The position numbers were made by a program, and so were the translations under genes. A stretch of 64,000 bases of DNA from Dyella subtropica (lineage in GTDB: Bacteria; Pseudomonadota; Gammaproteobacteria; Xanthomonadales; Rhodanobacteraceae): positions 124,001-188,000 of the forward strand of contig NZ_JAPDPD010000002.1 of assembly GCF_026283965.1 (NCBI RefSeq), in the 5' to 3' direction. The number at the start of each line of letters is the position of its first letter. The stretch's first letter is position 1. Below, piece after piece: positions 1 through 64,000 of this stretch. Under the pieces are notes generated by a model. It searched no databases. It was given only the letters and a program-made list of their open reading frames with translations, and was not told where the DNA came from.

Positions 1-89
1 ACCTCGACCGAAGCGACTTCAGCGGCAGCGATGTGATGGGTGGCGAACATCAACGATAGGGTGGCGGCAAGACGCAGGTATTTGGGCAT
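1..89 (-). CDS. Partial secreted protein, N-terminus only
   Basis: The first 29 codons of a minus-strand gene lie here and the rest is outside the window. The visible peptide begins MPKYLRLAATLSLMF and continues to AAAEVASVE: a short basic start, a hydrophobic core and an Ala-x-Ala-like end. This reads as a Sec signal peptide cleaved near residue 23. Nothing of the mature protein is visible beyond a few residues, so no function can be given. The ATG is read on the complement at 87-89. Confidence 0.55.
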   Translation of the reverse strand, partial: MPKYLRLAATLSLMFATHHIAAAEVASVE

Positions 90-195
90 GCGATGGGGCG
101 GGTGGACCGTTCAATGTGTCGGGCGGACTCACTGAAGCAAGTCGGCCGTTGTGGGGGAATCTTTAAGCGAGGAACCATGACGTGATGGCCTGCGC

Positions 196-1098
196 TCAAC
201 CGCGCGGACGCAAATCCCGGCGCGCCGCGGCGATCAAGGCATTCGTCAGCCGATCCAGCATTACCGAGCGGACCGACCAGTGCTGCCAGTACAGCGGCAC
301 GTCCAACCAGCGATGGGGTGCGATGGCTTGCACGGCACCTTCGGCCAGCGCCTTTTGCAACATCGACTCAGGCGCCATCGCCCAGCCGAGGCCGAGTGCG
401 GCGGCCTCCACGAAGCCTGTCGACGACGGCAGGTAGTGCATGGGCGGCGCCAGCCGTGCACGAGTGACGCTGCGCATGAAGCGCCACTGCAGCGCGTCCT
501 TGCGGTTGAACACCAGCATCGGCGCTTGCCCCAGCGAGGTCGCGTCGAGGTCCTTGGCGAAGTGTCTCGCGACGAAATCGGGCGAGGCCACCGGCAGGTA
601 TCGCATCACACCCAGCTTGCGCACGGTGCAGCCCTGCACGGGGTGCGCGTCGGCCGTGATGGCGCCGAGCACGGAACCGTCGCGTAGCAGGTCGGTGGAG
701 TGGTCCTGATCCTCGACGCGTACATCGAACAGGAGTTGGTGTTGTTGATGCAGCTCGGCGAGCGCGCCAAGGAACCAGGTCGCCAGCGAATCCGCATTCA
801 CGGCGATCACCACCGTGGTGGGGCTGGTCTTCGTGGTTCGTTCGACGGCGAAATCTTCCAGCGTTTCGGCTTCCAGCAGCTGCATTTGCTGCACGCTGCG
901 TAGCAGGCGCTGCCCTGCCTGTGTGGCGCGGCAAGGCGATTGGCGAAGGATCAGCACCTGGCCGAGTCGATCTTCCAGCGCCTTGATGCGCTGCGAGATA
1001 GCAGAAGGGGTGATCGACAGGCGTCGTGCCGCATTCTCGAAACTGCCTTCGCTGAGTACGGCGGCGAAGGCGGACAGCTGGGGGTTGAGCAGGCTCAT
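196..1098 (-). CDS. argP: LysR family regulator, ArgP/LysG-like
   Basis: This 300-residue LysR-type regulator has an N-terminal winged helix-turn-helix (residues 4-60; SFENAARRLSITPSAISQRI is the recognition region) and a C-terminal periplasmic-binding-like effector domain. The start MSLLNPQLSAFAAVLSEGSF matches the ArgP/IciA/LysG subgroup, which senses lysine and arginine. It diverges from a LysE/ArgO-type exporter 120 bp away, the classic lysG-lysE / argP-argO arrangement, so it probably activates that exporter when basic amino acids accumulate. The AT-rich stretch at about 1125-1165 between the genes is the likely operator. Subfamily assignment comes from sequence flavour plus context; the effector is inferred. 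Confidence 0.85.
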   Translation of the reverse strand: MSLLNPQLSAFAAVLSEGSFENAARRLSITPSAISQRIKALEDRLGQVLILRQSPCRATQAGQRLLRSVQQMQLLEAETLEDFAVERTTKTSPTTVVIAVNADSLATWFLGALAELHQQHQLLFDVRVEDQDHSTDLLRDGSVLGAITADAHPVQGCTVRKLGVMRYLPVASPDFVARHFAKDLDATSLGQAPMLVFNRKDALQWRFMRSVTRARLAPPMHYLPSSTGFVEAAALGLGWAMAPESMLQKALAEGAVQAIAPHRWLDVPLYWQHWSVRSVMLDRLTNALIAAARRDLRPRG

Positions 1099-1218
1099 TG
1101 GCGTGGTCCGGGCGAGGATTTTCCATCATTAGTAGAACTGAACTTGGATAAGAATAATTAGTTTTACTGAACTGACGAAATGCCGGACATTGCCCGTCTT
1201 CGTTATTGAGATTCCCCC

Positions 1219-1836
1219 ATGCAGACGTCCGCCTATTTCGCTGGCCTCGCCGCCGGCGCAGGTTTGATCATTGCCATCGGTGCGCAGAATGCTTTTGTGC
1301 TGCGCCAGGGATTGCAGCGGCGCCATGTGGGTTCGGTGGTGCTGGTCTGCGTACTGGCTGACGTGGCCCTGATTCTGCTCGGCGTGGGCGGTATGGGCTT
1401 GGCGGTGAAAAGCCAGCCGGGGCTGCTGCAGTTGCTGCGTTTTGCCGGCGCCGCCTTCCTGGCCAGTTACGGCGTGCTGGCGGCGCGCCGGGCATGGCGC
1501 GGGGAAAGCGGCCTGCAACCTGCAGGCAACGGGACGCCGGATCGTCGTCGCGTGATCCTCGCCTGCCTGGGCTTCACCTTGCTCAATCCGCACGTGTACC
1601 TCGATACCGTGGTGCTGCTTGGCAGTCTGTCCACGCATTACGACGGGCGGGGGCGCTGGGCCTTCGCGTGGGGCGCATGCACGGCGAGCGCGCTGTGGTT
1701 CCTGGCCCTGGGCTATGGTGCCCGCGCGCTGTTGCCGGTATTCCGCAGCCCTATCGCCTGGCGCGTCTTCGATGTGCTGGTCGCGGCTTTCATGCTCACC
1801 TTGGCTTTGCTATTGCTGGTTCAGCCCGTGGGGTGA
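1219..1836 (+). CDS. argO: LysE/ArgO family basic amino-acid exporter
   Basis: A 205-residue polytopic inner-membrane protein with about six hydrophobic segments. The family signature GAQNAFVLRQGL lies at residues 21-32 and the mid-protein NPHVYLDTVVLLGS motif is also typical of LysE/ArgO transporters. It is expected to export L-arginine and/or L-lysine by proton exchange, preventing toxic accumulation. Its length matches ArgO (about 205-211 aa). It is transcribed away from the argP-like regulator, which is the main support for the basic amino-acid substrate; lysine and arginine cannot be told apart from sequence alone. Confidence 0.87.
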   Translation: MQTSAYFAGLAAGAGLIIAIGAQNAFVLRQGLQRRHVGSVVLVCVLADVALILLGVGGMGLAVKSQPGLLQLLRFAGAAFLASYGVLAARRAWRGESGLQPAGNGTPDRRRVILACLGFTLLNPHVYLDTVVLLGSLSTHYDGRGRWAFAWGACTASALWFLALGYGARALLPVFRSPIAWRVFDVLVAAFMLTLALLLLVQPVG

Positions 1837-1898
1837 GCACGGTGGCGGTGAGGCGCTCGGGTATCATATGAGGCCATTTCAGCCACGGACCCCAAGGC

Positions 1899-3530
1899 AT
1901 GGCCACCCTACGCCTCGCGCTAGCGCAGTTCGATTTCCCTGTGGGCGCGGTTGCGGCCAACGCCGCCCGGGTGGGCGATGTGATGGCGCAGGCGCGCGAA
2001 GGCGGCGCAGATCTGGCGGTGTTCCCCGAGCTGACCTTGAGTGGCTATCCGCCGGAAGATCTGCTGTTGCGCCCCAGTTTTCTGGCTGCCTGTGACAGCG
2101 AGCTGCATGCGCTGGCCGGCGCCACCAATGGTGTGGCCGCGCTGGTCGGGCACCCGCACAGCGAGGGTGAGGTCTACAACGCCGCTAGTCTGCTGCGCGG
2201 CGGCAGCATCGAACTGACCGCCCACAAGCAGGCACTGCCCAATTACGGTGTGTTCGACGACAAGCGCTACTTTCGCCCGGGACACGAAGCCGCCACGGCG
2301 GTGATCGAAGGCGTATGCGTCGGCATCGTGATCTGCGAAGACATCTGGCAGCCGGAGCCGGCCGCGCAAGCCGCGAAAGCAGGGGCCGAGCTGATCGTGG
2401 TGATCAATGCCTCGCCCTGGGATAGCGCCAAGCAGATGGAGCGCGAAGCAGTGCTGCGCGCCCGCGCGCAGGAAACCGGCTGCGCCATCGTCTATCTCAA
2501 CTTGATTGGTGGCCAGGACGAAGTGGTGTACGACGGCGGTTCGCTGCTGGTGAACGCCGACGGAGAGATCGCTGCGCGTGCGCCAGCCTTCGTCGATGCC
2601 TTGCTATGGGCCACGTTCGATGCCGACACGCGCACGCTGCACGCCGAGAACTGGCCGGAAACGGTGGACCGTGCGCCGGAAGCGACGCTTTATGCCGCGC
2701 TGGTGCGCGGCATTCGCGACTACATCGACAAGAACGGGTTTCCGGGCGTGCTGCTCGGACTCTCCGGCGGCATCGACTCGGCGCTGACCTTGGCGCTGGC
2801 AGTGGATGCCCTGGGGCCGCATCGGGTCACCGCGGTGATGATGCCCTCGCGCTACACCTCGCAGCTGTCGTTGGATGGCGCCCGCGCGCAAGCCGAGCAG
2901 CTGGGTGTGGACTACCACATCATTTCGATCGAACAGACATTCCAGAGTTTCGTCGAAGCGCTCACCCCGGCCTTTGCCGGCAAGCCTGCCGACACCACCG
3001 AGGAAAATCTGCAGTCGCGCACACGCGGCGCGATGCTGATGGCGCTGAGCAACAAACATGGCCGCCTGCTGCTCGCGACCGGCAACAAGAGCGAGATGGC
3101 GGTGGGTTACGCCACGCTGTATGGCGACATGTGCGGCGCCTACGCGCCGTTGAAGGATGTCTACAAGACCGTGGTGTACCGGCTGTCCCGCTGGCGCAAC
3201 ACGCACAGTGCGCGTCTAGGCGAAGGCGACGCGATTCCATCGGCGGTGATCGAGCGTCCGCCCTCCGCCGAGTTGCGCGACAACCAGACTGACCAGGATT
3301 CACTACCACCTTACGACGAGCTGGATGCCATCCTCGCTCGCTTCATCGAAGGCGAGCAGTCGCAGGCGGAGATCGCCGGGCAGGGCTACCACGCCGACAC
3401 TGTGCGCCGTGTGGTGCGCCTGGTGTTGCTCAATGAGTTCAAGCGTCGTCAGTCGGCGCCGGGGCCCCGTGTCACCACGCGCGCGTTTGGACGCGAGCGG
3501 CGTTATCCCATCACTTCGGGTTGGCGTTGA
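1899..3530 (+). CDS. nadE: Glutamine-dependent NAD+ synthetase
   Basis: This 543-residue fusion enzyme makes NAD+ from nicotinate adenine dinucleotide, ATP and glutamine. The N-terminal nitrilase-fold glutaminase (residues 1-260) shows the Glu-Lys-Cys triad as Glu44 (FPELTLSGY), Lys110 (HKQALPNYGVFDDKRYF) and Cys146 (VICEDIW). The C-terminal synthetase (about 265-540) carries the ATP-pyrophosphatase P-loop SGGIDS at 289-294. Length fits the bacterial two-domain class. The ATG at 1899 opens MATLRLALAQ, directly where the nitrilase fold begins. The gene stands alone; a palindromic repeat begins within about 15 bp of its stop codon. Confidence 0.96.
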   Translation: MATLRLALAQFDFPVGAVAANAARVGDVMAQAREGGADLAVFPELTLSGYPPEDLLLRPSFLAACDSELHALAGATNGVAALVGHPHSEGEVYNAASLLRGGSIELTAHKQALPNYGVFDDKRYFRPGHEAATAVIEGVCVGIVICEDIWQPEPAAQAAKAGAELIVVINASPWDSAKQMEREAVLRARAQETGCAIVYLNLIGGQDEVVYDGGSLLVNADGEIAARAPAFVDALLWATFDADTRTLHAENWPETVDRAPEATLYAALVRGIRDYIDKNGFPGVLLGLSGGIDSALTLALAVDALGPHRVTAVMMPSRYTSQLSLDGARAQAEQLGVDYHIISIEQTFQSFVEALTPAFAGKPADTTEENLQSRTRGAMLMALSNKHGRLLLATGNKSEMAVGYATLYGDMCGAYAPLKDVYKTVVYRLSRWRNTHSARLGEGDAIPSAVIERPPSAELRDNQTDQDSLPPYDELDAILARFIEGEQSQAEIAGQGYHADTVRRVVRLVLLNEFKRRQSAPGPRVTTRAFGRERRYPITSGWR

Positions 3531-3543
3531 GTGGGGAATGAGA

Positions 3544-3608
3544 CGTGAGAGGTGAGGAGTGAGTTTCGTGTTCGGCAACGAACCACTCATTTCTCACGCC
3601 TCACTATT
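3544..3608. repeat. GTGAG-rich intergenic hairpin repeat, copy a
   Basis: Just after the nadE stop, a purine-rich arm (gtgagaggtgaggagtgag) is followed about 20 bases later by its imperfect reverse complement (cactcatttctcacgcctca). Related hairpins follow kup (38693-38775) and queE (46318-46388). This copy is the most diverged. All three lie directly 3' of a stop codon, so they may end or stabilise transcripts. Confidence 0.7.
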
Positions 3609-3628
3609 GAATCTCTGCCCATTCGCAC

Positions 3629-3657
3629 TTGACAGCGTGCGGCTGACTTGGAACGAT
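3629..3657 (+). promoter_or_regulatory. Candidate sigma-70 promoter for the leader/GNAT transcript
   Basis: A perfect -35 hexamer TTGACA (3629-3634) is followed after 17 bases by AACGAT (3652-3657), a weak -10 with three of six consensus bases. Transcription from about 3664 would begin some 24 bases before the mini-ORF at 3688. The call is inferred from consensus and spacing only. Confidence 0.45.
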
Positions 3658-3687
3658 CCAAACTCGTTCTCGAAGGAGGGTGCGCCC

Positions 3688-3750
3688 ATGATTGTCATCG
3701 CTACGCACAACCCCGCCACCGCTGCTGTCGGGCAGCTCGTCGCCTGCTAA
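3688..3750 (+). CDS. Putative 20-residue leader peptide upstream of GNAT gene
   Basis: A very short ORF encodes MIVIATHNPATAAVGQLVAC and then stops. It has an excellent Shine-Dalgarno, gaaggaggg at 3672-3680, placed 7 bases before the ATG, much better than that of the real gene downstream. A stem (3753-3758 with 3768-3773) follows its stop immediately, and a TTCG-capped GC hairpin (3858-3873) lies 16 bases before the GNAT start. Together with the promoter at 3629 this looks like an attenuator-type leader. There is no run of one amino acid that would name the signal, and the peptide could simply be spurious. Confidence 0.4.
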   Translation: MIVIATHNPATAAVGQLVAC

Positions 3751-3752
3751 GG

Positions 3753-3873
3753 CCGCTCTCGTTTTCCGAGCGGACGCTTACCTCGCCGACTTCCACGCAC
3801 GCCTGACGGTCGCCTTGTCGCGGCCCCATTCCCGAGCCTGAGCTTCGGGTATTCCGCGCGCCGTTCGCGGCGC
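3753..3873 (+). promoter_or_regulatory. Hairpins in the 5' leader of the GNAT gene
   Basis: Two stems are visible between the mini-ORF and the GNAT start. The first is CCGCTC/GAGCGG (3753-3758 and 3768-3773). The second is GCGCCG-TTCG-CGGCGC (3858-3873). No U-tract follows either stem, so if they regulate, they would more likely control translation or ribosome access than act as an intrinsic terminator. Confidence 0.35.
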
Positions 3874-3889
3874 CAGCAGAGTGCACATT

Positions 3890-4660
3890 ATGACGATTCA
3901 TACCCGCACGGCCCTGGGCCGTGTCTCCGCCTATCTGCGTGCCCGCATGGGTTTGCAGAGCGGCCAAATGCGCTTGGCGCCTTTCACCCTCACGTTCGAC
4001 GCGGCCAGCGCCGAGCCTTCTCGCAACTACGCCACACCGGACGACGGAGCGGCGCTGGACGCATCAGCGGTCGCCGCGCTGATCGCGTCGTTCGAGAGCC
4101 GTCAGCGAACACCGCGGCTGGAATACATCGGCGAACTGGCGCCCGCCGTATTGCCGTGCTTGCTGTCGGCAGGGTTCATGGCCGAGCCGCCGCTGTCGCT
4201 GATGACCTGCACGCGAACCAGCCTGGCGGCTGACGGCGATCTGGCGGGTGTCGAGTGGTTGTTGGCCGAGCGTGAGGCGGATCTGCACGCTGCCGCGTAC
4301 GTCCAGAACGCGGCTTACGGTGTGGCCGAGACCACCGAGACGGATGTGGAGCGGTTGTCGCTCCTGGTCGATCAGGGCGGCGCAGTCGCACTGGCACGTG
4401 CCTGTGGCAGCAAGTCGGCGTTGGGTGCGGGCCTTTACTCACCGCCGCTCGACGGTGTCACCGAGATCGCTGCCATCGGCGTGCATGCGGACGCACGCGG
4501 TCGTGGTGTTGGTGGCGCGGTGGCTGCGTTGCTGGCCGAGCACGCCCTGGTGCAGGGCGTGGAGTTTCCGTTCCTGATGACCTCCCGCGAAAACGAAGAT
4601 CGTGTCTACGGCAAGGCGGGTTTCAGCCGGTTCGGCGAACTGCTCGGTGTCATGCGCTGA
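3890..4660 (+). CDS. GNAT family N-acetyltransferase
   Basis: The 256-residue protein carries one C-terminal GNAT fold. The acetyl-CoA binding motif A is visible as AAIGVHADARGRGVGGAVAA (about residues 190-209; R/Q-x-x-G-x-G/A as RGRGVGG), followed by YGKAGFSRFGELLGVMR, the usual motif B end. The N-terminal 120 residues are a less conserved half seen in double-GNAT-like enzymes. The substrate is not recognisable. An in-frame GTG lies three codons earlier at 3881; the ATG is preferred although neither has a strong Shine-Dalgarno. The gene sits behind a candidate leader region and ends at a strong bidirectional terminator shared with bamD. Confidence 0.8.
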   Translation: MTIHTRTALGRVSAYLRARMGLQSGQMRLAPFTLTFDAASAEPSRNYATPDDGAALDASAVAALIASFESRQRTPRLEYIGELAPAVLPCLLSAGFMAEPPLSLMTCTRTSLAADGDLAGVEWLLAEREADLHAAAYVQNAAYGVAETTETDVERLSLLVDQGGAVALARACGSKSALGAGLYSPPLDGVTEIAAIGVHADARGRGVGGAVAALLAEHALVQGVEFPFLMTSRENEDRVYGKAGFSRFGELLGVMR

Positions 4661-4681
4661 ACGCTATGTTCCAAACAAGAA

Positions 4682-4716
4682 AACGCCGCGATCCTTGCGG
4701 ATCGCGGCGTTCTTTA
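4682..4716. terminator. Bidirectional intrinsic terminator
   Basis: A perfect 13-bp stem, aacgccgcgatcc (4682-4694) with ggatcgcggcgtt (4699-4711), closes a 4-base loop. It is flanked by T-rich sequence on the plus strand and by A-rich sequence on the other side, so it can end transcription from both directions. It separates the convergent GNAT and bamD genes. Confidence 0.9.
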
Positions 4717-4732
4717 ATCGGAACTGGCTGGC

Positions 4733-5572
4733 TTAGTGGTGACCGGAGAACGGCACCATCTTGCGCAAGATGGATGGTGCATGCGGCCACTTGGCATCGG
4801 TCAGATACGGGTGGTTCGGATAGTTCAGGGCCAGCACCTGGCGCGTTTGCTCGGCCAGCTTGGGCTGCTCCAGGCCGATGTAGCTGCGGGTGAGGATGGC
4901 CAGCGCGTCGCCGGTCTGCGGCGCCTGCTGGTAGTGCTCGATCACGTACTGGGCGCGATCGGCCGAGGCGACGTAGGCCTTGTTGCGCAGGTAGAATTCG
5001 GCCACGTTGACTTCGTACTGGGCCAACACGTTGCGCAGGTAGATCATGCGCTGACGGGCATCGGCCGAGTAGGCGCTGTCCGGGAAGCGGCGGGTCAGCT
5101 CGGAGAAGTCGTCGAACGCCTGCAGGTTGTAGCCCTGGTCGCGGCGCGCCTGCGACTCGCTGCGCTGGACGATGCGCTCGATAAAGCCACCCGTGCGATC
5201 GAAATTGATCAGGCCGCGCAAGTAATAGGCATAATCCACGTGTTTGTGGGTCGGATACGTCTTGATGAAGCGGTTGATCGTGGAGTAAGCGTCGTCCGGC
5301 AGGTTGTCCTTGTACTGCGAATAGGCCAGATCGAGCTGGGCCTGTTCGTTGTAGTCGCCGGACGGGAAGCGCGCGATCAGGCGCTGGTAAGCCTTGGCCG
5401 AGGCCGCATAGTCGGCGTGTTCCATCGAGTTGTGCGCGTTGGCGTACAGCTTGTCCACCGGCAAGGTGTCGATGGTGTCCTTCTTGTGGCCGAACAACGA
5501 GCACGCGCTTATCGAAGCGGTGACGGCGAGCACAAGGAGTACTTTGAGGGCCTGCAGCTTGGTTACGCGCAT
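4733..5572 (-). CDS. bamD: Outer membrane assembly lipoprotein BamD
   Basis: A 279-residue lipoprotein and essential member of the BAM complex, which folds beta-barrel proteins into the outer membrane. The signal peptide ends in a lipobox with Cys24 (SISAC), giving a lipid-anchored periplasmic protein. The mature part is a chain of TPR repeats: DKLYANAHNSMEHADYAASAKAYQRL, the FPSGDYNEQAQLDLAYSQY type repeat, and RRFPDSAYSADARQRMIYL are visible. The reading frame is open for 27 codons upstream, but MRVTKLQALKVLL at 5572 is chosen because it starts the signal peptide directly. It diverges from rluD, the usual bamD-rluD pairing of gammaproteobacteria. Confidence 0.95.
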   Translation of the reverse strand: MRVTKLQALKVLLVLAVTASISACSLFGHKKDTIDTLPVDKLYANAHNSMEHADYAASAKAYQRLIARFPSGDYNEQAQLDLAYSQYKDNLPDDAYSTINRFIKTYPTHKHVDYAYYLRGLINFDRTGGFIERIVQRSESQARRDQGYNLQAFDDFSELTRRFPDSAYSADARQRMIYLRNVLAQYEVNVAEFYLRNKAYVASADRAQYVIEHYQQAPQTGDALAILTRSYIGLEQPKLAEQTRQVLALNYPNHPYLTDAKWPHAPSILRKMVPFSGHH

Positions 5573-5642
5573 GAGAAAGGGTTCAGATGTTTGATCGAAA
5601 AGGGATGATAGCCGAAACCGCCGGGCACCCGGGCAGGCAGTC

Positions 5643-6620
5643 ATGACGACCATCCGTCATGAAGCCACCGTGCCGCTGTCCGCTGCAGGTTGGCGTTTCG
5701 ACCGGGCCTTGGCCGAGATGTTCCCGGAATATTCTCGATCGCGCCTGACGGCCTGGGTCAAAGCCGGGGCGGTGACCCTGGACGGCGCCCTGGCGCCACC
5801 TCGCCAGCTGTTGCGGGGCGGGGAGCAGGTGCGGCTGGAGGTGGAGCTGGAGGCCGAGGTGGAGCTGGCCCCGGAGGCCATCGAGCTGGAGATCGTCCAC
5901 GAGGACGAATACGTCCTTGTGCTGAACAAGCCGGCCGGGCTGGTGGTGCATCCCGGTGCCGGCAACGCCGCCGGCACCTTGCTGAACGCCTTGCTGCATC
6001 ACGATCCGAAGCTGGCCGAGTTGCCGCGCGGCGGCATCGTGCATCGGCTGGACAAGGACACCTCCGGCCTGATGGTGGTCGCCAAGACCCTGGCGGCCCA
6101 CACCGCCCTGGTCGAGATGCTGTCCCGTCACGACGTGGAGCGCCAATACGAAGCCGTGGTGCTGGGCACCCTGGTGGCCGGCGGCACGGTAGACGCGCCG
6201 ATCGGCCGCCACATGGGCGACCGCCTGCGCCAGGCCGTGCGCGACGAGGAGGACGGCAAGCACGCCGTCACCCACTACCGCCTGCGCGAGCGTTTCCGGG
6301 CGCACAGCCTGCTTCAGTGCAACCTGGAAACCGGGCGCACTCATCAGATCCGCGTGCACCTGGCGCATATCAATCATCCACTGGTGGGCGACCCGCTTTA
6401 CGGCGGCGGCCTGCGCCTGCCCAAGGGCGCCACGCCGGAACTGGTCGCCGCGCTGCGCGGTTTCCGCCGGCAGGCCCTGCATGCCGAACGGCTGGCTTTC
6501 GAGCATCCCATCAGTCACGAACCGCTGTCCTTCAGTGCGGCACGTCCGGCCGACCAGCAGGAATTGATCGATGCCTTGCGTGCGGATACACAGCAAGCCG
6601 ATCCCGATGACTGGAGCTGA
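5643..6620 (+). CDS. rluD: 23S rRNA pseudouridine(1911/1915/1917) synthase RluD
   Basis: This 325-residue enzyme isomerises uridines in helix 69 of 23S rRNA. An S4 RNA-binding domain (about residues 15-75) precedes the RluA-type catalytic domain. The catalytic motif HRLDKDTSG has its nucleophilic Asp at residue 139, the same number as in E. coli RluD. The [23 protein letters not shown] block near residue 230 completes the family pattern. It diverges from bamD across 70 bp and overlaps the following pgeF gene by 14 bp, so the two are probably co-expressed, as in many gammaproteobacteria. Confidence 0.95.
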
Positions 6621-7377
6621 AGTGGTGGCGACGCTCGAGGGTTGGCTGTTACCCGCCTGGTCGGCGCCGCCCGGTGTGCGCGCGGCGGTCAGTACGCGAC
6701 AGGGCCCGGGGGTATCGCAGCCGCCGTACGAACGCTTCAACCTGGGCAGCCGCTGCGGCGACACGCCGGAAGTGGTGGCAGCGAATCGCGAAACGGTGCG
6801 GTCCGCGCTGCAACTGCCGCGCGCGCCGCACTGGCTGCGGCAGGTGCATGGCGTCGACGTGGCCGAGTGTGATCCGTCGAGTCTGTCCGATCCGGAGCCA
6901 AACGCCGATGCATCGGTCACCCGCAGCATCGGCGAGCCGCTGGCGATCCTTACCGCCGATTGCATGCCCGTGTTGTTCTGCGCCATCGATGGCAGCGAGG
7001 TCGCCGCCGCTCACGCCGGTTGGCGCGGCCTCGCGGCCGGCGTGTTGGAGGCCACCGTCGCGCACATGCAGGCTGAGCCCGCTGATGTGATGGCCTGGCT
7101 GGGGCCGTGCATCGGCGCCGCTTCTTACGAAGTAGGCGAAGAAGTGCGCAGCACCTTCGTGAATGGCGACAGCGGCGCAGCGAGCTGTTTCGCTCCGACC
7201 CGGCCCGGGCACTGGTTGTGCGATCTCGCTGGATTGGCACGGCGGCGACTGGCCCAAGCGGGCGTCCTGCAGGTCTACGGCGGCGGATTCGATACGCTGA
7301 CCGACCCGCGCTTTTATTCCTATCGCCGTGATGGCGCGCAAAGCGGACGCTTCGCCACGTTGATCTGGCTGGAGTGA
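6607..7377 (+). CDS. pgeF: Purine nucleoside phosphorylase/adenosine deaminase PgeF (YfiH, laccase domain)
   Basis: A 256-residue member of the DUF152/laccase-domain family (YfiH, PgeF, FAMIN). Family members cleave purine nucleosides and deaminate adenosine, and act on UDP-MurNAc-type muropeptide precursors in E. coli. The metal-site residues are visible: His81 ([11 protein letters not shown]), Cys119 (TADCMP) and His136 ([12 protein letters not shown]). The ATG at 6607 overlaps the end of rluD by 14 bp; the frame is open upstream but would lengthen the overlap. It ends 10 bp before a long REP-like palindrome that probably serves as its terminator. Confidence 0.9.
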
Positions 7378-7386
7378 TCAACGCTT

Positions 7387-7487
7387 TTGTAGGAGCCCAC
7401 CCTGTGGGCGAAACGGCCCGATAGGGCCGCGCTCTGGTCAACAGCGGCCCTGTCGGGCCGTTTCGCCCACAGGGTGGGCTCCTACAA
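7387..7487. repeat. REP-like long inverted repeat (BIME-type pair)
   Basis: Two 44-bp arms (7387-7430 and 7444-7487) are complementary with a single G-U mismatch around a 13-base centre. Each arm starts with ttgtaggagcccaccctgtg and itself contains a small hairpin (cggcccgatagggccg). GTAGGAGC-type REPs are common in pseudomonads and Xanthomonadales, where RAYT transposases mobilise them. It lies between the convergent pgeF and otsA genes and probably acts as a bidirectional transcript end. Confidence 0.88.
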
Positions 7488-7493
7488 GGTCGG

Positions 7494-8876
7494 TCAATCC
7501 GCCAGCGCTCCAAGAAACGACTGCCGCCACGCGGTGATGTCATGCCGCTCCAACACATCCATCATGCCGCGCCAGCGTTGGCGGCGTTCCGCCAGTGGCA
7601 TGCTCAGCGCCTGTTGCAACGCGTCGGCCACTTCCTCGGTATCCGCCGGATTCACCAGCAGTGCCTGGGTCAGTTCCTGCGCCGCGCCGGCAAAACGCGA
7701 CAACACCAGCACACCGGGATTTTCCGGGTCCTGGCTGGCGACGTATTCCTTGGCGACCAGATTCATGCCGTCGCGCATGGGTGTCACCAGGCCGACCTTG
7801 GCGTTGCGGTAGTAGCCGCTGAGCACGCTGTGCGGAAAGGACTTGTTGACGTAGCGGATCGGTACCCAGTCCGGTGCTGCGTAGAGGCCATTGATATGAC
7901 CGGCACTACGTTCCAGTTCGCGGCGGATCTGCCGGTACTCCGGCACCGTGGTACGCGAGGGCGGTGCGATCTGCAGGAAGCTCACCTGGCGGTGCAGCTC
8001 CGGTGCGCGTTCGAGCAGCCGCGCGTAGGCATGGAAGCGTTGCGGCAGACCCTTGGAATAGTCCAGGCGGTCGACGCCGATAATCAGTGCGCGGCCTTCC
8101 AGGCTAGTGCGCAGATCGGCGATTTCTTCGAGCGATTCGGACTGTTCTGCATCCTGCGCCACGTGCTTTGTGTCGATGCCGATCGGAAACATGCCTGCAC
8201 GAAATCGCCGGCCTTGGCTGCTGCGCAAACGATGGCCACGCCCTAACGATGCGCCGGTCTCGTGCACGAAGTATTCCTCCAGCGAACGCAAGTCGCGCGC
8301 GGTGTGCAGGCCGATCAGGTCGTAGCTGGAAAGGGTTTCCAGCAATTCGCGATGGCGCGGCAGGGCGATCAGCAGGCCGGCGGCCGGCAGCGGCGTGTGC
8401 AGGAAGAAGCCGATACGGTTCTTGATACGGCGTTGCCGCAGCAACGCCGCCAATGGAATTAGGTGGTAATCATTCACCCAGATCGTGTCATTCGGTTCGA
8501 TCAGGTCGATAAGCCGTTCGGCAAACACGTTATTGACACGCAAATAGCCGTCCAGATGGCCGCGGCTATAGTCGACAAGGTCGGGTCGATAATGCAGCAG
8601 TGGCCATAGTGTGCGGTTGGCGTAACCATCGTAGAAATGGTCGTGGTCGCTGCGTGAGAGGTCGATGGTGGCGTAGCGCACCGGCCCGTCCTGCCGGTGG
8701 TGTACCGTGCTCGCGGTCTGGCGGGCGATCTTGCCGCTCCAGCCGAACCACAGGCCGCCGCGTTCCCGCAGCGCCTCGCGCATGGCGGATGCGAGCCCGC
8801 CGGTGGCCGTCTGCTTGGGTAATGCCACGCGGTTGGACACCACGATCAGCTGACCCGCGCGCGATGGCGGTGCCAT
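7494..8876 (-). CDS. otsA: Alpha,alpha-trehalose-6-phosphate synthase OtsA
   Basis: A GT20 glycosyltransferase of 461 residues that joins UDP-glucose and glucose-6-phosphate. Diagnostic blocks are the N-terminal [49 protein letters not shown] and the nucleotide-binding [20 protein letters not shown]. The start at 8876 ([20 protein letters not shown]) is 2 bp after the stop of the preceding GH15 gene, which fits a single otsB-GH15-otsA transcript; a longer frame running upstream into GH15 is ignored. With OtsB it makes trehalose, an osmotic and desiccation protectant. The gene ends 7 bp from the REP-like palindrome. Confidence 0.95.
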
Positions 8877-8878
8877 GC

Positions 8879-10708
8879 TCACAGCGCATCTTCCCAGCGG
8901 CGCGACAAACGCATCGCGGTCTGGATCAGGCCAACCAGTGAATAGGTTTGCGGGAAGTTGCCCCAATGCTCGCCGCTGGCCGGCGCGATGTCTTCCGACA
9001 GCAGGCCCAGTGGATTGCGCATGGTCAGCATGTGCTCGAACATCATGCGCGCCCGTTTCCTGCGCCCCGTCGCGGCGAGTGCTTCGATGTACCAGAACGT
9101 GCAGATGTTGAAGCTGGTTTCGGGTGTGCCGAAATCGTCTGGCGCGATGTAGCGGAACAGATAGTCGCCACGGCCGAGCGCCTTGCCGATGGCGTCGACC
9201 GTGGCGATGAAGCGCGGATCCTTGCCGCGCACGAAACCGATGTCGGCCAGCAACAGCAAGCTGGCATCGAGATGTTCGCTGTCATAGGCATCCACAAAAT
9301 GCCCCAGCCGTTCGTTCCATGCGCGCTCCATGATGCGTGCATGCAGTTGCACCGCCTGCTCATGCCAGTAGCGGGCGCGGTCGGGCACGCCGAGCTGAGT
9401 CGCGATATGTGCCAGGCGATCGCAGGCCGCCCAGCACATGGCCGCGGAATAGGTGTGCACGGCGGCGCGCCCACGGAATTCCCACAGGCCGGCGTCGGAT
9501 TCTTCAGCCATGCGCAGCGCCATGCGGCCCATGCCTTCGAGACGCTGGAAGGTGCGCTCGTCGCCGGGATGTTCCAGGCGGCGGTCGAAGAACAACTGCG
9601 CCGAGGCCAATACCACCGAGCCGTAGACATCGTTCTGGCGCTGGCGCCATGCATCGTTGCCCACGCGCACCGGCCCCATGCCGCGATAGCCGGCAAGTCC
9701 CGTCGCCTCCCGTTCGAGCAATTCGCGTTCGAACGTGATGCCGAAGACGGGGCCTATTTCGTGGTCGTCTTCCGCAGACACGATGTTGAACACGTAGCGG
9801 ATGTACTCCTCCATGCTGCGCGTCGCGCCCAGCCGGTTCAGCGCGCGCACGGTGAGGGCGGCGTCGCGCAGCCAGCAATAGCGATAGTCCCAGTTGCGCT
9901 GGGTGTGCGGTGCTTCGGGAATCGAGGTGGTGAGTGCGGCCACGATGGCGCCGGTGGCTTCGTACTGGCACAGCTTCAGCGTGATGGCGGCGCGGATCAC
10001 GGCGTCCTGCCATTCATACGGCACCGACAGGTTGCGCACCCATTCGCGCCAATAGGCGATGGTGTATTCCAGCGCGGTGTGGATGAAGTCGGCGGGAGAG
10101 GTGGCGAGCGTTTCGTCAGGACCGAACACGAAATGCGCCGGCCGGTCGAGATGGAAAAACAGGCCGCGCTCGACCAGCGGCACGGCCACATCGCTGGTCA
10201 GTCGTTGCGTGACTTCGCTCAGCAGATAGCGGATGTGGTTGCTGCCCGCGCTGGTTTCCGGCTTGCGCGAGCCGTAGTCGCACAGGGGGCGCAACAGGAC
10301 GCGAATGCGCGGACTGCCATGGATCGGCCGTACGCGGCGGGCCAGCAGCACAGGGTGATAGAAGCGGCCATGCGAGCGGTGGCGCGGGGAGAAATCGACG
10401 ATCTCGATGGCGCTGTCTTGGCGGTCGTAGATGCGCGTGACCAGCACCGCCGTGTTGGGAAGATAGTGCTGTTCGGCGCGAACGGCGTCTTCCAGTTCGA
10501 TGCTCCAGTCGCCGCCTTCACCGGACGGTGAGAGCAAGGCGCAGAAGCTGGCGTCACTGTCGAAACGCGGCAGGCAGGACCACACGATGCGGCCATAGCC
10601 ATCGATCAAGGCAGCGACGCTGCCGTTGCCGATGACACCCAGGGTCAGGCTCTCCTGGGCAGATCCAGCCTGAAGTGATTTAAGCATCTCCTCCGAACGG
10701 ATAGGCAT
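8879..10708 (-). CDS. Glycoside hydrolase family 15 protein (glucoamylase/trehalase-like)
   Basis: A 609-residue cytoplasmic GH15 enzyme with no signal peptide. An N-terminal beta-sandwich (LGVIGNGSVAALIDGYGRIVWSCLP) leads into the (alpha/alpha)6 barrel with RNWDYRYCWLRDAALTVRAL and later SFNICTFWYIEALA. Bacterial GH15 members include glucoamylases and trehalases. Being sandwiched between the two trehalose-synthesis genes suggests a trehalose-related substrate, by inference only. The ATG at 10708 has GGAG nine bases upstream and overlaps otsB by 29 bp; MLKSL at 10687 is an alternative start. The gap to otsA is 2 bp. Confidence 0.85.
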   Translation of the reverse strand: MPIRSEEMLKSLQAGSAQESLTLGVIGNGSVAALIDGYGRIVWSCLPRFDSDASFCALLSPSGEGGDWSIELEDAVRAEQHYLPNTAVLVTRIYDRQDSAIEIVDFSPRHRSHGRFYHPVLLARRVRPIHGSPRIRVLLRPLCDYGSRKPETSAGSNHIRYLLSEVTQRLTSDVAVPLVERGLFFHLDRPAHFVFGPDETLATSPADFIHTALEYTIAYWREWVRNLSVPYEWQDAVIRAAITLKLCQYEATGAIVAALTTSIPEAPHTQRNWDYRYCWLRDAALTVRALNRLGATRSMEEYIRYVFNIVSAEDDHEIGPVFGITFERELLEREATGLAGYRGMGPVRVGNDAWRQRQNDVYGSVVLASAQLFFDRRLEHPGDERTFQRLEGMGRMALRMAEESDAGLWEFRGRAAVHTYSAAMCWAACDRLAHIATQLGVPDRARYWHEQAVQLHARIMERAWNERLGHFVDAYDSEHLDASLLLLADIGFVRGKDPRFIATVDAIGKALGRGDYLFRYIAPDDFGTPETSFNICTFWYIEALAATGRRKRARMMFEHMLTMRNPLGLLSEDIAPASGEHWGNFPQTYSLVGLIQTAMRLSRRWEDAL

Positions 10709-11510
10709 GAGGGTGGACTCCTTGCTTGAGCACGTTCAAAACGCGGAACAGCCAGGCCTGCGCGGAAGACGGACCCGGCAAGCTGTACTGGGCGAGACTG
10801 GGCTCTCGTCCTTCGCCCACGCGGACACTGATGCCGTTCTCGAGATTGGTGGCGGCAAAGCCGTATTCGTCGGTCAGGTCGTCGCCGAGGTAAACCGGCA
10901 GGCGACCCGCAAACGGCGCGCGCTCCAGCAGCTCAGCCAACGCCTTGCCCTTGTCCATGCCGACCGGCTTCAGTTCCAGCACCTGGCTGCCGACTTGCAA
11001 CTCATAACCGTGCAGCTCCGGCAGCAAGTGCTTCACGGCCGCCTTCAACGCATCGAACTGATCGGGAACGCCGCGGGTATGCAGGGCAACGGTTAGGTCC
11101 TTGTTCTCCACCAGCACCCCGGGAAACGCGCGGGCCAGCGTTTCCGCCGTATGCAGCACCAAAGTGCGCCGGCTCGCGCTGACTCGGGTTTCACGCTGTT
11201 CCCCGTTAGCGTGGCGCAATTGCAAGCCGTGGAGACCGGCCATGGCCCAGGGGGGCGTGCCGAACAGTGCATCGAGACTGTTCATGCTGCGGCCGCTGAC
11301 CAGGGCCAATGCGCCGTCGAGCACGGCATAGAGTTCGGCGAGCAAGGCATACAGTGAAGGCTCGACACGCACTTCGTCGGGACGGTCGGCAAACTCGAGC
11401 AAGGTGCCGTCGACATCGAGAAACAGCGCCCAGCGATCCTCGGTGCCCGGAAGGGGCGGGGCCGGCAGAGGTGTTACAGACATGGCAGAAGCGGGCAAGG
11501 ACGCAGACAT
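10680..11510 (-). CDS. otsB: Trehalose-6-phosphate phosphatase OtsB
   Basis: A HAD-superfamily phosphatase of 276 residues that removes phosphate from trehalose-6-phosphate. Motif I is LDVDGTLLEF with the nucleophile Asp32 and acid/base Asp34. Motif II is seen in LVSGRSM, and motif IV in YLGDDLTDEYGFAA near the C-terminus. The reading frame is open far upstream. MSASLPASA at 11510 or MSVTPLP at 11483 are realistic starts, and the first is chosen for its weak AGG upstream. It is the promoter-proximal gene of the operon and diverges from clpB, whose promoter lies within about 110 bp. Confidence 0.93.
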   Translation of the reverse strand: MSASLPASAMSVTPLPAPPLPGTEDRWALFLDVDGTLLEFADRPDEVRVEPSLYALLAELYAVLDGALALVSGRSMNSLDALFGTPPWAMAGLHGLQLRHANGEQRETRVSASRRTLVLHTAETLARAFPGVLVENKDLTVALHTRGVPDQFDALKAAVKHLLPELHGYELQVGSQVLELKPVGMDKGKALAELLERAPFAGRLPVYLGDDLTDEYGFAATNLENGISVRVGEGREPSLAQYSLPGPSSAQAWLFRVLNVLKQGVHPHAYPFGGDA

Positions 11511-11586
11511 CGAAAACAGCCTAGCAGGGCGAATGTGAAGATCAGCTTTGGATCCATCTACCATGACCTGAAAGATGCTGCGGACG

Positions 11587-11614
11587 CTTGAATCGCCCGG
11601 CGTCGGCCGCATTT
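11587..11614 (+). promoter_or_regulatory. Sigma-32-type heat-shock promoter of clpB
   Basis: CTTGAAT at 11587-11593 matches the sigma-32 -35 box (CTTGAAA). It is followed after 13 bases by CCGCATTT at 11607-11614, close to the -10 box CCCCATNT. The start of clpB lies 51 bp downstream. Consensus, spacing and gene identity agree, so heat-shock control is likely though not shown directly. Confidence 0.75.
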
Positions 11615-11664
11615 CGCGATGCAGTGGCGGTACGTCCGCCAAATCAATCAACGGGGATATGCCC

Positions 11665-14253
11665 ATGCGGATGGACAAACTCACGTCGCGTTTCCAGCAG
11701 GCGTTGGCTGATGCGCAATCGCTGGCGGTCGGTCGCGATCACAACATGCTAGAGCCCGTGCACGTGATGGCGGCACTGCTTGACCAACAGGGCGGCTCGA
11801 CCGCACCGATGCTCACTCAGGTTCAAGTCAATGTGCCAACCTTGCGCCAGCGCATCGGCGAAACGCTTGAGCGCCTACCGCGCGTCAGCGGGCAGGAAGG
11901 CAATGTGCATGTCGGCAATGAGCTGACGCGCCTGCTCAATCTCACCGACAAGCTCGCACAACAGCGCGGTGATCAGTTCATCGCCAGCGAGCTGTTTGTG
12001 CTCGCCGCACTGGACGACAAGGGCGAGCTAGGTGCAGCGCTGAAAGCCGCTGGCGCTACTAAAGCCAATGTGGAAGCCGCTATCGACAAGCTGCGCGGCG
12101 GCGAGAAAGTGCAGAGCGAAAACGCCGAGGAGCAACGTCAGGCGCTGGAGAAATACTGCGTCGATCTCACCTCGCGCGCCGAAAGCGGCAAGCTCGATCC
12201 GGTGATCGGTCGCGACGAGGAAATTCGCCGCACCATCCAGGTACTTCAGCGTCGCACCAAGAACAACCCTGTGCTGATCGGCGAGCCCGGCGTGGGCAAG
12301 ACCGCCATCGTCGAAGGCCTGGCCCAGCGCATCGTGAAGGGCGAGGTGCCCGAAGGCCTGCGTGATCGCCGTGTGCTCTCGCTGGACATGGGCGCGCTGA
12401 TCGCCGGCGCCAAATTCCGTGGCGAATTCGAAGAGCGCCTGAAGGCGGTGCTCAACGATCTCGCCAAACAGGAAGGCCGGGTGATCCTGTTTATCGACGA
12501 GCTGCACACCATGGTCGGCGCCGGCAAGGCCGACGGTGCGATGGACGCCGGCAACATGCTCAAGCCCGCGCTCTCTCGCGGCGAACTGCATTGCATCGGC
12601 GCCACCACACTGGATGAGTACCGCAAGTACATCGAGAAGGATGCCGCGCTGGAGCGCCGCTTCCAGAAAGTGTTCGTCGGTGAACCCAGCGTGGAAGACA
12701 CCATTGCCATCCTGCGCGGGCTGAAGGAGCGCTACGCCGTGCATCACGGCGTGGAAATCACCGACCCGGCGATCGTCGCCGCAGCCACGCTGTCGAATCG
12801 CTATATCACCGATCGTCAGCTGCCGGACAAAGCCATTGACCTGATGGACGAAGCGGCCAGCCGCATCCGCATGGAGATCGATTCCAAGCCGGAGGAGCTG
12901 GATCGCCTGGAGCGGCGCCTGATCCAGTTGAAGATCCAGCGCGAGATGTTGAAGAAAGAAACCGACGAAGCGTCCAAGAAGCGTCTCGCCGGCCTGGAAT
13001 CGGATATCGAAAAGCTCGAGCGCGAGTTCTCCGATCTCAACGAAATCTGGAAGTCCGAGAAGGCCGCATTGCAAGGCGCGACCAAGGTGAAGGAGCAGAT
13101 CGAGCAGGCGCGCGTGGAACTGGAATCGGCGCAGCGCCGGCAGGACTACGCCAAGATGAGCGAGATCCAGTACGGCCGCCTGCCGGAGCTGGAAAAGCAG
13201 CTCACCGCCGCCCAGGCCGCCGAGAAGCAGGAGTTCAAGCTGCTGCAGGATCGCGTCACTGACGAAGAAATCGCCGAAGTCGTCTCGCGCTGGACTGGCA
13301 TCCCGGTCAGCAAGATGCTCGAAGGCGAGCGCGACAAACTGCTGCACATGGAGTCTTCGCTGCACAAGCGGGTGGTTGGTCAGGACGAAGCGGTGCGTGC
13401 GGTGTCCGATGCGATCCGCCGCGCGCGCGCGGGTCTCTCCGATCCCAACCGTCCGTACGGTTCGTTCCTGTTCCTTGGTCCCACCGGTGTGGGCAAGACC
13501 GAGCTGTGCAAGGCGCTGGCCGAGTTCCTGTTCGACGCGCAGGACGCGATGGTGCGTATCGACATGAGCGAGTTCATGGAGAAGCACTCCGTGAGTCGCC
13601 TGATCGGTGCGCCTCCGGGCTACGTCGGTTATGAGGAAGGCGGTTATCTCACTGAGGCGGTGCGTCGGCGTCCGTACAGCGTGATCCTGCTGGACGAGGT
13701 GGAGAAGGCGCATCCGGATGTGTTCAACATCCTGTTGCAGGTGCTCGATGACGGCCGGCTCACCGACGGCCAGGGGCGCACGGTGGATTTCCGCAACACC
13801 GTGATCGTGATGACGTCCAACCTTGGTTCGCAACTGATCCAGGAAATGGAGTCGGATGAGAGCGACGAGAGCTACACCAAGATGAAGGCAGCGGTGCTTG
13901 GCGTGGTGCAGGCGCACTTCCGTCCGGAGTTCATCAACCGTCTCGATGAGCTGGTGGTGTTCCGTCCGCTGGAGAAGAAGCAGATCCGCAGAATCGCGTT
14001 GATCCAGCTGACTTATCTGGAGAAGCGTCTGGCCGAGCGTCAGCTGCGGTTGGAGATCAGCGACAAGGCGCTGGATCTGCTCGGCAATGTCGGGTTCGAT
14101 CCGGTGTATGGGGCGCGGCCGTTGAAGCGGGCGATCCAGCAGCAGTTGGAGAATCCGCTGGCGAGGGAGATTCTCGAGGGGCGTTACGCTCCGGGTGACA
14201 CGATTGTTGTGGATGCCGAGAGTGGGCAACTGGTGTTCCACACGCAGCGCTGA
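11665..14253 (+). CDS. clpB: ATP-dependent disaggregase ClpB
   Basis: An 862-residue Hsp100 chaperone that, with DnaK, threads and rescues aggregated proteins. Order: Clp N-domain (1-145), AAA-1 with Walker A GEPGVGKT and Walker [11 protein letters not shown], a long coiled-coil middle domain (about 395-525, rich in Glu/Lys/Arg), AAA-2 with GPTGVGKT and [14 protein letters not shown], and the C-terminal D2-small domain. Length is standard. [12 protein letters not shown] at 11665 is the family start; the frame is open for 30 codons upstream through the promoter. The pore-loop GYVGYEEGG is present in AAA-2. A sigma-32-like promoter precedes it. Confidence 0.97.
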
Positions 14254-14260
14254 TCTGACA

Positions 14261-14656
14261 GCTCTGCTCCCTCTCCCCCAAGTGAAATAAGAGCAGGGGG
14301 AGAGGGTTAGGGTGAGGGGCGGGTGCTCGCGACGGCATCTCTACTTCGTCACGCCGGCGTAGGCCGGGGTCCAGTGGCGTTGTCGTTTGATGTTTGCGAT
14401 ATCGCAACCGGGCTCGCCTGCCGCGGGCTTTCGAACCGCTGCCGCGGTCCGAGTCACTTTTCTCTGTTTGGCCAGAGAAAAGTAACCAAAAGAGAGGCCA
14501 CCCCGGTTCCGCGCCCTCCGGCTTCGCCTGCGGGTCCGTGAGGTCTGGCCGGGCTTTTCGACACGACATCCCTGTCGTGTCGAAAAGGAACCGCCATCCA
14601 TGGCGGTCCCCCTGCGGGCCTTATCGTCCAGCCCTCACCGCTGCACAGGGGACCCG
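14261..14656 (+). repeat. Large structured intergenic repeat, copy 1
   Basis: First of three related elements (others at 16959-17332 and 63578-64000). In order: a CCCTCTCCCCC/GGGGGAGAGGG hairpin (14269-14306, possibly the clpB terminator), a GC stem near 14351-14370, the invariant hairpin cttttctctg/cagagaaaag (14458-14483), the block agtaaccaaaagagaggcca, a 15-bp stem cttttcgacacgaca/tgtcgtgtcgaaaag (14554-14587), a variable stem accgcca/tggcggt (14592-14609), then gtccagccctcaccgctgca. Apparent ORFs on both strands differ in frame between copies and are not believed to be genes. Confidence 0.9.
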
Positions 14657-14665
14657 AAGATCAAG

Positions 14666-14749
14666 AGCTGAAGAGCAACAGCTGAAGAGCAACAGCTGAA
14701 GAGCAACAGCTGAAGAGCAACAGCTGAAGAGCAACAGCTGAAGAGCAAC
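14666..14749. repeat. Tandem minisatellite, 6 x 14 nt
   Basis: Six exact consecutive copies of agctgaagagcaac end 11 bp from the stop codon of the phospholipase gene (14761). The unit is not a multiple of three and lies outside the gene, so copy-number change would not alter the protein. Perfect identity between units implies recent expansion and possible strain-to-strain variation. Confidence 0.95.
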
Positions 14750-14760
14750 AGCGAAGTGCG

Positions 14761-16776
14761 TTATCTCGGCTCGCTGAAGCTCGCCGCGCCGTTCTCCATG
14801 TGTCCGGCAATCCTTCGTGACCAACCGCTGGCTTCTGCGACGGTGATGTTGAGGTCGTACCAGTTGGCGAAGGTGCTGAGGTCCCAGGTGTCGGTGTGGC
14901 TGCCGTGGGCGGGGACGGAGTAGATGCGGACGTCGGCGCCGAGGTAGCCGTTGCTGACGGTGAAGGTGCAGGTGTTGGTGCCTGCGTTGGTCATGATCAG
15001 TTGCAGGCTGTTGTTGCTGGGGTTGTAGCTCAGCGAGATTTCCGGCATTACCGCGGCATTGGCGACGCCGCCTTTCCATACGCGCAGAAAGCCGTTCGGG
15101 CCGTGGGCTTCGAGTTGGTAGATGCCTTTGCTATAGGTTTTTGCGGTCCAGTAGTCGGAGAGTGTCTTGCCCGCTTCGACGGTGTAGCGCCACGGGCCGT
15201 CGCTGCGATTGGCGGCGTACACCTGGAATACGGCGCCGACGGTGCCGGTGTTGATGAATTCGAGTACGTAGCGGCCGGTGGAAGTGTTGACGCTGCCCTG
15301 GATGTCCAGTTCATACGGCAGGGCGCGCGCCGGTCGCGTGTTGGTGGATTCGGCGCCGGGCATGGACTGCGTGCTCGGCACGGTGGGGGCGGGCAAGGTG
15401 GAGCACTGGCTGTCGGCCTGCGCGGGGTATCCGCTGGTGGCGGGTAGGCTGGGCCAGGTGGTGGTGCTGCCGCTGAAATCGAAGGCCGAGGTGAGGTCGC
15501 CGCAGACGGCGCGGCGCCAGGCACTGATATTGGGTTCGGCGACGCCGAAGCGGTTTTCGAGGAAACGCAACACCGAGGTGTGGTCGAACACCTGCGAGCA
15601 GACCCAGCCGCCGGTGGACCATGGCGAGACCACCATCATCGGCACGCGGAAGCCGAGGCCGATCGGTTTGCCGCTGGTGATTTCGCCGGTGGTGCTGACG
15701 GTGGAAAGTCCATTGGACGACGACGATGGCGGTGTGGGTGGCGGCACGTGGTCGAAGAAGCCGCCGTTCTCGTCGTAGTTGAGGATGAAGACCGTCTTGG
15801 CATACACCGCAGGATTGGCGACCAGGGCAGCCAGCAGCTGCGAGGTGAGGTTTTCGCCGTAGGCGGGTTTGTAGTTCGCGTGCTCGGACAGATAGTCGGG
15901 CGCGACGATCCACGACACCTGCGGCAGTGTGTCGTTGGCCACATCGTTGGCGAACGCGCTCACCAGGTCGGGCACCATCGCCATGCCACGGTCGTACAGC
16001 GGCTGCCCGGGCGAGGACTGCTTGAACGAGGTGAACCACGCCAGCGCGTTGTCGTCGAAGTTGTTGCTCTGCTGGTAGACCTTCCAGCTGACGCCGGCGA
16101 TCTGCAGGCGCTCGGCGTAGGTGGTCCAGCTGAAGCCGGCGCTGGGCTCGGTGTTGTCGAGCACCGCGGTTTGTCCCACGGACAGTCCGTTACTGCCGCT
16201 GAAGAAATGCAGGCGGTTCGGATTGGTTTGGGTGAGGGTGGAGCAGAAATACTGGTCGCAGATGGTGAAGTGATCGGCCAACGAGTAATAGAACGGCAGG
16301 TCGTTGCGCGTGAAGTAGCCCATGCCGAGGCCGGGCGAGCGAGCGGTGTTCCACGCGTTGTACTTGCCGTTGTTCCAGATGGCGGTATCGACCGGATAGT
16401 TCATGGCCGGCGCATTGATGCAGATGCCGCTGGTGGTCGTCGTGTCCATATGGAACGGCAGCATGTAGCCGGCCGAATTGCCGGTATACGGCTGGTGCCA
16501 CACGTTTTGCGTGCCGCCGGGCAGCGGTGCCGGCACGCGGTCTGCAAAGCCGCGCACGCCGGCCATGCTGCCGTAGTAGTGATCGAATGAACGGTTTTCT
16601 TGCATGAAGATCACCACGTGCTGCACGTCGGTGATGGTGCCGTTTACCGTTGCCGCGGGGGTGGCCAGGGCTTGCCGGATGGCCGGTGGTAGGACTGACA
16701 TGGCCGCTAGGCCGCCGGCCGAGGCGGCTGCCATTTTGAGGAAATTGCGTCGCTTGACGTCGTCGATCTCGCTCAT
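14761..16776 (-). CDS. TAT-exported phospholipase C (phosphoesterase family, PlcN-like)
   Basis: A 671-residue secreted phospholipase C of the phosphocholine-specific/AcpA family. The N-terminus has a twin-arginine signal (KRRNFLKMAAASAGGLAAM, Arg9-Arg10) followed by cleavage near residue 38. The phosphoesterase domain starts at DVQHVVIFMQENRSFDHYYG, with catalytic metal-site residues in the E-N-R-S-F-D-H-Y motif, and continues with NYDENGGFFDHVPPPTPP. Two C-terminal beta-sandwich (DUF756) repeats end the protein. It hydrolyses phospholipid head groups, probably for phosphate scavenging or host-membrane attack. GGAG precedes the ATG. The gene is monocistronic, flanked by repeat copies 1 and 2. 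Haemolytic and non-haemolytic types cannot be separated here. Confidence 0.9.
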   Translation of the reverse strand: MSEIDDVKRRNFLKMAAASAGGLAAMSVLPPAIRQALATPAATVNGTITDVQHVVIFMQENRSFDHYYGSMAGVRGFADRVPAPLPGGTQNVWHQPYTGNSAGYMLPFHMDTTTTSGICINAPAMNYPVDTAIWNNGKYNAWNTARSPGLGMGYFTRNDLPFYYSLADHFTICDQYFCSTLTQTNPNRLHFFSGSNGLSVGQTAVLDNTEPSAGFSWTTYAERLQIAGVSWKVYQQSNNFDDNALAWFTSFKQSSPGQPLYDRGMAMVPDLVSAFANDVANDTLPQVSWIVAPDYLSEHANYKPAYGENLTSQLLAALVANPAVYAKTVFILNYDENGGFFDHVPPPTPPSSSSNGLSTVSTTGEITSGKPIGLGFRVPMMVVSPWSTGGWVCSQVFDHTSVLRFLENRFGVAEPNISAWRRAVCGDLTSAFDFSGSTTTWPSLPATSGYPAQADSQCSTLPAPTVPSTQSMPGAESTNTRPARALPYELDIQGSVNTSTGRYVLEFINTGTVGAVFQVYAANRSDGPWRYTVEAGKTLSDYWTAKTYSKGIYQLEAHGPNGFLRVWKGGVANAAVMPEISLSYNPSNNSLQLIMTNAGTNTCTFTVSNGYLGADVRIYSVPAHGSHTDTWDLSTFANWYDLNITVAEASGWSRRIAGHMENGAASFSEPR

Positions 16777-16958
16777 GCCGCACTCCAGGTGAGTGCCGGC
16801 TACGCGAGCCGGCGGCAGGTGGAATTCCCCGCCGCCAAGTGCAACTGATGGGTGTTGCGGATCGATGCCACTGTTGAGACAGTTTTTTGTCGGGGGTTGG
16901 ATGGGTGGGATGGGGTGTCTATACGTTGGGCGCGCTGGGCGCTCGCGACACCACTTCC

Positions 16959-17332
16959 TACTTCGTCATCCCTGCGCAGGCAGGGATCCAGTGCCTTGCC
17001 GCTCGGTTGTCGCGTTATCGCGTTCTGGTCGCCTTCGGCGGGTTCCGTCCTCCTGCCGGAGGCCGGGTCACTTTTCTCTGCTTGGCCAGAGAAAAGTAAC
17101 CAAAAGAGAGGCCACCCCGGTTGCGCGCCCTTCGGGTCCGTGAGGTCTGGCCGGGCTTTTCGACACGACGTCCCTGTCGTGTCGAAAAGGCGCAGGCATC
17201 CATGCCTGCACCCCCTTCGGGGCCTGATCGTCCAGCCCTCACCGCTGCACAGGGGCCCATGTACGGCTCGCTTACGCATCGCCTTTGCTTCTGCTCCCTC
17301 CCTTGCTTGCAGGGGAGGGCTGGGGAGGGGTG
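16959..17332 (+). repeat. Large structured intergenic repeat, copy 2
   Basis: Second copy, same orientation as copy 1. It shares the invariant cttttctctg/cagagaaaag hairpin, the agtaaccaaaagagaggcca block and the cttttcgacacgac/gtcgtgtcgaaaag stem. Its 5' stem reads atccctgc/gcagggat instead of accccggc/gccggggt in copy 3, and its variable stem reads gcaggca/tgcctgc. It ends with gctcgcttacgcatcgcc and a CCCTCCC/GGGGAGGG hairpin (about 17293-17316). It lies between the phospholipase start and the cobalamin riboswitch, in a 647-bp stretch without genes. Confidence 0.9.
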
Positions 17333-17424
17333 AGTACTTGAGACGGCGTATCAGCTAAGTCATCAGCGAATCCAACCAAGCCTCGCGCTCTGCGCTAAGA
17401 TCGCCCGGCCTGAGGTGACTGCCG

Positions 17425-17605
17425 GCGTTGGCTGGTGGTTGAAACGGGAATCCGGTGCGTCATGTGTGTATGGCAATTCCGGAGCTGCCCCCGCAACGGT
17501 AGGCGAGTAAACGACTGGCGAATGCCACTGTGCTTAGGCATGGGAAGGCGCCAGTCGGGAAGGCATCAGCCTTCGCTCGCGAGCCCGGAGACCGGCCTTG
17601 AGGTG
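17425..17605 (+). promoter_or_regulatory. Cobalamin (adenosylcobalamin) riboswitch
   Basis: The conserved pieces appear in order: ggtggttgaaacgggaatcc, gagctgcccccgcaacggta (about 17482-17501), gccactg (17524-17530), tgggaaggc, and the B12 box gagcccggagaccggcc (17581-17597). The aptamer lies about 120 bp upstream of btuB. It should reduce btuB and possibly the whole downstream cob operon when cobalamin is plentiful. A small stem CCGCGC/GCGCGG (17693-17710) directly precedes the btuB Shine-Dalgarno, so control of translation is more likely than termination. Confidence 0.95.
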
Positions 17606-17724
17606 AACCGGACATGCGGTGGGCAATGTCGTGGATGGCATGCGTCCGCGTGTCCGCCAAGTCTCCCTCCGTCTGTCCTGACCCCATGCGTTCCGCGCGG
17701 GCAGGCGCGGTGTAGGAGCTTTCA

Positions 17725-19605
17725 GTGTCTTTGCATTCTTCTTTTGCGCGCCAGTCCGCGTTGGCGGCGGCGTTGTGTTGTGTCGCGCTCCCATGTGTAT
17801 GTTCTCCTTTGTTCGCTGCTGATGCGGCGGCGGATTCGGCCAGTGATCTCAACGGCGTGGTGGTGACGGCCACGCGTACGGAGCAGACGCAGGCGAGTAC
17901 GTTGGCGGCGGTCACGGTGATTGATCGCGCGGATATCGAGCGGCTGCAGCCGCAGTCGGTGCAGGATTTACTGCAGGGTACGCCGGGGATGTCGATCGCC
18001 AACAATGGTGGTCTGGGCAAGTCCACGTCGCTGTTTCTGCGTGGCACCGAGGCGGATCACGTACTGATCCTGGTGGATGGGGTGAAGATCGGTTCGGCCA
18101 CGTTGGGACAGGCGTCGATCCAGAACATTCCGGTGGATCAGATCGAGCGGATCGAGATCGTGCGCGGTCCGTTTTCCAGTTTGTACGGCTCCGAGGCGCT
18201 GGGTGGCGTGATCCAGATTTTCACGCGACGTCCGCAGGGGGGCTTCGCGCCGAATTTCAATCTGGGCTATGGCACCCAGCAGACGGTGCGCGCGGGCGCC
18301 GGTGTGGGCGGCAAGGTCGGCGACGGCTGGTATGCCGCCGAGGCGACACACGAAAACACGGACGGCATCAACGCTTGCCGCGGCAAGCCCTTCCCCCATG
18401 GCGCGGGTTGCTATGTCTATGAACCGGATCGTGACGGTTTCCGCAATCACTCGGTGTCGCTCAAGGGTGGTTATCGCTTCAGCGAGGCGTGGGACGCGGA
18501 TGCGCAATGGCTGCGTACCTGGGGCTTCAACAAATACGACGGTTCGTACACCAACCAGTCCGAAGTGGTGGATCAGGTAGCCGGTGCGCGGCTGCATTAC
18601 CGCCCGAGCAAGGCGCTGACGCTGACCTTGAACGTGGGGCAGAGTGCGGACCTCAGTGACGACTACGAAAACCGGGTCTACGTCGACACCTTCAATACCC
18701 GCCGCGATCTTGGTTCACTGCAGGGCGATCTCTCGCTGGGCGGCGGGTTGTGGAGTCTGGGTTACGACTGGCAGCGCGATCGGGTAAATAGCACCACGAC
18801 CTATGCGCGCACCCGTCGCCTTGACCGCGGCGTGTTCGCCCAGTGGCAGCAGACCTTCGGTGCGCAATCGCTGCAAGCCAGTGTGCGCCGCGACGACAAC
18901 CAGCAATTCGGAGGCAAGACCACGGGCAGCCTGTTGTGGGGTTGGGATTTCACTAGCGTGCTGCGGCTGACGGCGAGCGCGGGCACGGCTTTCAAAGCGC
19001 CAACCTTCAACGAGCTCTACTACCCCGGTTACGGCAACGCGGCTTTGAAGCCGGAGACTTCGCACAACTATGAGCTTGGCCTGCGCGGAACGCATAGCTG
19101 GGGCAACTGGTCGCTCAACGCCTTCGAAAACCGCATCCGCGACCTGATCGCGTATGACGCCTCGATCGGCCTGCCGGGCAATGTGGAGCGTGTGCGCATC
19201 CATGGCGTGGAGGCGGTGGCGAATACCTCGCTGGCCGGCTGGGATCTTCGCGGCACCGCAACCTGGCTCGATCCACGCAACGAGAGCAATGGACCCAATC
19301 ACGATAAGTGGTTGCCGCGCCGTGCCGGCCGCAGCGCGCGCATCGATGCCGATCGCCGCTTTGGGGCTTTCAGCGTGGGCGCCAGCGTGTATGCCGCGGA
19401 TGATCGTTACGACGATCTGGCCAACAAGCAGCACCTTGGTGGGTACGCATTGACCGATCTGCGCTTTGCTTACGCGATCGATCGCGCGTGGAAACTGCAG
19501 CTCAGTGTGCGCAACGTGTTCGACAAGCGCTACGAAACCGCGGCTTATTACAACCAGTTGGGCCGCACGGCGATGTTGAGTGTGAGTTACCAGCCCGCTC
19601 TGTAA
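17725..19605 (+). CDS. btuB: TonB-dependent vitamin B12 receptor BtuB
   Basis: A 626-residue outer-membrane receptor for corrinoids. The signal peptide ends near residue 32, followed by a TonB-box-like segment (NGVVVTATRTE), the plug domain (VIDRADIERLQPQSVQDLLQ, LFLRGTEADHVLILVDGVKI, IEIVRGPFSSLYGSEALGGV) and a 22-strand barrel ending in LGRTAMLSVSYQPAL with the C-terminal hydrophobic strand. The start is GTG with taggag seven bases upstream. The cobalamin riboswitch immediately before it and the cobalamin-synthesis genes after it make the substrate assignment firm. Confidence 0.95.
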   Translation: MSLHSSFARQSALAAALCCVALPCVCSPLFAADAAADSASDLNGVVVTATRTEQTQASTLAAVTVIDRADIERLQPQSVQDLLQGTPGMSIANNGGLGKSTSLFLRGTEADHVLILVDGVKIGSATLGQASIQNIPVDQIERIEIVRGPFSSLYGSEALGGVIQIFTRRPQGGFAPNFNLGYGTQQTVRAGAGVGGKVGDGWYAAEATHENTDGINACRGKPFPHGAGCYVYEPDRDGFRNHSVSLKGGYRFSEAWDADAQWLRTWGFNKYDGSYTNQSEVVDQVAGARLHYRPSKALTLTLNVGQSADLSDDYENRVYVDTFNTRRDLGSLQGDLSLGGGLWSLGYDWQRDRVNSTTTYARTRRLDRGVFAQWQQTFGAQSLQASVRRDDNQQFGGKTTGSLLWGWDFTSVLRLTASAGTAFKAPTFNELYYPGYGNAALKPETSHNYELGLRGTHSWGNWSLNAFENRIRDLIAYDASIGLPGNVERVRIHGVEAVANTSLAGWDLRGTATWLDPRNESNGPNHDKWLPRRAGRSARIDADRRFGAFSVGASVYAADDRYDDLANKQHLGGYALTDLRFAYAIDRAWKLQLSVRNVFDKRYETAAYYNQLGRTAMLSVSYQPAL

Positions 19606-19635
19606 GTCCTTTGTTGTCCACACGAGATCCTGCCG

Positions 19636-20217
19636 ATGAAACCACCGTTATCCCGTTTTTCCATTGTGCTGTTCGTATCGCTGATCGCTGTGATGATCGC
19701 CACGCGCTTCCATCATTTCGGTACCGCGCTGAATTTGCCGGACGCCTCGATGGCGGTGTTCTTCCTTGGCGGGCTGAGTCTGCGCAAGCACCTCGGCTTT
19801 GGCCTGTTCATGGCATTGGCTGTAGTGCTGGACTGGATCTCGGTGTCGTATGCCGGCGTCAGCGATTTCTGCGTGACGCCGGCCTACTCCTTCCTGCTGC
19901 CGGCCTATGCGGTGCTGTGGTACGGAGGCCGCTTTTATGCCGACCGCCTGCAGGTCGGTTTGGTTTCGCTGGCGGGTGCTCTCGCGATGGCGCTGTTGGT
20001 GTCGTCGCTCTCGTTCGCGATTTCCAACGGCGCGTTCTACTGGCTGGGCGGCCGTTATGCGCAACCCCATATGAGTGAATACCTGGCGCGCCTATGGCAG
20101 TGGGGTCCGCTGTTCGTGCGTACTACGCTTACCTACATCGCCGTGGCGCTGGTTGGCTTCGCCGTCTATCAGCGTGCGGCCGGCGTTCGTCACGACCATC
20201 GCATCACGGGAGTTTGA
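19636..20217 (+). CDS. btuM: BtuM-like cobalamin uptake membrane protein
   Basis: A 193-residue protein with about six membrane segments and no ATPase partner nearby. Size, topology and position between btuB and cobO fit BtuM, the solitary ECF-type S-component that moves cobalamin across the inner membrane. In the characterised Thiobacillus denitrificans BtuM a cysteine near residue 80 ligates cobalt and removes cyanide. Here Cys79, in VSDFCVTPAYSFLL, sits at the matching place. No btuC, btuD or btuF occurs in the window, so this could be the inner-membrane route. The identification rests on recalled family features rather than an alignment. Confidence 0.72.
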   Translation: MKPPLSRFSIVLFVSLIAVMIATRFHHFGTALNLPDASMAVFFLGGLSLRKHLGFGLFMALAVVLDWISVSYAGVSDFCVTPAYSFLLPAYAVLWYGGRFYADRLQVGLVSLAGALAMALLVSSLSFAISNGAFYWLGGRYAQPHMSEYLARLWQWGPLFVRTTLTYIAVALVGFAVYQRAAGVRHDHRITGV

Positions 20218-20219
20218 GC

Positions 20220-20837
20220 ATGCCACGCAACGAGGATATGACACCGGAAGAGCGCCATCGCGAGCGCATGCAGCGCAAGAAGGAGCTGGTGGATCGCAAG
20301 ATTGCCCGCGCCACCATCGAGCGCGGTGTGCTGGTGGTGAACACGGGTAACGGCAAGGGCAAGAGTTCGTCCGGCTTCGGCATGCTGGCGCGCTCGCTGG
20401 GGCACGGCTTCCGCTGTGGCGTGGTGCAATTCATCAAGGGAAGTTTTTCGACCGGCGAGGAAGCGTTCTTCCGCCGCTTCACCGACGAGCTGGATTACCA
20501 CGTGATGGGCGAGGGCTTTACCTGGGAAACCCAGGACAAGGCGCGCGACATCGCTGCGGCGCAGGCGGCATGGGACGTCGCCGCTGGCATGTTGTCGAAT
20601 CCGGCGTACGACTTCGTGCTGCTCGATGAACTGAATATCGCCTTGGTAAAGCAATACGTGCAGCTCGATCAGGTGCTAGCCGCGGTCGCCGCACGGCCGC
20701 CGAACCAGCATGTGGTGATTACGGGTCGTGGTGCCCCGAGTGGGCTGGTCGAGGTGGCTGACACGGTCACCGAGATGCGCGTGGTCAAGCATGCATTCGA
20801 GGCTGGCATCAAAGCGCAGAAGGGCATCGAGTTGTGA
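20220..20837 (+). CDS. cobO: Cob(I)yrinic acid a,c-diamide adenosyltransferase (CobA/CobO/BtuR)
   Basis: This 205-residue ATP:corrinoid adenosyltransferase attaches the 5'-deoxyadenosyl group to cobalt. The P-loop GNGKGKSS lies at residues 43-50, and the family helix MQRKKELVDRKIARATIERG precedes it. The C-terminal FVLLDELNIAL and HVVITGRGAP blocks are characteristic of BtuR/CobO. ATG at 20220 follows the btuM stop by 2 bp with GGGAG upstream; an open frame further upstream is ignored. It serves both new synthesis and salvage of imported corrinoids. It overlaps cobB by 4 bp. Confidence 0.95.
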   Translation: MPRNEDMTPEERHRERMQRKKELVDRKIARATIERGVLVVNTGNGKGKSSSGFGMLARSLGHGFRCGVVQFIKGSFSTGEEAFFRRFTDELDYHVMGEGFTWETQDKARDIAAAQAAWDVAAGMLSNPAYDFVLLDELNIALVKQYVQLDQVLAAVAARPPNQHVVITGRGAPSGLVEVADTVTEMRVVKHAFEAGIKAQKGIEL

Positions 20838-22129
20838 ACACTCCACGCCATTGTCCTGCGTTATTGGTCTCTGCGCCGGCATCGGGGCAGGGCAAGACCT
20901 CGTTCACCGCCGCGCTGGCCCGTGCACATGCGCGGCAGGGGCGGCGTGTGCAGGTGTTCAAGACCGGGCCGGATTTTCTCGACCCGATGGTGCTGGAGCG
21001 GGCCAGCGGCCGGCCGGTGTATCAGCTCGATCTGTGGATGGGTGGCGAGGCCGATGTGCGAGCACGCCTTTACCAGGCGGCCGGCGAGGCCGATTTGATC
21101 CTGGTGGAAGGCGTGATGGGGCTGTTCGATGGCGGCTTGTCGAGCGCCGACCTCGCACAACAGTTTGGCTTGCCGGTGCTGGCGGTGATTGATGGTTCGG
21201 CGATGGCCCAGACCTTCGGCGCGGTGGCCACCGGCCTGGCGCGTTATCGCGAAGGCCTGCAGGTCTACGGCGTGGCGGCTAATCGCATCGGCAGTGCCTA
21301 TCACGCGCAGTTGCTGGTCGGCAGCCTTCCGCCGGACCTGCATTGGCTCGGCGCCTTGCCGCGCGATCCGAAGCTCGCTCTGCCGGAACGCCACCTGGGA
21401 TTGGTGTCGGCAGGTGAGTTGGCGGATCTGGATGCGCGCATCGATGCGCTTGCGGATGCGCTGGAGGCGCATGTATCGATCCAGCTGCCTCCGCCGGTGG
21501 CATTCGCTGCCGAGAACGCGGAGCCGGTGCAGCCGTTGTTGCAAGGGAAGCGCATTGCGATCGCGCGCGACGATGCGTTCTGTTTCCTCTATCCCGCCAA
21601 TCTCGACTTGTTGCAGAAAGCGGGCGCGGAACTGCGCTATTTCTCGCCCCTGGCCGGCGACGCGTTGCCGGACTGCGACGCAGCGTGGCTTCCTGGTGGC
21701 TACCCCGAGCTGCATTTGCCGGTGTTGTCCCAACAGGCCGAGCTGCACGCGGCGCTGCATGTCCATGTCGATGCGGGCAAGCCGTTGCTGGCGGAATGCG
21801 GCGGCATGTTGTTCTCGCTCGATGCGCTTGGAGCGAGCGAAGGGGATTCGCATCCGATGGCGGGCCTTCTAACGGGCTCGGCGGTCGTGCAGCAGCGGTT
21901 GGCGGGTTTGGGCATGCAATCGGTGGATTTGCCAGAAGGCACGTTGCGCGGGCATACCTTTCACTACGCCCATGCCCAGATCGATCACCCGGTGTTGGCG
22001 GTGGCGATGAACCCCGACAAGGGGCCGGGTCGCGAGGCGGTTTATCGCCGCCGGCGCATGACGGCGAGTTTTGTGCATTTCTATTTCCCCTCGAATCCGG
22101 AAGCGGCGATGCGGTTGTTCCTGCCGTGA
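20834..22129 (+). CDS. cobB: Cobyrinic acid a,c-diamide synthase
   Basis: A 431-residue glutamine amidotransferase that amidates carboxylates a and c of cobyrinic acid with ATP. The N-terminal ATP-binding half begins with the P-loop [12 protein letters not shown] (residues 13-24) and has EGVMGLFDG. The C-terminal class-I glutaminase has its nucleophile at Cys322 (LAECGGMLF) and LPGGYPELH before it. The GTG start overlaps the cobO stop in a GTGA junction, so translation is coupled. This is the earliest biosynthetic step encoded in the window. No corrin-ring genes (cobI/cbi series) are seen. Confidence 0.94.
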
Positions 22130-22131
22130 GC

Positions 22132-23070
22132 ATGCCCGCTACGAGTAGTGCGCTCGCCATGTCGCTGGCGGTGTTGCTCGACGCATGGCTGGGCGAGCCG
22201 CGCCGTGCGCATCCGCTGGTGGCTTTCGGGCGCATGGCCCAATGGATCGAGGCGAAGGTTTTTCGGGACAACCGCAGCGCAGGTCTGCTGGCCTGGGGGC
22301 TGGCCGTGCTGCCCTTGGTGTGCGTGGCATGGGTGTTCGTCGACCGTCTCGGCGAGCCGCTCCGCTGGCTGTCGATCCTGGTCGGCGCCGCGGTGCTGTA
22401 CCTGGCGATAGGACATCGCAGTCTTGCCGACCATGCGCTGCCCGTAGCCGATGCCTTGCGACGTGGCGATCTGTCCGCGGCACGTGCGGCCGTGGGGCGC
22501 ATGGTCAGTCGCGACACGGCGGTGCTGGATGAAACCCAGGTGGCCGCCGCGGCGACGGAGTCCGTATTGGAGAACGGCAGCGATGCCGTGTTCGGCGCAC
22601 TGTTCTGGTTTGCCGTGCTGGGTGCCCCGGGCGCCGTGCTCTATCGATTCGCTAATACGCTCGATGCCATGTGGGGCTATCGCAACGCTCGCTACGAGCG
22701 ATTCGGGTGGGCAGCGGCGCGCATCGACGACGTGCTGAACTTCGTGCCGGCACGCCTCACGGCACTGACTTATGCACTACTCGGCGACCGTGCGCGCGCA
22801 TGGCGTTGCTGGCAACGACAGGCACCGTTGTGGGACAGCCCCAACGCCGGCCCGGTGATGGCTGCCGGTGCCGGTGCACTGGGTGTGCGCCTCGGTGGCG
22901 CCGCACCCTATGACGGTGTGTGGGAAGCGCGCCCCGATCTGGGCGAGGGCGATCCACCGAATGCGGAATCGATCCGGCGAGCCCTGCGGCTGGTTCGCCA
23001 TGGTGTCGTGTTATGGCTGCTGGTCGCATGGCTCGCAGCGTGGATAGCGCACGGAGGTTGGCATGCTTGA
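22132..23070 (+). CDS. cbiB: Adenosylcobinamide-phosphate synthase CbiB
   Basis: A polytopic membrane enzyme of 312 residues that joins aminopropanol phosphate to adenosylcobyric acid. Family blocks are [20 protein letters not shown] near the N-terminus, [32 protein letters not shown] and [23 protein letters not shown] at 22132 is 2 bp past the cobB stop. A GTG at 22126 in the same frame would give a 4-bp GTGA overlap and is equally credible. It acts with the decarboxylase gene that follows, which it overlaps by 8 bp. Confidence 0.93.
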
Positions 23071-24064
23071 ACATGGAGGACGCCTGCTGCGCGCGGCACG
23101 CGAGTACGGCATAGCGCCGGAGGCATGGCTGGATTTATCGACCGGCATCAGCCCCTTTGCCTGGCCAGTGCCACCCATTCCTGCGGAAGCTTGGCATCGT
23201 CTGCCGGAGGATGACGATGGCCTGATCGACGTGGCGCGGGCGTACTACGGCACGGTATCGCTGTTGCCAGTCGCTGGTTCGCAGGCGGCGATCCAGATGT
23301 TGCCCATGTTGCGTTCGCGCTCTCGCGTAGGCGTGCTTTCGCCTGGCTATGCCGAGCATGCGCATGCGTGGGAGCAGGCCGGGCATCGGGTCGAACGCTG
23401 TTCCGCCATCGAGCTGTTCGCGCGTGCGGCCAGCTTCGACGTGATCGTGTTGATGCATCCCAACAACCCCGGTGGCGAATGCTTCGAACAGGAGCAGCTG
23501 CTGGGGCTGCATGCTGCGCTTGCAGGGCGCGGTGGATGGCTGATGGTGGATGAGGCCTTCATCGACGCTACGCCCGAGCGCAGCCTATGCGCGCTTCCGG
23601 CGCGGCCGGGGCTGATCGTGCTGCGCTCGATCGGCAAGTTCTTTGGTCTGGCCGGTGCGCGTGCCGGCTTTGTGAGCACGACCACCGATCTGCTGGTGGC
23701 GTTGGGTGAGCGCCTGGGGCCATGGACACTCACTGGCACGACGCGGCATGTACTCAAGCTCGCCCTAGCGGATCGCGACTGGCATGCGCAGGCGCGCGAG
23801 CGTCTTCATGCATCGAGTGTGCGGCTGGCCGAACTGCTGACTCGTCACGGTTTGCCGCCGAGCGCCAGTAGCGCGTTTTTCCAGTGGTGCTGCGACGAGC
23901 GCGCTCCATCCCTGCAGCGCGCGCTGGCGCGCCAAGGCGTATGGGTACGCCGATTCGAGACGCCGGCCAGCCTCCGCTTCGGGCTACCGGGCGACGACGC
24001 GGCCTTCGCGCGGCTGGATACCACGCTGGGTCTGATGGCCGAGGCCAAGGAATGCGCGCCATGA
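23063..24064 (+). CDS. cobD: L-threonine-O-3-phosphate decarboxylase (CobD of Salmonella, CobC of Pseudomonas)
   Basis: A 333-residue PLP-dependent aminotransferase-fold enzyme that makes (R)-1-amino-2-propanol phosphate, the linker in the nucleotide loop. It starts with [15 protein letters not shown] and [13 protein letters not shown]. The PLP lysine is Lys192 in [24 protein letters not shown] and DEAFID are the usual cofactor-contact motifs. It overlaps cbiB by 8 bp and ends 4 bp into cobQ. Its substrate requires an L-threonine kinase (PduX or BluE type), which is not in the window. Confidence 0.92.
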
Positions 24065-25536
24065 CGGCACGCGTGTTGATGGTGCAAGGCTGCACTTCCG
24101 ATGCCGGCAAGAGCACGCTGGTCGCGGCGCTGTGTCGCTGGCTGCGTCGGCGCGGCGTGTCGGTGGCGCCCTTCAAGCCGCAGAACATGGCCCTGAACTC
24201 TGCGGTGACCGTGGATGGCGGTGAGATCGGCCGTGCGCAGGCGGTGCAGGCGCAAGCGGCTTGTGTGCCGCCACATACCGATTTCAATCCGGTCCTGCTC
24301 AAACCGAATTCCGATATCGGTGCGCAGGTGATCGTGCATGGGCATGCCATCGGCAACATGGATGCACGCGACTATCACGCTTACAAGCGCATCGCGATGG
24401 AAGCCGTGCTGGCCTCGCATGCGCGGTTGATCGAGCAGTATCAGGCCGTGGTGGTCGAAGGCGCGGGCAGCCCGGCTGAGATCAACTTGCGCGATCGCGA
24501 CATCGCCAATATGGGGTACGCCGAGGCGGTGGATTGTCCCGTGTTGCTGGTGGCCGACATCGACCGCGGCGGCGTGTTCGCTCATCTGGTCGGCACGCTG
24601 GCCTTGTTGTCGGAAAGCGAGCGTGCGCGCGTCGCGGGTTTCGTCATCAACCGATTCCGTGGCGATATCGCGCTACTGCAACCGGGTCTCGACTGGCTCG
24701 AACGCGAAACCGGGAAGCCGGTGCTCGGTGTGTTGCCCTACCTGCACGGTCTGCAGCTGGAGGCGGAGGACGCGTTGCCGCGCGAACGGGTGGCCCGAGC
24801 GGATGCACAGCTTCGTGTGGCGGTGCCCGTGTTCCCACGCATCAGCAATCACACCGACCTGGATGCATTGCGTGCCCATCCGCAGCTCGATGTACAACTG
24901 ATAGGTCCCGGGGAGCCGCCGCCGGCTTGCGACTTGATCGTATTGCCTGGTTCCAAGTCGACCCGCGCCGATCTGGCTTGGTTGCGCGCGAATGGCTGGA
25001 GTGATGCCATTCGAGCGCATCTGCGCTACGGCGGCAAAGTGATCGGCATCTGTGGTGGTTTCCAGATGCTGGGGCGGGCCGTGCATGACCCGCAGGGGAT
25101 CGAGGGTGAGCCGGGTTCGAGCGAAGGGCTCGGTTGGCTGGCGCTGGAGACGACGCTTGAGTCCGGCAAGCAATTGCGCGCGGTGCGCGGACGGCTCTCG
25201 CTGGGCGATGCCGACGTCACCGGCTACGAAATTCATTGCGGCACCAGCCGCGGGCCGGCGCTGCAAGCGCCCGTTTGCGCACTCGACGACGGACGCACGG
25301 ACGGCGCGATATCGCCGGATGGTCGGGTGCTCGGCACGTATCTGCATGGTCTGTTCGATGAGCCGGCGGCGCTGGAAGCGCTGCTGCGTTGGGCGGGGCT
25401 GCGTCACGTCGAAACCGTCGACATGAAGGCCTTGCGCGAAGCCAGCATCGAGCGCCTTGCCGATGCGGTCGAAGCGCATCTGGATACGGCCGCCCTTTCG
25501 CAACTGTTGGGAGTGCAACACGCATGCGCAGTCTGA
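24061..25536 (+). CDS. cobQ: Cobyric acid synthase
   Basis: A 491-residue amidotransferase that amidates positions b, d, e and g of adenosylcobyrinic acid a,c-diamide. It opens with [20 protein letters not shown] (P-loop), [11 protein letters not shown] and [22 protein letters not shown]. The glutaminase nucleophile is Cys331 in [15 protein letters not shown], and [10 protein letters not shown] comes near the end. Two ATGs are possible: 24052 has AAGGA directly against it, while 24061 has the same AAGGA nine bases upstream and is preferred. It overlaps cobD by 4 bp and cobU by 13 bp. Confidence 0.95.
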
Positions 25537-26045
25537 TTCTTGGCGGCGCCCGTTCGGGTAAAAGCGCGTTGGCCGAGCGCATGGCCATGGCGTCCGGCAG
25601 CGACGTGGTGTATCTCGCCACGGCGCAGGCGCTGGACGAGGAAATGGCGGCGCGCATCGCCCATCACCGCGCGCAACGTCCCAAGTATTGGCACAGCGTG
25701 GAAGAGCCGCTGGCTCTGGCCGACGCTTTGCTAGCGCACGCACGGCAGGGCCGTTGCGTGCTGGTGGATTGCCTCACGTTGTGGCTCAGCAATGCGCTTG
25801 GCGAAACGGATACGCAGCGCTATGTGCGCGAGCGTGATGCGTTGTTAAACGTGCTTCCCGATCTGCCCGGCGACATCCTCCTGGTCAGCAATGAAGTCGG
25901 GCTCGGTGTGGTGCCCATGGGTGAACTCAGCCGCCGCTTCGTCGACGAGGCGGGGCGATTGCACCAGGCGCTCGCCACGCATTGTGAGCGTGTGTTGTTC
26001 GTCGCTGCCGGCCTTCCGCTGGCCCTCAAAGGAACCTTGCCATGA
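25524..26045 (+). CDS. cobU: Adenosylcobinamide kinase/guanylyltransferase
   Basis: A 173-residue bifunctional enzyme that phosphorylates adenosylcobinamide and transfers GMP to it. The P-loop GGARSGKS lies at residues 7-14. It continues with [20 protein letters not shown], where the conserved histidine accepts GMP, then [11 protein letters not shown] and [23 protein letters not shown]. The start MRSLILGG is inside the end of cobQ (13-bp overlap); the frame is open upstream but lacks family sequence there. Its ATGA junction with cobT gives a 4-bp overlap. Confidence 0.95.
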
Positions 26046-27088
26046 GCCACGATGGGCTATACCAGCCTTGCCTTTCTATCGATGCCGCCTGCGAAACGGC
26101 GGCGCGCGAACGCCAGCTCCAACTGACCAAACCGCCGGGATCGCTGGGCGCACTGGAGTCGGTGGCGACACGGCTTGCGGGTTTGCAGCGCACGGCTCAA
26201 CCAAGCGTCGAGCGCGTGTGGATCAGCGTGTTCGCTGGCGATCACGGTGTCACCGAAGAGGGCGTGTCGGCTTTCCCCCAAGTAGTCACTGGCGAGATGG
26301 TGCGCAACTTCGCCCACGGTGGCGCCGCTATCAGCGTGCTGGCACACGAACTGGGCGCCTCATTGGAGGTGGTGAACCTTGGCACCGTGAACGACCCCGG
26401 TGAGTTGCCGCAGGTGCGTCGCGCGATCATCGCCGCGCAGACGGCCAATTTCGTTTCGCACGAAGCCATGACCGTTGGGCAGCTTGAACTCGCCCTGCAA
26501 GCGGGGGTGGACAGCGTGCACGTCGCCAAGCATGCGGGTGCGCAGTTGTTCATCGGTGGCGAGATGGGCATCGGCAACACCACGTCGGCCTGCGCACTCG
26601 CCTGCGCTTTGCTGGGCGAGAGACCGGAGGCGCTGGCGGGTGCGGGAACCGGGCTCGACCGCGGTGGCATCGCGCGCAAGATCGCGGCGATCGAGCGTGG
26701 GCTGGCTCGACATCGCGCCGTTGAGACGCCGCTCGATCAACTGCGATGCCTGGGTGGCTTCGAGATCGCCGCGTTGACCGGAGCTTATATCGCCGCCGCG
26801 CAGGCGGGACTGCCGGTGCTCGTCGACGGTTTCATCGCCACGGCGGCTGCTCTCGCTGCCGTTCGTATCCAGCCTGCATGCCGCGAGTGGATGCTGTTTT
26901 CGCATGTCTCGCACGAGCGTGGGCATGCGCGATTGCTCGCCGCGCTGGATGCCGTGCCGCTGCTCGATCTTCAGTTGCGTCTAGGCGAAGCCAGTGGCGC
27001 TGCGGTAGCCGTGCCGCTACTGCGGCTGGCCTGCGCGCTGCATAACCGCATGGCGACGTTCGCGCAGGCGGGGGTATCGAGCGCATGA
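26042..27088 (+). CDS. cobT: Nicotinate-nucleotide:dimethylbenzimidazole phosphoribosyltransferase
   Basis: A 348-residue enzyme that activates the lower base to alpha-ribazole phosphate. Family sequence is clear: [50 protein letters not shown], and the C-terminal [10 protein letters not shown] with Glu316, matching catalytic Glu317 of Salmonella CobT. The start overlaps cobU and its end overlaps cobC by 4 bp each. No bluB or bzaA-type gene for dimethylbenzimidazole is in the window, so the lower base must come from elsewhere in the genome or from outside. Confidence 0.96.
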
Positions 27089-27660
27089 GCGTTGCCATTG
27101 AAAGTATGGCCATCGACTTGCTGCGGCATGGCGACACCGGCCAGCGCAGTTACCGCGGCCAGCTCGACGACCCTCTCAACGAGGCGGGTTGGGCGCAGCT
27201 GCGCGCCGCCGTGGTGGGGTACGACTGGGATCTGGTGGTGTCGTCATCGCTGCGGCGTTGTGCCGATTTCGCACGTGAGCTGACAGCGGCGCGCGGATGG
27301 CCGTTGCGGTTGGATGCACGCCTGGCCGAATACCACTTCGGCGACTGGCAGGGCGTGCCTATCGAAACGCTGGCGGAAGAACAGGGCGAGGCGCTTGGGC
27401 GTTTCTGGTCCGATCCGGTGGCGCATCCGCCGCCGGGCGCGGAGAGCTTCGAGCAATTTCGCACGCGACTCGGCGCTGCGCTGGATGATGTCGTGCGTGA
27501 GGCGAACGGCCGGCGTGTGCTGATCATCACGCATGGCGGGGCGATCCGCCTGCTGCGTTGTCTGGTGGAAGGCCGAGGCTACGGGGACATGGCGGGCATC
27601 GATGTGCCGCACGCTTCGATTCATACCGTGACATGGCCGGCCGTGGAAGCGCTTGCGTGA
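27085..27660 (+). CDS. cobC: Alpha-ribazole/adenosylcobalamin phosphatase
   Basis: A 191-residue histidine phosphatase of the phosphoglycerate-mutase superfamily that removes the 5'-phosphate in the last steps of cobalamin assembly. The catalytic RHG motif is in [10 protein letters not shown] (His near residue 15), the second histidine in [23 protein letters not shown] is the typical mid motif. The ATG overlaps the cobT stop by 4 bp and the stop shares one base with the cobS start (TGATG). General phosphatases look alike; the position inside the cob operon decides the function. Confidence 0.9.
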
Positions 27661-28379
27661 TGCGCGGCCTGCTGATCGCCATCGGCTTCCTCACGCGTAT
27701 TCCGGTGCCGGCCGATGGCTTCGGCGATCCGCAGGCACGATCCCGCTCGTTGCTGTGGTATCCGCTGGTCGGTTTGCTGATCGGTGCGCTGTTGTATGCG
27801 CTGGCCTGGGCCGCGCATGGCTGGCCGCCGATGTTGTCGTCCGCGATGGTGCTTGTCGCCTGGGTGGCAGTGACGGGTGCGTTGCATCTGGACGGTCTGG
27901 CCGACAGTGCGGATGCATGGATCGGCGGTCTCGGCGATCGCGAGCGCACGCTGGCGATCATGAAGGATCCGCGGTGTGGCCCTGCTGGCGTGGTGGCGCT
28001 GGTCTTGGTCTTGCTGTTGAAGTTTGCTGCGCTGGCTAGCGTGCCGGTGAGTTTGGGCTTGCTGTTGGCGCCGTTGCTAGGGCGCGCCGTGCTCACCGTT
28101 GCGTTTCTGACGACGCCATATGTGCGTAGCGGTGGACTTGGTAGCGGTTTGATGGATGCGCCGCGCGTGGCCTGTTTAGGCATGCTCGCGCTGGTCGCGT
28201 TGGGATGCGTCGTCACAGGATGGCGTAGCGTGCTGGCGCTGACCGTTGCCATGCTGGTGGTTGCCTTGTGGCGGCGGGCTGGTATGCAACGTCTCGGTGG
28301 CATGACCGGCGATACCTGCGGCGCGCTCACCGAACTGACCGAAGCGGCTGTGCTGGTGGCACTAGCGGCGAGTGCGTGA
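27660..28379 (+). CDS. cobS: Adenosylcobinamide-GDP ribazoletransferase (cobalamin synthase)
   Basis: A polytopic inner-membrane enzyme of 239 residues that condenses adenosylcobinamide-GDP with alpha-ribazole (phosphate) to give cobalamin (phosphate). It starts with GLLIAIGFLTRIPVP and has the family motif GALHLDGLADSADAWIGG, whose acidic residues bind magnesium, followed by RERTLAIMKDPRCGPAG. RRAGMQRLGGMTGDTCGALTEL is also typical. The ATG shares its first base with the cobC stop. Last gene of the operon; it converges on the TonB receptor with a 24-bp gap that holds no obvious terminator. Confidence 0.95.
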   Translation: MRGLLIAIGFLTRIPVPADGFGDPQARSRSLLWYPLVGLLIGALLYALAWAAHGWPPMLSSAMVLVAWVAVTGALHLDGLADSADAWIGGLGDRERTLAIMKDPRCGPAGVVALVLVLLLKFAALASVPVSLGLLLAPLLGRAVLTVAFLTTPYVRSGGLGSGLMDAPRVACLGMLALVALGCVVTGWRSVLALTVAMLVVALWRRAGMQRLGGMTGDTCGALTELTEAAVLVALAASA

Positions 28380-28403
28380 ACACTCGCCGCCAGTGCGTGG
28401 TGC

Positions 28404-30845
28404 TTACCAGCGGTAAGCCACCTTGCCGTACACATAGGCGCCGTTGAAGCCGAATGGCGAGAACACCGAGTAGGGCAAGGTGCCGTTGTTGTCGTTGGCG
28501 TGGATCACCTTGTCGGGATAGGTGTTGAACACGTTGTCCGCGCCCAGGCTGAAGGTCCAGCGATCCAGGTTGTAGTTCAGCGCTAGGTCGAGCAGCCACT
28601 TGCTGCTGAAGGTCTGGTCGAACTGCGCGCTGGTCGAGTTGTACGAAGTGAACTTGCCGTACCGGGTCACCGTGCCGCTCACGCTCCAGCGGTCGATGCT
28701 GTACAGGCCGTTGAGGATCAGCTTGCTGCGCGGGGTGGAGTCGGCGAGCAGGCCGAACTGGTCGCGGCGGTCGATACGCTTGAGGTTGAGCCCCAGCGTG
28801 TTGAGGATGGCCGGGTTCGGCTTGACGTCGATGACCTTGTTCTTGTTGTAGTTGTAGCTCAGCGTGGTCTGCAGCGTGCCGGCGTTGCCGAAGTCGAAGC
28901 GATAGCTGCCGACCAGGTCCACGCCGCGCGTGCGGGTGTCCACCGCATTGGTGAAGTAGGCGATGCCGCTGTAGTTGAGATCGGTGACGCCATTGGCCGA
29001 CAGGTAGGCATGTACTTGGGGTGAGTTGGTGGCGAGGTTGCTCGACAGCGAAATGCGGTTGTCGATCCTGATCTGGTACAGGTCGATGCTGAGGTTCAGC
29101 GGATCGATCGGGTTCCACACCGCACCGACGGTGAAGTTGCGCGACTTCTCCGGCTTCAGCGCTTGTCCGCCAAGTAGCTGAGCGACTTTGCTGGTCGAGG
29201 GCACGATGCCGGTGTTGTAGATGCCCGGTGGCAGACCGAGCGAATTGCCTGCGCCGTAGTACAGCGACGAGACGTAAGAGTAGTTCTGCTGGGCCAGCGA
29301 CGGCGCGCGGAAGCCGGTGGACGCACTGGCGCGCAGGGCGAAGCGGTCGGTGAAGTCGTAGCGTCCGGCCAGCGAGCCGGAGGTGGTGCTGCCGAAGTCC
29401 GAGTAGTCCTCGTGCCGCACCGCGATCGAGGTGCCCAGCTTGTCGGTGAGATTGGTTTCCAGGCTGATGTACTCGGCCACGTCATGACGCGAGTGCGAAC
29501 CCGCGTTGGCCGGCTGGAAGCCACCGAAACCTTGCGCGCCGCCAGAGACGCCCGAGGTGCCGGTGTAGTACGAGGACAGATCCCCCGCGACGATCTTGTA
29601 GCTCTGGCGCAGGTATTCCGCACCGAACGCGAGCGTCACCGGATTGGGCAGGAAGCTGGTGGACAGCTCCTTGGCGATGTCCACGTCGAACGACTGCTGC
29701 GCGGCGGACAGGATGCCGTCGTGGAACTGCGTGGGGCTGTAGCCGAAGTCGTGCAGGAAGGCGCGGTTCACGCTTTGCCGGGTGCCGTAGGAGACGCGAT
29801 TGCGCCCATAGTTGCCGCTGACGTCCCAGCGCCAGCCGCCGCTGGTCTTGCCGCGCAGGCCGAGCACCAGCGATTGGTCCAGCGAATCGGCGTTCTCCAG
29901 CGGCAGGTAGCCGTTGGGGTAGAGCGACGGCACCGAGTTGCTGTTGGCCAGGTTGCGGAAGAACGCCGGCGAGGTGCTGTCACGCTTGCCGACGTGGCCG
30001 AACGCATAGAGCTCCACGGCGGGTGTGATGTTGTACTGGCTATTGAGGAACAGGTTGTGGTCGCCGACGACGGGGTCGCCGAAGCGCTGTGTAGTGCCTT
30101 CCCAGGCGCGGGTGCGATTGGGTGCCGCGCGGTTGGTGTAATCCTGGTGGCCGTCCTGCACGGTGAAGCGCAGCCAGCCCTGGTCGTTGTTCAGCGGGAT
30201 ACCGAAGTTGGCCGAGGCCTGCCATTGCCGGCCATCGCCCGCGGAGTATTGGCCGCCGCCGACTTCGGCGCTGCCGCCTTTGGCACCGCGCTTGAGCACG
30301 ATATTGATCACGCCAGCGATGGCGTCGGAGCCGTATTGTGCGGAAGCGCCGTCGCGCAGCACTTCGAGGTGATCGATCGCTGCCATCGGGATGGTGTTGA
30401 GATCCACCGCCTGCGAGCCGCGGCCAAGCACACCGTTGGTCAGGATGATGGCGCCGGGATGCCAGCGCTTGCCGTTCACCAGTACCAGTACCTGGTCGGG
30501 CGACAGGCCGCGCAGCTGCGCGGGGCGCTGCGAATCGGCGGTGTCGGCGGCCGCGGGGCGCGGAAAAGTGAGCGAAGGAATGATGCGGGCGAGTGCGGTG
30601 GACAGCTCGGTGGTGCCGGTTTCCTGCAGGACCTTGGCCGAGACCACATCGATGGGCGTCAGCGAGCTGCTTTCCGTGCGATTGTCGGCGCGGGTGCCGG
30701 TGACGATGACGGGTCCGAGGTTCTTGGCTTTGTCCGCGGCGGGGCCGGGCGTAGCATCTTGCGCTTGAGCGGTGTGGGTCGATAGAGCGAGTAGAAGGGC
30801 GATAGCGAGCGTAGTCGGTGCGGTCTTGCGATAAGGCCTGTACAT
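28404..30845 (-). CDS. TonB-dependent receptor of unknown substrate
   Basis: An 813-residue outer-membrane receptor. A signal peptide ends at AQAQDA (near residue 29). The TonB-box region (PVIVTGTRADN) is followed by the plug: IDVVSAKVLQETGTTELSTAL, LRGLSPDQVLVLVNGKRWHP, IDHLEVLRDGASAQYGSDAI, AGVINIVLKRG. The barrel ends in a terminal Trp (GKVAYRW), the signal for BAM insertion. GGGGAG precedes the ATG. The NGKRWHPGA loop and AQYGSDAIAGV are typical of the large xanthomonad receptor families for varied carbohydrates or siderophores, so no substrate is assigned. It converges on cobS but has no cobalamin riboswitch upstream. Confidence 0.88.
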   Translation of the reverse strand: MYRPYRKTAPTTLAIALLLALSTHTAQAQDATPGPAADKAKNLGPVIVTGTRADNRTESSSLTPIDVVSAKVLQETGTTELSTALARIIPSLTFPRPAAADTADSQRPAQLRGLSPDQVLVLVNGKRWHPGAIILTNGVLGRGSQAVDLNTIPMAAIDHLEVLRDGASAQYGSDAIAGVINIVLKRGAKGGSAEVGGGQYSAGDGRQWQASANFGIPLNNDQGWLRFTVQDGHQDYTNRAAPNRTRAWEGTTQRFGDPVVGDHNLFLNSQYNITPAVELYAFGHVGKRDSTSPAFFRNLANSNSVPSLYPNGYLPLENADSLDQSLVLGLRGKTSGGWRWDVSGNYGRNRVSYGTRQSVNRAFLHDFGYSPTQFHDGILSAAQQSFDVDIAKELSTSFLPNPVTLAFGAEYLRQSYKIVAGDLSSYYTGTSGVSGGAQGFGGFQPANAGSHSRHDVAEYISLETNLTDKLGTSIAVRHEDYSDFGSTTSGSLAGRYDFTDRFALRASASTGFRAPSLAQQNYSYVSSLYYGAGNSLGLPPGIYNTGIVPSTSKVAQLLGGQALKPEKSRNFTVGAVWNPIDPLNLSIDLYQIRIDNRISLSSNLATNSPQVHAYLSANGVTDLNYSGIAYFTNAVDTRTRGVDLVGSYRFDFGNAGTLQTTLSYNYNKNKVIDVKPNPAILNTLGLNLKRIDRRDQFGLLADSTPRSKLILNGLYSIDRWSVSGTVTRYGKFTSYNSTSAQFDQTFSSKWLLDLALNYNLDRWTFSLGADNVFNTYPDKVIHANDNNGTLPYSVFSPFGFNGAYVYGKVAYRW

Positions 30846-30912
30846 CGGTTCTCCCCAGTGATGCTGTGTCGCAGCAATGGCAGGCTAGATCCCGCCAGCT
30901 TGTCGCGTCAAT

Positions 30913-30928
30913 AGCCGTTTAGACGTCC
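30913..30928. promoter_or_regulatory. Tandem 8-bp MetJ-box-like sequence upstream of the TonB receptor
   Basis: AGCCGTTT followed directly by AGACGTCC resembles two adjacent MetJ boxes (AGACGTCT), with six and seven of eight matches. It lies 68 bp upstream of the receptor start. MetJ is not generally reported from Xanthomonadales, so this may be chance; it is recorded because the tandem spacing is right. Confidence 0.2.
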
Positions 30929-31076
30929 AAGTAGTGTCGCGCTTCTGCTTCTGGGCTCCGTACGGAGTCGAGGGCAGGGGTATCTTCAAGGGGGCGAGGA
31001 CATTGAAATCCCGCCCGCTGACTCGATAATGCCGGGGTGCCGGCGCCCGCGCCGGTCAGGTAAACCTGGAGTCTCC

Positions 31077-31349
31077 ATGCCGATCTATGAATTCGAATGC
31101 AGCGGTTGCGGCCATCGTTTTGACCGCCTGCAGAAACTGTCCGACCCCGATCCGACCGATTGCCCGCAATGTGCCGTGCCCAAGGTGCAGCGCCGGTTGA
31201 GTGCGCCCTCATTCCGCCTGGCCGGCGGTGGCTGGTACGAGACGGACTTCAAAAAGGACGGGGACAAGAAGCGCAACCTGGCCGGTGACGCCGGTGCCGC
31301 GCCGAGCGCGCCAGCCCCTGCCAGCACTCCGTCGACGACGACTGAATGA
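31077..31349 (+). CDS. FmdB-family zinc ribbon protein
   Basis: A 90-residue small protein. The N-terminal half is an FmdB/CxxC zinc ribbon: MPIYEFECSGCGHRFDRLQK with Cys9 and Cys12, then DCPQCAVPKVQRRLS with the second Cys pair. The C-terminal 40 residues are a low-complexity Ala/Pro/Thr tail after the conserved GGGWYETDFK. Members are called putative regulatory proteins, but their role is not settled. GGAG lies six bases before the ATG. In many proteobacteria this gene directly precedes aspS; here a DUF3011 gene is inserted between. Confidence 0.88.
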   Translation: MPIYEFECSGCGHRFDRLQKLSDPDPTDCPQCAVPKVQRRLSAPSFRLAGGGWYETDFKKDGDKKRNLAGDAGAAPSAPAPASTPSTTTE

Positions 31350-31454
31350 CGTCCTACCGGCCGCAAATTCATGGCGGCCGGACCGCAAAATATTCAATCC
31401 CGGTTGCCTGAGTTCCGGTAGCGTGGTGCCACGATCAACACATGGGTGGACACA

Positions 31455-32048
31455 ATGAGCGCGATGGGTAGGGGGATGTGGATGGTGGCTGCGGGTGCCA
31501 TCGCCGGCTTAGGCATGATGATGGCGCCGCCGGTGCAGTCCCAGGATCGCGGTGACGTGGTCTATTGCGCCAGCGGCGACGGTCAGTTCACTCGTTGCCG
31601 GACGCCGTGGCCGGAGTCCGATCTGTCCCAGCAGCTGTCCAAGGCCAGTTGCGTGCGCGGCCAGAGCTGGGAATCGGAGCGCTACACGGTATGGGTGGAC
31701 CATGGCTGCCGCGCCAACTTCATCCCGGCGCGCGGCTGGGGCAATGGCCGCCGGGAGCGGGATGACGATGATGACGACCGCGGCCGCGACCGCGATCGCC
31801 GCCCCGACTGGGATGGCGGCTGGCGTCCGGGGCCGGACTGGGATCGTCCGATCCAGTTGCGTTGCGAGAGCCATAGCGATCGCTACCAGATGTGCCAGGT
31901 CGACGTAGGCCGCAACGGCAACGTGCGCCTAGTCCGCCAGCTCTCCGACAGTAGCTGCCAAGAGGGCGAGACCTGGGGCTGGAACCGCGCTGGCGTATGG
32001 GTGGACGACGGTTGCCGCGGCATCTTCGTGGTCGATCGGCGTTGGTAA
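31455..32048 (+). CDS. DUF3011 domain-containing secreted protein
   Basis: A 197-residue exported protein of unknown function. A signal peptide (hydrophobic stretch MWMVAAGAIAGLGMMM, cleavage near QSQ) is followed by two DUF3011-like repeats: YCASGDGQFTRCRTPW...LSKASCVRGQSWE...VWVDHGCRANF and the matching LRCESHSDRYQMCQVD...LSDSSCQEGETWG...VWVDDGCRGIF. Each has four cysteines in the same pattern, suggesting paired disulfides. A strongly charged Asp/Arg linker (six Asp in a row) joins them. ATG at 31455 has GGGTGGA upstream; a GTG at 31446 is in frame. A 9-bp stem hairpin follows the gene. Confidence 0.8.
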   Translation: MSAMGRGMWMVAAGAIAGLGMMMAPPVQSQDRGDVVYCASGDGQFTRCRTPWPESDLSQQLSKASCVRGQSWESERYTVWVDHGCRANFIPARGWGNGRRERDDDDDDRGRDRDRRPDWDGGWRPGPDWDRPIQLRCESHSDRYQMCQVDVGRNGNVRLVRQLSDSSCQEGETWGWNRAGVWVDDGCRGIFVVDRRW

Positions 32049-32058
32049 GCGCCTGATG

Positions 32059-32081
32059 GCCCAGGGCGTTGAGCCCTGGGC
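32059..32081. terminator. GC hairpin between DUF3011 gene and aspS
   Basis: GCCCAGGGC (32059-32067) and GCCCTGGGC (32073-32081) form a perfect 9-bp stem around GTTGA. There is no T-tract, so it may be a weak or factor-assisted terminator or a transcript-stabilising element. Confidence 0.5.
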
Positions 32082-32176
32082 TGCCACCGTGGAGGCCGTG
32101 TTCGCCTGCCACGGTGTTAACATTCCGGGTCTTTTCACCGTCTCACGCCGCCGCGGCGGCCCGGAGTTCCAAGCGC

Positions 32177-33949
<1,773 letters not shown>

Positions 33950-34051
33950 GTCATCGCGGCGAGGCATCGTCGGGCACCTGCGGGTGGGTTCGCATCACGT
34001 ATGCGGGCCCGCTTCTATAGTTTCATTCCTCCCGACGCGCTCTCCCAGGCC

Positions 34052-34130
34052 TAAGGATGCTCTGATCTATTCAACGCAGGCGAGCTGACACAGCGGTGAC
34101 GCCTACGTCGAATAGATCAGAGCATCCTTA
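34052..34130. repeat. 31-bp inverted repeat abutting the hydrolase start codon
   Basis: Arms 34052-34082 and 34100-34130 are complementary over 31 bp with two mismatches; the outer 21 bp (taaggatgctctgatctatt plus c) match exactly. The 17-base loop reads agctgacacagcggtga. The right arm ends one base before the ATG of the alpha/beta hydrolase gene, so no normal Shine-Dalgarno is present. It looks like a small non-autonomous palindromic element. Confidence 0.9.
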
Positions 34131-34131
34131 A

Positions 34132-34773
34132 ATGACCGATCACGTAATCCTGTTGCATGGCCTGTGGATGCGCGGCTTCGCGCTGATCAGGCTGCACCGC
34201 CGGCTGATGGAGGCGGGTTTTCGCGTGCATCGCTTCGACTATATGAGTGTGGCGGCCACGCAGGAGCGTATCCTCGGCCGCCTGCAGGCGCACATGCAGG
34301 AGCTGGCGCCGGAAGAGGGTTCAGTGCACCTGGTGGGTCATAGTCTGGGTGGCCTGCTCGCCTTGCGCGCCTGCGCCGATGACGTGCCACTGCCGCCCGG
34401 GCGCATCGTCTGTCTTGGTTCGCCGCTCAAGGGCAGTGCTGCGGCGCGGGCGTTTGCCGATCTCGGCGGGCGCGGCGGCGGCGTGTTGCTGGGGCATAAC
34501 CGGGCGTTGCTGGAGCACGGCTTCGACCAGTGGACCGGTGCGCGCGAAGTGGGTGTTATCGCCGGCCGCATGCCGATCGGGCTGGGCGTGGTGCTGGGTC
34601 AGTTCGCTGGCGAACACGACGGCACGGTGGCGGTGGCCGAGACCGAGTTGCCTGGCGTGGCCGATCATTGCGTGGTTGAGGCCAATCATACGGGGCTGCT
34701 GTTCTCAGCTGAGGCGGGGCGGCAGATCACGCAGTTTCTGCGGCACGGGCGTTTCGAGCACGCCGGAGCCTGA
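34132..34773 (+). CDS. Alpha/beta hydrolase (lipase-like)
   Basis: A 213-residue alpha/beta-hydrolase-fold protein. The oxyanion-hole motif HVILLHGLWMRG sits at the N-terminus and the nucleophile elbow VHLVGHSLGGLLAL carries the catalytic Ser. The acid and the base are probably in GEHDGTVAVAE and EANHTGLLFS near the end. It resembles small cytoplasmic lipase/acyltransferase-like proteins next to housekeeping genes in this group; the substrate is unknown. The start codon is preceded by one arm of a 31-bp inverted repeat rather than by a recognisable ribosome-binding site, so its translation may be poor or regulated. Confidence 0.8.
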   Translation: MTDHVILLHGLWMRGFALIRLHRRLMEAGFRVHRFDYMSVAATQERILGRLQAHMQELAPEEGSVHLVGHSLGGLLALRACADDVPLPPGRIVCLGSPLKGSAAARAFADLGGRGGGVLLGHNRALLEHGFDQWTGAREVGVIAGRMPIGLGVVLGQFAGEHDGTVAVAETELPGVADHCVVEANHTGLLFSAEAGRQITQFLRHGRFEHAGA

Positions 34774-34884
34774 GCGCTCGTATTTGGGGCATCTGATCCA
34801 TGCGATTTGTGCCGCCTTGCCAGCTTGTGGGCCGAAAGAGATAAAATTCGCCCCTTGTCCTATACATAAGTTCAGGAAATCGTC

Positions 34885-35619
34885 ATGGGTAGAGGCCCGT
34901 CCATCGAAGGTCGCAAGAATGCCGAAGACGCCAAGCGCGCCAAGGTGTTCACCAAGCTGATCCGCGAAATCACCGTAGCTACGCGTGCCGGTGTCGCCGA
35001 TCCTGCGGCCAACCCGCGCCTGCGCGCTGCGGTGGACAAGGCGCTGTCGGCCAACATGACCAAGGACACCATCGAGCGCGCGATCAAGCGCGGCTCCGGT
35101 GCCGATGGCGGCACTGCCATGGAAGAGCTGCGCTATGAGGGCTACGGCCCGGGCGGTGTGGCGCTGATCATCGACTGCTTCACCGACAACCAGACGCGTA
35201 CTGTCGCCGACGTGCGCAGTGTGCTGAACAAGAACGGCGGCAATCTGGGCACCAGCAATTCCGTGGCATTCCAGTTCACCCGCTGCGGCGAGCTGGTGTT
35301 CGCCACGGGTGGTGACGCGGCGAAGGAAGAGAAAGTACTGGAGGCTGCGCTCGACGCCGGTGCCGACGACGTGATCAATGAGCACGGTGAAAGCACCGTG
35401 GTGTGCGCGCCGGAACATTTCGAAGCCGTGCAGCAGGCGCTGATCGCCGCCGGCCTGAACGCCCAGCACGCTGGCGTTGGCATGCGTCCGAACAATCGGG
35501 TGGCGGTAGCCGACGAAGTGCTGGAGCAGTTGCTCGTCCTGATCGAGAAGCTCGACGCACTCGATGACGTGAGCGAGGTTTCTCACAACGCCTTGCTGCC
35601 GGCCGAGGCCGCACACTAA
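34885..35619 (+). CDS. yebC: YebC/PmpR (TACO1) family protein
   Basis: A 244-residue protein of the universal YebC family, described as a transcriptional regulator and as a factor that relieves ribosome stalling on proline-rich stretches. It starts [24 protein letters not shown], close to the family MAGHSKWANIKHRK start but with a distinct first ten residues. [22 protein letters not shown] and [19 protein letters not shown] are the conserved blocks. AGGAA precedes the ATG. A possible promoter (TTGCCA, 19 bases, TAAAAT at 34843-34848) lies upstream. It precedes ruvC, the usual order. Confidence 0.93.
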
Positions 35620-35660
35620 GTCCGCACGGGCCGCTGCTGGCCCGTGGCGAACCTTCGCTC

Positions 35661-36182
35661 ATGACGCGCATTATCGGCATCGATCCGGGCAGTCAACGCA
35701 CCGGTGTGGGCATCATCGACGTCGATGCGGTGGGCAAGTTGTCCTATGTATTTCATGGTGCGCTGGCGGTCGCTGGCGAGGCCAGCTTCCCGCTGCGCCT
35801 GAAACGCATCTTTGACGAGCTGTGTGCCATCATCGCCGCGCATCGGCCGGAGGAGTGCGGCATCGAGCGCGTGTTCATGGCGCGCAATGCCGATTCGGCC
35901 TTGAAACTGGGGCAAGCAAGAGGCGCCGCGATTTGTGCGGTGGTGAGCCAGGGGATTGCGGTGCACGAATACGCAGCGACGGAAGTAAAGCAGGCGGTGG
36001 TAGGCAGTGGCCGTGGCGACAAGACCCAGGTTCAGCACATGATCGGCGTGTTGCTTGGTCTCAAGGGGCCGATGCAGGCCGATGCCGCCGATGCGCTGGC
36101 GATCGCCGTGACCCACGCACACACCCGTGCCAGCCTGGCTCGCGTGGGTATTCCGCGTACGGCCTGGAGGCGACGCCGATGA
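35661..36182 (+). CDS. ruvC: Holliday junction endonuclease RuvC
   Basis: A 173-residue resolvase that cuts Holliday junctions at homologous recombination sites. [20 protein letters not shown] carries the first catalytic Asp (residue 8), [26 protein letters not shown] the conserved Glu and the DNA-binding segment, and [15 protein letters not shown] the last Asp pair. It follows yebC by 41 bp. The ruvA start ATGA overlaps its stop by 4 bp, so the two are translationally coupled. Confidence 0.96.
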
Positions 36183-36778
36183 TCGGTCGTCTGCGCGGCA
36201 TTTTGGTGTCCAAGCAGCCGCCGTGGCTGCTGGTGGAAGTGGGTGGCGTCGGCTACGAGCTGGAAGCGCCCATGTCGACCATCTACGACCTGCCATCCAC
36301 CGGCAAGGAAGTGATCCTGCTCACCCACTATGCGGTGAAGGAAGACAGCGTGGCGTTGTACGGTTTCATGCACGAAGCCGAGCGCGCGCTGTTCCGCAAT
36401 CTGCTGAAAGTGAGTGGCATTGGCGCGAAGATCGCGCTGTCCGTGTTGTCCGGCGTCTCCACCAACGACTTTGCGCGTTTGGTGCAGGCCGGCGACGTGG
36501 TTGCCTTGACCAAGATCCCCGGCATCGGCAAGAAAACCGCCGAGCGCATCGTGGTGGAGCTGCGCGACCGTGTGGACGGCCTGGCCGTGAGCCTGTCGGG
36601 CGGTTCCGCCAAAACGAACGGCGCACCGCTCGATCCGGCAGGCGAGGCCACTGTGGCCTTGCAGCAGCTCGGCTACAAACCGGCTGAAGTAACGCGCCTG
36701 GTGCAGAAGGTCGCCGCCGATGGCGACAGCGCCGAATCGATTATCCGCAAGGCGCTGCGCGCCGCTCTAGGGACATGA
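36179..36778 (+). CDS. ruvA: Holliday junction branch migration protein RuvA
   Basis: The 199-residue tetrameric DNA-binding subunit of the RuvAB branch-migration complex. [29 protein letters not shown] opens the OB-fold domain. Two helix-hairpin-helix motifs follow: [20 protein letters not shown] and [19 protein letters not shown]. The C-terminal RuvB-binding three-helix domain is [20 protein letters not shown]. The start overlaps ruvC by 4 bp. Instead of ruvB, a potassium transporter gene follows with a single base between stop and start. Confidence 0.96.
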
Positions 36779-36779
36779 C

Positions 36780-38684
36780 GTGAATCCAGAAGCCACGCAC
36801 GGCAGCATCGATGCCGATACCAAACGGCGCCTCGCCACGCTGGCGCTGGGCGCCATCGGCGTGGTGTACGGCGATATCGGCACCAGCCCGCTGTACACGC
36901 TGCAAACCACGCTGAGCCACGATGGCATGAAGCCCACGCCGGAAAGCATCTTTGGTGTGCTGTCACTGATCTTCTGGGCGCAGATCCTGGTGGTTTCGCT
37001 CAAGTATGTCGTGTTCATCATGCGCGCCGACAACAAGGGCGAGGGCGGCATCATGGCGTTGCTCGCACTGGCCTTGCGCAGTGCGAGAGGCGATGCGCGA
37101 ATGCGCTGGATACTGGCCATCCTCGGCATCTTCGGTGCGGCGTTGTTCTATGGTGATGGTGTCATCACCCCAGCCATCTCGGTGCTTTCCGCCGTCGAAG
37201 GCGTGAAGGTGGCCATTCCCGATCTGCCGCATTGGGTGGTGCCGTCGACAGCGGTGGTGGTTCTGTTCTTGCTGTTCGCGCTACAGCGGCATGGCACGGA
37301 GCGCGTAGGCAAGCTGTTTGGCCCGGTGATGGTGATCTGGTTCGTAGTGATTGCGCTGTTCGGCGCGCGCATGATCGTCGCCAATCCGGAAGTGTTGAAG
37401 GCGCTCAGCCCTTGGTATGGGGTGAAGTTCTTCATGAGCCATGGGCTGCAGGCTTTCATTGCGCTGGGCGGCGTGGTGCTGGCGCTGACCGGTGCCGAGG
37501 CGCTGTATGCGGACATGGGGCATTTCGGCAAAAAGCCTATCCGCCTGGCCTGGTTCAGTTTCGTGCTGCCGGCCTTGATCGTGAATTACTTTGGGCAGGG
37601 CGCGTTGCTGCTGGAGCATCCGGAAGCCATCGACAATCCGTTCTTCAAGCTGGTGCCCTCGGTGTTGTTGTATCCGATGATCGGCCTGGCCACGCTGGCG
37701 ACGGTGATTGCTTCGCAGGCGGTGATCTCCGGCGCCTTCTCGATGACGCGCGAGGCGATGGCGCTGGGGTACTCGATGCGCATGCCTGTTGTGCATACCT
37801 CGCGCGAGATGTCCGGGCAGATTTTCGTGCCGTGGGTGAACGCCTTCCTGCTGGTGATGGTGTTGCTGGCGGTGCTGAGTTTCCGTAGCTCGGACAACCT
37901 CAGTGCGGCTTACGGCATCGCGGTGACCGGCACCATGACGATCACCACCATGCTGGCCCTGGTGGTGGCGCGCTATCAGTGGCACTGGAGCCGCCTCACC
38001 GTGGGGGTGGCCGGTGTGCTGCTGCTGGCGATCGACCTGTCCTTCCTGGGCGCCAACCTGATCAAGATCGAGTACGGCGGCTGGTTCCCGCTGGTGCTCG
38101 GTGTGGGCGTGTTCGTAGTGATGACCACTTGGCGTCGCGGCCGCGAGCTGGTGGTGCGCGAGATCAAGCAGTCCGGTCTGGCACTGGCACCCTTCATCGA
38201 GAACGTCGGCGACCATCCGCCGCTGCGCGTGCCGGGCTCGGCGGTGTTTCTCACTGCGAACCAGCACGCGGTGCCGCATGCGCTGCTGCACAACCTCAAG
38301 CACAACAAGGTGCTGCATCAGCGCAATGTGTTGCTGACCGTGGAAATGCTGGAGACGCCGGTGGCGGATGCGGACGAGCGCATTCACATCACCCAGCTCG
38401 GCGGCGACTTCTACGGTCTGGAGCTGCGCTTCGGTTTCGCCGAAGACCCCAACATCCCCGCGGCCTTGACCAAATGCGCGCGCAGCGGCCTGCCGTTCGA
38501 CATGATGGACACCACCTTCTTCCTGTCGCGCGAAACCATCATTGCCGATGAGCGTCGTCCCGGCATGGCTTTATGGCGCGACAAGCTGTTCGCCTTCATG
38601 GCCCGTAATGCGCTGCCGGCAACGGCGTTCTTCCAGATTCCCGGCAATCGGTTGATCGAGCTGGGAGCGCAGGTGGAGATCTAG
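36780..38684 (+). CDS. kup: Kup-type low-affinity potassium uptake protein
   Basis: A 634-residue K+/H+ symporter of the KUP/HAK/KT family with 12 predicted membrane helices followed by a cytoplasmic C-terminal domain of about 170 residues. Signature blocks are GVVYGDIGTSPLYT, DNKGEGGIMALLAL, FYGDGVITPAISVLSAVEGV, ALTGAEALYADMGHFG and NYFGQGALLLEHP. The start is GTG one base after the ruvA stop, so expression is probably coupled to ruvA. It separates ruvA from ruvB and is followed by a hairpin repeat (copy b). Confidence 0.95.
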   Translation: MNPEATHGSIDADTKRRLATLALGAIGVVYGDIGTSPLYTLQTTLSHDGMKPTPESIFGVLSLIFWAQILVVSLKYVVFIMRADNKGEGGIMALLALALRSARGDARMRWILAILGIFGAALFYGDGVITPAISVLSAVEGVKVAIPDLPHWVVPSTAVVVLFLLFALQRHGTERVGKLFGPVMVIWFVVIALFGARMIVANPEVLKALSPWYGVKFFMSHGLQAFIALGGVVLALTGAEALYADMGHFGKKPIRLAWFSFVLPALIVNYFGQGALLLEHPEAIDNPFFKLVPSVLLYPMIGLATLATVIASQAVISGAFSMTREAMALGYSMRMPVVHTSREMSGQIFVPWVNAFLLVMVLLAVLSFRSSDNLSAAYGIAVTGTMTITTMLALVVARYQWHWSRLTVGVAGVLLLAIDLSFLGANLIKIEYGGWFPLVLGVGVFVVMTTWRRGRELVVREIKQSGLALAPFIENVGDHPPLRVPGSAVFLTANQHAVPHALLHNLKHNKVLHQRNVLLTVEMLETPVADADERIHITQLGGDFYGLELRFGFAEDPNIPAALTKCARSGLPFDMMDTTFFLSRETIIADERRPGMALWRDKLFAFMARNALPATAFFQIPGNRLIELGAQVEI

Positions 38685-38692
38685 GATCTAGG

Positions 38693-38775
38693 TGTGAGTG
38701 GAGAGGAGTGAGAAACATGGCAAAAGCAGCAGTTATCGGCCTTTCTCTCACTTCTCACCCCTCGCCCCTCTCTCT
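38693..38775. repeat. GAGTGG/CCACTC-type hairpin repeat, copy b
   Basis: The left arm gtgagtggagaggagtgaga (38694-38713) is shared almost exactly with copy c, while the right arm (about 38740-38775, tctctcacttctcacccctc) pairs imperfectly with it. It begins 8 bp after the kup stop and lies just before ruvB. Confidence 0.75.
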
Positions 38776-38793
38776 TGGTTGATAATGCGCGCC

Positions 38794-39843
38794 ATGACTG
38801 AGCACCGCATCATCACCGCCGCCGCCCAACTGGACGACGAAGCCCTCGAGGCTTCCATCCGTCCCAAGCGGCTCGCCGAGTACCTCGGCCAGCAAGCGGT
38901 ACGCGAGCAGCTGTCGATCTATATCGAAGCGGCCAAAAAGCGTGGCGGGGCGCTCGATCATGTATTGATCTTTGGCCCGCCAGGCCTGGGCAAGACCACG
39001 CTGTCGCATGTGATCGCCAACGAGCTGGGCGTGAATGTGCGCTCCACGTCGGGGCCCGTGCTGGAGCGTGCCGGCGACCTGGCTGCGCTGCTGACCAACC
39101 TCGAACCGCACGACGTGTTGTTCGTGGACGAAATCCATCGCCTCTCGCCGGTAGTGGAAGAAGTGCTCTACCCGGCGATGGAAGATTTCCAGATCGACAT
39201 CATGATCGGCGAGGGCCCGGCCGCGCGTTCGATCAAGCTCGATCTGCCGCCGTTTACCTTGATCGGCGCGACCACGCGCGCGGGCCTGCTCACGGCGCCG
39301 CTTCGCGACCGCTTCGGCATCGTGCAACGGTTGGAGTTCTATACGCCCGATGAGCTGACCGCCATCGTGCGCCGCTCGGCGCGCATTCTCGGTATTCCCT
39401 GCGAAGCAGAGGGTGCTCAGGAGATTGCCCGTCGCTCGCGCGGCACGCCGCGTATCGCCAATCGCCTGCTGCGTCGCGTGCGCGACTATGCGGAAGTGCG
39501 GGCCGACGGGCATATCACCCTCGCCGCCGCCCAGGCGGCGATGAGCATGCTCAAGGTCGATGCCGAAGGTTTCGACGAGCTGGACCGGCGCCTGCTCACG
39601 GTCATCATCGAGAATTTCGATGGCGGCCCGGTAGGTGTGGAATCGCTGGCGGCCGCGCTGAGCGAAGACCGCGGCACTCTGGAAGACGTGGTCGAGCCTT
39701 ACCTGATCCAGCAGGGTTTTCTGATCCGCACGGCGCGAGGCCGCATGGCCAGTGCCAAGGGCTGGCGCCATCTGGGCCTGACCCCGCCACCCCGCCAGCC
39801 GCAGCCGGCCGATCTGTTCATCACGGGCGATACCGATGTCTGA
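38794..39843 (+). CDS. ruvB: Holliday junction branch migration DNA helicase RuvB
   Basis: The 349-residue AAA+ motor of RuvAB. Walker A is [10 protein letters not shown] (residues 61-70), Walker [11 protein letters not shown], sensor 1 in [20 protein letters not shown], the arginine finger in [20 protein letters not shown], and the C-terminal winged helix ends in [33 protein letters not shown] at 38794 matches typical RuvB starts; an ATG three codons earlier is possible, and a longer open frame runs back into the repeat. It overlaps ybgC by 8 bp, linking DNA repair to the tol-pal operon. Confidence 0.96.
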
Positions 39844-40270
39844 TACGCCGCAGAACCCCCTCCCGGGCAGCTTCCGCTGGCCGGTTCGCGTGTATTGGGA
39901 AGACACCGATGCGGGCGGCGTGGTCTATCACGCCAGCTATCTGCGCTTCATGGAGCGAGCTCGCAGCGAATGGCTGCGCGGGCAGGGCATCGACCAGTCG
40001 AGCTTCAAGGAGACCACCGGCCTGGCCTTCCTGGTGCGCGAGATGCAGATCGATTTCTTGCGAGCGGCCCTGCTGGATGATGAACTGAGCGTAACAGTGG
40101 AAGTCAAAGAGCGGCGCGCAGCCAGTATCCTGTTCGGTCAGACGATCAGCCGGGCCGACGGTACGCAGCTGATTCGCGCGCAAGTGCGTGTGGCATGCGT
40201 GGATGTCCGTCGCATGCGCCCGGTGCAGATTCCGGCCGAGATGATCCCCGGCCTACCCCCACTCAAATAA
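39836..40270 (+). CDS. ybgC: Acyl-CoA thioesterase YbgC (tol-pal associated)
   Basis: A 144-residue hotdog-fold thioesterase. The catalytic Asp is in [32 protein letters not shown], the standard 4-hydroxybenzoyl-CoA thioesterase/YbgC motif. It hydrolyses acyl-CoA or acyl-ACP thioesters at the membrane and is the conserved first gene of tol-pal operons, possibly tied to phospholipid metabolism. It starts within the end of ruvB (8-bp overlap) and lies 24 bp before tolQ. Confidence 0.94.
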
Positions 40271-40294
40271 CCCGCGTCGGAGTACTTTCAAGCA

Positions 40295-40984
40295 ATGAAC
40301 GGTGGACTGAACATTTTCAAGCTGGTCGCGGAAGCGAGCATTCCCGTGCAGCTGGTGATGCTCCTGCTGCTGGTGTTCTCCTTCCTTTCGTGGGTGATCA
40401 TCATCCGCAAGTACGCGCAGCTGAAGGCGGCGATGGAAAACGCCGAGGCCTTCGAGGAGCGCTTCTGGTCGGGTGGCGACCTGGCCCAGCTGTTCCGCGA
40501 GGTCAGCAATCGTGGTGCCAGTAACGGCGGCATGGAGAACGTGTTCGAGTCCGGCTTCCGCGAATTCGCCCGTCAGCGCCAGCGCAAAACGCATGACATG
40601 CGCGTGGTGATCGAGGGTTCCGAGCGCGCCATGCGCGTGGCCGGTACCCGCGAAATCAGCGGGCTGGAGCGCAACCTGGAGTTTCTCGCCAACGTTGGCT
40701 CGATCAGCCCGTACGTCGGCTTGTTCGGCACCGTGTGGGGCATCATGGGCGCCTTCCAGGGCCTGGGCGAAATGAAGGACGTGACCATCGCCGTGGTGGC
40801 GCCGCATATTTCCGAGGCGCTGATCGCTACGGCCATGGGCTTGTTCGCCGCGATCCCGGCGGTGTGGGCGTACAACCGCTACGCCAACAAGGTCGACCGC
40901 GTCGCGTCCCGTTACGAGGTATTCCAGGAGGAGTTCTCCTCCGTGCTGCAGCGTCAGATCCAGACCGACGACGCAGCGGCCTGA
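40295..40984 (+). CDS. tolQ: Tol-Pal system proton channel subunit TolQ
   Basis: A 229-residue inner-membrane protein of the MotA/TolQ/ExbB family with three membrane helices: residues 15-37 (IPVQLVMLLLLVFSFLSWVIIIR), about 130-155 and about 165-190. The conserved cytoplasmic-to-membrane blocks are LEFLANVGSISPYVGLFGTVWGIMGAF and HISEALIATAMGLFAAIPAVWAYN. With TolR it forms the proton-driven motor that energises TolA during outer-membrane constriction. Its neighbours tolR, tolA, tolB and pal leave no doubt against ExbB. Confidence 0.96.
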   Translation: MNGGLNIFKLVAEASIPVQLVMLLLLVFSFLSWVIIIRKYAQLKAAMENAEAFEERFWSGGDLAQLFREVSNRGASNGGMENVFESGFREFARQRQRKTHDMRVVIEGSERAMRVAGTREISGLERNLEFLANVGSISPYVGLFGTVWGIMGAFQGLGEMKDVTIAVVAPHISEALIATAMGLFAAIPAVWAYNRYANKVDRVASRYEVFQEEFSSVLQRQIQTDDAAA

Positions 40985-40999
40985 GGCGAGGGCAACGTC

Positions 41000-41446
41000 A
41001 TGCGTAGCTCCCCGCGCCACAAGCGCTTCAAACTCAAGTCCGAGATCAACGTCGTTCCGTATATCGACGTGATGCTGGTGTTGTTGATCATCTTCATGGT
41101 CGCCACGCCGATGCTCAACGCCAATGTGGACGTGAACCTGCCGCAGGCGAACGCCAAGTCGCTGAAGGACAAGAAGGAACCGGTGATCATCTCGGTCGAT
41201 CACAACGGACAGTTGTACCTGACCCTGGGCACGACCAAGAAAGAGCCGATCGACGCCGAAGCCATGAAGGCCAAGGTGGGCGCGTTCGTCAAGGAGAACC
41301 CCGAAGTCAGCGTGCTGGTGGCCGGTGACCGCGATGGCAAATATGACGGCGTCTATCAGGTGCTGGCCGAACTGCAGCAGGCCGGCGTGGCCAAGGTCGG
41401 TCTAATGAGCGCGCCAGAGTCGGGCACGAAGAATGGACGACAGTAA
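41000..41446 (+). CDS. tolR: Tol-Pal system protein TolR
   Basis: A 148-residue protein with a single N-terminal membrane helix whose conserved Asp lies in the PYIDVMLVLLIIFMVATPML motif, the proton-carrying residue of the ExbD/TolR family. The remaining periplasmic part is a small dimerising domain that also binds peptidoglycan. It follows tolQ by 15 bp and overlaps tolA by 14 bp. Confidence 0.96.
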   Translation: MRSSPRHKRFKLKSEINVVPYIDVMLVLLIIFMVATPMLNANVDVNLPQANAKSLKDKKEPVIISVDHNGQLYLTLGTTKKEPIDAEAMKAKVGAFVKENPEVSVLVAGDRDGKYDGVYQVLAELQQAGVAKVGLMSAPESGTKNGRQ

Positions 41447-42371
41447 GGGTACGCCCAAGGCGGTCGTTCTTTCCGCCATTCTGCATTTTGGTATCGTGGG
41501 TTTTCTGGCCCTGGCCGTCGTGCCGTGCTCGTTCTACGAGGGCCTGTTCGAGACCTTGCACCTGCCGGCCAACTGGAACCCGATCGCCTGCGCCAAACCG
41601 CTGGAGCTACCAGGCCAGATCATCGAAGCCACCCTGATCGGCCCCACCGGCGCACCGCCGCCGAAGGCCGAGAAGGTCACGCCGGTGCCCGACTCCACGC
41701 CGCCGCCACCCGCCGTGCCGCCGCCGACACCGCAGGAACAGGCGCCCGTGGTGAAGACGCTGCCGCCGCCGCCCGAGCATCCGGACGTGAAGGAGCAGGA
41801 AAAAGTGGTGCAGGAGGCTGAGCAGAAAGCCGAAGAAGCCAAGCGCGAGCAGGAAGAAAAACAGCGCCAGCGCCAGTCCGAACTGGACGCCCAGGCAGCC
41901 AAGCAAAAACAAGAGAAGCAGAAGCTCGACGAGCTGTTCGCCAAGATGGATGCGGCCGCTTCGCAGCGCTCGAAGCTGGAGAACAAGGCCAAGCAGGCCA
42001 AGCAGCAGATGGAAGAGCTGAAGAACGCCAAGGACAACGGCGAAGCTAACTTGCCGAATGCCGAACAGCGCCAGACAGGTACCAATGGGCCGGATACCGG
42101 CCTGCTGGGTCAATACCTCGCCGCGGTTCAGAACGCGGTCACGCAGAATTGGCTGCGCCCCGATAACATGCCGAACACCCCCTGCGTCGTGCATATCGTG
42201 CAGCTGCCCGGCGGTGACGTGATGAGCGCGAAGGTCGATTCCAGCTGTCCGTATGACGAGGCTGGCAAGCGCTCGGTCGAGAATGCCGTGCTGCGCGCAC
42301 AGCCGCTGCCCTACAAGGGCTTCGAGAGCGTGTTCCAGCGCAACCTAACCTTTACCTTCAGGCCGCAGTGA
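41433..42371 (+). CDS. tolA: Tol-Pal system protein TolA
   Basis: A 312-residue inner-membrane protein that spans the periplasm. One membrane helix near the N-terminus (residues 10-28), a proline-rich stretch (about 75-115, PPPPAVPPPTPQEQ), a long charged Lys/Glu/Gln helix (about 118-200) and a C-terminal TolA domain III (about 215-312, YLAAVQNAVTQNWLRPDN) that binds TolB and Pal. The helical rod is shorter than in E. coli TolA (421 aa). The start lies inside tolR (14-bp overlap). Confidence 0.94.
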   Translation: MDDSKGTPKAVVLSAILHFGIVGFLALAVVPCSFYEGLFETLHLPANWNPIACAKPLELPGQIIEATLIGPTGAPPPKAEKVTPVPDSTPPPPAVPPPTPQEQAPVVKTLPPPPEHPDVKEQEKVVQEAEQKAEEAKREQEEKQRQRQSELDAQAAKQKQEKQKLDELFAKMDAAASQRSKLENKAKQAKQQMEELKNAKDNGEANLPNAEQRQTGTNGPDTGLLGQYLAAVQNAVTQNWLRPDNMPNTPCVVHIVQLPGGDVMSAKVDSSCPYDEAGKRSVENAVLRAQPLPYKGFESVFQRNLTFTFRPQ

Positions 42372-42378
42372 TCAGCCC

Positions 42379-43695
42379 ATGCGCAAATTGAGTTCAGTCT
42401 TTGCCTCCGTCCTGTTGTCCGTGTCGGCATTGTTTGCCGGTTCGGCCGCAGCCCAGTCGCTCAACGTCGATATCGTCGGCGGCCTCAAGACCGCTACCCC
42501 GATTGCCGTGGTGCCGTTCGCCCAGGCGGGTGGGGCGCCATTGGCTACTGATGCGGCCGATGTCATTCGCAACGATTTCAACCGCTCGGGCAAATTCCGC
42601 TCGCTGGCCAAGAGCGAGATCGTCGAGACTCCGTCCAAGGGCTCGGACATCAAGTTCGCCACCTGGCGACTGTTGAAGCAGGACTTCATCACCGTCGGCC
42701 GCATCAGCGACGCTGGCGGCGGCATGCTGCGCGTCGAGTACGAGTTGTGGGACGTCAACAAGCAACAGAGCCTGCTGGCCCAGGCGTTCACTGCCCCTGC
42801 CGGCGACCTGCGCGGCGTGGCGCATCAGATCGCCGATCAGATCTATGAAAAGATCACTGGCGTGCGCGGCGCGTTCTGGACCCGCATCGCCTACATCACC
42901 GCCGTCGGCCTGGGTAACAACACCACCTACTCGCTGATCGTCGCTGATTCGGACGGCTATAACCCGCAGGTAGTGGCCCGTTCCCGCGAGTCTCTGCTGT
43001 CGCCGCACTGGTCGCCGGACGGCAAGAAGATCGCCTACGTCTCCTTCGAGAGCGGCAACTCGGCTATCTATGTGCAGGACATCACCACCGGCTCGCGCCA
43101 GCTGGTGTCGGCCCGACCCCGCGGTATCAACAGCGCCCCGGCCTGGTCGCCGGATGGCAGCAAGCTGGCCATCTCCCTGTCCTACACGGGCAACCCGGAG
43201 ATCTATGTGATGGATGTGGCCAGCCGCCAGGAAACCCGCCTGACCAAGACTCTGTCCATCAACACCGAGCCGGTTTGGGCGCCGGACGGCCAGAGCATCT
43301 ACTTCACCTCGGACCGCTCCGGCCGTCCGCAGATCTACCAGATCTCCCCCTCGGGCGGCGCTGCTAACCGCATCAGCTTCCAGGGGCAGAACAATTTGAG
43401 CGCCAACCTCAGCTACGACGACAAGCAGATCGCCATGGTGCAGGGCAACGGGAACGTGTATCGTATCGCGGTCATGGACCGCAGTCTGGGTGGGCAGGTG
43501 CGTTTCCTCTCGCCGGGCCCGATCGACGAGTCCCCGAGCTTTGCACCCAATGCAAGCATGCTGTTGTACGCCGCTATCGAGGGACGTCGCGGCGTTCTGT
43601 ATGCCGTTTCGGCCGATGGTCAGGTTCGCCAGCGCCTCGTACTTTCCGATGGCGACGTGCGCGAGCCGGCCTGGGGTCCGTACCGGCAGCATTGA
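42379..43695 (+). CDS. tolB: Tol-Pal system periplasmic protein TolB
   Basis: A 438-residue periplasmic protein. The signal peptide (MRKLSSVFASVLLSVSALFAG) ends at SAAAQS. An alpha/beta domain (about 30-170) precedes a six-bladed beta-propeller with repeated PD40-type sequences: SPHWSPDGKKIAYVS, APAWSPDGSKLAIS, EPVWAPDGQSIYFTSDRSGRPQIY. It binds Pal and hands it to peptidoglycan when TolA is energised. It lies 7 bp after tolA. The 243-bp gap to pal contains a GC-rich imperfect hairpin (about 43702-43727) and may hold a separate pal promoter. Confidence 0.96.
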   Translation: MRKLSSVFASVLLSVSALFAGSAAAQSLNVDIVGGLKTATPIAVVPFAQAGGAPLATDAADVIRNDFNRSGKFRSLAKSEIVETPSKGSDIKFATWRLLKQDFITVGRISDAGGGMLRVEYELWDVNKQQSLLAQAFTAPAGDLRGVAHQIADQIYEKITGVRGAFWTRIAYITAVGLGNNTTYSLIVADSDGYNPQVVARSRESLLSPHWSPDGKKIAYVSFESGNSAIYVQDITTGSRQLVSARPRGINSAPAWSPDGSKLAISLSYTGNPEIYVMDVASRQETRLTKTLSINTEPVWAPDGQSIYFTSDRSGRPQIYQISPSGGAANRISFQGQNNLSANLSYDDKQIAMVQGNGNVYRIAVMDRSLGGQVRFLSPGPIDESPSFAPNASMLLYAAIEGRRGVLYAVSADGQVRQRLVLSDGDVREPAWGPYRQH

Positions 43696-43938
43696 GTTTT
43701 GTGGCCGTGGCGCGCGCGTCGCGGCCGTACGATTAGGGTCGGCGGGTGGGCCTTGGCCTGCTGCCGGTCCGGTCACCGACCGGGCTATGTGGCCCTGGCT
43801 GGTGAAGCTGGCGGGGTGCTTAGCGCCTTGCCGGCGCCAAGGTGTCAAAATAACAGCCGGTCCACCGGCGATCACTGTCCTGTAACCGCAATCGTTATTG
43901 ACTGTCGGAACTCAAACCCGTTTGAAGGAACGTCCACC

Positions 43939-44448
43939 ATGAATAAGACCGTTCGCGTCGCCCTGGTCGCCCTGCTCTGCGTTGGCGCGGCCGCTTGCCA
44001 GAAGAAGGCAGAAGTCAAGCCGCAGGCTCCGGTCGAGCAGACCCCTGTGACCGAGGCTCCGGCCACCAACGCTGGCAAGTACACCCCGGAAGACCTGGAC
44101 CGTGACGCATGCCTGCGTCAGCGCGTCGTGTACTTCGACTTCGACAAGACCGAGATCAAGCCGGAGTTCCAGCAGATCATGGCTTGCCACGCCAAGTACC
44201 TGCAGGACCGTCCGACCTCCCAGATCCGTCTGGAAGGCAACGCTGACGAGCGCGGCACCCGCGAGTACAACCTGGGTCTCGGCGAGCGTCGTGGCAATGC
44301 TGTCTCCAGCGCGCTGACCGCTGCCGGTGGTTCGGCTGGCCAGCTCAACGTGATCAGCTACGGCAAAGAGAAGCCGGTGTGCCGTGAGCACAACGAAGAC
44401 TGCTGGAGCAAGAACCGTCGCGTCGAGATCGTCTACACGGCGAAGTAA
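43939..44448 (+). CDS. pal: Peptidoglycan-associated lipoprotein Pal
   Basis: A 169-residue outer-membrane lipoprotein. The lipobox VGAAAC places the lipidated Cys near residue 20. A short Lys/Pro/Thr/Glu-rich linker leads to the OmpA-like peptidoglycan-binding domain: VVYFDFDKTEIKPEFQQIM, IRLEGNADERGTREYNLGLGERRGNAV and NRRVEIVY. Binding residues for diaminopimelate (Asp and Arg in the NADERGTREYN block) are intact. The frame is open far upstream of the ATG; GAAGGAA nine bases before it fixes the start. Confidence 0.96.
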   Translation: MNKTVRVALVALLCVGAAACQKKAEVKPQAPVEQTPVTEAPATNAGKYTPEDLDRDACLRQRVVYFDFDKTEIKPEFQQIMACHAKYLQDRPTSQIRLEGNADERGTREYNLGLGERRGNAVSSALTAAGGSAGQLNVISYGKEKPVCREHNEDCWSKNRRVEIVYTAK

Positions 44449-44450
44449 GC

Positions 44451-45344
44451 ATGACGAAGCGACTGGCTAACAGCTTTTCAGCCAGGCTTGGCATGGCGGG
44501 CGCAATCGCGTCCGCCATGCTTTTTGCCGTTCCGGCACTGGCACAGGATTCCCGCCTCAGTCTGGCCGACCGCGTCGCGCGGCTCGAGCAGCAGGCGCAG
44601 AACCAGGACCAGGGCGGTGTCGGCATGGTCAACCAGATGCAGCAACTGCAGGCGCAGGTGCAGCAGCTGCAAGGCCAGATCGAGGAACTGCAGCATCAGG
44701 TGCAGGAACTCCAGGACAAGAACAAGGCGCAGTACGTGGATCTCGATTCGCGGCTGGGTCGCCTTGAGAGTGGTGGCGCTGCAGGCGCCGCCGCAGGCAG
44801 CAACACGGCCGCCAATGCCAACTCGCCAGCGAATGCCAACGCGGCCGCGACCGCTAACCCGGCGTCTGCACCGACGACGGCTCCTGCCGCGGATGCCAAG
44901 GGCAAGGGCGGCAAGCCCAACCCGGCGGCAAGCGCTGCTCCCGCTGCGGATGCGGCAGGTGCGCAGGCCGCTTACGACGCGGCGTTCAAGTCACTGCGTG
45001 GTGGCGACTATGTGCAGGCCTCGCGCGGCTTCCGCACGTTTATCCAGCAATATCCGGACAGCCCGCTGACGCCGAACGCGTATTACTGGCTGGGCGAGTC
45101 CTACTACGTGACCACGAACTACCCGGTCGCGCTGGAAGCCTTCCAGCGTCTGCTCAGTCAGTTTCCGCAGAGCGACAAGGCGCCCGATGCCTTGCTCAAG
45201 CTCGGCTACAGCCAGCTGGAACTCAAGCAGGTTGACGCGGGCAAAGCCACATTGAAGTCGGTCACCACCAAATATCCGGGTTCCAAGGCCGCCGGCCTTG
45301 CCCAGGAACGCCTACGCCGCCTGCAATTGCAGCCGGCCAACTGA
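44451..45344 (+). CDS. cpoB: Cell division coordinator CpoB (YbgF)
   Basis: A 297-residue periplasmic protein that ties peptidoglycan synthesis by PBP1B to Tol-driven constriction. A signal peptide (cleaved after PALAQD, near residue 26) is followed by a trimerising coiled coil rich in Gln and Leu (about 35-95), an unusually long Ala/Asn/Pro/Thr linker (about 105-165) and a C-terminal TPR domain (about 170-295: DAAFKSLRGGDYVQASRGFRTFIQQYPDSPL, NAYYWLGESYYVTTNYPVALEAFQRLLSQFP). It lies 2 bp after pal, closing the operon. Confidence 0.93.
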   Translation: MTKRLANSFSARLGMAGAIASAMLFAVPALAQDSRLSLADRVARLEQQAQNQDQGGVGMVNQMQQLQAQVQQLQGQIEELQHQVQELQDKNKAQYVDLDSRLGRLESGGAAGAAAGSNTAANANSPANANAAATANPASAPTTAPAADAKGKGGKPNPAASAAPAADAAGAQAAYDAAFKSLRGGDYVQASRGFRTFIQQYPDSPLTPNAYYWLGESYYVTTNYPVALEAFQRLLSQFPQSDKAPDALLKLGYSQLELKQVDAGKATLKSVTTKYPGSKAAGLAQERLRRLQLQPAN

Positions 45345-45350
45345 GGTGTG

Positions 45351-45618
45351 AGAGTCTGTTCCATGCTTCACCATAGCTCGCGTTGCTCGCGTGCGCCCGC
45401 CAGGGAGTGGTGCGTGGCGCAGCGCCTGACTGGCTGTCGGGTCAAGCCGCGCGGCGCTTCCTGGCGGGCGCACGCGAGCAACCCTCCGGGCCGGGTCTGT
45501 TTGCCCGCATGCCGTCGTCATCACTCGGTTGTGTATCGACATACACGCCCTCGTTCTTCCTTGGCCTGCGCGCAAACAGCTTCCGGCGCGAGCTATGGTG
45601 AAGCATGGAACAGACTCT
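45351..45618. mobile_element. MITE-like element with 32-bp terminal inverted repeats between cpoB and queE
   Basis: Exact 32-bp arms (45351-45382 and 45587-45618) frame a 268-bp segment. Inside is a second perfect inverted repeat of 23 bp (45382-45404 with 45460-45482). The bases TGTG occur just outside both ends and could be a target-site duplication. The right arm contains the annotated queE ATG (45605). No convincing ORF lies inside. A non-autonomous transposon-like element is the simplest reading. Confidence 0.7.
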
Positions 45619-46306
45619 TGTGAGCAGTGCAAGCGTGGCGTCCACCACGTCGACTCCGGTCGTGGCCGAGCGCCTGCGCATCACCGAGATTTTCCATTCG
45701 ATCCAGGGCGAGGCGGATGCCATCGGCTGGCGCACGGTGTTCGTGCGACTAACCGGTTGCCCTCTGCGCTGTGTCTGGTGCGATACCGAATATTCGTTCT
45801 ACGGCGGCAACTGGCAGGCGATCGACGACATCCTCGCCGAAGTCGCTTCGCATGGCGCAAAGCATGTTTGCGTAACCGGTGGCGAGCCGCTGGCGCAGAA
45901 GCGCTGCCAGATCTTGTTGCAACGCTTGTGCGATGCTGGCTACGAGGTATCGCTGGAAACGTCTGGCGCGCTCGATGTCTCCGCGGTCGATCCGCGTGTT
46001 CGTAAAGTGATGGACTTGAAGGCGCCGGATTCCGGCGAAAGCAAGCGCAACCTCTGGTCCAATCTGGATCTCCTGCTGCCGCATGATCAGGTAAAGATCG
46101 TCATCGCCAGCCGTGCCGATTACGAATGGGCGCGCGCCGTGGTTGCTGAACATGCCATCGATAAGCGCTGCATGGTGCTGTTCTCGCCGGTGCACGGCGC
46201 GGTGCAGCCGCGCGAACTGGCGGAATGGATCATCGAAGACAAATTGCCAGTGCGATTCCAACTGCAGCTGCACAAGCTGCTATGGAACGATGCGCAGGGA
46301 CATTAA
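45605..46306 (+). CDS. queE: 7-carboxy-7-deazaguanine synthase QueE
   Basis: A 233-residue radical-SAM enzyme of queuosine biosynthesis that converts 6-carboxytetrahydropterin to 7-carboxy-7-deazaguanine. The cluster motif is Cys52-x3-Cys56-x2-Cys59 in LTGCPLRCVWCDTEYSF, after the substrate loop EIFHSIQGEADAIGWRTVFVR. VCVTGGEPLAQKRC supplies the SAM-binding glycines. The first five codons lie in the right arm of the preceding inverted-repeat element; GTG at 45620 could be the original start. queC follows after a hairpin repeat, giving two consecutive pathway steps. Confidence 0.93.
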   Translation: MEQTLVSSASVASTTSTPVVAERLRITEIFHSIQGEADAIGWRTVFVRLTGCPLRCVWCDTEYSFYGGNWQAIDDILAEVASHGAKHVCVTGGEPLAQKRCQILLQRLCDAGYEVSLETSGALDVSAVDPRVRKVMDLKAPDSGESKRNLWSNLDLLLPHDQVKIVIASRADYEWARAVVAEHAIDKRCMVLFSPVHGAVQPRELAEWIIEDKLPVRFQLQLHKLLWNDAQGH

Positions 46307-46317
46307 GAGCTAGGAGT

Positions 46318-46388
46318 GAGTGGAGAGGAGTGAGAAACGAGTTCGGCCATCCGGCGGATCGCCTCTCGTTTCTCACTCCTCTCCACTC
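46318..46388. repeat. GAGTGG/CCACTC hairpin repeat, copy c
   Basis: A perfect 23-bp stem: the arm at 46318-46340 begins gagtggagaggagtgagaaa and its exact complement is at 46366-46388, with a 25-base loop. It starts 12 bp after the queE stop and is the most regular of the three related hairpins. Confidence 0.9.
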
Positions 46389-46471
46389 GTTCCTGTCTAC
46401 GCGCGTCGGCCTGTGTTGCCGGTGGCGCTTTCCGGCCGGTGACCGGCCTGACTTCAGTGTGGATGCAACCC

Positions 46472-47152
46472 ATGTCCCAAGCTTCTCCCCGCAAGGCCGT
46501 CATACTCGTTTCGGGTGGTATGGATTCGGCCGTCACCATCGCCATCGCTCGCGAACAGGGCTATCAGGTGCACGCGCTGAGCGTCGCCTACGGTCAGCGC
46601 CACAGCTCCGAGCTCGAAGCTTCCGCGCGTGTCTCGCGCCTGCTCGGCGCGGTAGAGCACAAGACGGTGAACGTCGACCTGCGCGCCATCGGCGGTTCGG
46701 CGCTGACCGCCGACATCGACGTACCCGAGCAAGGCGGTGAAGGCATCCCCGTGACCTACGTGCCCGCGCGCAACACCATCATGCTGTCGATCGCGCTGGG
46801 TTGGGCCGAAGTGCTCGGCTCCAGCGACATCTGGTGCGGCGTCAACGCGGTGGATTATTCCGGTTACCCCGATTGCCGCCCGGCCTTCATCGAAGCTTTC
46901 GAACAGCTCGCCAATGTGGCGACCAAGGCTGGCGTAGAGGGCGCGGGCATCCGCATCCACGCCCCGCTGATGCGTATGAGCAAAGCCGACATTGCACGCG
47001 AAGGCCAACGCCTGGGCATCGATTTCGCTGAGACCGTGAGCTGCTACCAGGCTGACGCACAGGGCCGCGCGTGCGGGCATTGCGATGCCTGTCGTCTGCG
47101 TGCTCAGGGGTTCCGCGATGCGGGGCTGCCCGATCCGACGCGCTACGTTTGA
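46472..47152 (+). CDS. queC: 7-cyano-7-deazaguanine synthase QueC
   Basis: A 226-residue ATP-dependent enzyme that turns 7-carboxy-7-deazaguanine into preQ0. The pyrophosphatase P-loop is [10 protein letters not shown] (SGGMDS at 14-19). [20 protein letters not shown] and [22 protein letters not shown] are conserved substrate-binding blocks. A C-terminal zinc site is formed by the Cys before YQAD and the three in CGHCDAC. ATG at 46472 is preferred over a GTG 33 bp upstream. It follows queE across hairpin copy c. Confidence 0.95.
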
Positions 47153-47163
47153 ATCGCTTTGGC

Positions 47164-47192
47164 TTGTGCCGCAGGCGCGTAGACCCTAAAAT
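47164..47192 (+). promoter_or_regulatory. Candidate promoter of tRNA-Lys
   Basis: TTGTGC (47164-47169) and TAAAAT (47187-47192) are 17 bases apart, and a GC-rich discriminator (tgcgggc) follows. The tRNA starts 20 bases after the -10, which suits a stable-RNA promoter. Confidence 0.5.
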
Positions 47193-47212
47193 TGCGGGCT
47201 TGGCTTGATGCC

Positions 47213-47288
47213 GGGCCGTTAGCTCAGTCGGTAGAGCAGTAGACTTTTAATCTATTGGTCCCGAGTTCGAATCTCGGACGGCCCACCA
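47213..47288 (+). tRNA. tRNA-Lys (anticodon TTT)
   Basis: A 76-nt cloverleaf including an encoded CCA. The acceptor stem pairs gggccgt with acggccc, the D-arm contains agctcagtcggtagagc, the anticodon loop is CTTTTAA (anticodon UUU, lysine) closed by gtaga/tctat, and the T-arm is cgagttcgaatctcg. It is a single tRNA with its own promoter-like sequence and a terminator 9 bases downstream. Confidence 0.97.
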
Positions 47289-47296
47289 ATCCATAC

Positions 47297-47328
47297 AAGG
47301 ACTTGCGGTGACGCAAGTCCTTTTTTTT
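47297..47328 (+). terminator. Intrinsic terminator of tRNA-Lys
   Basis: AAGGACTTGC (47297-47306) pairs with GCAAGTCCTT (47313-47322) around a 6-base loop and runs into eight T residues. It is a textbook intrinsic terminator. Confidence 0.93.
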
Positions 47329-47416
47329 GTGCGCAACCGTAGGCCAATTCCGCGGGCCACGCCGCCTATGAGGGCTGGCTCTTACGCCAGAAGAAAGTCC
47401 CCTTTACGGGACAAGC

Positions 47417-47476
47417 ATGGGGATGGGTAAACGTCGACAGCGCGAGCGCCAGCTGGGATGGGGCGCTACTCAGATG
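47417..47476 (+). pseudogene. Possible transposase N-terminal remnant
   Basis: An ORF fragment reading MGMGKRRQRERQLGWGATQM resembles the basic N-terminus (GKRRQRE...W.AT) of IS5/IS1182-type transposases, but homology is lost after about 20 residues where it runs into the end of the minus-strand lyase gene. The 47330-47465 gap shows nothing else recognisable. If real, it is the scar of an insertion sequence beside the tRNA gene. The match is short and made from memory. Confidence 0.3.
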
Positions 47477-48308
47477 ACGGTTTGTTCCATGGCTGTGCCA
47501 TCAGGGCATGGATGTCTTTGCTGCTGATGGCGCTGCTGGCATAGCCAAAAGTGCCTTGGTCTCGCAACTCACGTCCCGCGCGGAGCAGGGCGCCATAAGC
47601 GGCGCGGGCCAGCGAGCCGCCCACGCTGACGCGCTTGACACCCAGGTCGGCCAAGGCGGCCAGATCGAGCTGCGCGCCGTGAAATCCCATGATGACGTTG
47701 ACGGGCCGATCTACCGCGCGCACCACGGTGCCGATGTCGGCAGCGCTGCTTAGCCCTGGTGCAAACAGCACGTCGGCACCCGCCTCCTGGTATGCCTGGA
47801 GGCGGGTGATGGTGTCGGTCAAGTCATGGCGGCCATGCAGATGATTCTCGGCGCGTGCGGTGAGCGTGAATTTGAACGGCAGGCTTTTTGCCGCTTCGAC
47901 GGCCGCTCGAATGCGGTCCGTCGCCTCGGCCAGGGAGTAGATCGGCGCCTCGGGTCGGCCGGTGGCGTCCTCGATGGAGCCACCGACCAAGCCACACGAA
48001 GCGGCGGTGCGGATGGTTCGTTGCACGTCTTCAGCGCCGTCGCCAAATCCGTTTTGCAGGTCGCCGCTTAGCGGCAAGTCGGTCGCCGCGGCCAACATCG
48101 TCAGGTGTTCGATCATGGCCTCGAAGCTTGGCGAATAGTCCGGCAAACCTTGGCCAAAAGCGAAGCCGGCGCCGGTGCTCGCTAGCGCCGGAAAACCCAG
48201 ACTCGCCAGCAAGCGGGCCGAGCCGGTATCCCAGGGATTGGGCAGGATGAAGCAAGGGCCTTCGTGAAGGGCGTGGAACAGGTCGGCTTTTTCGCGTTGC
48301 GTTTTCAT
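47466..48308 (-). CDS. Isocitrate lyase/phosphoenolpyruvate mutase family protein
   Basis: A 280-residue TIM-barrel enzyme of the ICL/PEP-mutase superfamily. FILPNPWDTGSARLLASLGFPALASTGAGFA, SGDLQNGFGD (residues 81-90, metal-site motif), VGGSIEDATG, and LTARAENHLHG are the family blocks. This subgroup (oxaloacetate decarboxylase or carboxyvinyl-carboxyphosphonate phosphorylmutase-like) cleaves or forms C-C or P-C bonds; the true substrate is unknown. MKTQREKADLFHAL at 48308 is chosen; a 15-codon extension upstream has no family sequence. It lies 52 bp downstream of the SDR gene on the same strand, so the two may be co-transcribed. Confidence 0.83.
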   Translation of the reverse strand: MKTQREKADLFHALHEGPCFILPNPWDTGSARLLASLGFPALASTGAGFAFGQGLPDYSPSFEAMIEHLTMLAAATDLPLSGDLQNGFGDGAEDVQRTIRTAASCGLVGGSIEDATGRPEAPIYSLAEATDRIRAAVEAAKSLPFKFTLTARAENHLHGRHDLTDTITRLQAYQEAGADVLFAPGLSSAADIGTVVRAVDRPVNVIMGFHGAQLDLAALADLGVKRVSVGGSLARAAYGALLRAGRELRDQGTFGYASSAISSKDIHALMAQPWNKPSSE

Positions 48309-48360
48309 GGTCGAAGACGATGTGGCAATGGGGACGCTGGGCAGTATGGCCAACGGCTCG

Positions 48361-49068
48361 TCAGGGTTTCAGCCCAGCAATGTAATGTGAAGGGGTCGAG
48401 CCGAAGCCGGCCTTCACCTGTCGCGAAATGTCGTCGGCAAGAACCTCTTCCTCGTCATTGAGCAATGCCTGGATGACTCGCGCAGCAATGTCGGCGGGGC
48501 TGCTCTTGGGTGCGGTGACGTGCGCGGCCATGTCGGTATCGATAAACCCCGCATGGACCGCGACGACTTTTGTCCCGTGCTCACGCAGTTCATTGCGAAG
48601 CCCGTTCGTAAGCGCCCAGGCGGCGGCCTTGGAGATCGAATAGGTTGCCGTGCTCGGAAGGCTGGCCCAGCTCAGCACCGAGAGCATGTTCACGAGTGCG
48701 CCGCCGCCATGGCCGCGCAGCACGGGCGCGAACGCCTGGCTGACGTTGAGCATGCCGAAGAGGTTAGTTTCCAGCTGCTTGCGAATGGCGTCGGCGCCTT
48801 GATCGGAAAGCAACATTGCACCGAGGGCAATGCCCGCGTTGTTGATCACGATGCTTACATCCTGCGCGATTTTCGCTGCTGCAAAGACATCGTCAGCGCG
48901 GGTGACGTCGAGCTTGATCGGGGTGGCACCGGCGAGCGTAACCGTGGATGGATCGCGGGCTGCCGCGTAGACCTTCGTTGCACCGGCTTCGAGCAGGGCC
49001 TTGGCAAAGGCTTGGCCGAGGCCGCGGTTGGCGCCCGTAACGAGGGCTGTCGTGCCTTGAATCTTCAT
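48361..49068 (-). CDS. Short-chain dehydrogenase/reductase
   Basis: A 235-residue classical SDR oxidoreductase. The dinucleotide-binding motif TGANRGLG is at residues 11-18, NNAG at 76-79, and the catalytic Tyr143-x3-Lys147 pair in TYSISKAA, with Ser130 before it. It most resembles small NAD(P)-dependent SDRs of unknown substrate. It is divergently transcribed from a TetR-family gene, which probably represses it through palindromes in the 150-bp intergenic region. Confidence 0.88.
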   Translation of the reverse strand: MKIQGTTALVTGANRGLGQAFAKALLEAGATKVYAAARDPSTVTLAGATPIKLDVTRADDVFAAAKIAQDVSIVINNAGIALGAMLLSDQGADAIRKQLETNLFGMLNVSQAFAPVLRGHGGGALVNMLSVLSWASLPSTATYSISKAAAWALTNGLRNELREHGTKVVAVHAGFIDTDMAAHVTAPKSSPADIAARVIQALLNDEEEVLADDISRQVKAGFGSTPSHYIAGLKP

Positions 49069-49138
49069 GGCTTTGGGTCTCTTGAAGGTGGGTGCATGTG
49101 CCAGTCGCTGGCGGCATGGTGGATGATGGTTATGTTTT

Positions 49139-49174
49139 TACATGATGTAGGTAATACCATATGATGCGCATCAT
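49139..49174. promoter_or_regulatory. Palindromic operator candidates between SDR and TetR genes
   Basis: Two palindromes lie in the divergent intergenic region: TACATGATGTA (49139-49149) and ATGATGCGCATCAT (49161-49174, perfect). Both contain ATGATG/CATCAT half-sites. They lie 48 bp or less upstream of the TetR start, where an autoregulating TetR repressor would be expected to bind. Confidence 0.5.
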
Positions 49175-49221
49175 GTTGCGTCAACGATGCATGCATGAGC
49201 CAGACAACGCAGGAGTCCGTT

Positions 49222-49815
49222 ATGCGCTATGACGCCGAACAGAAGAGCAAGACCCGCGAGCGTGTCCTCAAGCAAGCGGCGAGGGCCATTCGTGTCGAAG
49301 GTCCGCATTGCGTGAGCGTTGCGGCCGTCATGAGCAGCGCAGGACTGACCCATGGTGGTTTCTATGCGCACTTCGATTCGAAGGACGCCCTGATCGCCGC
49401 TGCCATCGAGCAAATGTTCGCCGAGAGCTGGGAGCACTGGCTGGCAGAGACGAAGCGCGTGCCGCCCGCCGAGGGTCTGGCCAGTTTCATTGATCTCTAC
49501 CTTTCCACACGCCATCGGGACGCTGCCGGGCGCGGTTGCCCAATGGCCGCACTGGCGGCGGATATACCTCGGCTGACATCGGCGTCACGCCGAGCGTTCG
49601 CCGCTGGCGTCGGACGGCTGACAGCGTCGATGAAGGCGTTGTTGGAGCAACTCGGGATCGAGGACGCCGAGTCGATGGCCGCTTCGGTGCTGTCCGAGAT
49701 GCTCAGGGCTTTGTCGCTGGCGCGTGCCGAGCCCCATCGCGCCAGCGCCGATGCTTTGCTCGGCGCATCGCGCCAGGCGCTGAAGCGCCGGCTAGGCCTG
49801 CCGCTCCAACACTAA
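49222..49815 (+). CDS. TetR/AcrR family transcriptional regulator
   Basis: A 197-residue repressor-type regulator. The N-terminal helix-turn-helix is in TRERVLKQAARAIRVEGPHCVSVAAVMSSAGLTHGGFYAHFDSKDAL (about residues 10-55). The C-terminal ligand-binding half has the GCPMAALAADI motif common in this subgroup. ATG at 49222 has GGAG six bases upstream and is preferred over the one at 49195. It diverges from the SDR gene, which is its most likely target. A small stem GTGACG/CGTCAC follows the gene near 49826-49842. Confidence 0.87.
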   Translation: MRYDAEQKSKTRERVLKQAARAIRVEGPHCVSVAAVMSSAGLTHGGFYAHFDSKDALIAAAIEQMFAESWEHWLAETKRVPPAEGLASFIDLYLSTRHRDAAGRGCPMAALAADIPRLTSASRRAFAAGVGRLTASMKALLEQLGIEDAESMAASVLSEMLRALSLARAEPHRASADALLGASRQALKRRLGLPLQH

Positions 49816-49941
49816 GTTCCAGCGCGTGACGGGCGCCGTCACTTGCTTCGCGCGCCATGCAGGCAAGCGAAGCCAGCCGCCCGGGCTCGTGCTGATTTGC
49901 GTTCGCTGTTTCCCATCCCTACGTAGCTTCAAGGAGTCACC

Positions 49942-51132
49942 ATGCAAGCTCTCGATCCCATCGTCATCGTATCCGCCGCACGCACGCCACTCGGACGCTT
50001 CCAGGGCGCGTTGGCGAGCCAGGCTGGGCATGCGCTGGGTGCCGCGGCCATCCGGGCCGCCATCGAGCGCGCCGGCATCGACCCTGCACGCGTCAGCGAA
50101 GTGTTCATGGGGTGCGTGCTGCCAGCGGGGCAAGGCCAGGCGCCTGCCCGCCGCGCGGCGCGTGGCGCCGGTCTCTCCGATGCCATCGGCGCAACCACCG
50201 TCAACAAGGTCTGCGGTTCCGGCATGAAGTCGGTGATGCTGGGCCATGACCTGCTACGCGCGGGCTCGGCCGAGGTGATCGTTGCTGGCGGCATGGAATC
50301 GATGTCCGGCGCGCCCTACCTGTTGGCCAAGGCACGTGATGGTTATCGCGCAGGCCACGACCGCATTTTCGACCACATGATGCTCGACGGCCTGGAAGAC
50401 GCCTACGAGGCGGGACGTCCCATGGGCGACTTCGGCGAAATGGCGGTGCAGGCTTACGGCTTCAGTCGCGAAGACCAGGATGCCTGGGCCGCGGAAACGC
50501 TGACCCGCGCGCGCGCGGCCATTGCCTCGGGTGCGTTCGCCGAGGAGATCGTGCCGGTCGAGGTGCACGGCAAAAGTGGCGCGACGCTGGTTGAACACGA
50601 TGAGCATCCGCTCAAGGTGTCGCCCGAAAAGATCCCCTTGCTCAAGCCGGCCTTTCGCGCCGACGGCACCATCACGGCCGCCAGCTCCTCCGCGAACGCG
50701 GACGGTGCCGCCGCGCTGGTGCTCACGCGGCGATCGGTGGCCGAGCGCGAAGGCTGGCCCGTCCTTGCCACGATCAAAGGCCATGCCACCCACTCGCAGG
50801 AACCCGCGTGGTACACCACGGCGCCGATACCCGCGATCCGCAAGCTGCTCGACCGCGTTGCGTGGAATGTCGAGAGCGTGGACCTGTTCGAGATCAACGA
50901 GGCTTTCGCCGTGGTGCCCATGGCGGCGGCAAAGGATCTGGGCATACCGCGCGACAAGATCAACGTGCACGGCGGTGCGTGTGCGCTGGGCCATCCCATC
51001 GGTGCCACCGGCGCACGCCTGATCGTCACCTTGTTGCATGCGATGCGCCGCAACGGTGTGCAGCGGGGCGTCGCGGCGCTGTGTATCGGTGGCGGCGAAG
51101 CCACCGCTGTTGCGATCGAGCGCGAGGGCTGA
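49942..51132 (+). CDS. Acetyl-CoA acetyltransferase (thiolase)
   Basis: A 396-residue thiolase that condenses two acetyl-CoA or cleaves 3-ketoacyl-CoA. The acyl-accepting Cys91 is in TTVNKVCGSGMKSVML. NEAFAVVPMAAAKDLG, the GGACALGHPIGATGAR block with the catalytic His, and the second Cys in LCIGGGEATAVA complete the active site. AAGGAG precedes the ATG. Type II biosynthetic thiolase is the best fit by length and motifs. It is not next to other beta-oxidation or polyhydroxyalkanoate genes, so its pathway is open. Confidence 0.92.
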   Translation: MQALDPIVIVSAARTPLGRFQGALASQAGHALGAAAIRAAIERAGIDPARVSEVFMGCVLPAGQGQAPARRAARGAGLSDAIGATTVNKVCGSGMKSVMLGHDLLRAGSAEVIVAGGMESMSGAPYLLAKARDGYRAGHDRIFDHMMLDGLEDAYEAGRPMGDFGEMAVQAYGFSREDQDAWAAETLTRARAAIASGAFAEEIVPVEVHGKSGATLVEHDEHPLKVSPEKIPLLKPAFRADGTITAASSSANADGAAALVLTRRSVAEREGWPVLATIKGHATHSQEPAWYTTAPIPAIRKLLDRVAWNVESVDLFEINEAFAVVPMAAAKDLGIPRDKINVHGGACALGHPIGATGARLIVTLLHAMRRNGVQRGVAALCIGGGEATAVAIEREG

Positions 51133-51295
51133 AAGCGCAGGCGCATGCTCGTCGAGCAGGTGGTGGGCAACGATCCGGTATCTTCCGAATAGCGGCGGCA
51201 TTGATTTACGGGGCAAACGCTTCATGCTTGCCGGCGCGGCCTGGTGGGAGAGCGCCCAGCGACCGGATCGATTCGTTCAACCGCGAGTACAAAGC

Positions 51296-52201
51296 ATGCC
51301 AGCGTCCCTTGTATCGCTATCGTCCCTGATGGATCCCCTTCGCGGATTTGTCGCCGTTGTGCGGCGGATGAGCATCACGCGCGCCGCCGCCGACCTTTGC
51401 TTGACGCAGTCCGCTGTCAGCCGGCAGATCCACACGCTGGAGTCGCGGCTGGGCGTCAAGTTGCTGGTGCGCGGACATCGCTCGATCGCATTGACCACCG
51501 ATGGCGAACGACTGTTTCGGAGTGCGGACCAAGCCTTGCAGCAGTTGCAGGATGCGATCGGTGACATCGGCGGCAACACGGAACAACGCCCGGTCACTCT
51601 GACGGCGAGCATTGGTGTGACCGGGCTGTGGCTGCTGCCCCGGCTGGGGCGCTTCCAGCAATTGAACGCCGGTATCGATCTTCGCGTTGCCGCCAACAAT
51701 CGGCTGGTCGATCTGCCGAGCGAAGATATCGATCTGGCGATTCGCTATTGCTCGAAAGCGGCGGCGCCGGCCGGGGCTACTCATCTCTTTGATGAAAGCA
51801 TCGCGCCGGTAGCTCACCCGCTGCTCGGCCTGCATTCGCCTCTCGACCACGAGCAACTTGCAAAGCACGTTCTGCTCGAATTCGACGATCCGCATCGGCC
51901 CTGGCTGCAATGGAGCGAATGGTTGAAGGCCATGGGCTGGAGCCATGTGAAACCCAAGAGTGTGCTTCGCTTCAATCAATACGACCAAGTGGTGCAATCG
52001 GCCATGGCCGGGCAGGGCATAGCCCTGGGCCGGCTCGCCTTGCTCGGGCCGATGCTGGCCGAACATCGCCTGACGCAGCTGTCTTCTGCCCACACGCCTC
52101 GCGGGACGGACCACGGCTACTGGCTCCTCCAGGCGGACGAGTCGCCGCGCGCAAACGTGAAGGTAGTGATCGACTGGCTGATCGCCGAAGCCAACGCCTG
52201 A
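51296..52201 (+). CDS. LysR family regulator (GcvA-like)
   Basis: A 301-residue LysR-type regulator. The winged helix-turn-helix lies at residues 12-70 (SITRAAADLCLTQSAVSRQIHTLESRLG) and the effector domain follows (VTLTASIGVTGLWLLPRLGRFQQL). The style matches GcvA/AmpR-type LysR proteins, whose starts (MPxxLPxLxxLRxF) resemble MPASLVSLSSLMDPLRGF, so 51296 is chosen over the internal ATG at 51329. The gene precedes, on the same strand, the CmcJ-like, isomerase and GNAT genes, which it could control. No divergent partner is present. Confidence 0.85.
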   Translation: MPASLVSLSSLMDPLRGFVAVVRRMSITRAAADLCLTQSAVSRQIHTLESRLGVKLLVRGHRSIALTTDGERLFRSADQALQQLQDAIGDIGGNTEQRPVTLTASIGVTGLWLLPRLGRFQQLNAGIDLRVAANNRLVDLPSEDIDLAIRYCSKAAAPAGATHLFDESIAPVAHPLLGLHSPLDHEQLAKHVLLEFDDPHRPWLQWSEWLKAMGWSHVKPKSVLRFNQYDQVVQSAMAGQGIALGRLALLGPMLAEHRLTQLSSAHTPRGTDHGYWLLQADESPRANVKVVIDWLIAEANA

Positions 52202-52355
52202 CGTGATTCGTGTCGTGGAGTCTGGCCCGGTCGATGCACCTCATCCATGCGCCACGCTCATGCGTGGCATGCGCAAATCCCGTTTGAACCGGTGAGCTTT
52301 CGGGCGCCCAATGCGTCGCGTGGCGTTGCTCCGACGCCGACATCCGGTGGTATTC

Positions 52356-53294
52356 ATGACCAACGAAAGCCAGCACCAACCGCCGCGGCACCGCGACGGT
52401 ATTTCCGAGGTGAGCGACGTCTTCCTCGCGTCGTTCGACCGCGGCTATGCCCCTGCGGCACCCATAGCGCCCTTCGTCACGGCCAACCTCGGCTACCTGC
52501 TGCCGATGGACGAGCGGCCCTACCAATACGCGTACCCGCCGCCGGCCGGCACGCCTTGGGAAAATGGTGCCTACGACGTGCGTGATATCCGCATTGCCGA
52601 TGCGCGGTATCGCTCGGAGCGAAGCTCCGTTCACCACGAAGGCTTCGAGCTGTGGGATGCCCCATCCGCACTGCGCGATTTCTCCGACAAGGAAGCCATC
52701 ATCGGGCTCTACTACCCGGAGGTCGCCGAACTGGCCTGCGCGGCGACCGGGGCCACGCGCGCCTATGTCTTCGATCACCTAGTGCGCAAGCGCGAAGCCG
52801 ACCGTGGCGCGCTTACCTTTGGGCGATCCGGCAAGGGTAGCCCTGCGGCAGCCAATGGCCGTATTCATAACGACTACACGGAAGAGTCCGGTCGCAGGCG
52901 GCTGGGGCTGGTGCTTGGCGAATGTGCCGCGCAAACGCCGGTCGAGCGCTACAGCATCGTCAACGTGTGGCGCTCCATCAAGGGGCCGGTGCTGGATACG
53001 CCGCTCGCGGTTTGCGACGCACGAACGATCGCGGCGACCGAGCTGGTTCATGCCGACGTGCACTATCCCAAGCGCAAGGGAGAGATTTACCTGGCACTTC
53101 ACGCGTCCCGCCATCGCTGGTCGTACTACTCGGCGATGGATCGCCACGAGGCCCTGGTATTCAAACAATACGACTCGCAAATCAGCGGTGTCGCGCGATA
53201 CACGCCCCACGCGGCGTTCGATCTCCCCGACGTGCCGGCGGATACGCCGCTGCGCGAAAGCATCGAGGCTCGTTGCCTCGTCATCTACGATTGA
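52356..53294 (+). CDS. CmcJ/NvfI/AsaB-like family protein
   Basis: A 312-residue protein recognisable by the CmcJ-family motifs RIHNDYTEESGRRRL, YSIVNVWRSIKGPVLDTPLAVCDA, and YYSAMDRHEALVFKQYDS. This family includes CmcJ of cephamycin 7-alpha-methoxylation and fungal AsaB/NvfI-type enzymes, several of which are Fe(II)/2-oxoglutarate-type oxygenases. The His/Asp pair in HNDYT is a plausible metal ligand set. It is usual in fungal and plant-associated secondary metabolism. ATG at 52356 was chosen (MTNESQHQPPRHRDG); a 15-codon upstream extension is possible. Substrate unknown. Confidence 0.75.
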   Translation: MTNESQHQPPRHRDGISEVSDVFLASFDRGYAPAAPIAPFVTANLGYLLPMDERPYQYAYPPPAGTPWENGAYDVRDIRIADARYRSERSSVHHEGFELWDAPSALRDFSDKEAIIGLYYPEVAELACAATGATRAYVFDHLVRKREADRGALTFGRSGKGSPAAANGRIHNDYTEESGRRRLGLVLGECAAQTPVERYSIVNVWRSIKGPVLDTPLAVCDARTIAATELVHADVHYPKRKGEIYLALHASRHRWSYYSAMDRHEALVFKQYDSQISGVARYTPHAAFDLPDVPADTPLRESIEARCLVIYD

Positions 53295-53335
53295 GCTGCG
53301 CACCGCGGCTGCTTCAACCTCTAGAGAGACCACCC

Positions 53336-53920
53336 ATGATTGAGTTCTGGTTCGAGTTCGGCAGTAACTACAGCTATCTGAGCGTGATGCGCATCGAGGA
53401 GCTTGCTGCCAGCCGCGGCGTAGCGATCGCATGGCGGCCATTCCTGCTCGCCCCCATTTTCAAGTCGTTCGGGTGGGAAACGTCGCCGTTCGTGCTGCAA
53501 AAGGAAAAAGGGGAATACGTTTGGCGCGATATGGCACGCCGATGCGAAAAGTACGGGCTGCCCTGGCAGCGACCGACGACGTTTCCGCGGCGCGCACTTC
53601 TCCCGATACGCGTGGCGATGGTCGGTGCCGATCAGCCGTGGATCGGCGCCTATTGCAAACAGATCATGCTTATGAATTTTGCCCAGGACCGCGACATCGA
53701 CAGCGTCGAGGCAGTGAGCGAAGCGCTCGATAAGCTCGGCCTGCCGGTGGCGGATATCATGGCTGCCGCGCAGTCGGAGGAGAACAAGCTCAACCTGCGC
53801 CGGCAAACGGAAGAGGCGCAAGCGCGAGGCATCTTCGGTGCACCGATGTTCTTTGTCGGGAGCGAAATGTTCTGGGGCGACGACCGCTTCGAAGATGCGC
53901 TTGCGTTTGCAACGCGGTGA
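53336..53920 (+). CDS. 2-hydroxychromene-2-carboxylate isomerase/DsbA-family (GST-kappa) protein
   Basis: A 194-residue thioredoxin-fold protein of the DsbA/GST-kappa group. The family start EFWFEFGSNYSYLSVMRIEEL replaces the more usual FxFDFxSPYSYL; the Ser after Gly is the likely glutathione-activating residue. RPFLLAPIFKSFGW and GIFGAPMFFVGSEMFWGDDRFEDAL are also diagnostic. Such enzymes use glutathione to isomerise aromatic degradation intermediates or to conjugate small molecules. The frame is open upstream, but AGAGAG before the ATG and the fold start fix 53336. It lies 41 bp after the CmcJ-like gene. Confidence 0.85.
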   Translation: MIEFWFEFGSNYSYLSVMRIEELAASRGVAIAWRPFLLAPIFKSFGWETSPFVLQKEKGEYVWRDMARRCEKYGLPWQRPTTFPRRALLPIRVAMVGADQPWIGAYCKQIMLMNFAQDRDIDSVEAVSEALDKLGLPVADIMAAAQSEENKLNLRRQTEEAQARGIFGAPMFFVGSEMFWGDDRFEDALAFATR

Positions 53921-53975
53921 TGGAGAACACATCCGTTCGATATCGCTGATTTACAAGTACAGAGAGAGGCTCGTC

Positions 53976-54719
53976 ATGGACCGGGAGAACGGTTTGGATT
54001 CAACCATCAACGAATTCATGCAGCCGGTTGGTACGCCGCTTCCTCACTGGCATGGCGCCAAGGAGCCGGCCCGCATCGCGCTGCATGGCGCGTATGTGCG
54101 CCTGGAACCCGTCGATGTGGACCGTCATGCCCGCGAGCTATACGAAGCCTACCGCGAGGCTCCGGATGCGAGCGCGTGGACATATCTCTTTGTGGGCCCC
54201 TTCGACACATTCGACGCCTACCGGGACTACTTGCAAGCAGCGGCGGCGTCAGACGATCCCATGCATTTTTCCGTCATCGACCTGGCAAGTGGCAGGGCCG
54301 TTGGCACGCTGGCTCTAATGCGGATCGATAGCAAGAACGGGGTTATCGAAGTAGGTCATGTGATCTATTCACCCCGACTGCAACGGACACGTCTTGCCAC
54401 CGAAGCTATTTATCTGCTCGCCAGGTATGTGTTCGATGAGCTTGGCTATCGGCGTTTTGAATGGAAGTGCGATGCGCTCAACGCGCCTTCGCGGACGGCC
54501 GCGCTGCGCAACGGCTTCCGTTTTGAAGGCATTTTCCGCCAGGCCGTGATCTACAAAGGGCGGAGCCGCGATACCGCGTGGTACTCCATGATCGACATCG
54601 AGTGGCCGGCGCTTCGACGTTGTTACGAGCGATGGCTGGAGCCGCAGAACTTCGACGCGGATGGGGTGCAGACAGAGCGACTGTCCGAGCTGATTCAAGC
54701 CAGTCGTTGCGCCAGCTAG
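53976..54719 (+). CDS. GNAT family N-acetyltransferase (RimJ/RimL type)
   Basis: A 247-residue acetyltransferase of the RimJ/RimL/SpeG subgroup (Acetyltransf_3). HGAYVRLEPVDVDRHARELYEAY opens the domain, GVIEVGHVIYSPRLQRTRLATEAIYLLARYVF is the acetyl-CoA binding motif A region, and YRRFEWKCDALNAPSRTAALRNGFRFEGIFRQ is the characteristic end. Substrate is unknown. Third in a row with the CmcJ-like and isomerase genes (55-bp gap). AGAGAGG precedes the ATG; the upstream open frame is ignored. Confidence 0.85.
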   Translation: MDRENGLDSTINEFMQPVGTPLPHWHGAKEPARIALHGAYVRLEPVDVDRHARELYEAYREAPDASAWTYLFVGPFDTFDAYRDYLQAAAASDDPMHFSVIDLASGRAVGTLALMRIDSKNGVIEVGHVIYSPRLQRTRLATEAIYLLARYVFDELGYRRFEWKCDALNAPSRTAALRNGFRFEGIFRQAVIYKGRSRDTAWYSMIDIEWPALRRCYERWLEPQNFDADGVQTERLSELIQASRCAS

Positions 54720-54830
54720 CCAGCGACACCAACGCACCCCGGAAAGCGGAACGGAGTTAGTTCATGGCGGTCTTGCGGTGACGCCAGTTCATTGCATGCT
54801 TCCATGCTTGCTCCCGCGAGCATTCGAGCC

Positions 54831-55742
54831 TTACCTCAGGCGGCTTCCCGTTGGTGCCTCAGCCTCGCGCCGCAACCACCGCATGACCGTCTTGGCCGAC
54901 TCCCGCACGGCAACATGCTCCGGCGTCACCAGCCAGTAAGCCGTATCGAGTTCCACCGAAAGATCCCCGAACGGCTGTATCAACGCCCCGCTAGCCAGGT
55001 CGTCCTGCACCAGCCTGTCACGTGCGAGCGCCACGCCCATGCCCTGTGCCGCGGCGCGCAGTATCAGGTCGGTGGAGGCGAATCGCGGCCCGCTGCGTAC
55101 ATCCAGATCCGCAGGGCCATGCGTTTGCCGCCAAAGCTGCCAACTGGCGGAGGCGTCGCGATCGTGCAGCAGGCGGAGCCGTCGCAGTTGGTCGGGGTGC
55201 TTCGGCTTGCCCGAAGCCTCCCAGAAGGAGGGGCTCATCACGGGATACAGCGCGTCGCGCATCAATGGCTGCGCGACCACGCCAGCCCAGGGACCGGCGC
55301 CGGTGCGTATCGCGAAATCGCAGGGCATCGCGCGCGGATCGTCCAGGCGCTGGTCGATCACCAGCGACACTTCGAAGCGTGGATAGGCGCGTTCCAGCGC
55401 CGGCAGCCGCGGCAGCAGCCAGCGAGCCGCAAACGACGGCGTCGTCGAAATCGTCACCGCGTACGGCGAGCGCTGTTCACGCACGGCGTCCGCAGCGTGG
55501 TCGATCGCGCGTAGCGCCTCCAGTGTCGCGGCGGCCAGCTTCGCGCCTTGCGCCGTTACGGCCAGGTCGCGCTGACCTTCGCCGCGCTCGGTCACCGGTA
55601 TGCCAAGCCAGCGTTCGAGCTCGGCCAGGTGGCGGCTGATCGCCGAGTGGGAAACCTCCAGCTCACGCGCGGCGGCGCGGACACCGCCGTGGTGGACAGT
55701 CAGGGCAAAGGCGCGCAAGGCATTCAAGGGCAGGGTGTTCAT
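54831..55742 (-). CDS. LysR family regulator (GcvA-like)
   Basis: A 303-residue LysR-type regulator. NTLPLNALRAFALTVHHGGVRAAARELEVSHSAISRHLAELERWLG is the GcvA-type winged helix-turn-helix, followed by a C-terminal effector-binding domain (VTISTTPSFAARWLLPRLPALE). It diverges from a LysE-type exporter 125 bp away, so it probably controls that gene. A 10-bp stem hairpin (gatggccgga/tccggccatc, about 55807-55831) lies in the space between. Confidence 0.88.
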   Translation of the reverse strand: MNTLPLNALRAFALTVHHGGVRAAARELEVSHSAISRHLAELERWLGIPVTERGEGQRDLAVTAQGAKLAAATLEALRAIDHAADAVREQRSPYAVTISTTPSFAARWLLPRLPALERAYPRFEVSLVIDQRLDDPRAMPCDFAIRTGAGPWAGVVAQPLMRDALYPVMSPSFWEASGKPKHPDQLRRLRLLHDRDASASWQLWRQTHGPADLDVRSGPRFASTDLILRAAAQGMGVALARDRLVQDDLASGALIQPFGDLSVELDTAYWLVTPEHVAVRESAKTVMRWLRREAEAPTGSRLR

Positions 55743-55867
55743 GGTGACTAAATTAGACCAAGTAACGACGAATCATCACCGCAATGGCCGGCCAGAATGT
55801 GTCTGATGGCCGGAGGCCTTCCGGCCATCGGTCACAAAACCTGATCCATAAACTCACGAGTGTCCCT

Positions 55868-56464
55868 ATGCAAGCGCTACCTGCCGTCGCCATGTTGATC
55901 TTCGTCTCGGCGATCACGCCGGGTCCGAACAATCTGGTCGTGCTGCGCGCTGCGCTCGGCGGCGGCCTGCGCGCAGCGTGGCCGGCCATGGTGGGCATTT
56001 TGCTCGGCGGCGTGGCGATGATCGCGCTGGCGCAGTGGGGGCTGGCTTCCTTGCTGGAGGGACGTCCGTACCTGCGCACGGCTGTCGTCATGGGCGGCAG
56101 CGGCTATCTGGCATGGCTGGGGCTTGCCTTGGTGTGGCGTCGCGGCGGAGCGGACCGCGAGGTCGATGCAAATCAGCCGAACGGTGCAGCTGGCGTGTTC
56201 GTGTTCCAGTTCGCCAATCCCAAGTCGTGGACCCTGGTGCTCACGGCGGTCAGTGCCTTGCATGGCGACACTTACGGCATCCCCGCCACCATCCTGTTGA
56301 TGCCTATCTTCGTGCTGATCTCGGCCGCTTGCCTCGCGGCGTGGGCCGCGCTGGGCCGCGTCGCCAAGCGCTGGCTGTCCGACGCCGTCGCCAGGCTGCG
56401 TTTCGACCGTGCCATGGGCGCACTGCTGCTTGTTTCCTCGGCCGCCTTGCTGGCCTCTCACTGA
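55868..56464 (+). CDS. LysE/RhtB family exporter
   Basis: A 198-residue membrane protein with about six helices. MLIFVSAITPGPNNLVVLRAALGGGLRAAWPAMVGILLGG carries the RhtB-family TPGPNN signature, distinct from the ArgO-type protein at 1219. It should export an amino acid or similar metabolite. The frame is open upstream but MQALPAVAM at 55868 begins the first membrane helix. It diverges from the GcvA-like regulator and lies 18 bp before an FMN reductase gene, with which it may be co-transcribed. Confidence 0.86.
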   Translation: MQALPAVAMLIFVSAITPGPNNLVVLRAALGGGLRAAWPAMVGILLGGVAMIALAQWGLASLLEGRPYLRTAVVMGGSGYLAWLGLALVWRRGGADREVDANQPNGAAGVFVFQFANPKSWTLVLTAVSALHGDTYGIPATILLMPIFVLISAACLAAWAALGRVAKRWLSDAVARLRFDRAMGALLLVSSAALLASH

Positions 56465-56482
56465 TTCACCGGAGCAACGACC

Positions 56483-57109
56483 ATGGCCGATTCGATCCCT
56501 TCTCGCACCCATTGCCCGCACCGCATCCTGGCCATCGCCGGCAGCCTGCGTCGCGATTCCATCAACCGCTTGTTGCTGCACGCCGCCGCGGCGTTGGCGC
56601 CGCAGGATGTGCAGGTCGAGGTCTACGACGGGCTGGGCACGATTCCGATGTTCGACGAGGACAACGAGGAGGCCGTGGCCATCGCCGGGCCGGTGCACAC
56701 GCTGGCCAGGAAAGTGGCGGCGGCCGATGCCTTGCTCATCGCCACGCCGGAGTACAACCACTCGATGCCCGGCGTACTCAAGAACGCGATCGACTGGCTT
56801 TCGCGCGGCAGCGTCGGCGACGTGCTGGTCGGCAAGCCGGTGGCGGTGATCGGCGCCAGCACGGGGCGCTGGGGTACGCGCCTGGCTCAAGCGGCGCTGC
56901 GGCAGGTGCTGTTCGCTACCGAGTCGGTAGTGCTCAATGGTCCGGCCGTCTATCTGGCCAACGGAGGGGCTGCGTTCGATGCACAAGGCCGCCTGATCAA
57001 CTCCGCCGCTCGCGCGTCGCTGGAACAGGTGCTGGGGATGCTGCGCCAGGTCCCGATGGCGCGACTTGCGGGATCGCAGCCCGAGCCGGTTCCGCTGGCC
57101 GATGCTTGA
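56483..57109 (+). CDS. NAD(P)H-dependent FMN reductase (ChrR/WrbA-like flavoprotein)
   Basis: A 208-residue flavodoxin-fold reductase. ILAIAGSLRRDSINRLLLHAA is the phosphate-binding loop, and TPEYNHSMPGVLKNAIDWLSRG the FMN isoalloxazine-binding block. VAVIGASTGRWGTRLAQAALRQVLF is also typical. Members reduce FMN, quinones or chromate and protect against oxidative stress. It follows the LysE-type exporter by 18 bp. A 210-bp stretch after it contains stems GTGACAG/CTGTCAC (57226-57246) and GCCCGC/GCGGGC (about 57263-57288) that could end transcription between the convergent genes. Confidence 0.89.
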   Translation: MADSIPSRTHCPHRILAIAGSLRRDSINRLLLHAAAALAPQDVQVEVYDGLGTIPMFDEDNEEAVAIAGPVHTLARKVAAADALLIATPEYNHSMPGVLKNAIDWLSRGSVGDVLVGKPVAVIGASTGRWGTRLAQAALRQVLFATESVVLNGPAVYLANGGAAFDAQGRLINSAARASLEQVLGMLRQVPMARLAGSQPEPVPLADA

Positions 57110-57320
57110 TGGCGGTTGCTATAGCTGGATGTTCTGACGGCGTAACCGACGCGGCATCAAGAGGCGGCCTGACCCATTCGGGCCCGGCCGCCCACAACGT
57201 GACGTCCACAAATTCAAACCATGCGGTGACAGTTGGAATCTGTCACTGCCAGCTGATGCAACGCCCGCCTGGTTTGATCCAAGCGGGCTCTCTACGCCTG
57301 ACGTGGTGCGATGTGTCTAC

Positions 57321-58337
57321 TTAGTGCGCCCCGGCCACCAGCACGGTGAAGCCGGTCACCGGCGCACCCTTGGCGGCGGGGTTGGCGGCGACCAGGTAGA
57401 TGCGGTGCTGTTGGGCATCGAGCGCCATGGTGCGGGCGCCCTTCTGCGTCGGTACGTTGGCGGCCACGGTGTAATGGTCGGCATCGGTCTGCTGTATCAC
57501 GGTCAAGGTGCCGTCACTGTTGGAGCTGAAAGCCAGCTTCGCCTGCGGATCGAACTCCGCCGCATCCGGTCCCTTGCCGATCGGCAGCTTGGCCACTTGA
57601 TGGCCGTCGCGTGCGTCGGTCACCACCATCAGCTGGTTGTCGCACACCGAGAACAGGCGCTGGTTAGCGGCGTCGTAGGCGAGGCCACTGGGTGAGTCGC
57701 AGGGCGCGAGTTTCCAGGTGTCAGCGACCTTGCCGGCCTTCAGGTCGACGTGCACCAGCTGGCTGGTGTCCTCGAGGTTCACGAAGAGATTCCCCTTGCC
57801 GTCGACGACGGCGAACTCCGGCTTACCGGAGAGCGCGATGGTGGCCACCTCCTTACCGGCGGCGGGATCGATCACACTGATGTTGTTGCTGCGGCCGTTC
57901 ATGGTCAGCACGTGGCCGCTGTTTCCGTCGAACACGATGGCGTCGGGATTCTTGCCGCTCACCGGAATCTGGCCAACGACCTTCAGGGCGTCGAGATCGA
58001 TCACGCTGACGTTGTCGCCCTTGCCGTTGCTGACGTAACCGCGATGTTGCGCGGCCGCCAAGGCCACGCCGTGCGCATGCTGCATGCCGGGAATCTCGCC
58101 GACCAGCTTGCCGGAGTTCGCATCCACCACCATCACGCGGTCGTTCCGGGCGATGAACAGGCGGTGCGAGGCGGAATCAAGGCTGAGGTAATCCCAGCCG
58201 CCTTCGCCGCCCAGCTCGTGGCGTTGCTGGATCGCGTAGCTCGGCGTGGCCGCGTGGGCCGGGATGGCGGCAGCGATGCCGATGGTCAACAAGGTGGCCG
58301 ACAGGGCGGCCGATAGAACGGAAGATGTCGTCATCAC
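57321..58337 (-). CDS. YncE-like periplasmic beta-propeller protein
   Basis: A 338-residue exported seven-bladed beta-propeller of the YVTN/YncE type. The signal peptide ends at IPAHA|ATPSY (near residue 29). Repeats are visible as DNRVMVVDANSGKLVGEIP, GDNVSVIDLDALKVVGQIP, SNNISVIDPAAGKEVATIA and the C-terminal blades. Two cysteines in LAPCDSPSG and LFSVCDN may form a disulfide. The function of YncE-like proteins is poorly known; some bind DNA or substrates of iron metabolism. GGAG precedes the ATG. Next to a sensor kinase, in the same direction. Confidence 0.82.
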   Translation of the reverse strand: MMTTSSVLSAALSATLLTIGIAAAIPAHAATPSYAIQQRHELGGEGGWDYLSLDSASHRLFIARNDRVMVVDANSGKLVGEIPGMQHAHGVALAAAQHRGYVSNGKGDNVSVIDLDALKVVGQIPVSGKNPDAIVFDGNSGHVLTMNGRSNNISVIDPAAGKEVATIALSGKPEFAVVDGKGNLFVNLEDTSQLVHVDLKAGKVADTWKLAPCDSPSGLAYDAANQRLFSVCDNQLMVVTDARDGHQVAKLPIGKGPDAAEFDPQAKLAFSSNSDGTLTVIQQTDADHYTVAANVPTQKGARTMALDAQQHRIYLVAANPAAKGAPVTGFTVLVAGAH

Positions 58338-58466
58338 AAGCTCCGGAACCAGGTGGTTGAATGAGCGCCCCCTTTGGCTAGATCAGAGGTGCGCGCCGGC
58401 ACGGAGCATGGCCCCGGATCATTAGCGGTTGCTGTGGGTCGATGGCGGTGAAGGGCCTGAAGCCGC

Positions 58467-59777
58467 TCAGCTGGCTCGCCGCCAGACGGGTGCCTGCTTG
58501 TGTCCGCGCGGCGCATGGTTGCGTTCCGCCACCGGTGACTCGGGCAGGTCGAACCAGAAGGTGCTGCCGCGCCCCGGCTCGGAGCGCAGGCCGATGCGCG
58601 TGCCGAGCAGGCGCGCGAGCCGGTCGCCGATGGCCAGGCCAAGCCCGTAGCCGTCGCGGTGCAGTGCTTCGGCGGCCGGCAGCTGCACGAACTCCTCGAA
58701 AATGTGTTGCTGCTGATCGATCGCGATGCCGGGGCCGTTGTCGCGTACTTCGATGCGGATGGCATGGCCGCGCCGTCGTGCCGCGATCAGCACCCGTCCC
58801 AGCGGCGCATTGGCGATGGCGTTGCTGGCCAGCTGCAGCAGCAGGCTGGCAGCCAACTCCGCGTCGCCGTGCAGATGATGGTGACCGCCGCCCCACACCA
58901 CGATCACACCGCGCCTGGAGGCTTCGTCGCTGAGCCACTTCCGATCGTGCAGAAACAATTCGGCGGCGCTGAAATCCACCGGTTTGACCGCGACCACGCC
59001 AGCGTCCAGTTGGGACATGACCAGCAGCGCATCAAGCAGCCGGGTCATCTCGGCGATGCTGTTGCGCATTTGCGCCAGCGACGCCTGCTGGTCGGGATCG
59101 GTGCCGGGATGAAGGTTGGCGGTGAACAGCTGCAATGCTTGCAGCGGCTGGCGGAAATGGTGATTCACCAGGGCGATGAAACGCGCCTTGGCGCGAGTGG
59201 CCACATGGCTTTGGCGCATCGTGTCAAACGTGTCGTATCCACCGGCTGCCATGGCTGGCGTCGAGTGGTCGAGTGCATCTTGCAAGGGTTGCGCGGCCTC
59301 GCGGCGCAGCATCCACGGCGCCATCCAGGCGAGCAGCACGATGCCTACCGCGCACAAGCTCCCGAGCAACCAAGTCACGATCTGCGCTCGATGCAGTGGC
59401 CGCAGATCCGCCTGCGCGATCAGCGAAAGGCGACCACCATCGATCGAAGGAAGGTCGCGCCGATAGTTGCCGGCACGTTGGCCGGGCGCCGCCACACCGC
59501 TGCTCCAGTGGCGGCCATCGGGACGTTGCAGTTCCACGTGCCGCAGCCCACCGTCGCGCAGCGCGCTATCGAGCAGGGGTTGCGGCGCGTCCACCCCGCC
59601 GGTGGCCAGGGCGCCAGCCAGCTGTTCGACGCGCAAAGCGACCTGGGCGTCCAGGCGTTCGCTCTGATTGTTCGCCACTTGGATGGTCAAGGCCAGAACG
59701 AGCGCCAGCGCGGCTAGGGTCACCGGCAGTACGGCGTCGAGGGACAGGTGGCGGAGGAGTTTGGCCTGTGGGTCCAT
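58467..59777 (-). CDS. Sensor histidine kinase with atypical H-box
   Basis: A 436-residue membrane sensor kinase. Two membrane helices (about residues 14-34 and 134-157) bracket a roughly 100-residue periplasmic sensor. The dimerisation helix reads FIALVNHHFRQPLQALQLF: His206 aligns with the phospho-accepting His of the kinase at 61509, but the acidic residue that normally follows is His207. The ATPase domain has its N-box in LLLQLASNAIANAP, DNGPGI and GYGLGLAIG. No receiver or HAMP domain is evident. The nearest response regulator is the LuxR-type gene at 60667. The loss of the acidic residue may weaken catalysis. Confidence 0.85.
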   Translation of the reverse strand: MDPQAKLLRHLSLDAVLPVTLAALALVLALTIQVANNQSERLDAQVALRVEQLAGALATGGVDAPQPLLDSALRDGGLRHVELQRPDGRHWSSGVAAPGQRAGNYRRDLPSIDGGRLSLIAQADLRPLHRAQIVTWLLGSLCAVGIVLLAWMAPWMLRREAAQPLQDALDHSTPAMAAGGYDTFDTMRQSHVATRAKARFIALVNHHFRQPLQALQLFTANLHPGTDPDQQASLAQMRNSIAEMTRLLDALLVMSQLDAGVVAVKPVDFSAAELFLHDRKWLSDEASRRGVIVVWGGGHHHLHGDAELAASLLLQLASNAIANAPLGRVLIAARRRGHAIRIEVRDNGPGIAIDQQQHIFEEFVQLPAAEALHRDGYGLGLAIGDRLARLLGTRIGLRSEPGRGSTFWFDLPESPVAERNHAPRGHKQAPVWRRAS

Positions 59778-60132
59778 GCGCTAGCCTCCGGCGATCGGGC
59801 ATAGGCGTGTCTCCCCGGCAGGCACGATGGTGAGGGTCCGCTGGTGTGAGCTGACGGCACGAGTCTTCGGCATGTCGCTGCCATGGGTCGTTGTGGGTAA
59901 AGCGCGCAGGCGCCGTCTGCCGTCCTTGGCACGTTGTGGATTCACTTTAGGAGAGTCCGTACAGCCGTTCGATACGCTCTTCGAACTAGCTATCTCGGTT
60001 GTAGAGCGAACGGTCTATGTGTCTGTTCGAGCCACCACGCATGACGCCGTCATGATTTGTCGCTACCTTGCGCGGGCAGCAGCCCGGTGCGGGCTGCGCC
60101 ACATCGCCGACCAGGCCCCAAGGGAGATCGCC

Positions 60133-60654
60133 ATGTCCGTTCGTTTCCGCCCGTTGCTTGCCCTGTCCTTGCTGGGGCTTGCCGGTTCCGTGCTCGCTGT
60201 CGACCTTCCCTCGAACCTGCCGAAGCGAAAGCCCGGCCTGTGGGAGATGCAGATGGGTGCCGCGGGTGGGCAGCCGCAGATGATGAAGTTGTGCATCGAC
60301 GAAGCGACCGATCAGGCCATGTACCAGATGGGCGCGCAGATGAGCGGTTCGATGTGCAGCAAATTCGAGCTCAGCGTGAAAGGCAATACGGTGATCGCGG
60401 ACGGCGTGTGCTCGGTGCCGGGGCCGCAGGGCAACATCACCATGACCAGTCACAGCGAGACCCGCTTTGATGGCGATACCTCCTACCATACGGACGGCCA
60501 TATCCAATACAGCCCGGCGCTGATGGGGCGCTCCGAAGCCACGGTAAGCAGCGGCGGCCGCTGGGTCGGTTCCTGTACGGCGGGACAGAAGCCTGGCGAC
60601 ATGACCCTGCCGAACGGCCAGGTGATGAACATCAAGGACATGGGCGGGCATTGA
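60133..60654 (+). CDS. DUF3617 domain-containing exported protein
   Basis: A 173-residue exported protein. The signal peptide (LLALSLLGLAGSVLA) is cleaved near residue 23. The mature part matches DUF3617: LPKRKPGLWEMQM, then conserved cysteines in KLCIDEATDQ, SMCSKFELS, GVCSVPG and GSCTAGQKPGDM, likely pairing as disulfides in the periplasm. Function unknown; such proteins are common in xanthomonads. GGGAG precedes the ATG. The 355-bp gap before it, shared with the divergent kinase gene, shows no gene; it must contain promoters for both. It converges on the response regulator. Confidence 0.82.
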   Translation: MSVRFRPLLALSLLGLAGSVLAVDLPSNLPKRKPGLWEMQMGAAGGQPQMMKLCIDEATDQAMYQMGAQMSGSMCSKFELSVKGNTVIADGVCSVPGPQGNITMTSHSETRFDGDTSYHTDGHIQYSPALMGRSEATVSSGGRWVGSCTAGQKPGDMTLPNGQVMNIKDMGGH

Positions 60655-60666
60655 GCCCGTCCGTTC

Positions 60667-61341
60667 TCAAAGACCGCCGATGCGGCGCGACGCCACGACG
60701 GCTTCGACCCGGTTGCGCACGTTGAGCGCGCGAAAGATGGCGGCGAGGTGGATTTTCACCGTGCCTTCACTGATGCCCAAGTCGCGTGCGATCAATTTGT
60801 TGGGCTTGCCTTGCGAGAGCAGTCTCAGCACGTCGATCTGCCGCTCAGTGAGCAGTTTGCGCAGCCGTTCCTCCAGTGAGCGCGAGGCTTCTGCAAGCGT
60901 GCTGCCGATGCTGGATGGCGCCAGTGTGGCGACATGGTTTTCCTCCAGCATCATCGGCGGCACGTAGTTGCCGCCGGAAAGCACCAGACGCACAGCGGAG
61001 AGCATCACTTCGGGCGAGTAGGCTTTGGGAATGAAGCCGTGCGCGCCCATCGCAAGCAGTTCTTTCATCAGCGCCGGGTCTTCCGAGCCGGACAACACGA
61101 TCACCCGAAGCCCGGGCAGGGTCTCGATGATGTCGGCGAGATGTGCCGCGCGCTGTCCGCCGGGCATGGCGAGGTCGATCAAGGCGAGGTCGAAGCGGCT
61201 GGCGCCGTCGCTGTGGATGATCTGGCGGAGCTGCTCCACGTCCATGGCCTCCACAAACTCAGTGTCCGGCCCGAGTTCGGCCAGCTTGAGCTTGACTCCC
61301 TCAACGATCAGTCGATGGTCGTCCGCGATCAGTATCCGCAT
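60667..61341 (-). CDS. LuxR/NarL-type response regulator
   Basis: A 224-residue response regulator. The receiver domain has acidic pocket Asp7-Asp8 (ILIADDHR), phosphorylation site Asp56 (LALIDLAMPGG) and the conserved Lys in GFIPKAYSPEV. The C-terminal LuxR helix-turn-helix is LTERQIDVLRLLSQGKPNKLIARDLGISEGTVKIHLAAIFRAL. GGGGAG four bases before the ATG at 61341 fixes the start; an upstream frame is open for 27 codons. It lies 167 bp downstream of the hybrid kinase, its probable partner; both this and the kinase at 58467 run the same way. Confidence 0.92.
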   Translation of the reverse strand: MRILIADDHRLIVEGVKLKLAELGPDTEFVEAMDVEQLRQIIHSDGASRFDLALIDLAMPGGQRAAHLADIIETLPGLRVIVLSGSEDPALMKELLAMGAHGFIPKAYSPEVMLSAVRLVLSGGNYVPPMMLEENHVATLAPSSIGSTLAEASRSLEERLRKLLTERQIDVLRLLSQGKPNKLIARDLGISEGTVKIHLAAIFRALNVRNRVEAVVASRRIGGL

Positions 61342-61508
61342 GTCGCTCCCCAGGGCGTCCGCATAGATCCCCTGCTGCGGTATTACGCTCGGAAACATAG
61401 TCTTAGGCAGCGCCGACGGCAACAGGCCCGGGGCTCGCCATACGGCCTAGGCTCTAGGTGATAGGGGTAAGGGAGTGTGAAAAGCGCTGAGAGCCTTTGA
61501 ACAGGCGC

Positions 61509-63410
61509 TCAGGCGGCGTGCTGTGCGGCCGTCCAAACCGACACCATCGCCTCCCGTAGCTGCTCCGGTGACACTGGTTTGTGCAGCACCGTAATTTTTG
61601 CAGCCATGATCTCGCGCAGGCTGTCGCTACGGGTCTCGCCGGTGATCAGCAGGCGGGGGAAGGGCGGGACGCCGTCGCGCAGAAAGTGCCGATCCAATGC
61701 GGCGAGCACATCCAGACCGCTTTCGTTGTCGCGCAGCCGAAGGTCGGAGATCACGATGTCCGGCGCTCGCGACCAGGACTCTACCGCCTCCAGCGCTTGA
61801 GTACGGTCCGCGGCCACCGCCACGTCGCAACCCCAGCTGCGCAGCAGGTAACGGATACCGGAAAGGATGGCCGGTTCGTCGTCGATCACCAGCACCCGCA
61901 TGCCGGACACGTCCAGGGCGGCCTCGTCGATGGCCCTGTGCGGCAAGTGCTGCGCCGGTACCTCCGGCAAGTGGAAGCTGAATACGCTGCCGCGTCCCGG
62001 TGTGGATTTCAATTGCACGCGCGTATCCAGCAGCTCCGCCAGGCGCTGCACCGTCGCCAGGCCCAGGCCCAGGCCGCGGCGTGGGCCGGAGCTGTGCTCG
62101 CCGGTGCCGTTGCGGTCAACCCGGTAGAACTCGTCGAATACGCGCGCCTGGTGCTCGGGCTCGATGCCGCTGCCGGTGTCCCATACGTCTACCCGCACGG
62201 TGTTGTCCAGGCGACGGCGCGCCACCACCAGCACGCCGCCCTGGAGGGTATAGCGCAGCGCGTTGCTGACCAGGTTGTTGAGGATGCGCGCCAGCATGGT
62301 GCGGTCGCTGCGCACCCACAGATGCGTGGCGCGCATGATCAGCCGCAGGCCATGCTGCTCGGCGATCATGCGGAAGTTCCGGCTGACCTCCTCGAATACC
62401 TGGTCGAGCGAGAACTCGCTGATATCGATCTGCATGGCGCCGGTCTCCAGTCGCGACAGGTCGAGCAGTTCGCTGAAGAGATGATCCAGCGCCGCCACGC
62501 ATTCCTGGATGTGGGCGATGCGTTCGAGTCGTACCGGATCGCGCTCGTCCACCGCCAGCGAGGAGGAGAACAGGGTGAGCGCGTAGAGCGGCTGGCGAAG
62601 GTCGTGCGAGGCCGCGGCGAGGAAGCGGGCTTTGGCTACGCTGGCCGCCTCCAGTGCCGCGTTCTTGCGCGCCAGCTCCACGGTGGCATGTTCGATCTCC
62701 TGTTCCATGCCTCGCTGCACGTCATAAAGCGTTGCGGCGGCGGCATTGAAGCCGCGTTGCAGCTCGCCGATTTCCCTCTGATCCGTCACCTCCACTTCCA
62801 CTCGGCGGTCGCCGCGGCCGAGCCGTTGCATGGCGCTGGCGAGGTGGCGCAGCGGGGCGCTGATCCAGTGCGCGGCCCGCCAGCCGATCACGCCCGTGAT
62901 AAACAACGCGAGTGCGAGCGCGATCAGCGCATTGCGCAGACTGGCGCGCTCTGTGGCGATGGCCTCCCGCATGCTGACGTCGACCACCACCGAGCCCAGC
63001 GTGGGCTGCAACGGTTGATCGCTACCCTTTACATCGCGTACCACCGTCAGTACGTCGTTCGGGCGCCCGCTGCCATTACCTTTGCTCTCGGCGAGGATCT
63101 CGCCGTCGCTGGCGCGAATCTGCACATGCGTTACGTGCGGCAGCTGGCCGATCGATTCGGCGATGCGCTTGAGGTCGCGCCGCTGCATATTGCGAATGGG
63201 GTCGGCCGAGATGGACGCCGCCTGGATGGCGATGGTGTCGGCGGTAATCTGCGCCAGGCTGCGCAGGTTGATCAGTTGGTACCGGGTGAGCATCACCACC
63301 AGTAGCACGGCGGTGACCAGGGTGGGCACGAGGGCGATGAAGGCAAGTCGCTGCATCAGCGACGTATGCCCCCACAAACGTACCGCCCAGGAGTTTGCCC
63401 CCGTACTCAT
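61509..63410 (-). CDS. Hybrid sensor histidine kinase with C-terminal receiver
   Basis: A 633-residue membrane kinase. Two helices (about residues 22-42 and 160-180) flank a periplasmic sensor of about 115 residues; a HAMP domain follows (LRHLASAMQRLGRGDRRVEVEV) and a coiled coil. The H-box is FLAAASHDLRQPLYALTLF with His269. The ATPase domain has LVSNALRYTLQGG, DTGSGIEPEHQARVFDEFYR and GLGLGLATVQRL. A receiver begins near residue 508 (MRVLVIDDEPAIL), with the phospho-accepting Asp in IVISDLRLRD and Lys in VLHKPVSPEQL. The receiver probably passes phosphate on to the LuxR-type regulator downstream. The signal sensed is unknown. Confidence 0.92.
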   Translation of the reverse strand: MSTGANSWAVRLWGHTSLMQRLAFIALVPTLVTAVLLVVMLTRYQLINLRSLAQITADTIAIQAASISADPIRNMQRRDLKRIAESIGQLPHVTHVQIRASDGEILAESKGNGSGRPNDVLTVVRDVKGSDQPLQPTLGSVVVDVSMREAIATERASLRNALIALALALFITGVIGWRAAHWISAPLRHLASAMQRLGRGDRRVEVEVTDQREIGELQRGFNAAAATLYDVQRGMEQEIEHATVELARKNAALEAASVAKARFLAAASHDLRQPLYALTLFSSSLAVDERDPVRLERIAHIQECVAALDHLFSELLDLSRLETGAMQIDISEFSLDQVFEEVSRNFRMIAEQHGLRLIMRATHLWVRSDRTMLARILNNLVSNALRYTLQGGVLVVARRRLDNTVRVDVWDTGSGIEPEHQARVFDEFYRVDRNGTGEHSSGPRRGLGLGLATVQRLAELLDTRVQLKSTPGRGSVFSFHLPEVPAQHLPHRAIDEAALDVSGMRVLVIDDEPAILSGIRYLLRSWGCDVAVAADRTQALEAVESWSRAPDIVISDLRLRDNESGLDVLAALDRHFLRDGVPPFPRLLITGETRSDSLREIMAAKITVLHKPVSPEQLREAMVSVWTAAQHAA

Positions 63411-63577
63411 CGGCCGAGTCCCCGTGCGGCGCGTCTCGCGCCTGCAGCGCGAGCCTAGCGCGAAAACGGATGGGTGGCAGCTAGGCCATAAGGTGATGGG
63501 GTTGTGATGGCGTGTTCGCGTTCTTGCTGTTTTGTTTTGGTCGTTAGTGCTGCGCGCAAGAACGCGCTGCGCTTTCT

Positions 63578-64000
63578 GCTCCCTCTCCCCTCAGGGGAGA
63601 GGGTTGAGGTGAGAGGCGGGTGCTCGCGATAACCTCACACTGTCGTCACCCCGGCGTAGGCCGGGGTCCAGTGTCTTTGCGCTTCGATTGTCGCGTCTGC
63701 GTGTTCGGGCTCGCCTGCCGCGGGCTTTCGAACCGCTGCCGCGGTCCGAGTCACTTTTCTCTGTTTGGCCAGAGAAAAGTAACCAAAAGAGAAGCCACCC
63801 CGGTTACGCGCCCTCCGGCTTCGCCTGCGGGTTCGTGAGGACTGGCCGGGCTTTTCGACACGACGTCCCTGTCGTGTCGAAAAGGCATCGACGTCCTGTC
63901 GATGCCCCCTTCGGGGCCTGATCGTCCAGCCCTCACCGCTGCACAGGGGACCCTTCACGGGCTCGCTTACGCATCGCCGCTGCATTGCTCCCTCTCCCCT
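63578..64000 (+). repeat. Large structured intergenic repeat, copy 3 (runs to window end)
   Basis: Third copy of the element, same orientation. It starts with CCCTCTCCCC/GGGGAGAGGG (63581-63603), then accccggc/gccggggt, the invariant cttttctctg/cagagaaaag hairpin, agtaaccaaaagagaagcca, the cttttcgacacgac/gtcgtgtcgaaaag stem, the variable stem gcatcgac/gtcgatgc, the shared gctcgcttacgcatcgcc, and another CCCTCTCCCCT arm at the window edge. It fills most of the 590 bp after the start of the hybrid kinase; 63411-63577 shows nothing else recognisable. Confidence 0.9.

Follow-up and report, generated by a model that had tools for sequence, protein, structure and literature searches.

Copies of the element in the window

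The window analysed here, a stretch of 64,000 nucleotides from the genome of Dyella subtropica, carries three copies of an element composed of two modules on the minus strand. In copy 1, a module of two hairpins with GGA in their loops lies together with its closing stem at 14500..14650 (160.6 bits, E 6.5e-30, with covariance model R1), and a pseudoknot module with a 3' hairpin lies at 14417..14502 (85.6 bits with model R2); the corresponding modules are found at 17114..17254 (137.7 bits) and 17031..17116 (88.1 bits) in copy 2, and at 63797..63948 (151.7 bits) and 63714..63799 (84.5 bits) in copy 3, all on the minus strand. In 5'-to-3' order, the RNA of this strand has the closing stem enclosing a small CCC-GGG hairpin and the two GGA-loop hairpins, followed by an H-type pseudoknot and then by the 3' hairpin.

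The stems described in an earlier note on this DNA are all present in the sequence, as read directly in the three window copies. Its accgcca/tggcggt stem of copy 1 corresponds to hairpin 2 of the RNA (14590..14607, minus strand), whose loop, TGGA between A and T, reads ATGGAT; the stem itself stood, although its arms lie at 14590-14596 and 14601-14607, two bases to the left of the span 14592-14609 first assigned to it. Its counterparts, in plus-strand letters, are gcaggca (17192-17198) with tgcctgc (17203-17209) in copy 2 and gcatcgac (63885-63892) with gtcgatgc (63898-63905) in copy 3. Hairpin 1 of copy 1, of 14 bp, spans 14554..14587 with the minus-strand loop AGGGAT, also read directly, and the long-range closing stem, taken from the fold of copy 2, spans 14538..14638 on the minus strand with plus-strand arms at 14538-14548 and 14628-14638. 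In the covariation alignment, hairpin 2 is helix 7, hairpin 1 is helices 8 and 9, and the closing stem is helix 5, in which all ten pairs have two-sided changes and copy 1 carries one mismatch.

Within the pseudoknot module of copy 1, also on the minus strand, stem 2 spans 14457..14482 (plus-strand arms cttttctctg at 14457-14466 and cagagaaaag at 14473-14482, extended by gtcac/gtaac), and stem 1 spans 14469..14500 (plus-strand arms tggcc at 14469-14473 and ggcca at 14496-14500). The proposed third strand of a triple helix, based on triple covariation, lies at 14488..14495, where the plus strand reads aaaagaga and the minus-strand RNA UCUCUUUU. Exact half-sites of cttttctctg occur six times in the window, against a mean of 0.04 after shuffling. 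The description of this stem as invariant holds for the three window copies, in which it is identical, but elsewhere in the genome it varies with compensation (cttttctttg/caaagaaaag, cttctctttg/caaagagaag and others).

The stem that had been called the 5' stem (for example accccggc/gccggggt followed by tccagtg) occupies 14351-14376, 16968-16993 and 63648-63673, which is 3' of the last hairpin of the RNA. The two compensated pairs reported for it between copies 2 and 3 were confirmed (T-A to C-G and T-A to G-C), and a single mismatch interrupts this stem in copy 1. Its exact pattern occurs at three sites in the window, all beside the elements, with three one-mismatch sites elsewhere, and it is absent beside many element copies of other genera. 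At the opposite end, a 14-base tandem unit, GAAGAGCAACAGCT, is repeated 7.3 times at 14656-14756 and adjoins the RNA 5' end of copy 1; short tandem runs are present on the same side in some other copies. The window also contains a cobalamin riboswitch on the plus strand (17396-17614, 109.6 bits), about 140 bases from copy 2 and preceding an open reading frame of 626 aa (17725-19605), and a tRNA gene on the plus strand (47213-47285). Open reading frames of 101-170 aa overlap copy 1 at 14057-14569 (minus), 14394-14699 (plus) and 14621-15079 (minus); these are probably not genes and could become annotated as hypothetical proteins.

Selection on the structure and strand of the RNA

From covariation among the window copies, the earlier note had proposed that the structure is selected, as a functional RNA or a structure-recognised DNA element, and had named covariation over many copies as a way to check this. 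The first alignment was made from 27 copies of this genome and of other genera in minus-strand sense, and its RNAalifold consensus, with two-sided compensated change in 36 of 42 pairs, preceded the building of the covariance model. In an alignment of 112 distinct copies fitted to the model, 96.8% of the cells were paired, compared with 68.4% in shuffles and 42-47% in slid structures, two-sided change was found in 41 of the 42 pairs, and all 500 shuffles were lower on every measure. The unfitted 27-sequence alignment agrees (94.5% paired against 75.3%, and covariation above all slid controls). The controls used were shuffles, slid structures and permutations; the copies are related by descent, and the permutation results are not true probabilities. 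At hairpin 2, 44 copies from this genome show four sequence types with a perfect stem of 6-10 pairs in 43, and the plus-strand loops have TCC in 42, TACG in one, and one copy scored as a 3-bp hairpin only.

These data strongly support the proposal of a selected structure, and between its two forms the minus-strand excess of G-U pairs favours RNA. The mix of covarying and fixed stems on which the proposal was built is seen in the window, but the fixed stem varies outside it. As far as comparison of the copies goes, this mixed pattern is explained by the triple helix, in which stem 2 changes together with the third strand, and by GGA loops carried on freely varying stems. Independent small palindromes inserted at one site, the case that would have counted against selection, were not supported, as one hairpin position and one loop motif with graded compensation were found in many genera.

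On the minus strand, G-U pairs in the hairpin module outnumber A-C mismatches by 133 to 15, and by 88 to 15 without the single pair that supplies 45 of the 133; in stem 2 of the pseudoknot the counts are 16 and 3, under a detection rule neutral between both mismatches. Because of this imbalance, the RNA was assigned to the minus strand of the window, a reading that the G-U excess over A-C favours. Among 70 copies drawn randomly from those of at least 130 bases, with 25 shuffles each, the raw folding energy was lower for the minus-strand RNA in 63, and in 48 after shuffle correction, with mean z-scores that differ little between the strands (-6.6 and -6.4); folded by itself, copy 2 does better as plus-strand RNA (-71.7 against -67.2). 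A plus-strand RNA or a plain DNA cruciform was rejected on strand polarity, from the G-U and A-C counts and the folding energies. Taken as comparative evidence, we regard a selected RNA structure on the minus strand as nearly certain.

The pseudoknot and the proposed triple helix

The cttttctctg stem belongs to an H-type pseudoknot as its stem 2, and the flanking uggcc/ggcca form stem 1. On the minus strand, a pyrimidine tract beside stem 2 mirrors the stem arm: AGAGAAAA occurs with UCUCUUUU and AAAGAAAA with UUUCUUUU, and further natural types pair AAGAAGAA with UUCUUCUU and AAAGGAGA with UUUCCUCU, among others. In H-type pseudoknots, loop 1 occupies the deep groove of stem 2 and has the same direction as the purine strand there; the orientation of the tract, parallel to the purine strand of stem 2, is the one expected from this geometry. 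Stem 2 was found in 104 of 117, a few of which (such as L139, L150, L169, L176 and L195) are plainly another hairpin, and stem 1 in 94 of the 104 modules and not in the other 10.

In alignment A3, which comprises 40 modules hand-picked for variety from the 104, two-sided change was found in 15 of 18 pairs of the pseudoknot stems, and 99.6% of the cells were paired in stem 2 and 75.8% in stem 1, the low value for stem 1 arising partly from alignment slips in some rows. In a fixed register, canonical U.A-U or C.G-C triples account for 310 of 318 positions, a count that rests on the chosen rows, with a maximum of 266 in 10,000 permutations; within these 40 modules, C lies over G in 59 of 59 cases (maximum 39 in the permutations) and U stands opposite A in 251 of 255. 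Among 64 modules that were not hand-picked, being the distinct ones of the 94 with stem 1, 42 were perfect at 8/8, where permutations averaged 8.8 and reached at most 18; seven scored 2, with stem 1 misplaced, and two lacked the length needed for scoring. A further set of loci, mostly from other genomes, was obtained with R2 and likewise not hand-picked (46 distinct of 55 modules, two without stem 2), and gave 30 of 46 at 8/8 against a mean of 8.5 and a maximum of 19; R2 contains the third strand as sequence, so this set is not free of selection, yet the model cannot dictate which C faces which G. An earlier count gave 55 of 80 distinct modules at 8/8, with a weak sliding-register swap control (mean 6.1 against 7.3). 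In module L255, a T-A inversion in the stem is faced by G, the classical choice opposite such an inversion in a pyrimidine-motif triplex. On these grounds, a pseudoknot with a triple helix appears highly probable.

Rfam 15 at gathering thresholds has no match to the pseudoknot in the window, permissive thresholds over the pseudoknot of copy 2 gave only matches with E 3.3 or worse, and TwoAYGGAY was the sole family matched in a search of nine loci. In open-licence papers, no report of the pseudoknot was found by sequence string, although earlier notice elsewhere is possible, and no report of the element was recognised by topic. At L225, about positions 320-430, the pseudoknot appears to contain TTCAACAGCCGAATGGCTGGTCAA together with the complementary sequence, a palindromic repeat that looks like the insertion of another small repeat.

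GGA loops and CsrA/RsmA

The sequence A-N-G-G-A is the binding motif of CsrA/RsmA. In a census of 106 distinct elements, each 125 bases or longer, from 117 matches to a search model that itself contains GGA loops, strictly defined hairpin loops on the minus strand had GGA in 198 of 250 and TCC in none. By the same rules, two or three GGA hairpins were found in 81 elements (67 and 14, respectively), one in 22 and none in three. Thirty-five loops of six bases have GGA at positions 3-5, a class defined by that placement such that only positions 1, 2 and 6 count as findings; within it, position 1 was A in all 35 and position 2 was free (G in 13, T in 9, A in 7, C in 6). Extra hairpins whose loops read TCC on the plus strand, and thus GGA on the minus strand, were noticed in or beside L090, L085 and L232 (for example GGGCATCCTGCCC and GCGCGCTTCCTGCGCGC), and some elements may thus carry three or four GGA hairpins, with three inside the model span in 14 of the 106.

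The Rfam family TwoAYGGAY matches the two-hairpin module, again on the minus strand, with 38.5 bits in copy 2 (E 7.6e-5 over 17120-17263) and 35.3 bits on part of the module in copy 1, at a gathering cut-off of 43, and with no match in copy 3. Among 39 of 298 candidates scored in the whole genome, at least 22 matches had E<=0.001 and at least eight other copies exceeded the gathering score, at 43.4-47.6 bits; locus L234, at 45.6 bits, also lies over the cut-off. TwoAYGGAY was found in at least 2 of 59 genomes of the family under stricter filters, compared with at least 94 of 117 for R1. The AYGGAY form of the loop is not general, as a pyrimidine (C or T) occupies position 2 in 15 of the 35 six-base GGA loops and a purine (G or A) in 20. 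The two-hairpin module is, as judged from its sequence, kin of TwoAYGGAY or a close analogue; it falls outside strict membership at position 2 of the loop, and its scores give a mixed picture. CsrA binding has been proposed for the TwoAYGGAY family (in an extract of PMC4333381), the sources of which are tabulated as human gut, gamma-Proteobacteria and Clostridiales (in part of PMC2864571). The one other Rsm-type Rfam match in the window copies was the RsmW hairpin in copy 3, at 19.7 bits (E 0.14; cut-off 52).

The earlier note had also suggested looking for a co-occurring RNA-binding or transposase family. The genome has one CsrA gene (E 1.3e-25), and CsrA was found in 39 of 43 element-bearing genomes searched, the four without a match being assemblies 73-95% complete. 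This co-occurrence is uninformative, since genomes in which no element was found have CsrA just as often (17 of 19). No Y1 transposase was matched in this genome. The GGA motifs of RsmA-binding RNAs have been discussed by the authors of the RsmU study (PMC7694677, in part), in which changing all four GGA motifs of RsmU to AAU left RsmA binding and the effects of overexpression in place. GGA alone thus proves little, and this result slightly lowers the odds both for the overall mechanism proposed below and for CsrA binding by the two-hairpin payload, towards which we still lean by a small degree; a decoy function towards CsrA/RsmA is doubtful on the sequence evidence. According to the same source, homologues of CsrB, RsmX, RsmY and RsmZ were not found in Xanthomonas genomes (PMC7694677, in part).

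Distribution, genomic position and interchangeable payloads

In this genome (4.95 Mb, 46 contigs), at least 75 matches to the two-hairpin model were obtained at E<=0.001, with 150 of 3958 candidates scored, and the stem-loop pattern occurs at 46 places with up to two mismatches. With covariance model R1, the element was found in at least 94 of 117 genomes of the family, representing 23 of 26 genera, and in at least 21 of 185 genomes of the class, and, with the pseudoknot model R2, the pseudoknot was found in at least 55 of 398 genomes of the phylum, under 18 family codes; 25, 16 and 11 candidates per genome were scored in these surveys, respectively, and those over 40 genomes used stricter filters, so that the match counts are lower bounds and the absences soft. 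A pattern scan of contigs returned nine stretches, naming Dyella sp. C11, Lysobacter sp. Root494 and a Gammaproteobacteria MAG. By DNA similarity, no match was found among 72,556 plasmid records or 50,697 phage records, and carriage on plasmids or phages was rejected on that basis.

For 41 of 51 copies of this genome, those with at least 600 bases of flank, the position was determined by a simple composition-based gene-calling rule: 23 lie in convergent gaps, eight between genes read like the RNA, eight between genes read against it and two in divergent gaps, such that, in 31 of the 41, a gene read in the direction of the RNA has its 3' end ahead of the element. Read-through is plausible rather than shown, because the tandem pairs are divided 8 to 8 and the convergent gaps (23 of 41) are strand-neutral. 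At the orthologous site of copy 1, the element is absent from the genus relatives G001 and G003 and a relative of it is present in G005; at that of copy 2, G002 has a relative, G001 a variant with another payload, and G003 and G005 no element. As presence and absence vary at orthologous sites within the genus, the repeat spreads or has spread. In other genera, the elements often form inverted pairs, divergent at L085, L090 and L094 and convergent at L093 and L132. A REP/RAYT system was rejected because this genome has no match to the REP-associated Y1 transposase (PF01797), for which 5 of 14 control genomes were positive.

The payload in front of the pseudoknot differs among elements. The relative G001 has a second class of pseudoknot element (L213-L224) with a conserved payload containing CCGACGCCTGACACTGGAAAAGGCGCAGCTAC or a close form of it and no GGA hairpins, while other families have a payload hairpin with a TTTGAGCG-AGCGAGTT motif ahead of this pseudoknot. 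At L243, L249, L250, L256 and L262, loci of such other families, a payload hairpin with TGTTTGAGCG-nAGCGAGTT or a close form lies between the arms of the closing stem, before the pseudoknot; this payload had no Rfam match at the four loci L243, L249, L250 and L256. Comparison of the elements thus indicates that the pseudoknot is their common part, and since it also follows payloads without GGA hairpins, CsrA binding is the role of one payload at most.

Proposed mechanism and alternative explanations

Comparison of the copies shows that the stems are evidently selected, that the element is polar with respect to strand, that the GGA loops are kept while their stems change, and that loop 1 matches the purine strand of stem 2 in the parallel Hoogsteen code (U.A-U and C.G-C). 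We propose that the element is a dispersed RNA-coding repeat specifying a 3'-UTR-type RNA that binds CsrA/RsmA and is capped by the triple-helix pseudoknot, an explanation to which we give, as a whole, a probability of roughly 45%. The minus strand would be transcribed mostly through read-through from a gene ending just upstream, as its 3' UTR or processed from one, and each pair of hairpins would take up a CsrA/RsmA dimer. Tens of copies might jointly deplete free RsmA in the manner of a decoy, or a copy might serve as an RsmA mark on the 3' UTR of its host mRNA, while the triple-helix pseudoknot and the 3' hairpin would block 3'-5' nucleases and preserve the RNA.

The strongest competitor to this CsrA/RsmA-binding RNA, although unlikely in itself, is a selfish mobile repeat, of which the structured RNA or single-stranded DNA would be the substrate of a mobilising enzyme, with GGA hairpins that aid spread or borrow a host protein and have no regulatory role. 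The copy number in one genome, the presence and absence at orthologous sites, the inverted pairs in other genera, the variation of payloads among pseudoknot-bearing elements and the rarity of divergent gaps (2 of 41 copies) would all suit such a repeat, whereas the search of this genome for Y1 transposases returned no mobilising enzyme, the plasmid and phage records had no match by DNA similarity, and loops and a third strand kept across families would be needless for a passenger module.

The common pseudoknot admits a further reading, in which the element is a stabiliser of 3' ends only: the pseudoknot-triplex would protect mRNAs ending in it, and the GGA hairpins would be one of several interchangeable inserts. 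The spread of the pseudoknot over the phylum with and without GGA hairpins and its position after stop codons fit this reading, but it leaves the constancy of the GGA loops, where present, unexplained, and we consider it unlikely. A structure-recognised DNA element of the REP/BIME kind, acting as a cruciform or H-DNA and not as RNA, is highly improbable, since its high copy number, extragenic position, inverted pairs and a mirror repeat that could in principle form H-DNA are opposed by the one-strand excess of G-U over A-C (133:15 and 16:3), unexpected for duplex DNA, by the lack of need for an inverted stem 2 in H-DNA, and by the missing Y1 transposase.

Returning to the CsrA/RsmA-binding RNA, its wider form would be a superfamily of dispersed bacterial RNAs ending in a pyrimidine-motif triple-helix pseudoknot of about eight layers, kept across many families of the phylum with interchangeable payloads, one of which is a CsrA-binding hairpin pair; where a CsrB/RsmZ-type RNA is unknown, as reported for Xanthomonas, tens of copies would set the free level of a global regulator. 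We put this forward tentatively, as a possibility somewhat short of even odds. If true, a noise-like repeat overlapped by open reading frames would be a structured RNA present in at least 94 of the 117 genomes sampled from the family. It would be a candidate antagonist of CsrA/RsmA for bacteria in which no sRNA of the known types is reported. It would also provide a natural, mutable library of triple helices, the pairing code of which is legible from evolution (A-U in 251/255 and G-C in 59/59 in the 40 chosen modules).

Comparison with known systems

Like REP/BIME repeats, the element is extragenic, occurs in many copies and forms inverted pairs; unlike them, it is about 240 bases long in two modules, has the polarity of an RNA strand, and occurs in a genome without the Y1 transposase. 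The pseudoknot of telomerase RNA, the SAM-II and preQ1-II riboswitches and the PAN/MALAT1 ENE contain U.A-U and C+.G-C major-groove triples. The element resembles them in having a pseudoknot or stem with such triples, a geometry here suggested by covariation, and differs in its approximately eight consecutive triples and its nature as a dispersed bacterial repeat, for which neither a ligand nor a poly(A) partner is apparent.

CsrB, RsmX, RsmY and RsmZ, sRNAs that sequester CsrA, have their own promoter and come from a single locus or a small number of loci. Similarly to these RNAs, the element has several hairpins presenting GGA in the loop, whereas it is a dispersed repeat. With TwoAYGGAY (RF01731, clan CL00106), it shares a pair of adjacent hairpins, about 10 and 15 bp long, that have GGA in their loops and lie inside an outer stem, in the same order and on the same strand; it differs in that the window copies are below the cut-off of 43 bits (38.5 and 35.3 bits) or have no match, in that loop position 2 can be any base where TwoAYGGAY has C or U, and in that the pseudoknot and third strand lie outside that Rfam model. 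RsmU of Xanthomonas campestris, an RsmA-binding sRNA that has several GGA motifs and derives from a 3' UTR, is a precedent for the RNA proposed here; it is a single locus, which the part of the source concerned (PMC7694677) reports in Xanthomonas only; by its description there, it is nevertheless like the element in its GGA motifs and in being a 3'-UTR RNA that binds RsmA, as proposed here.
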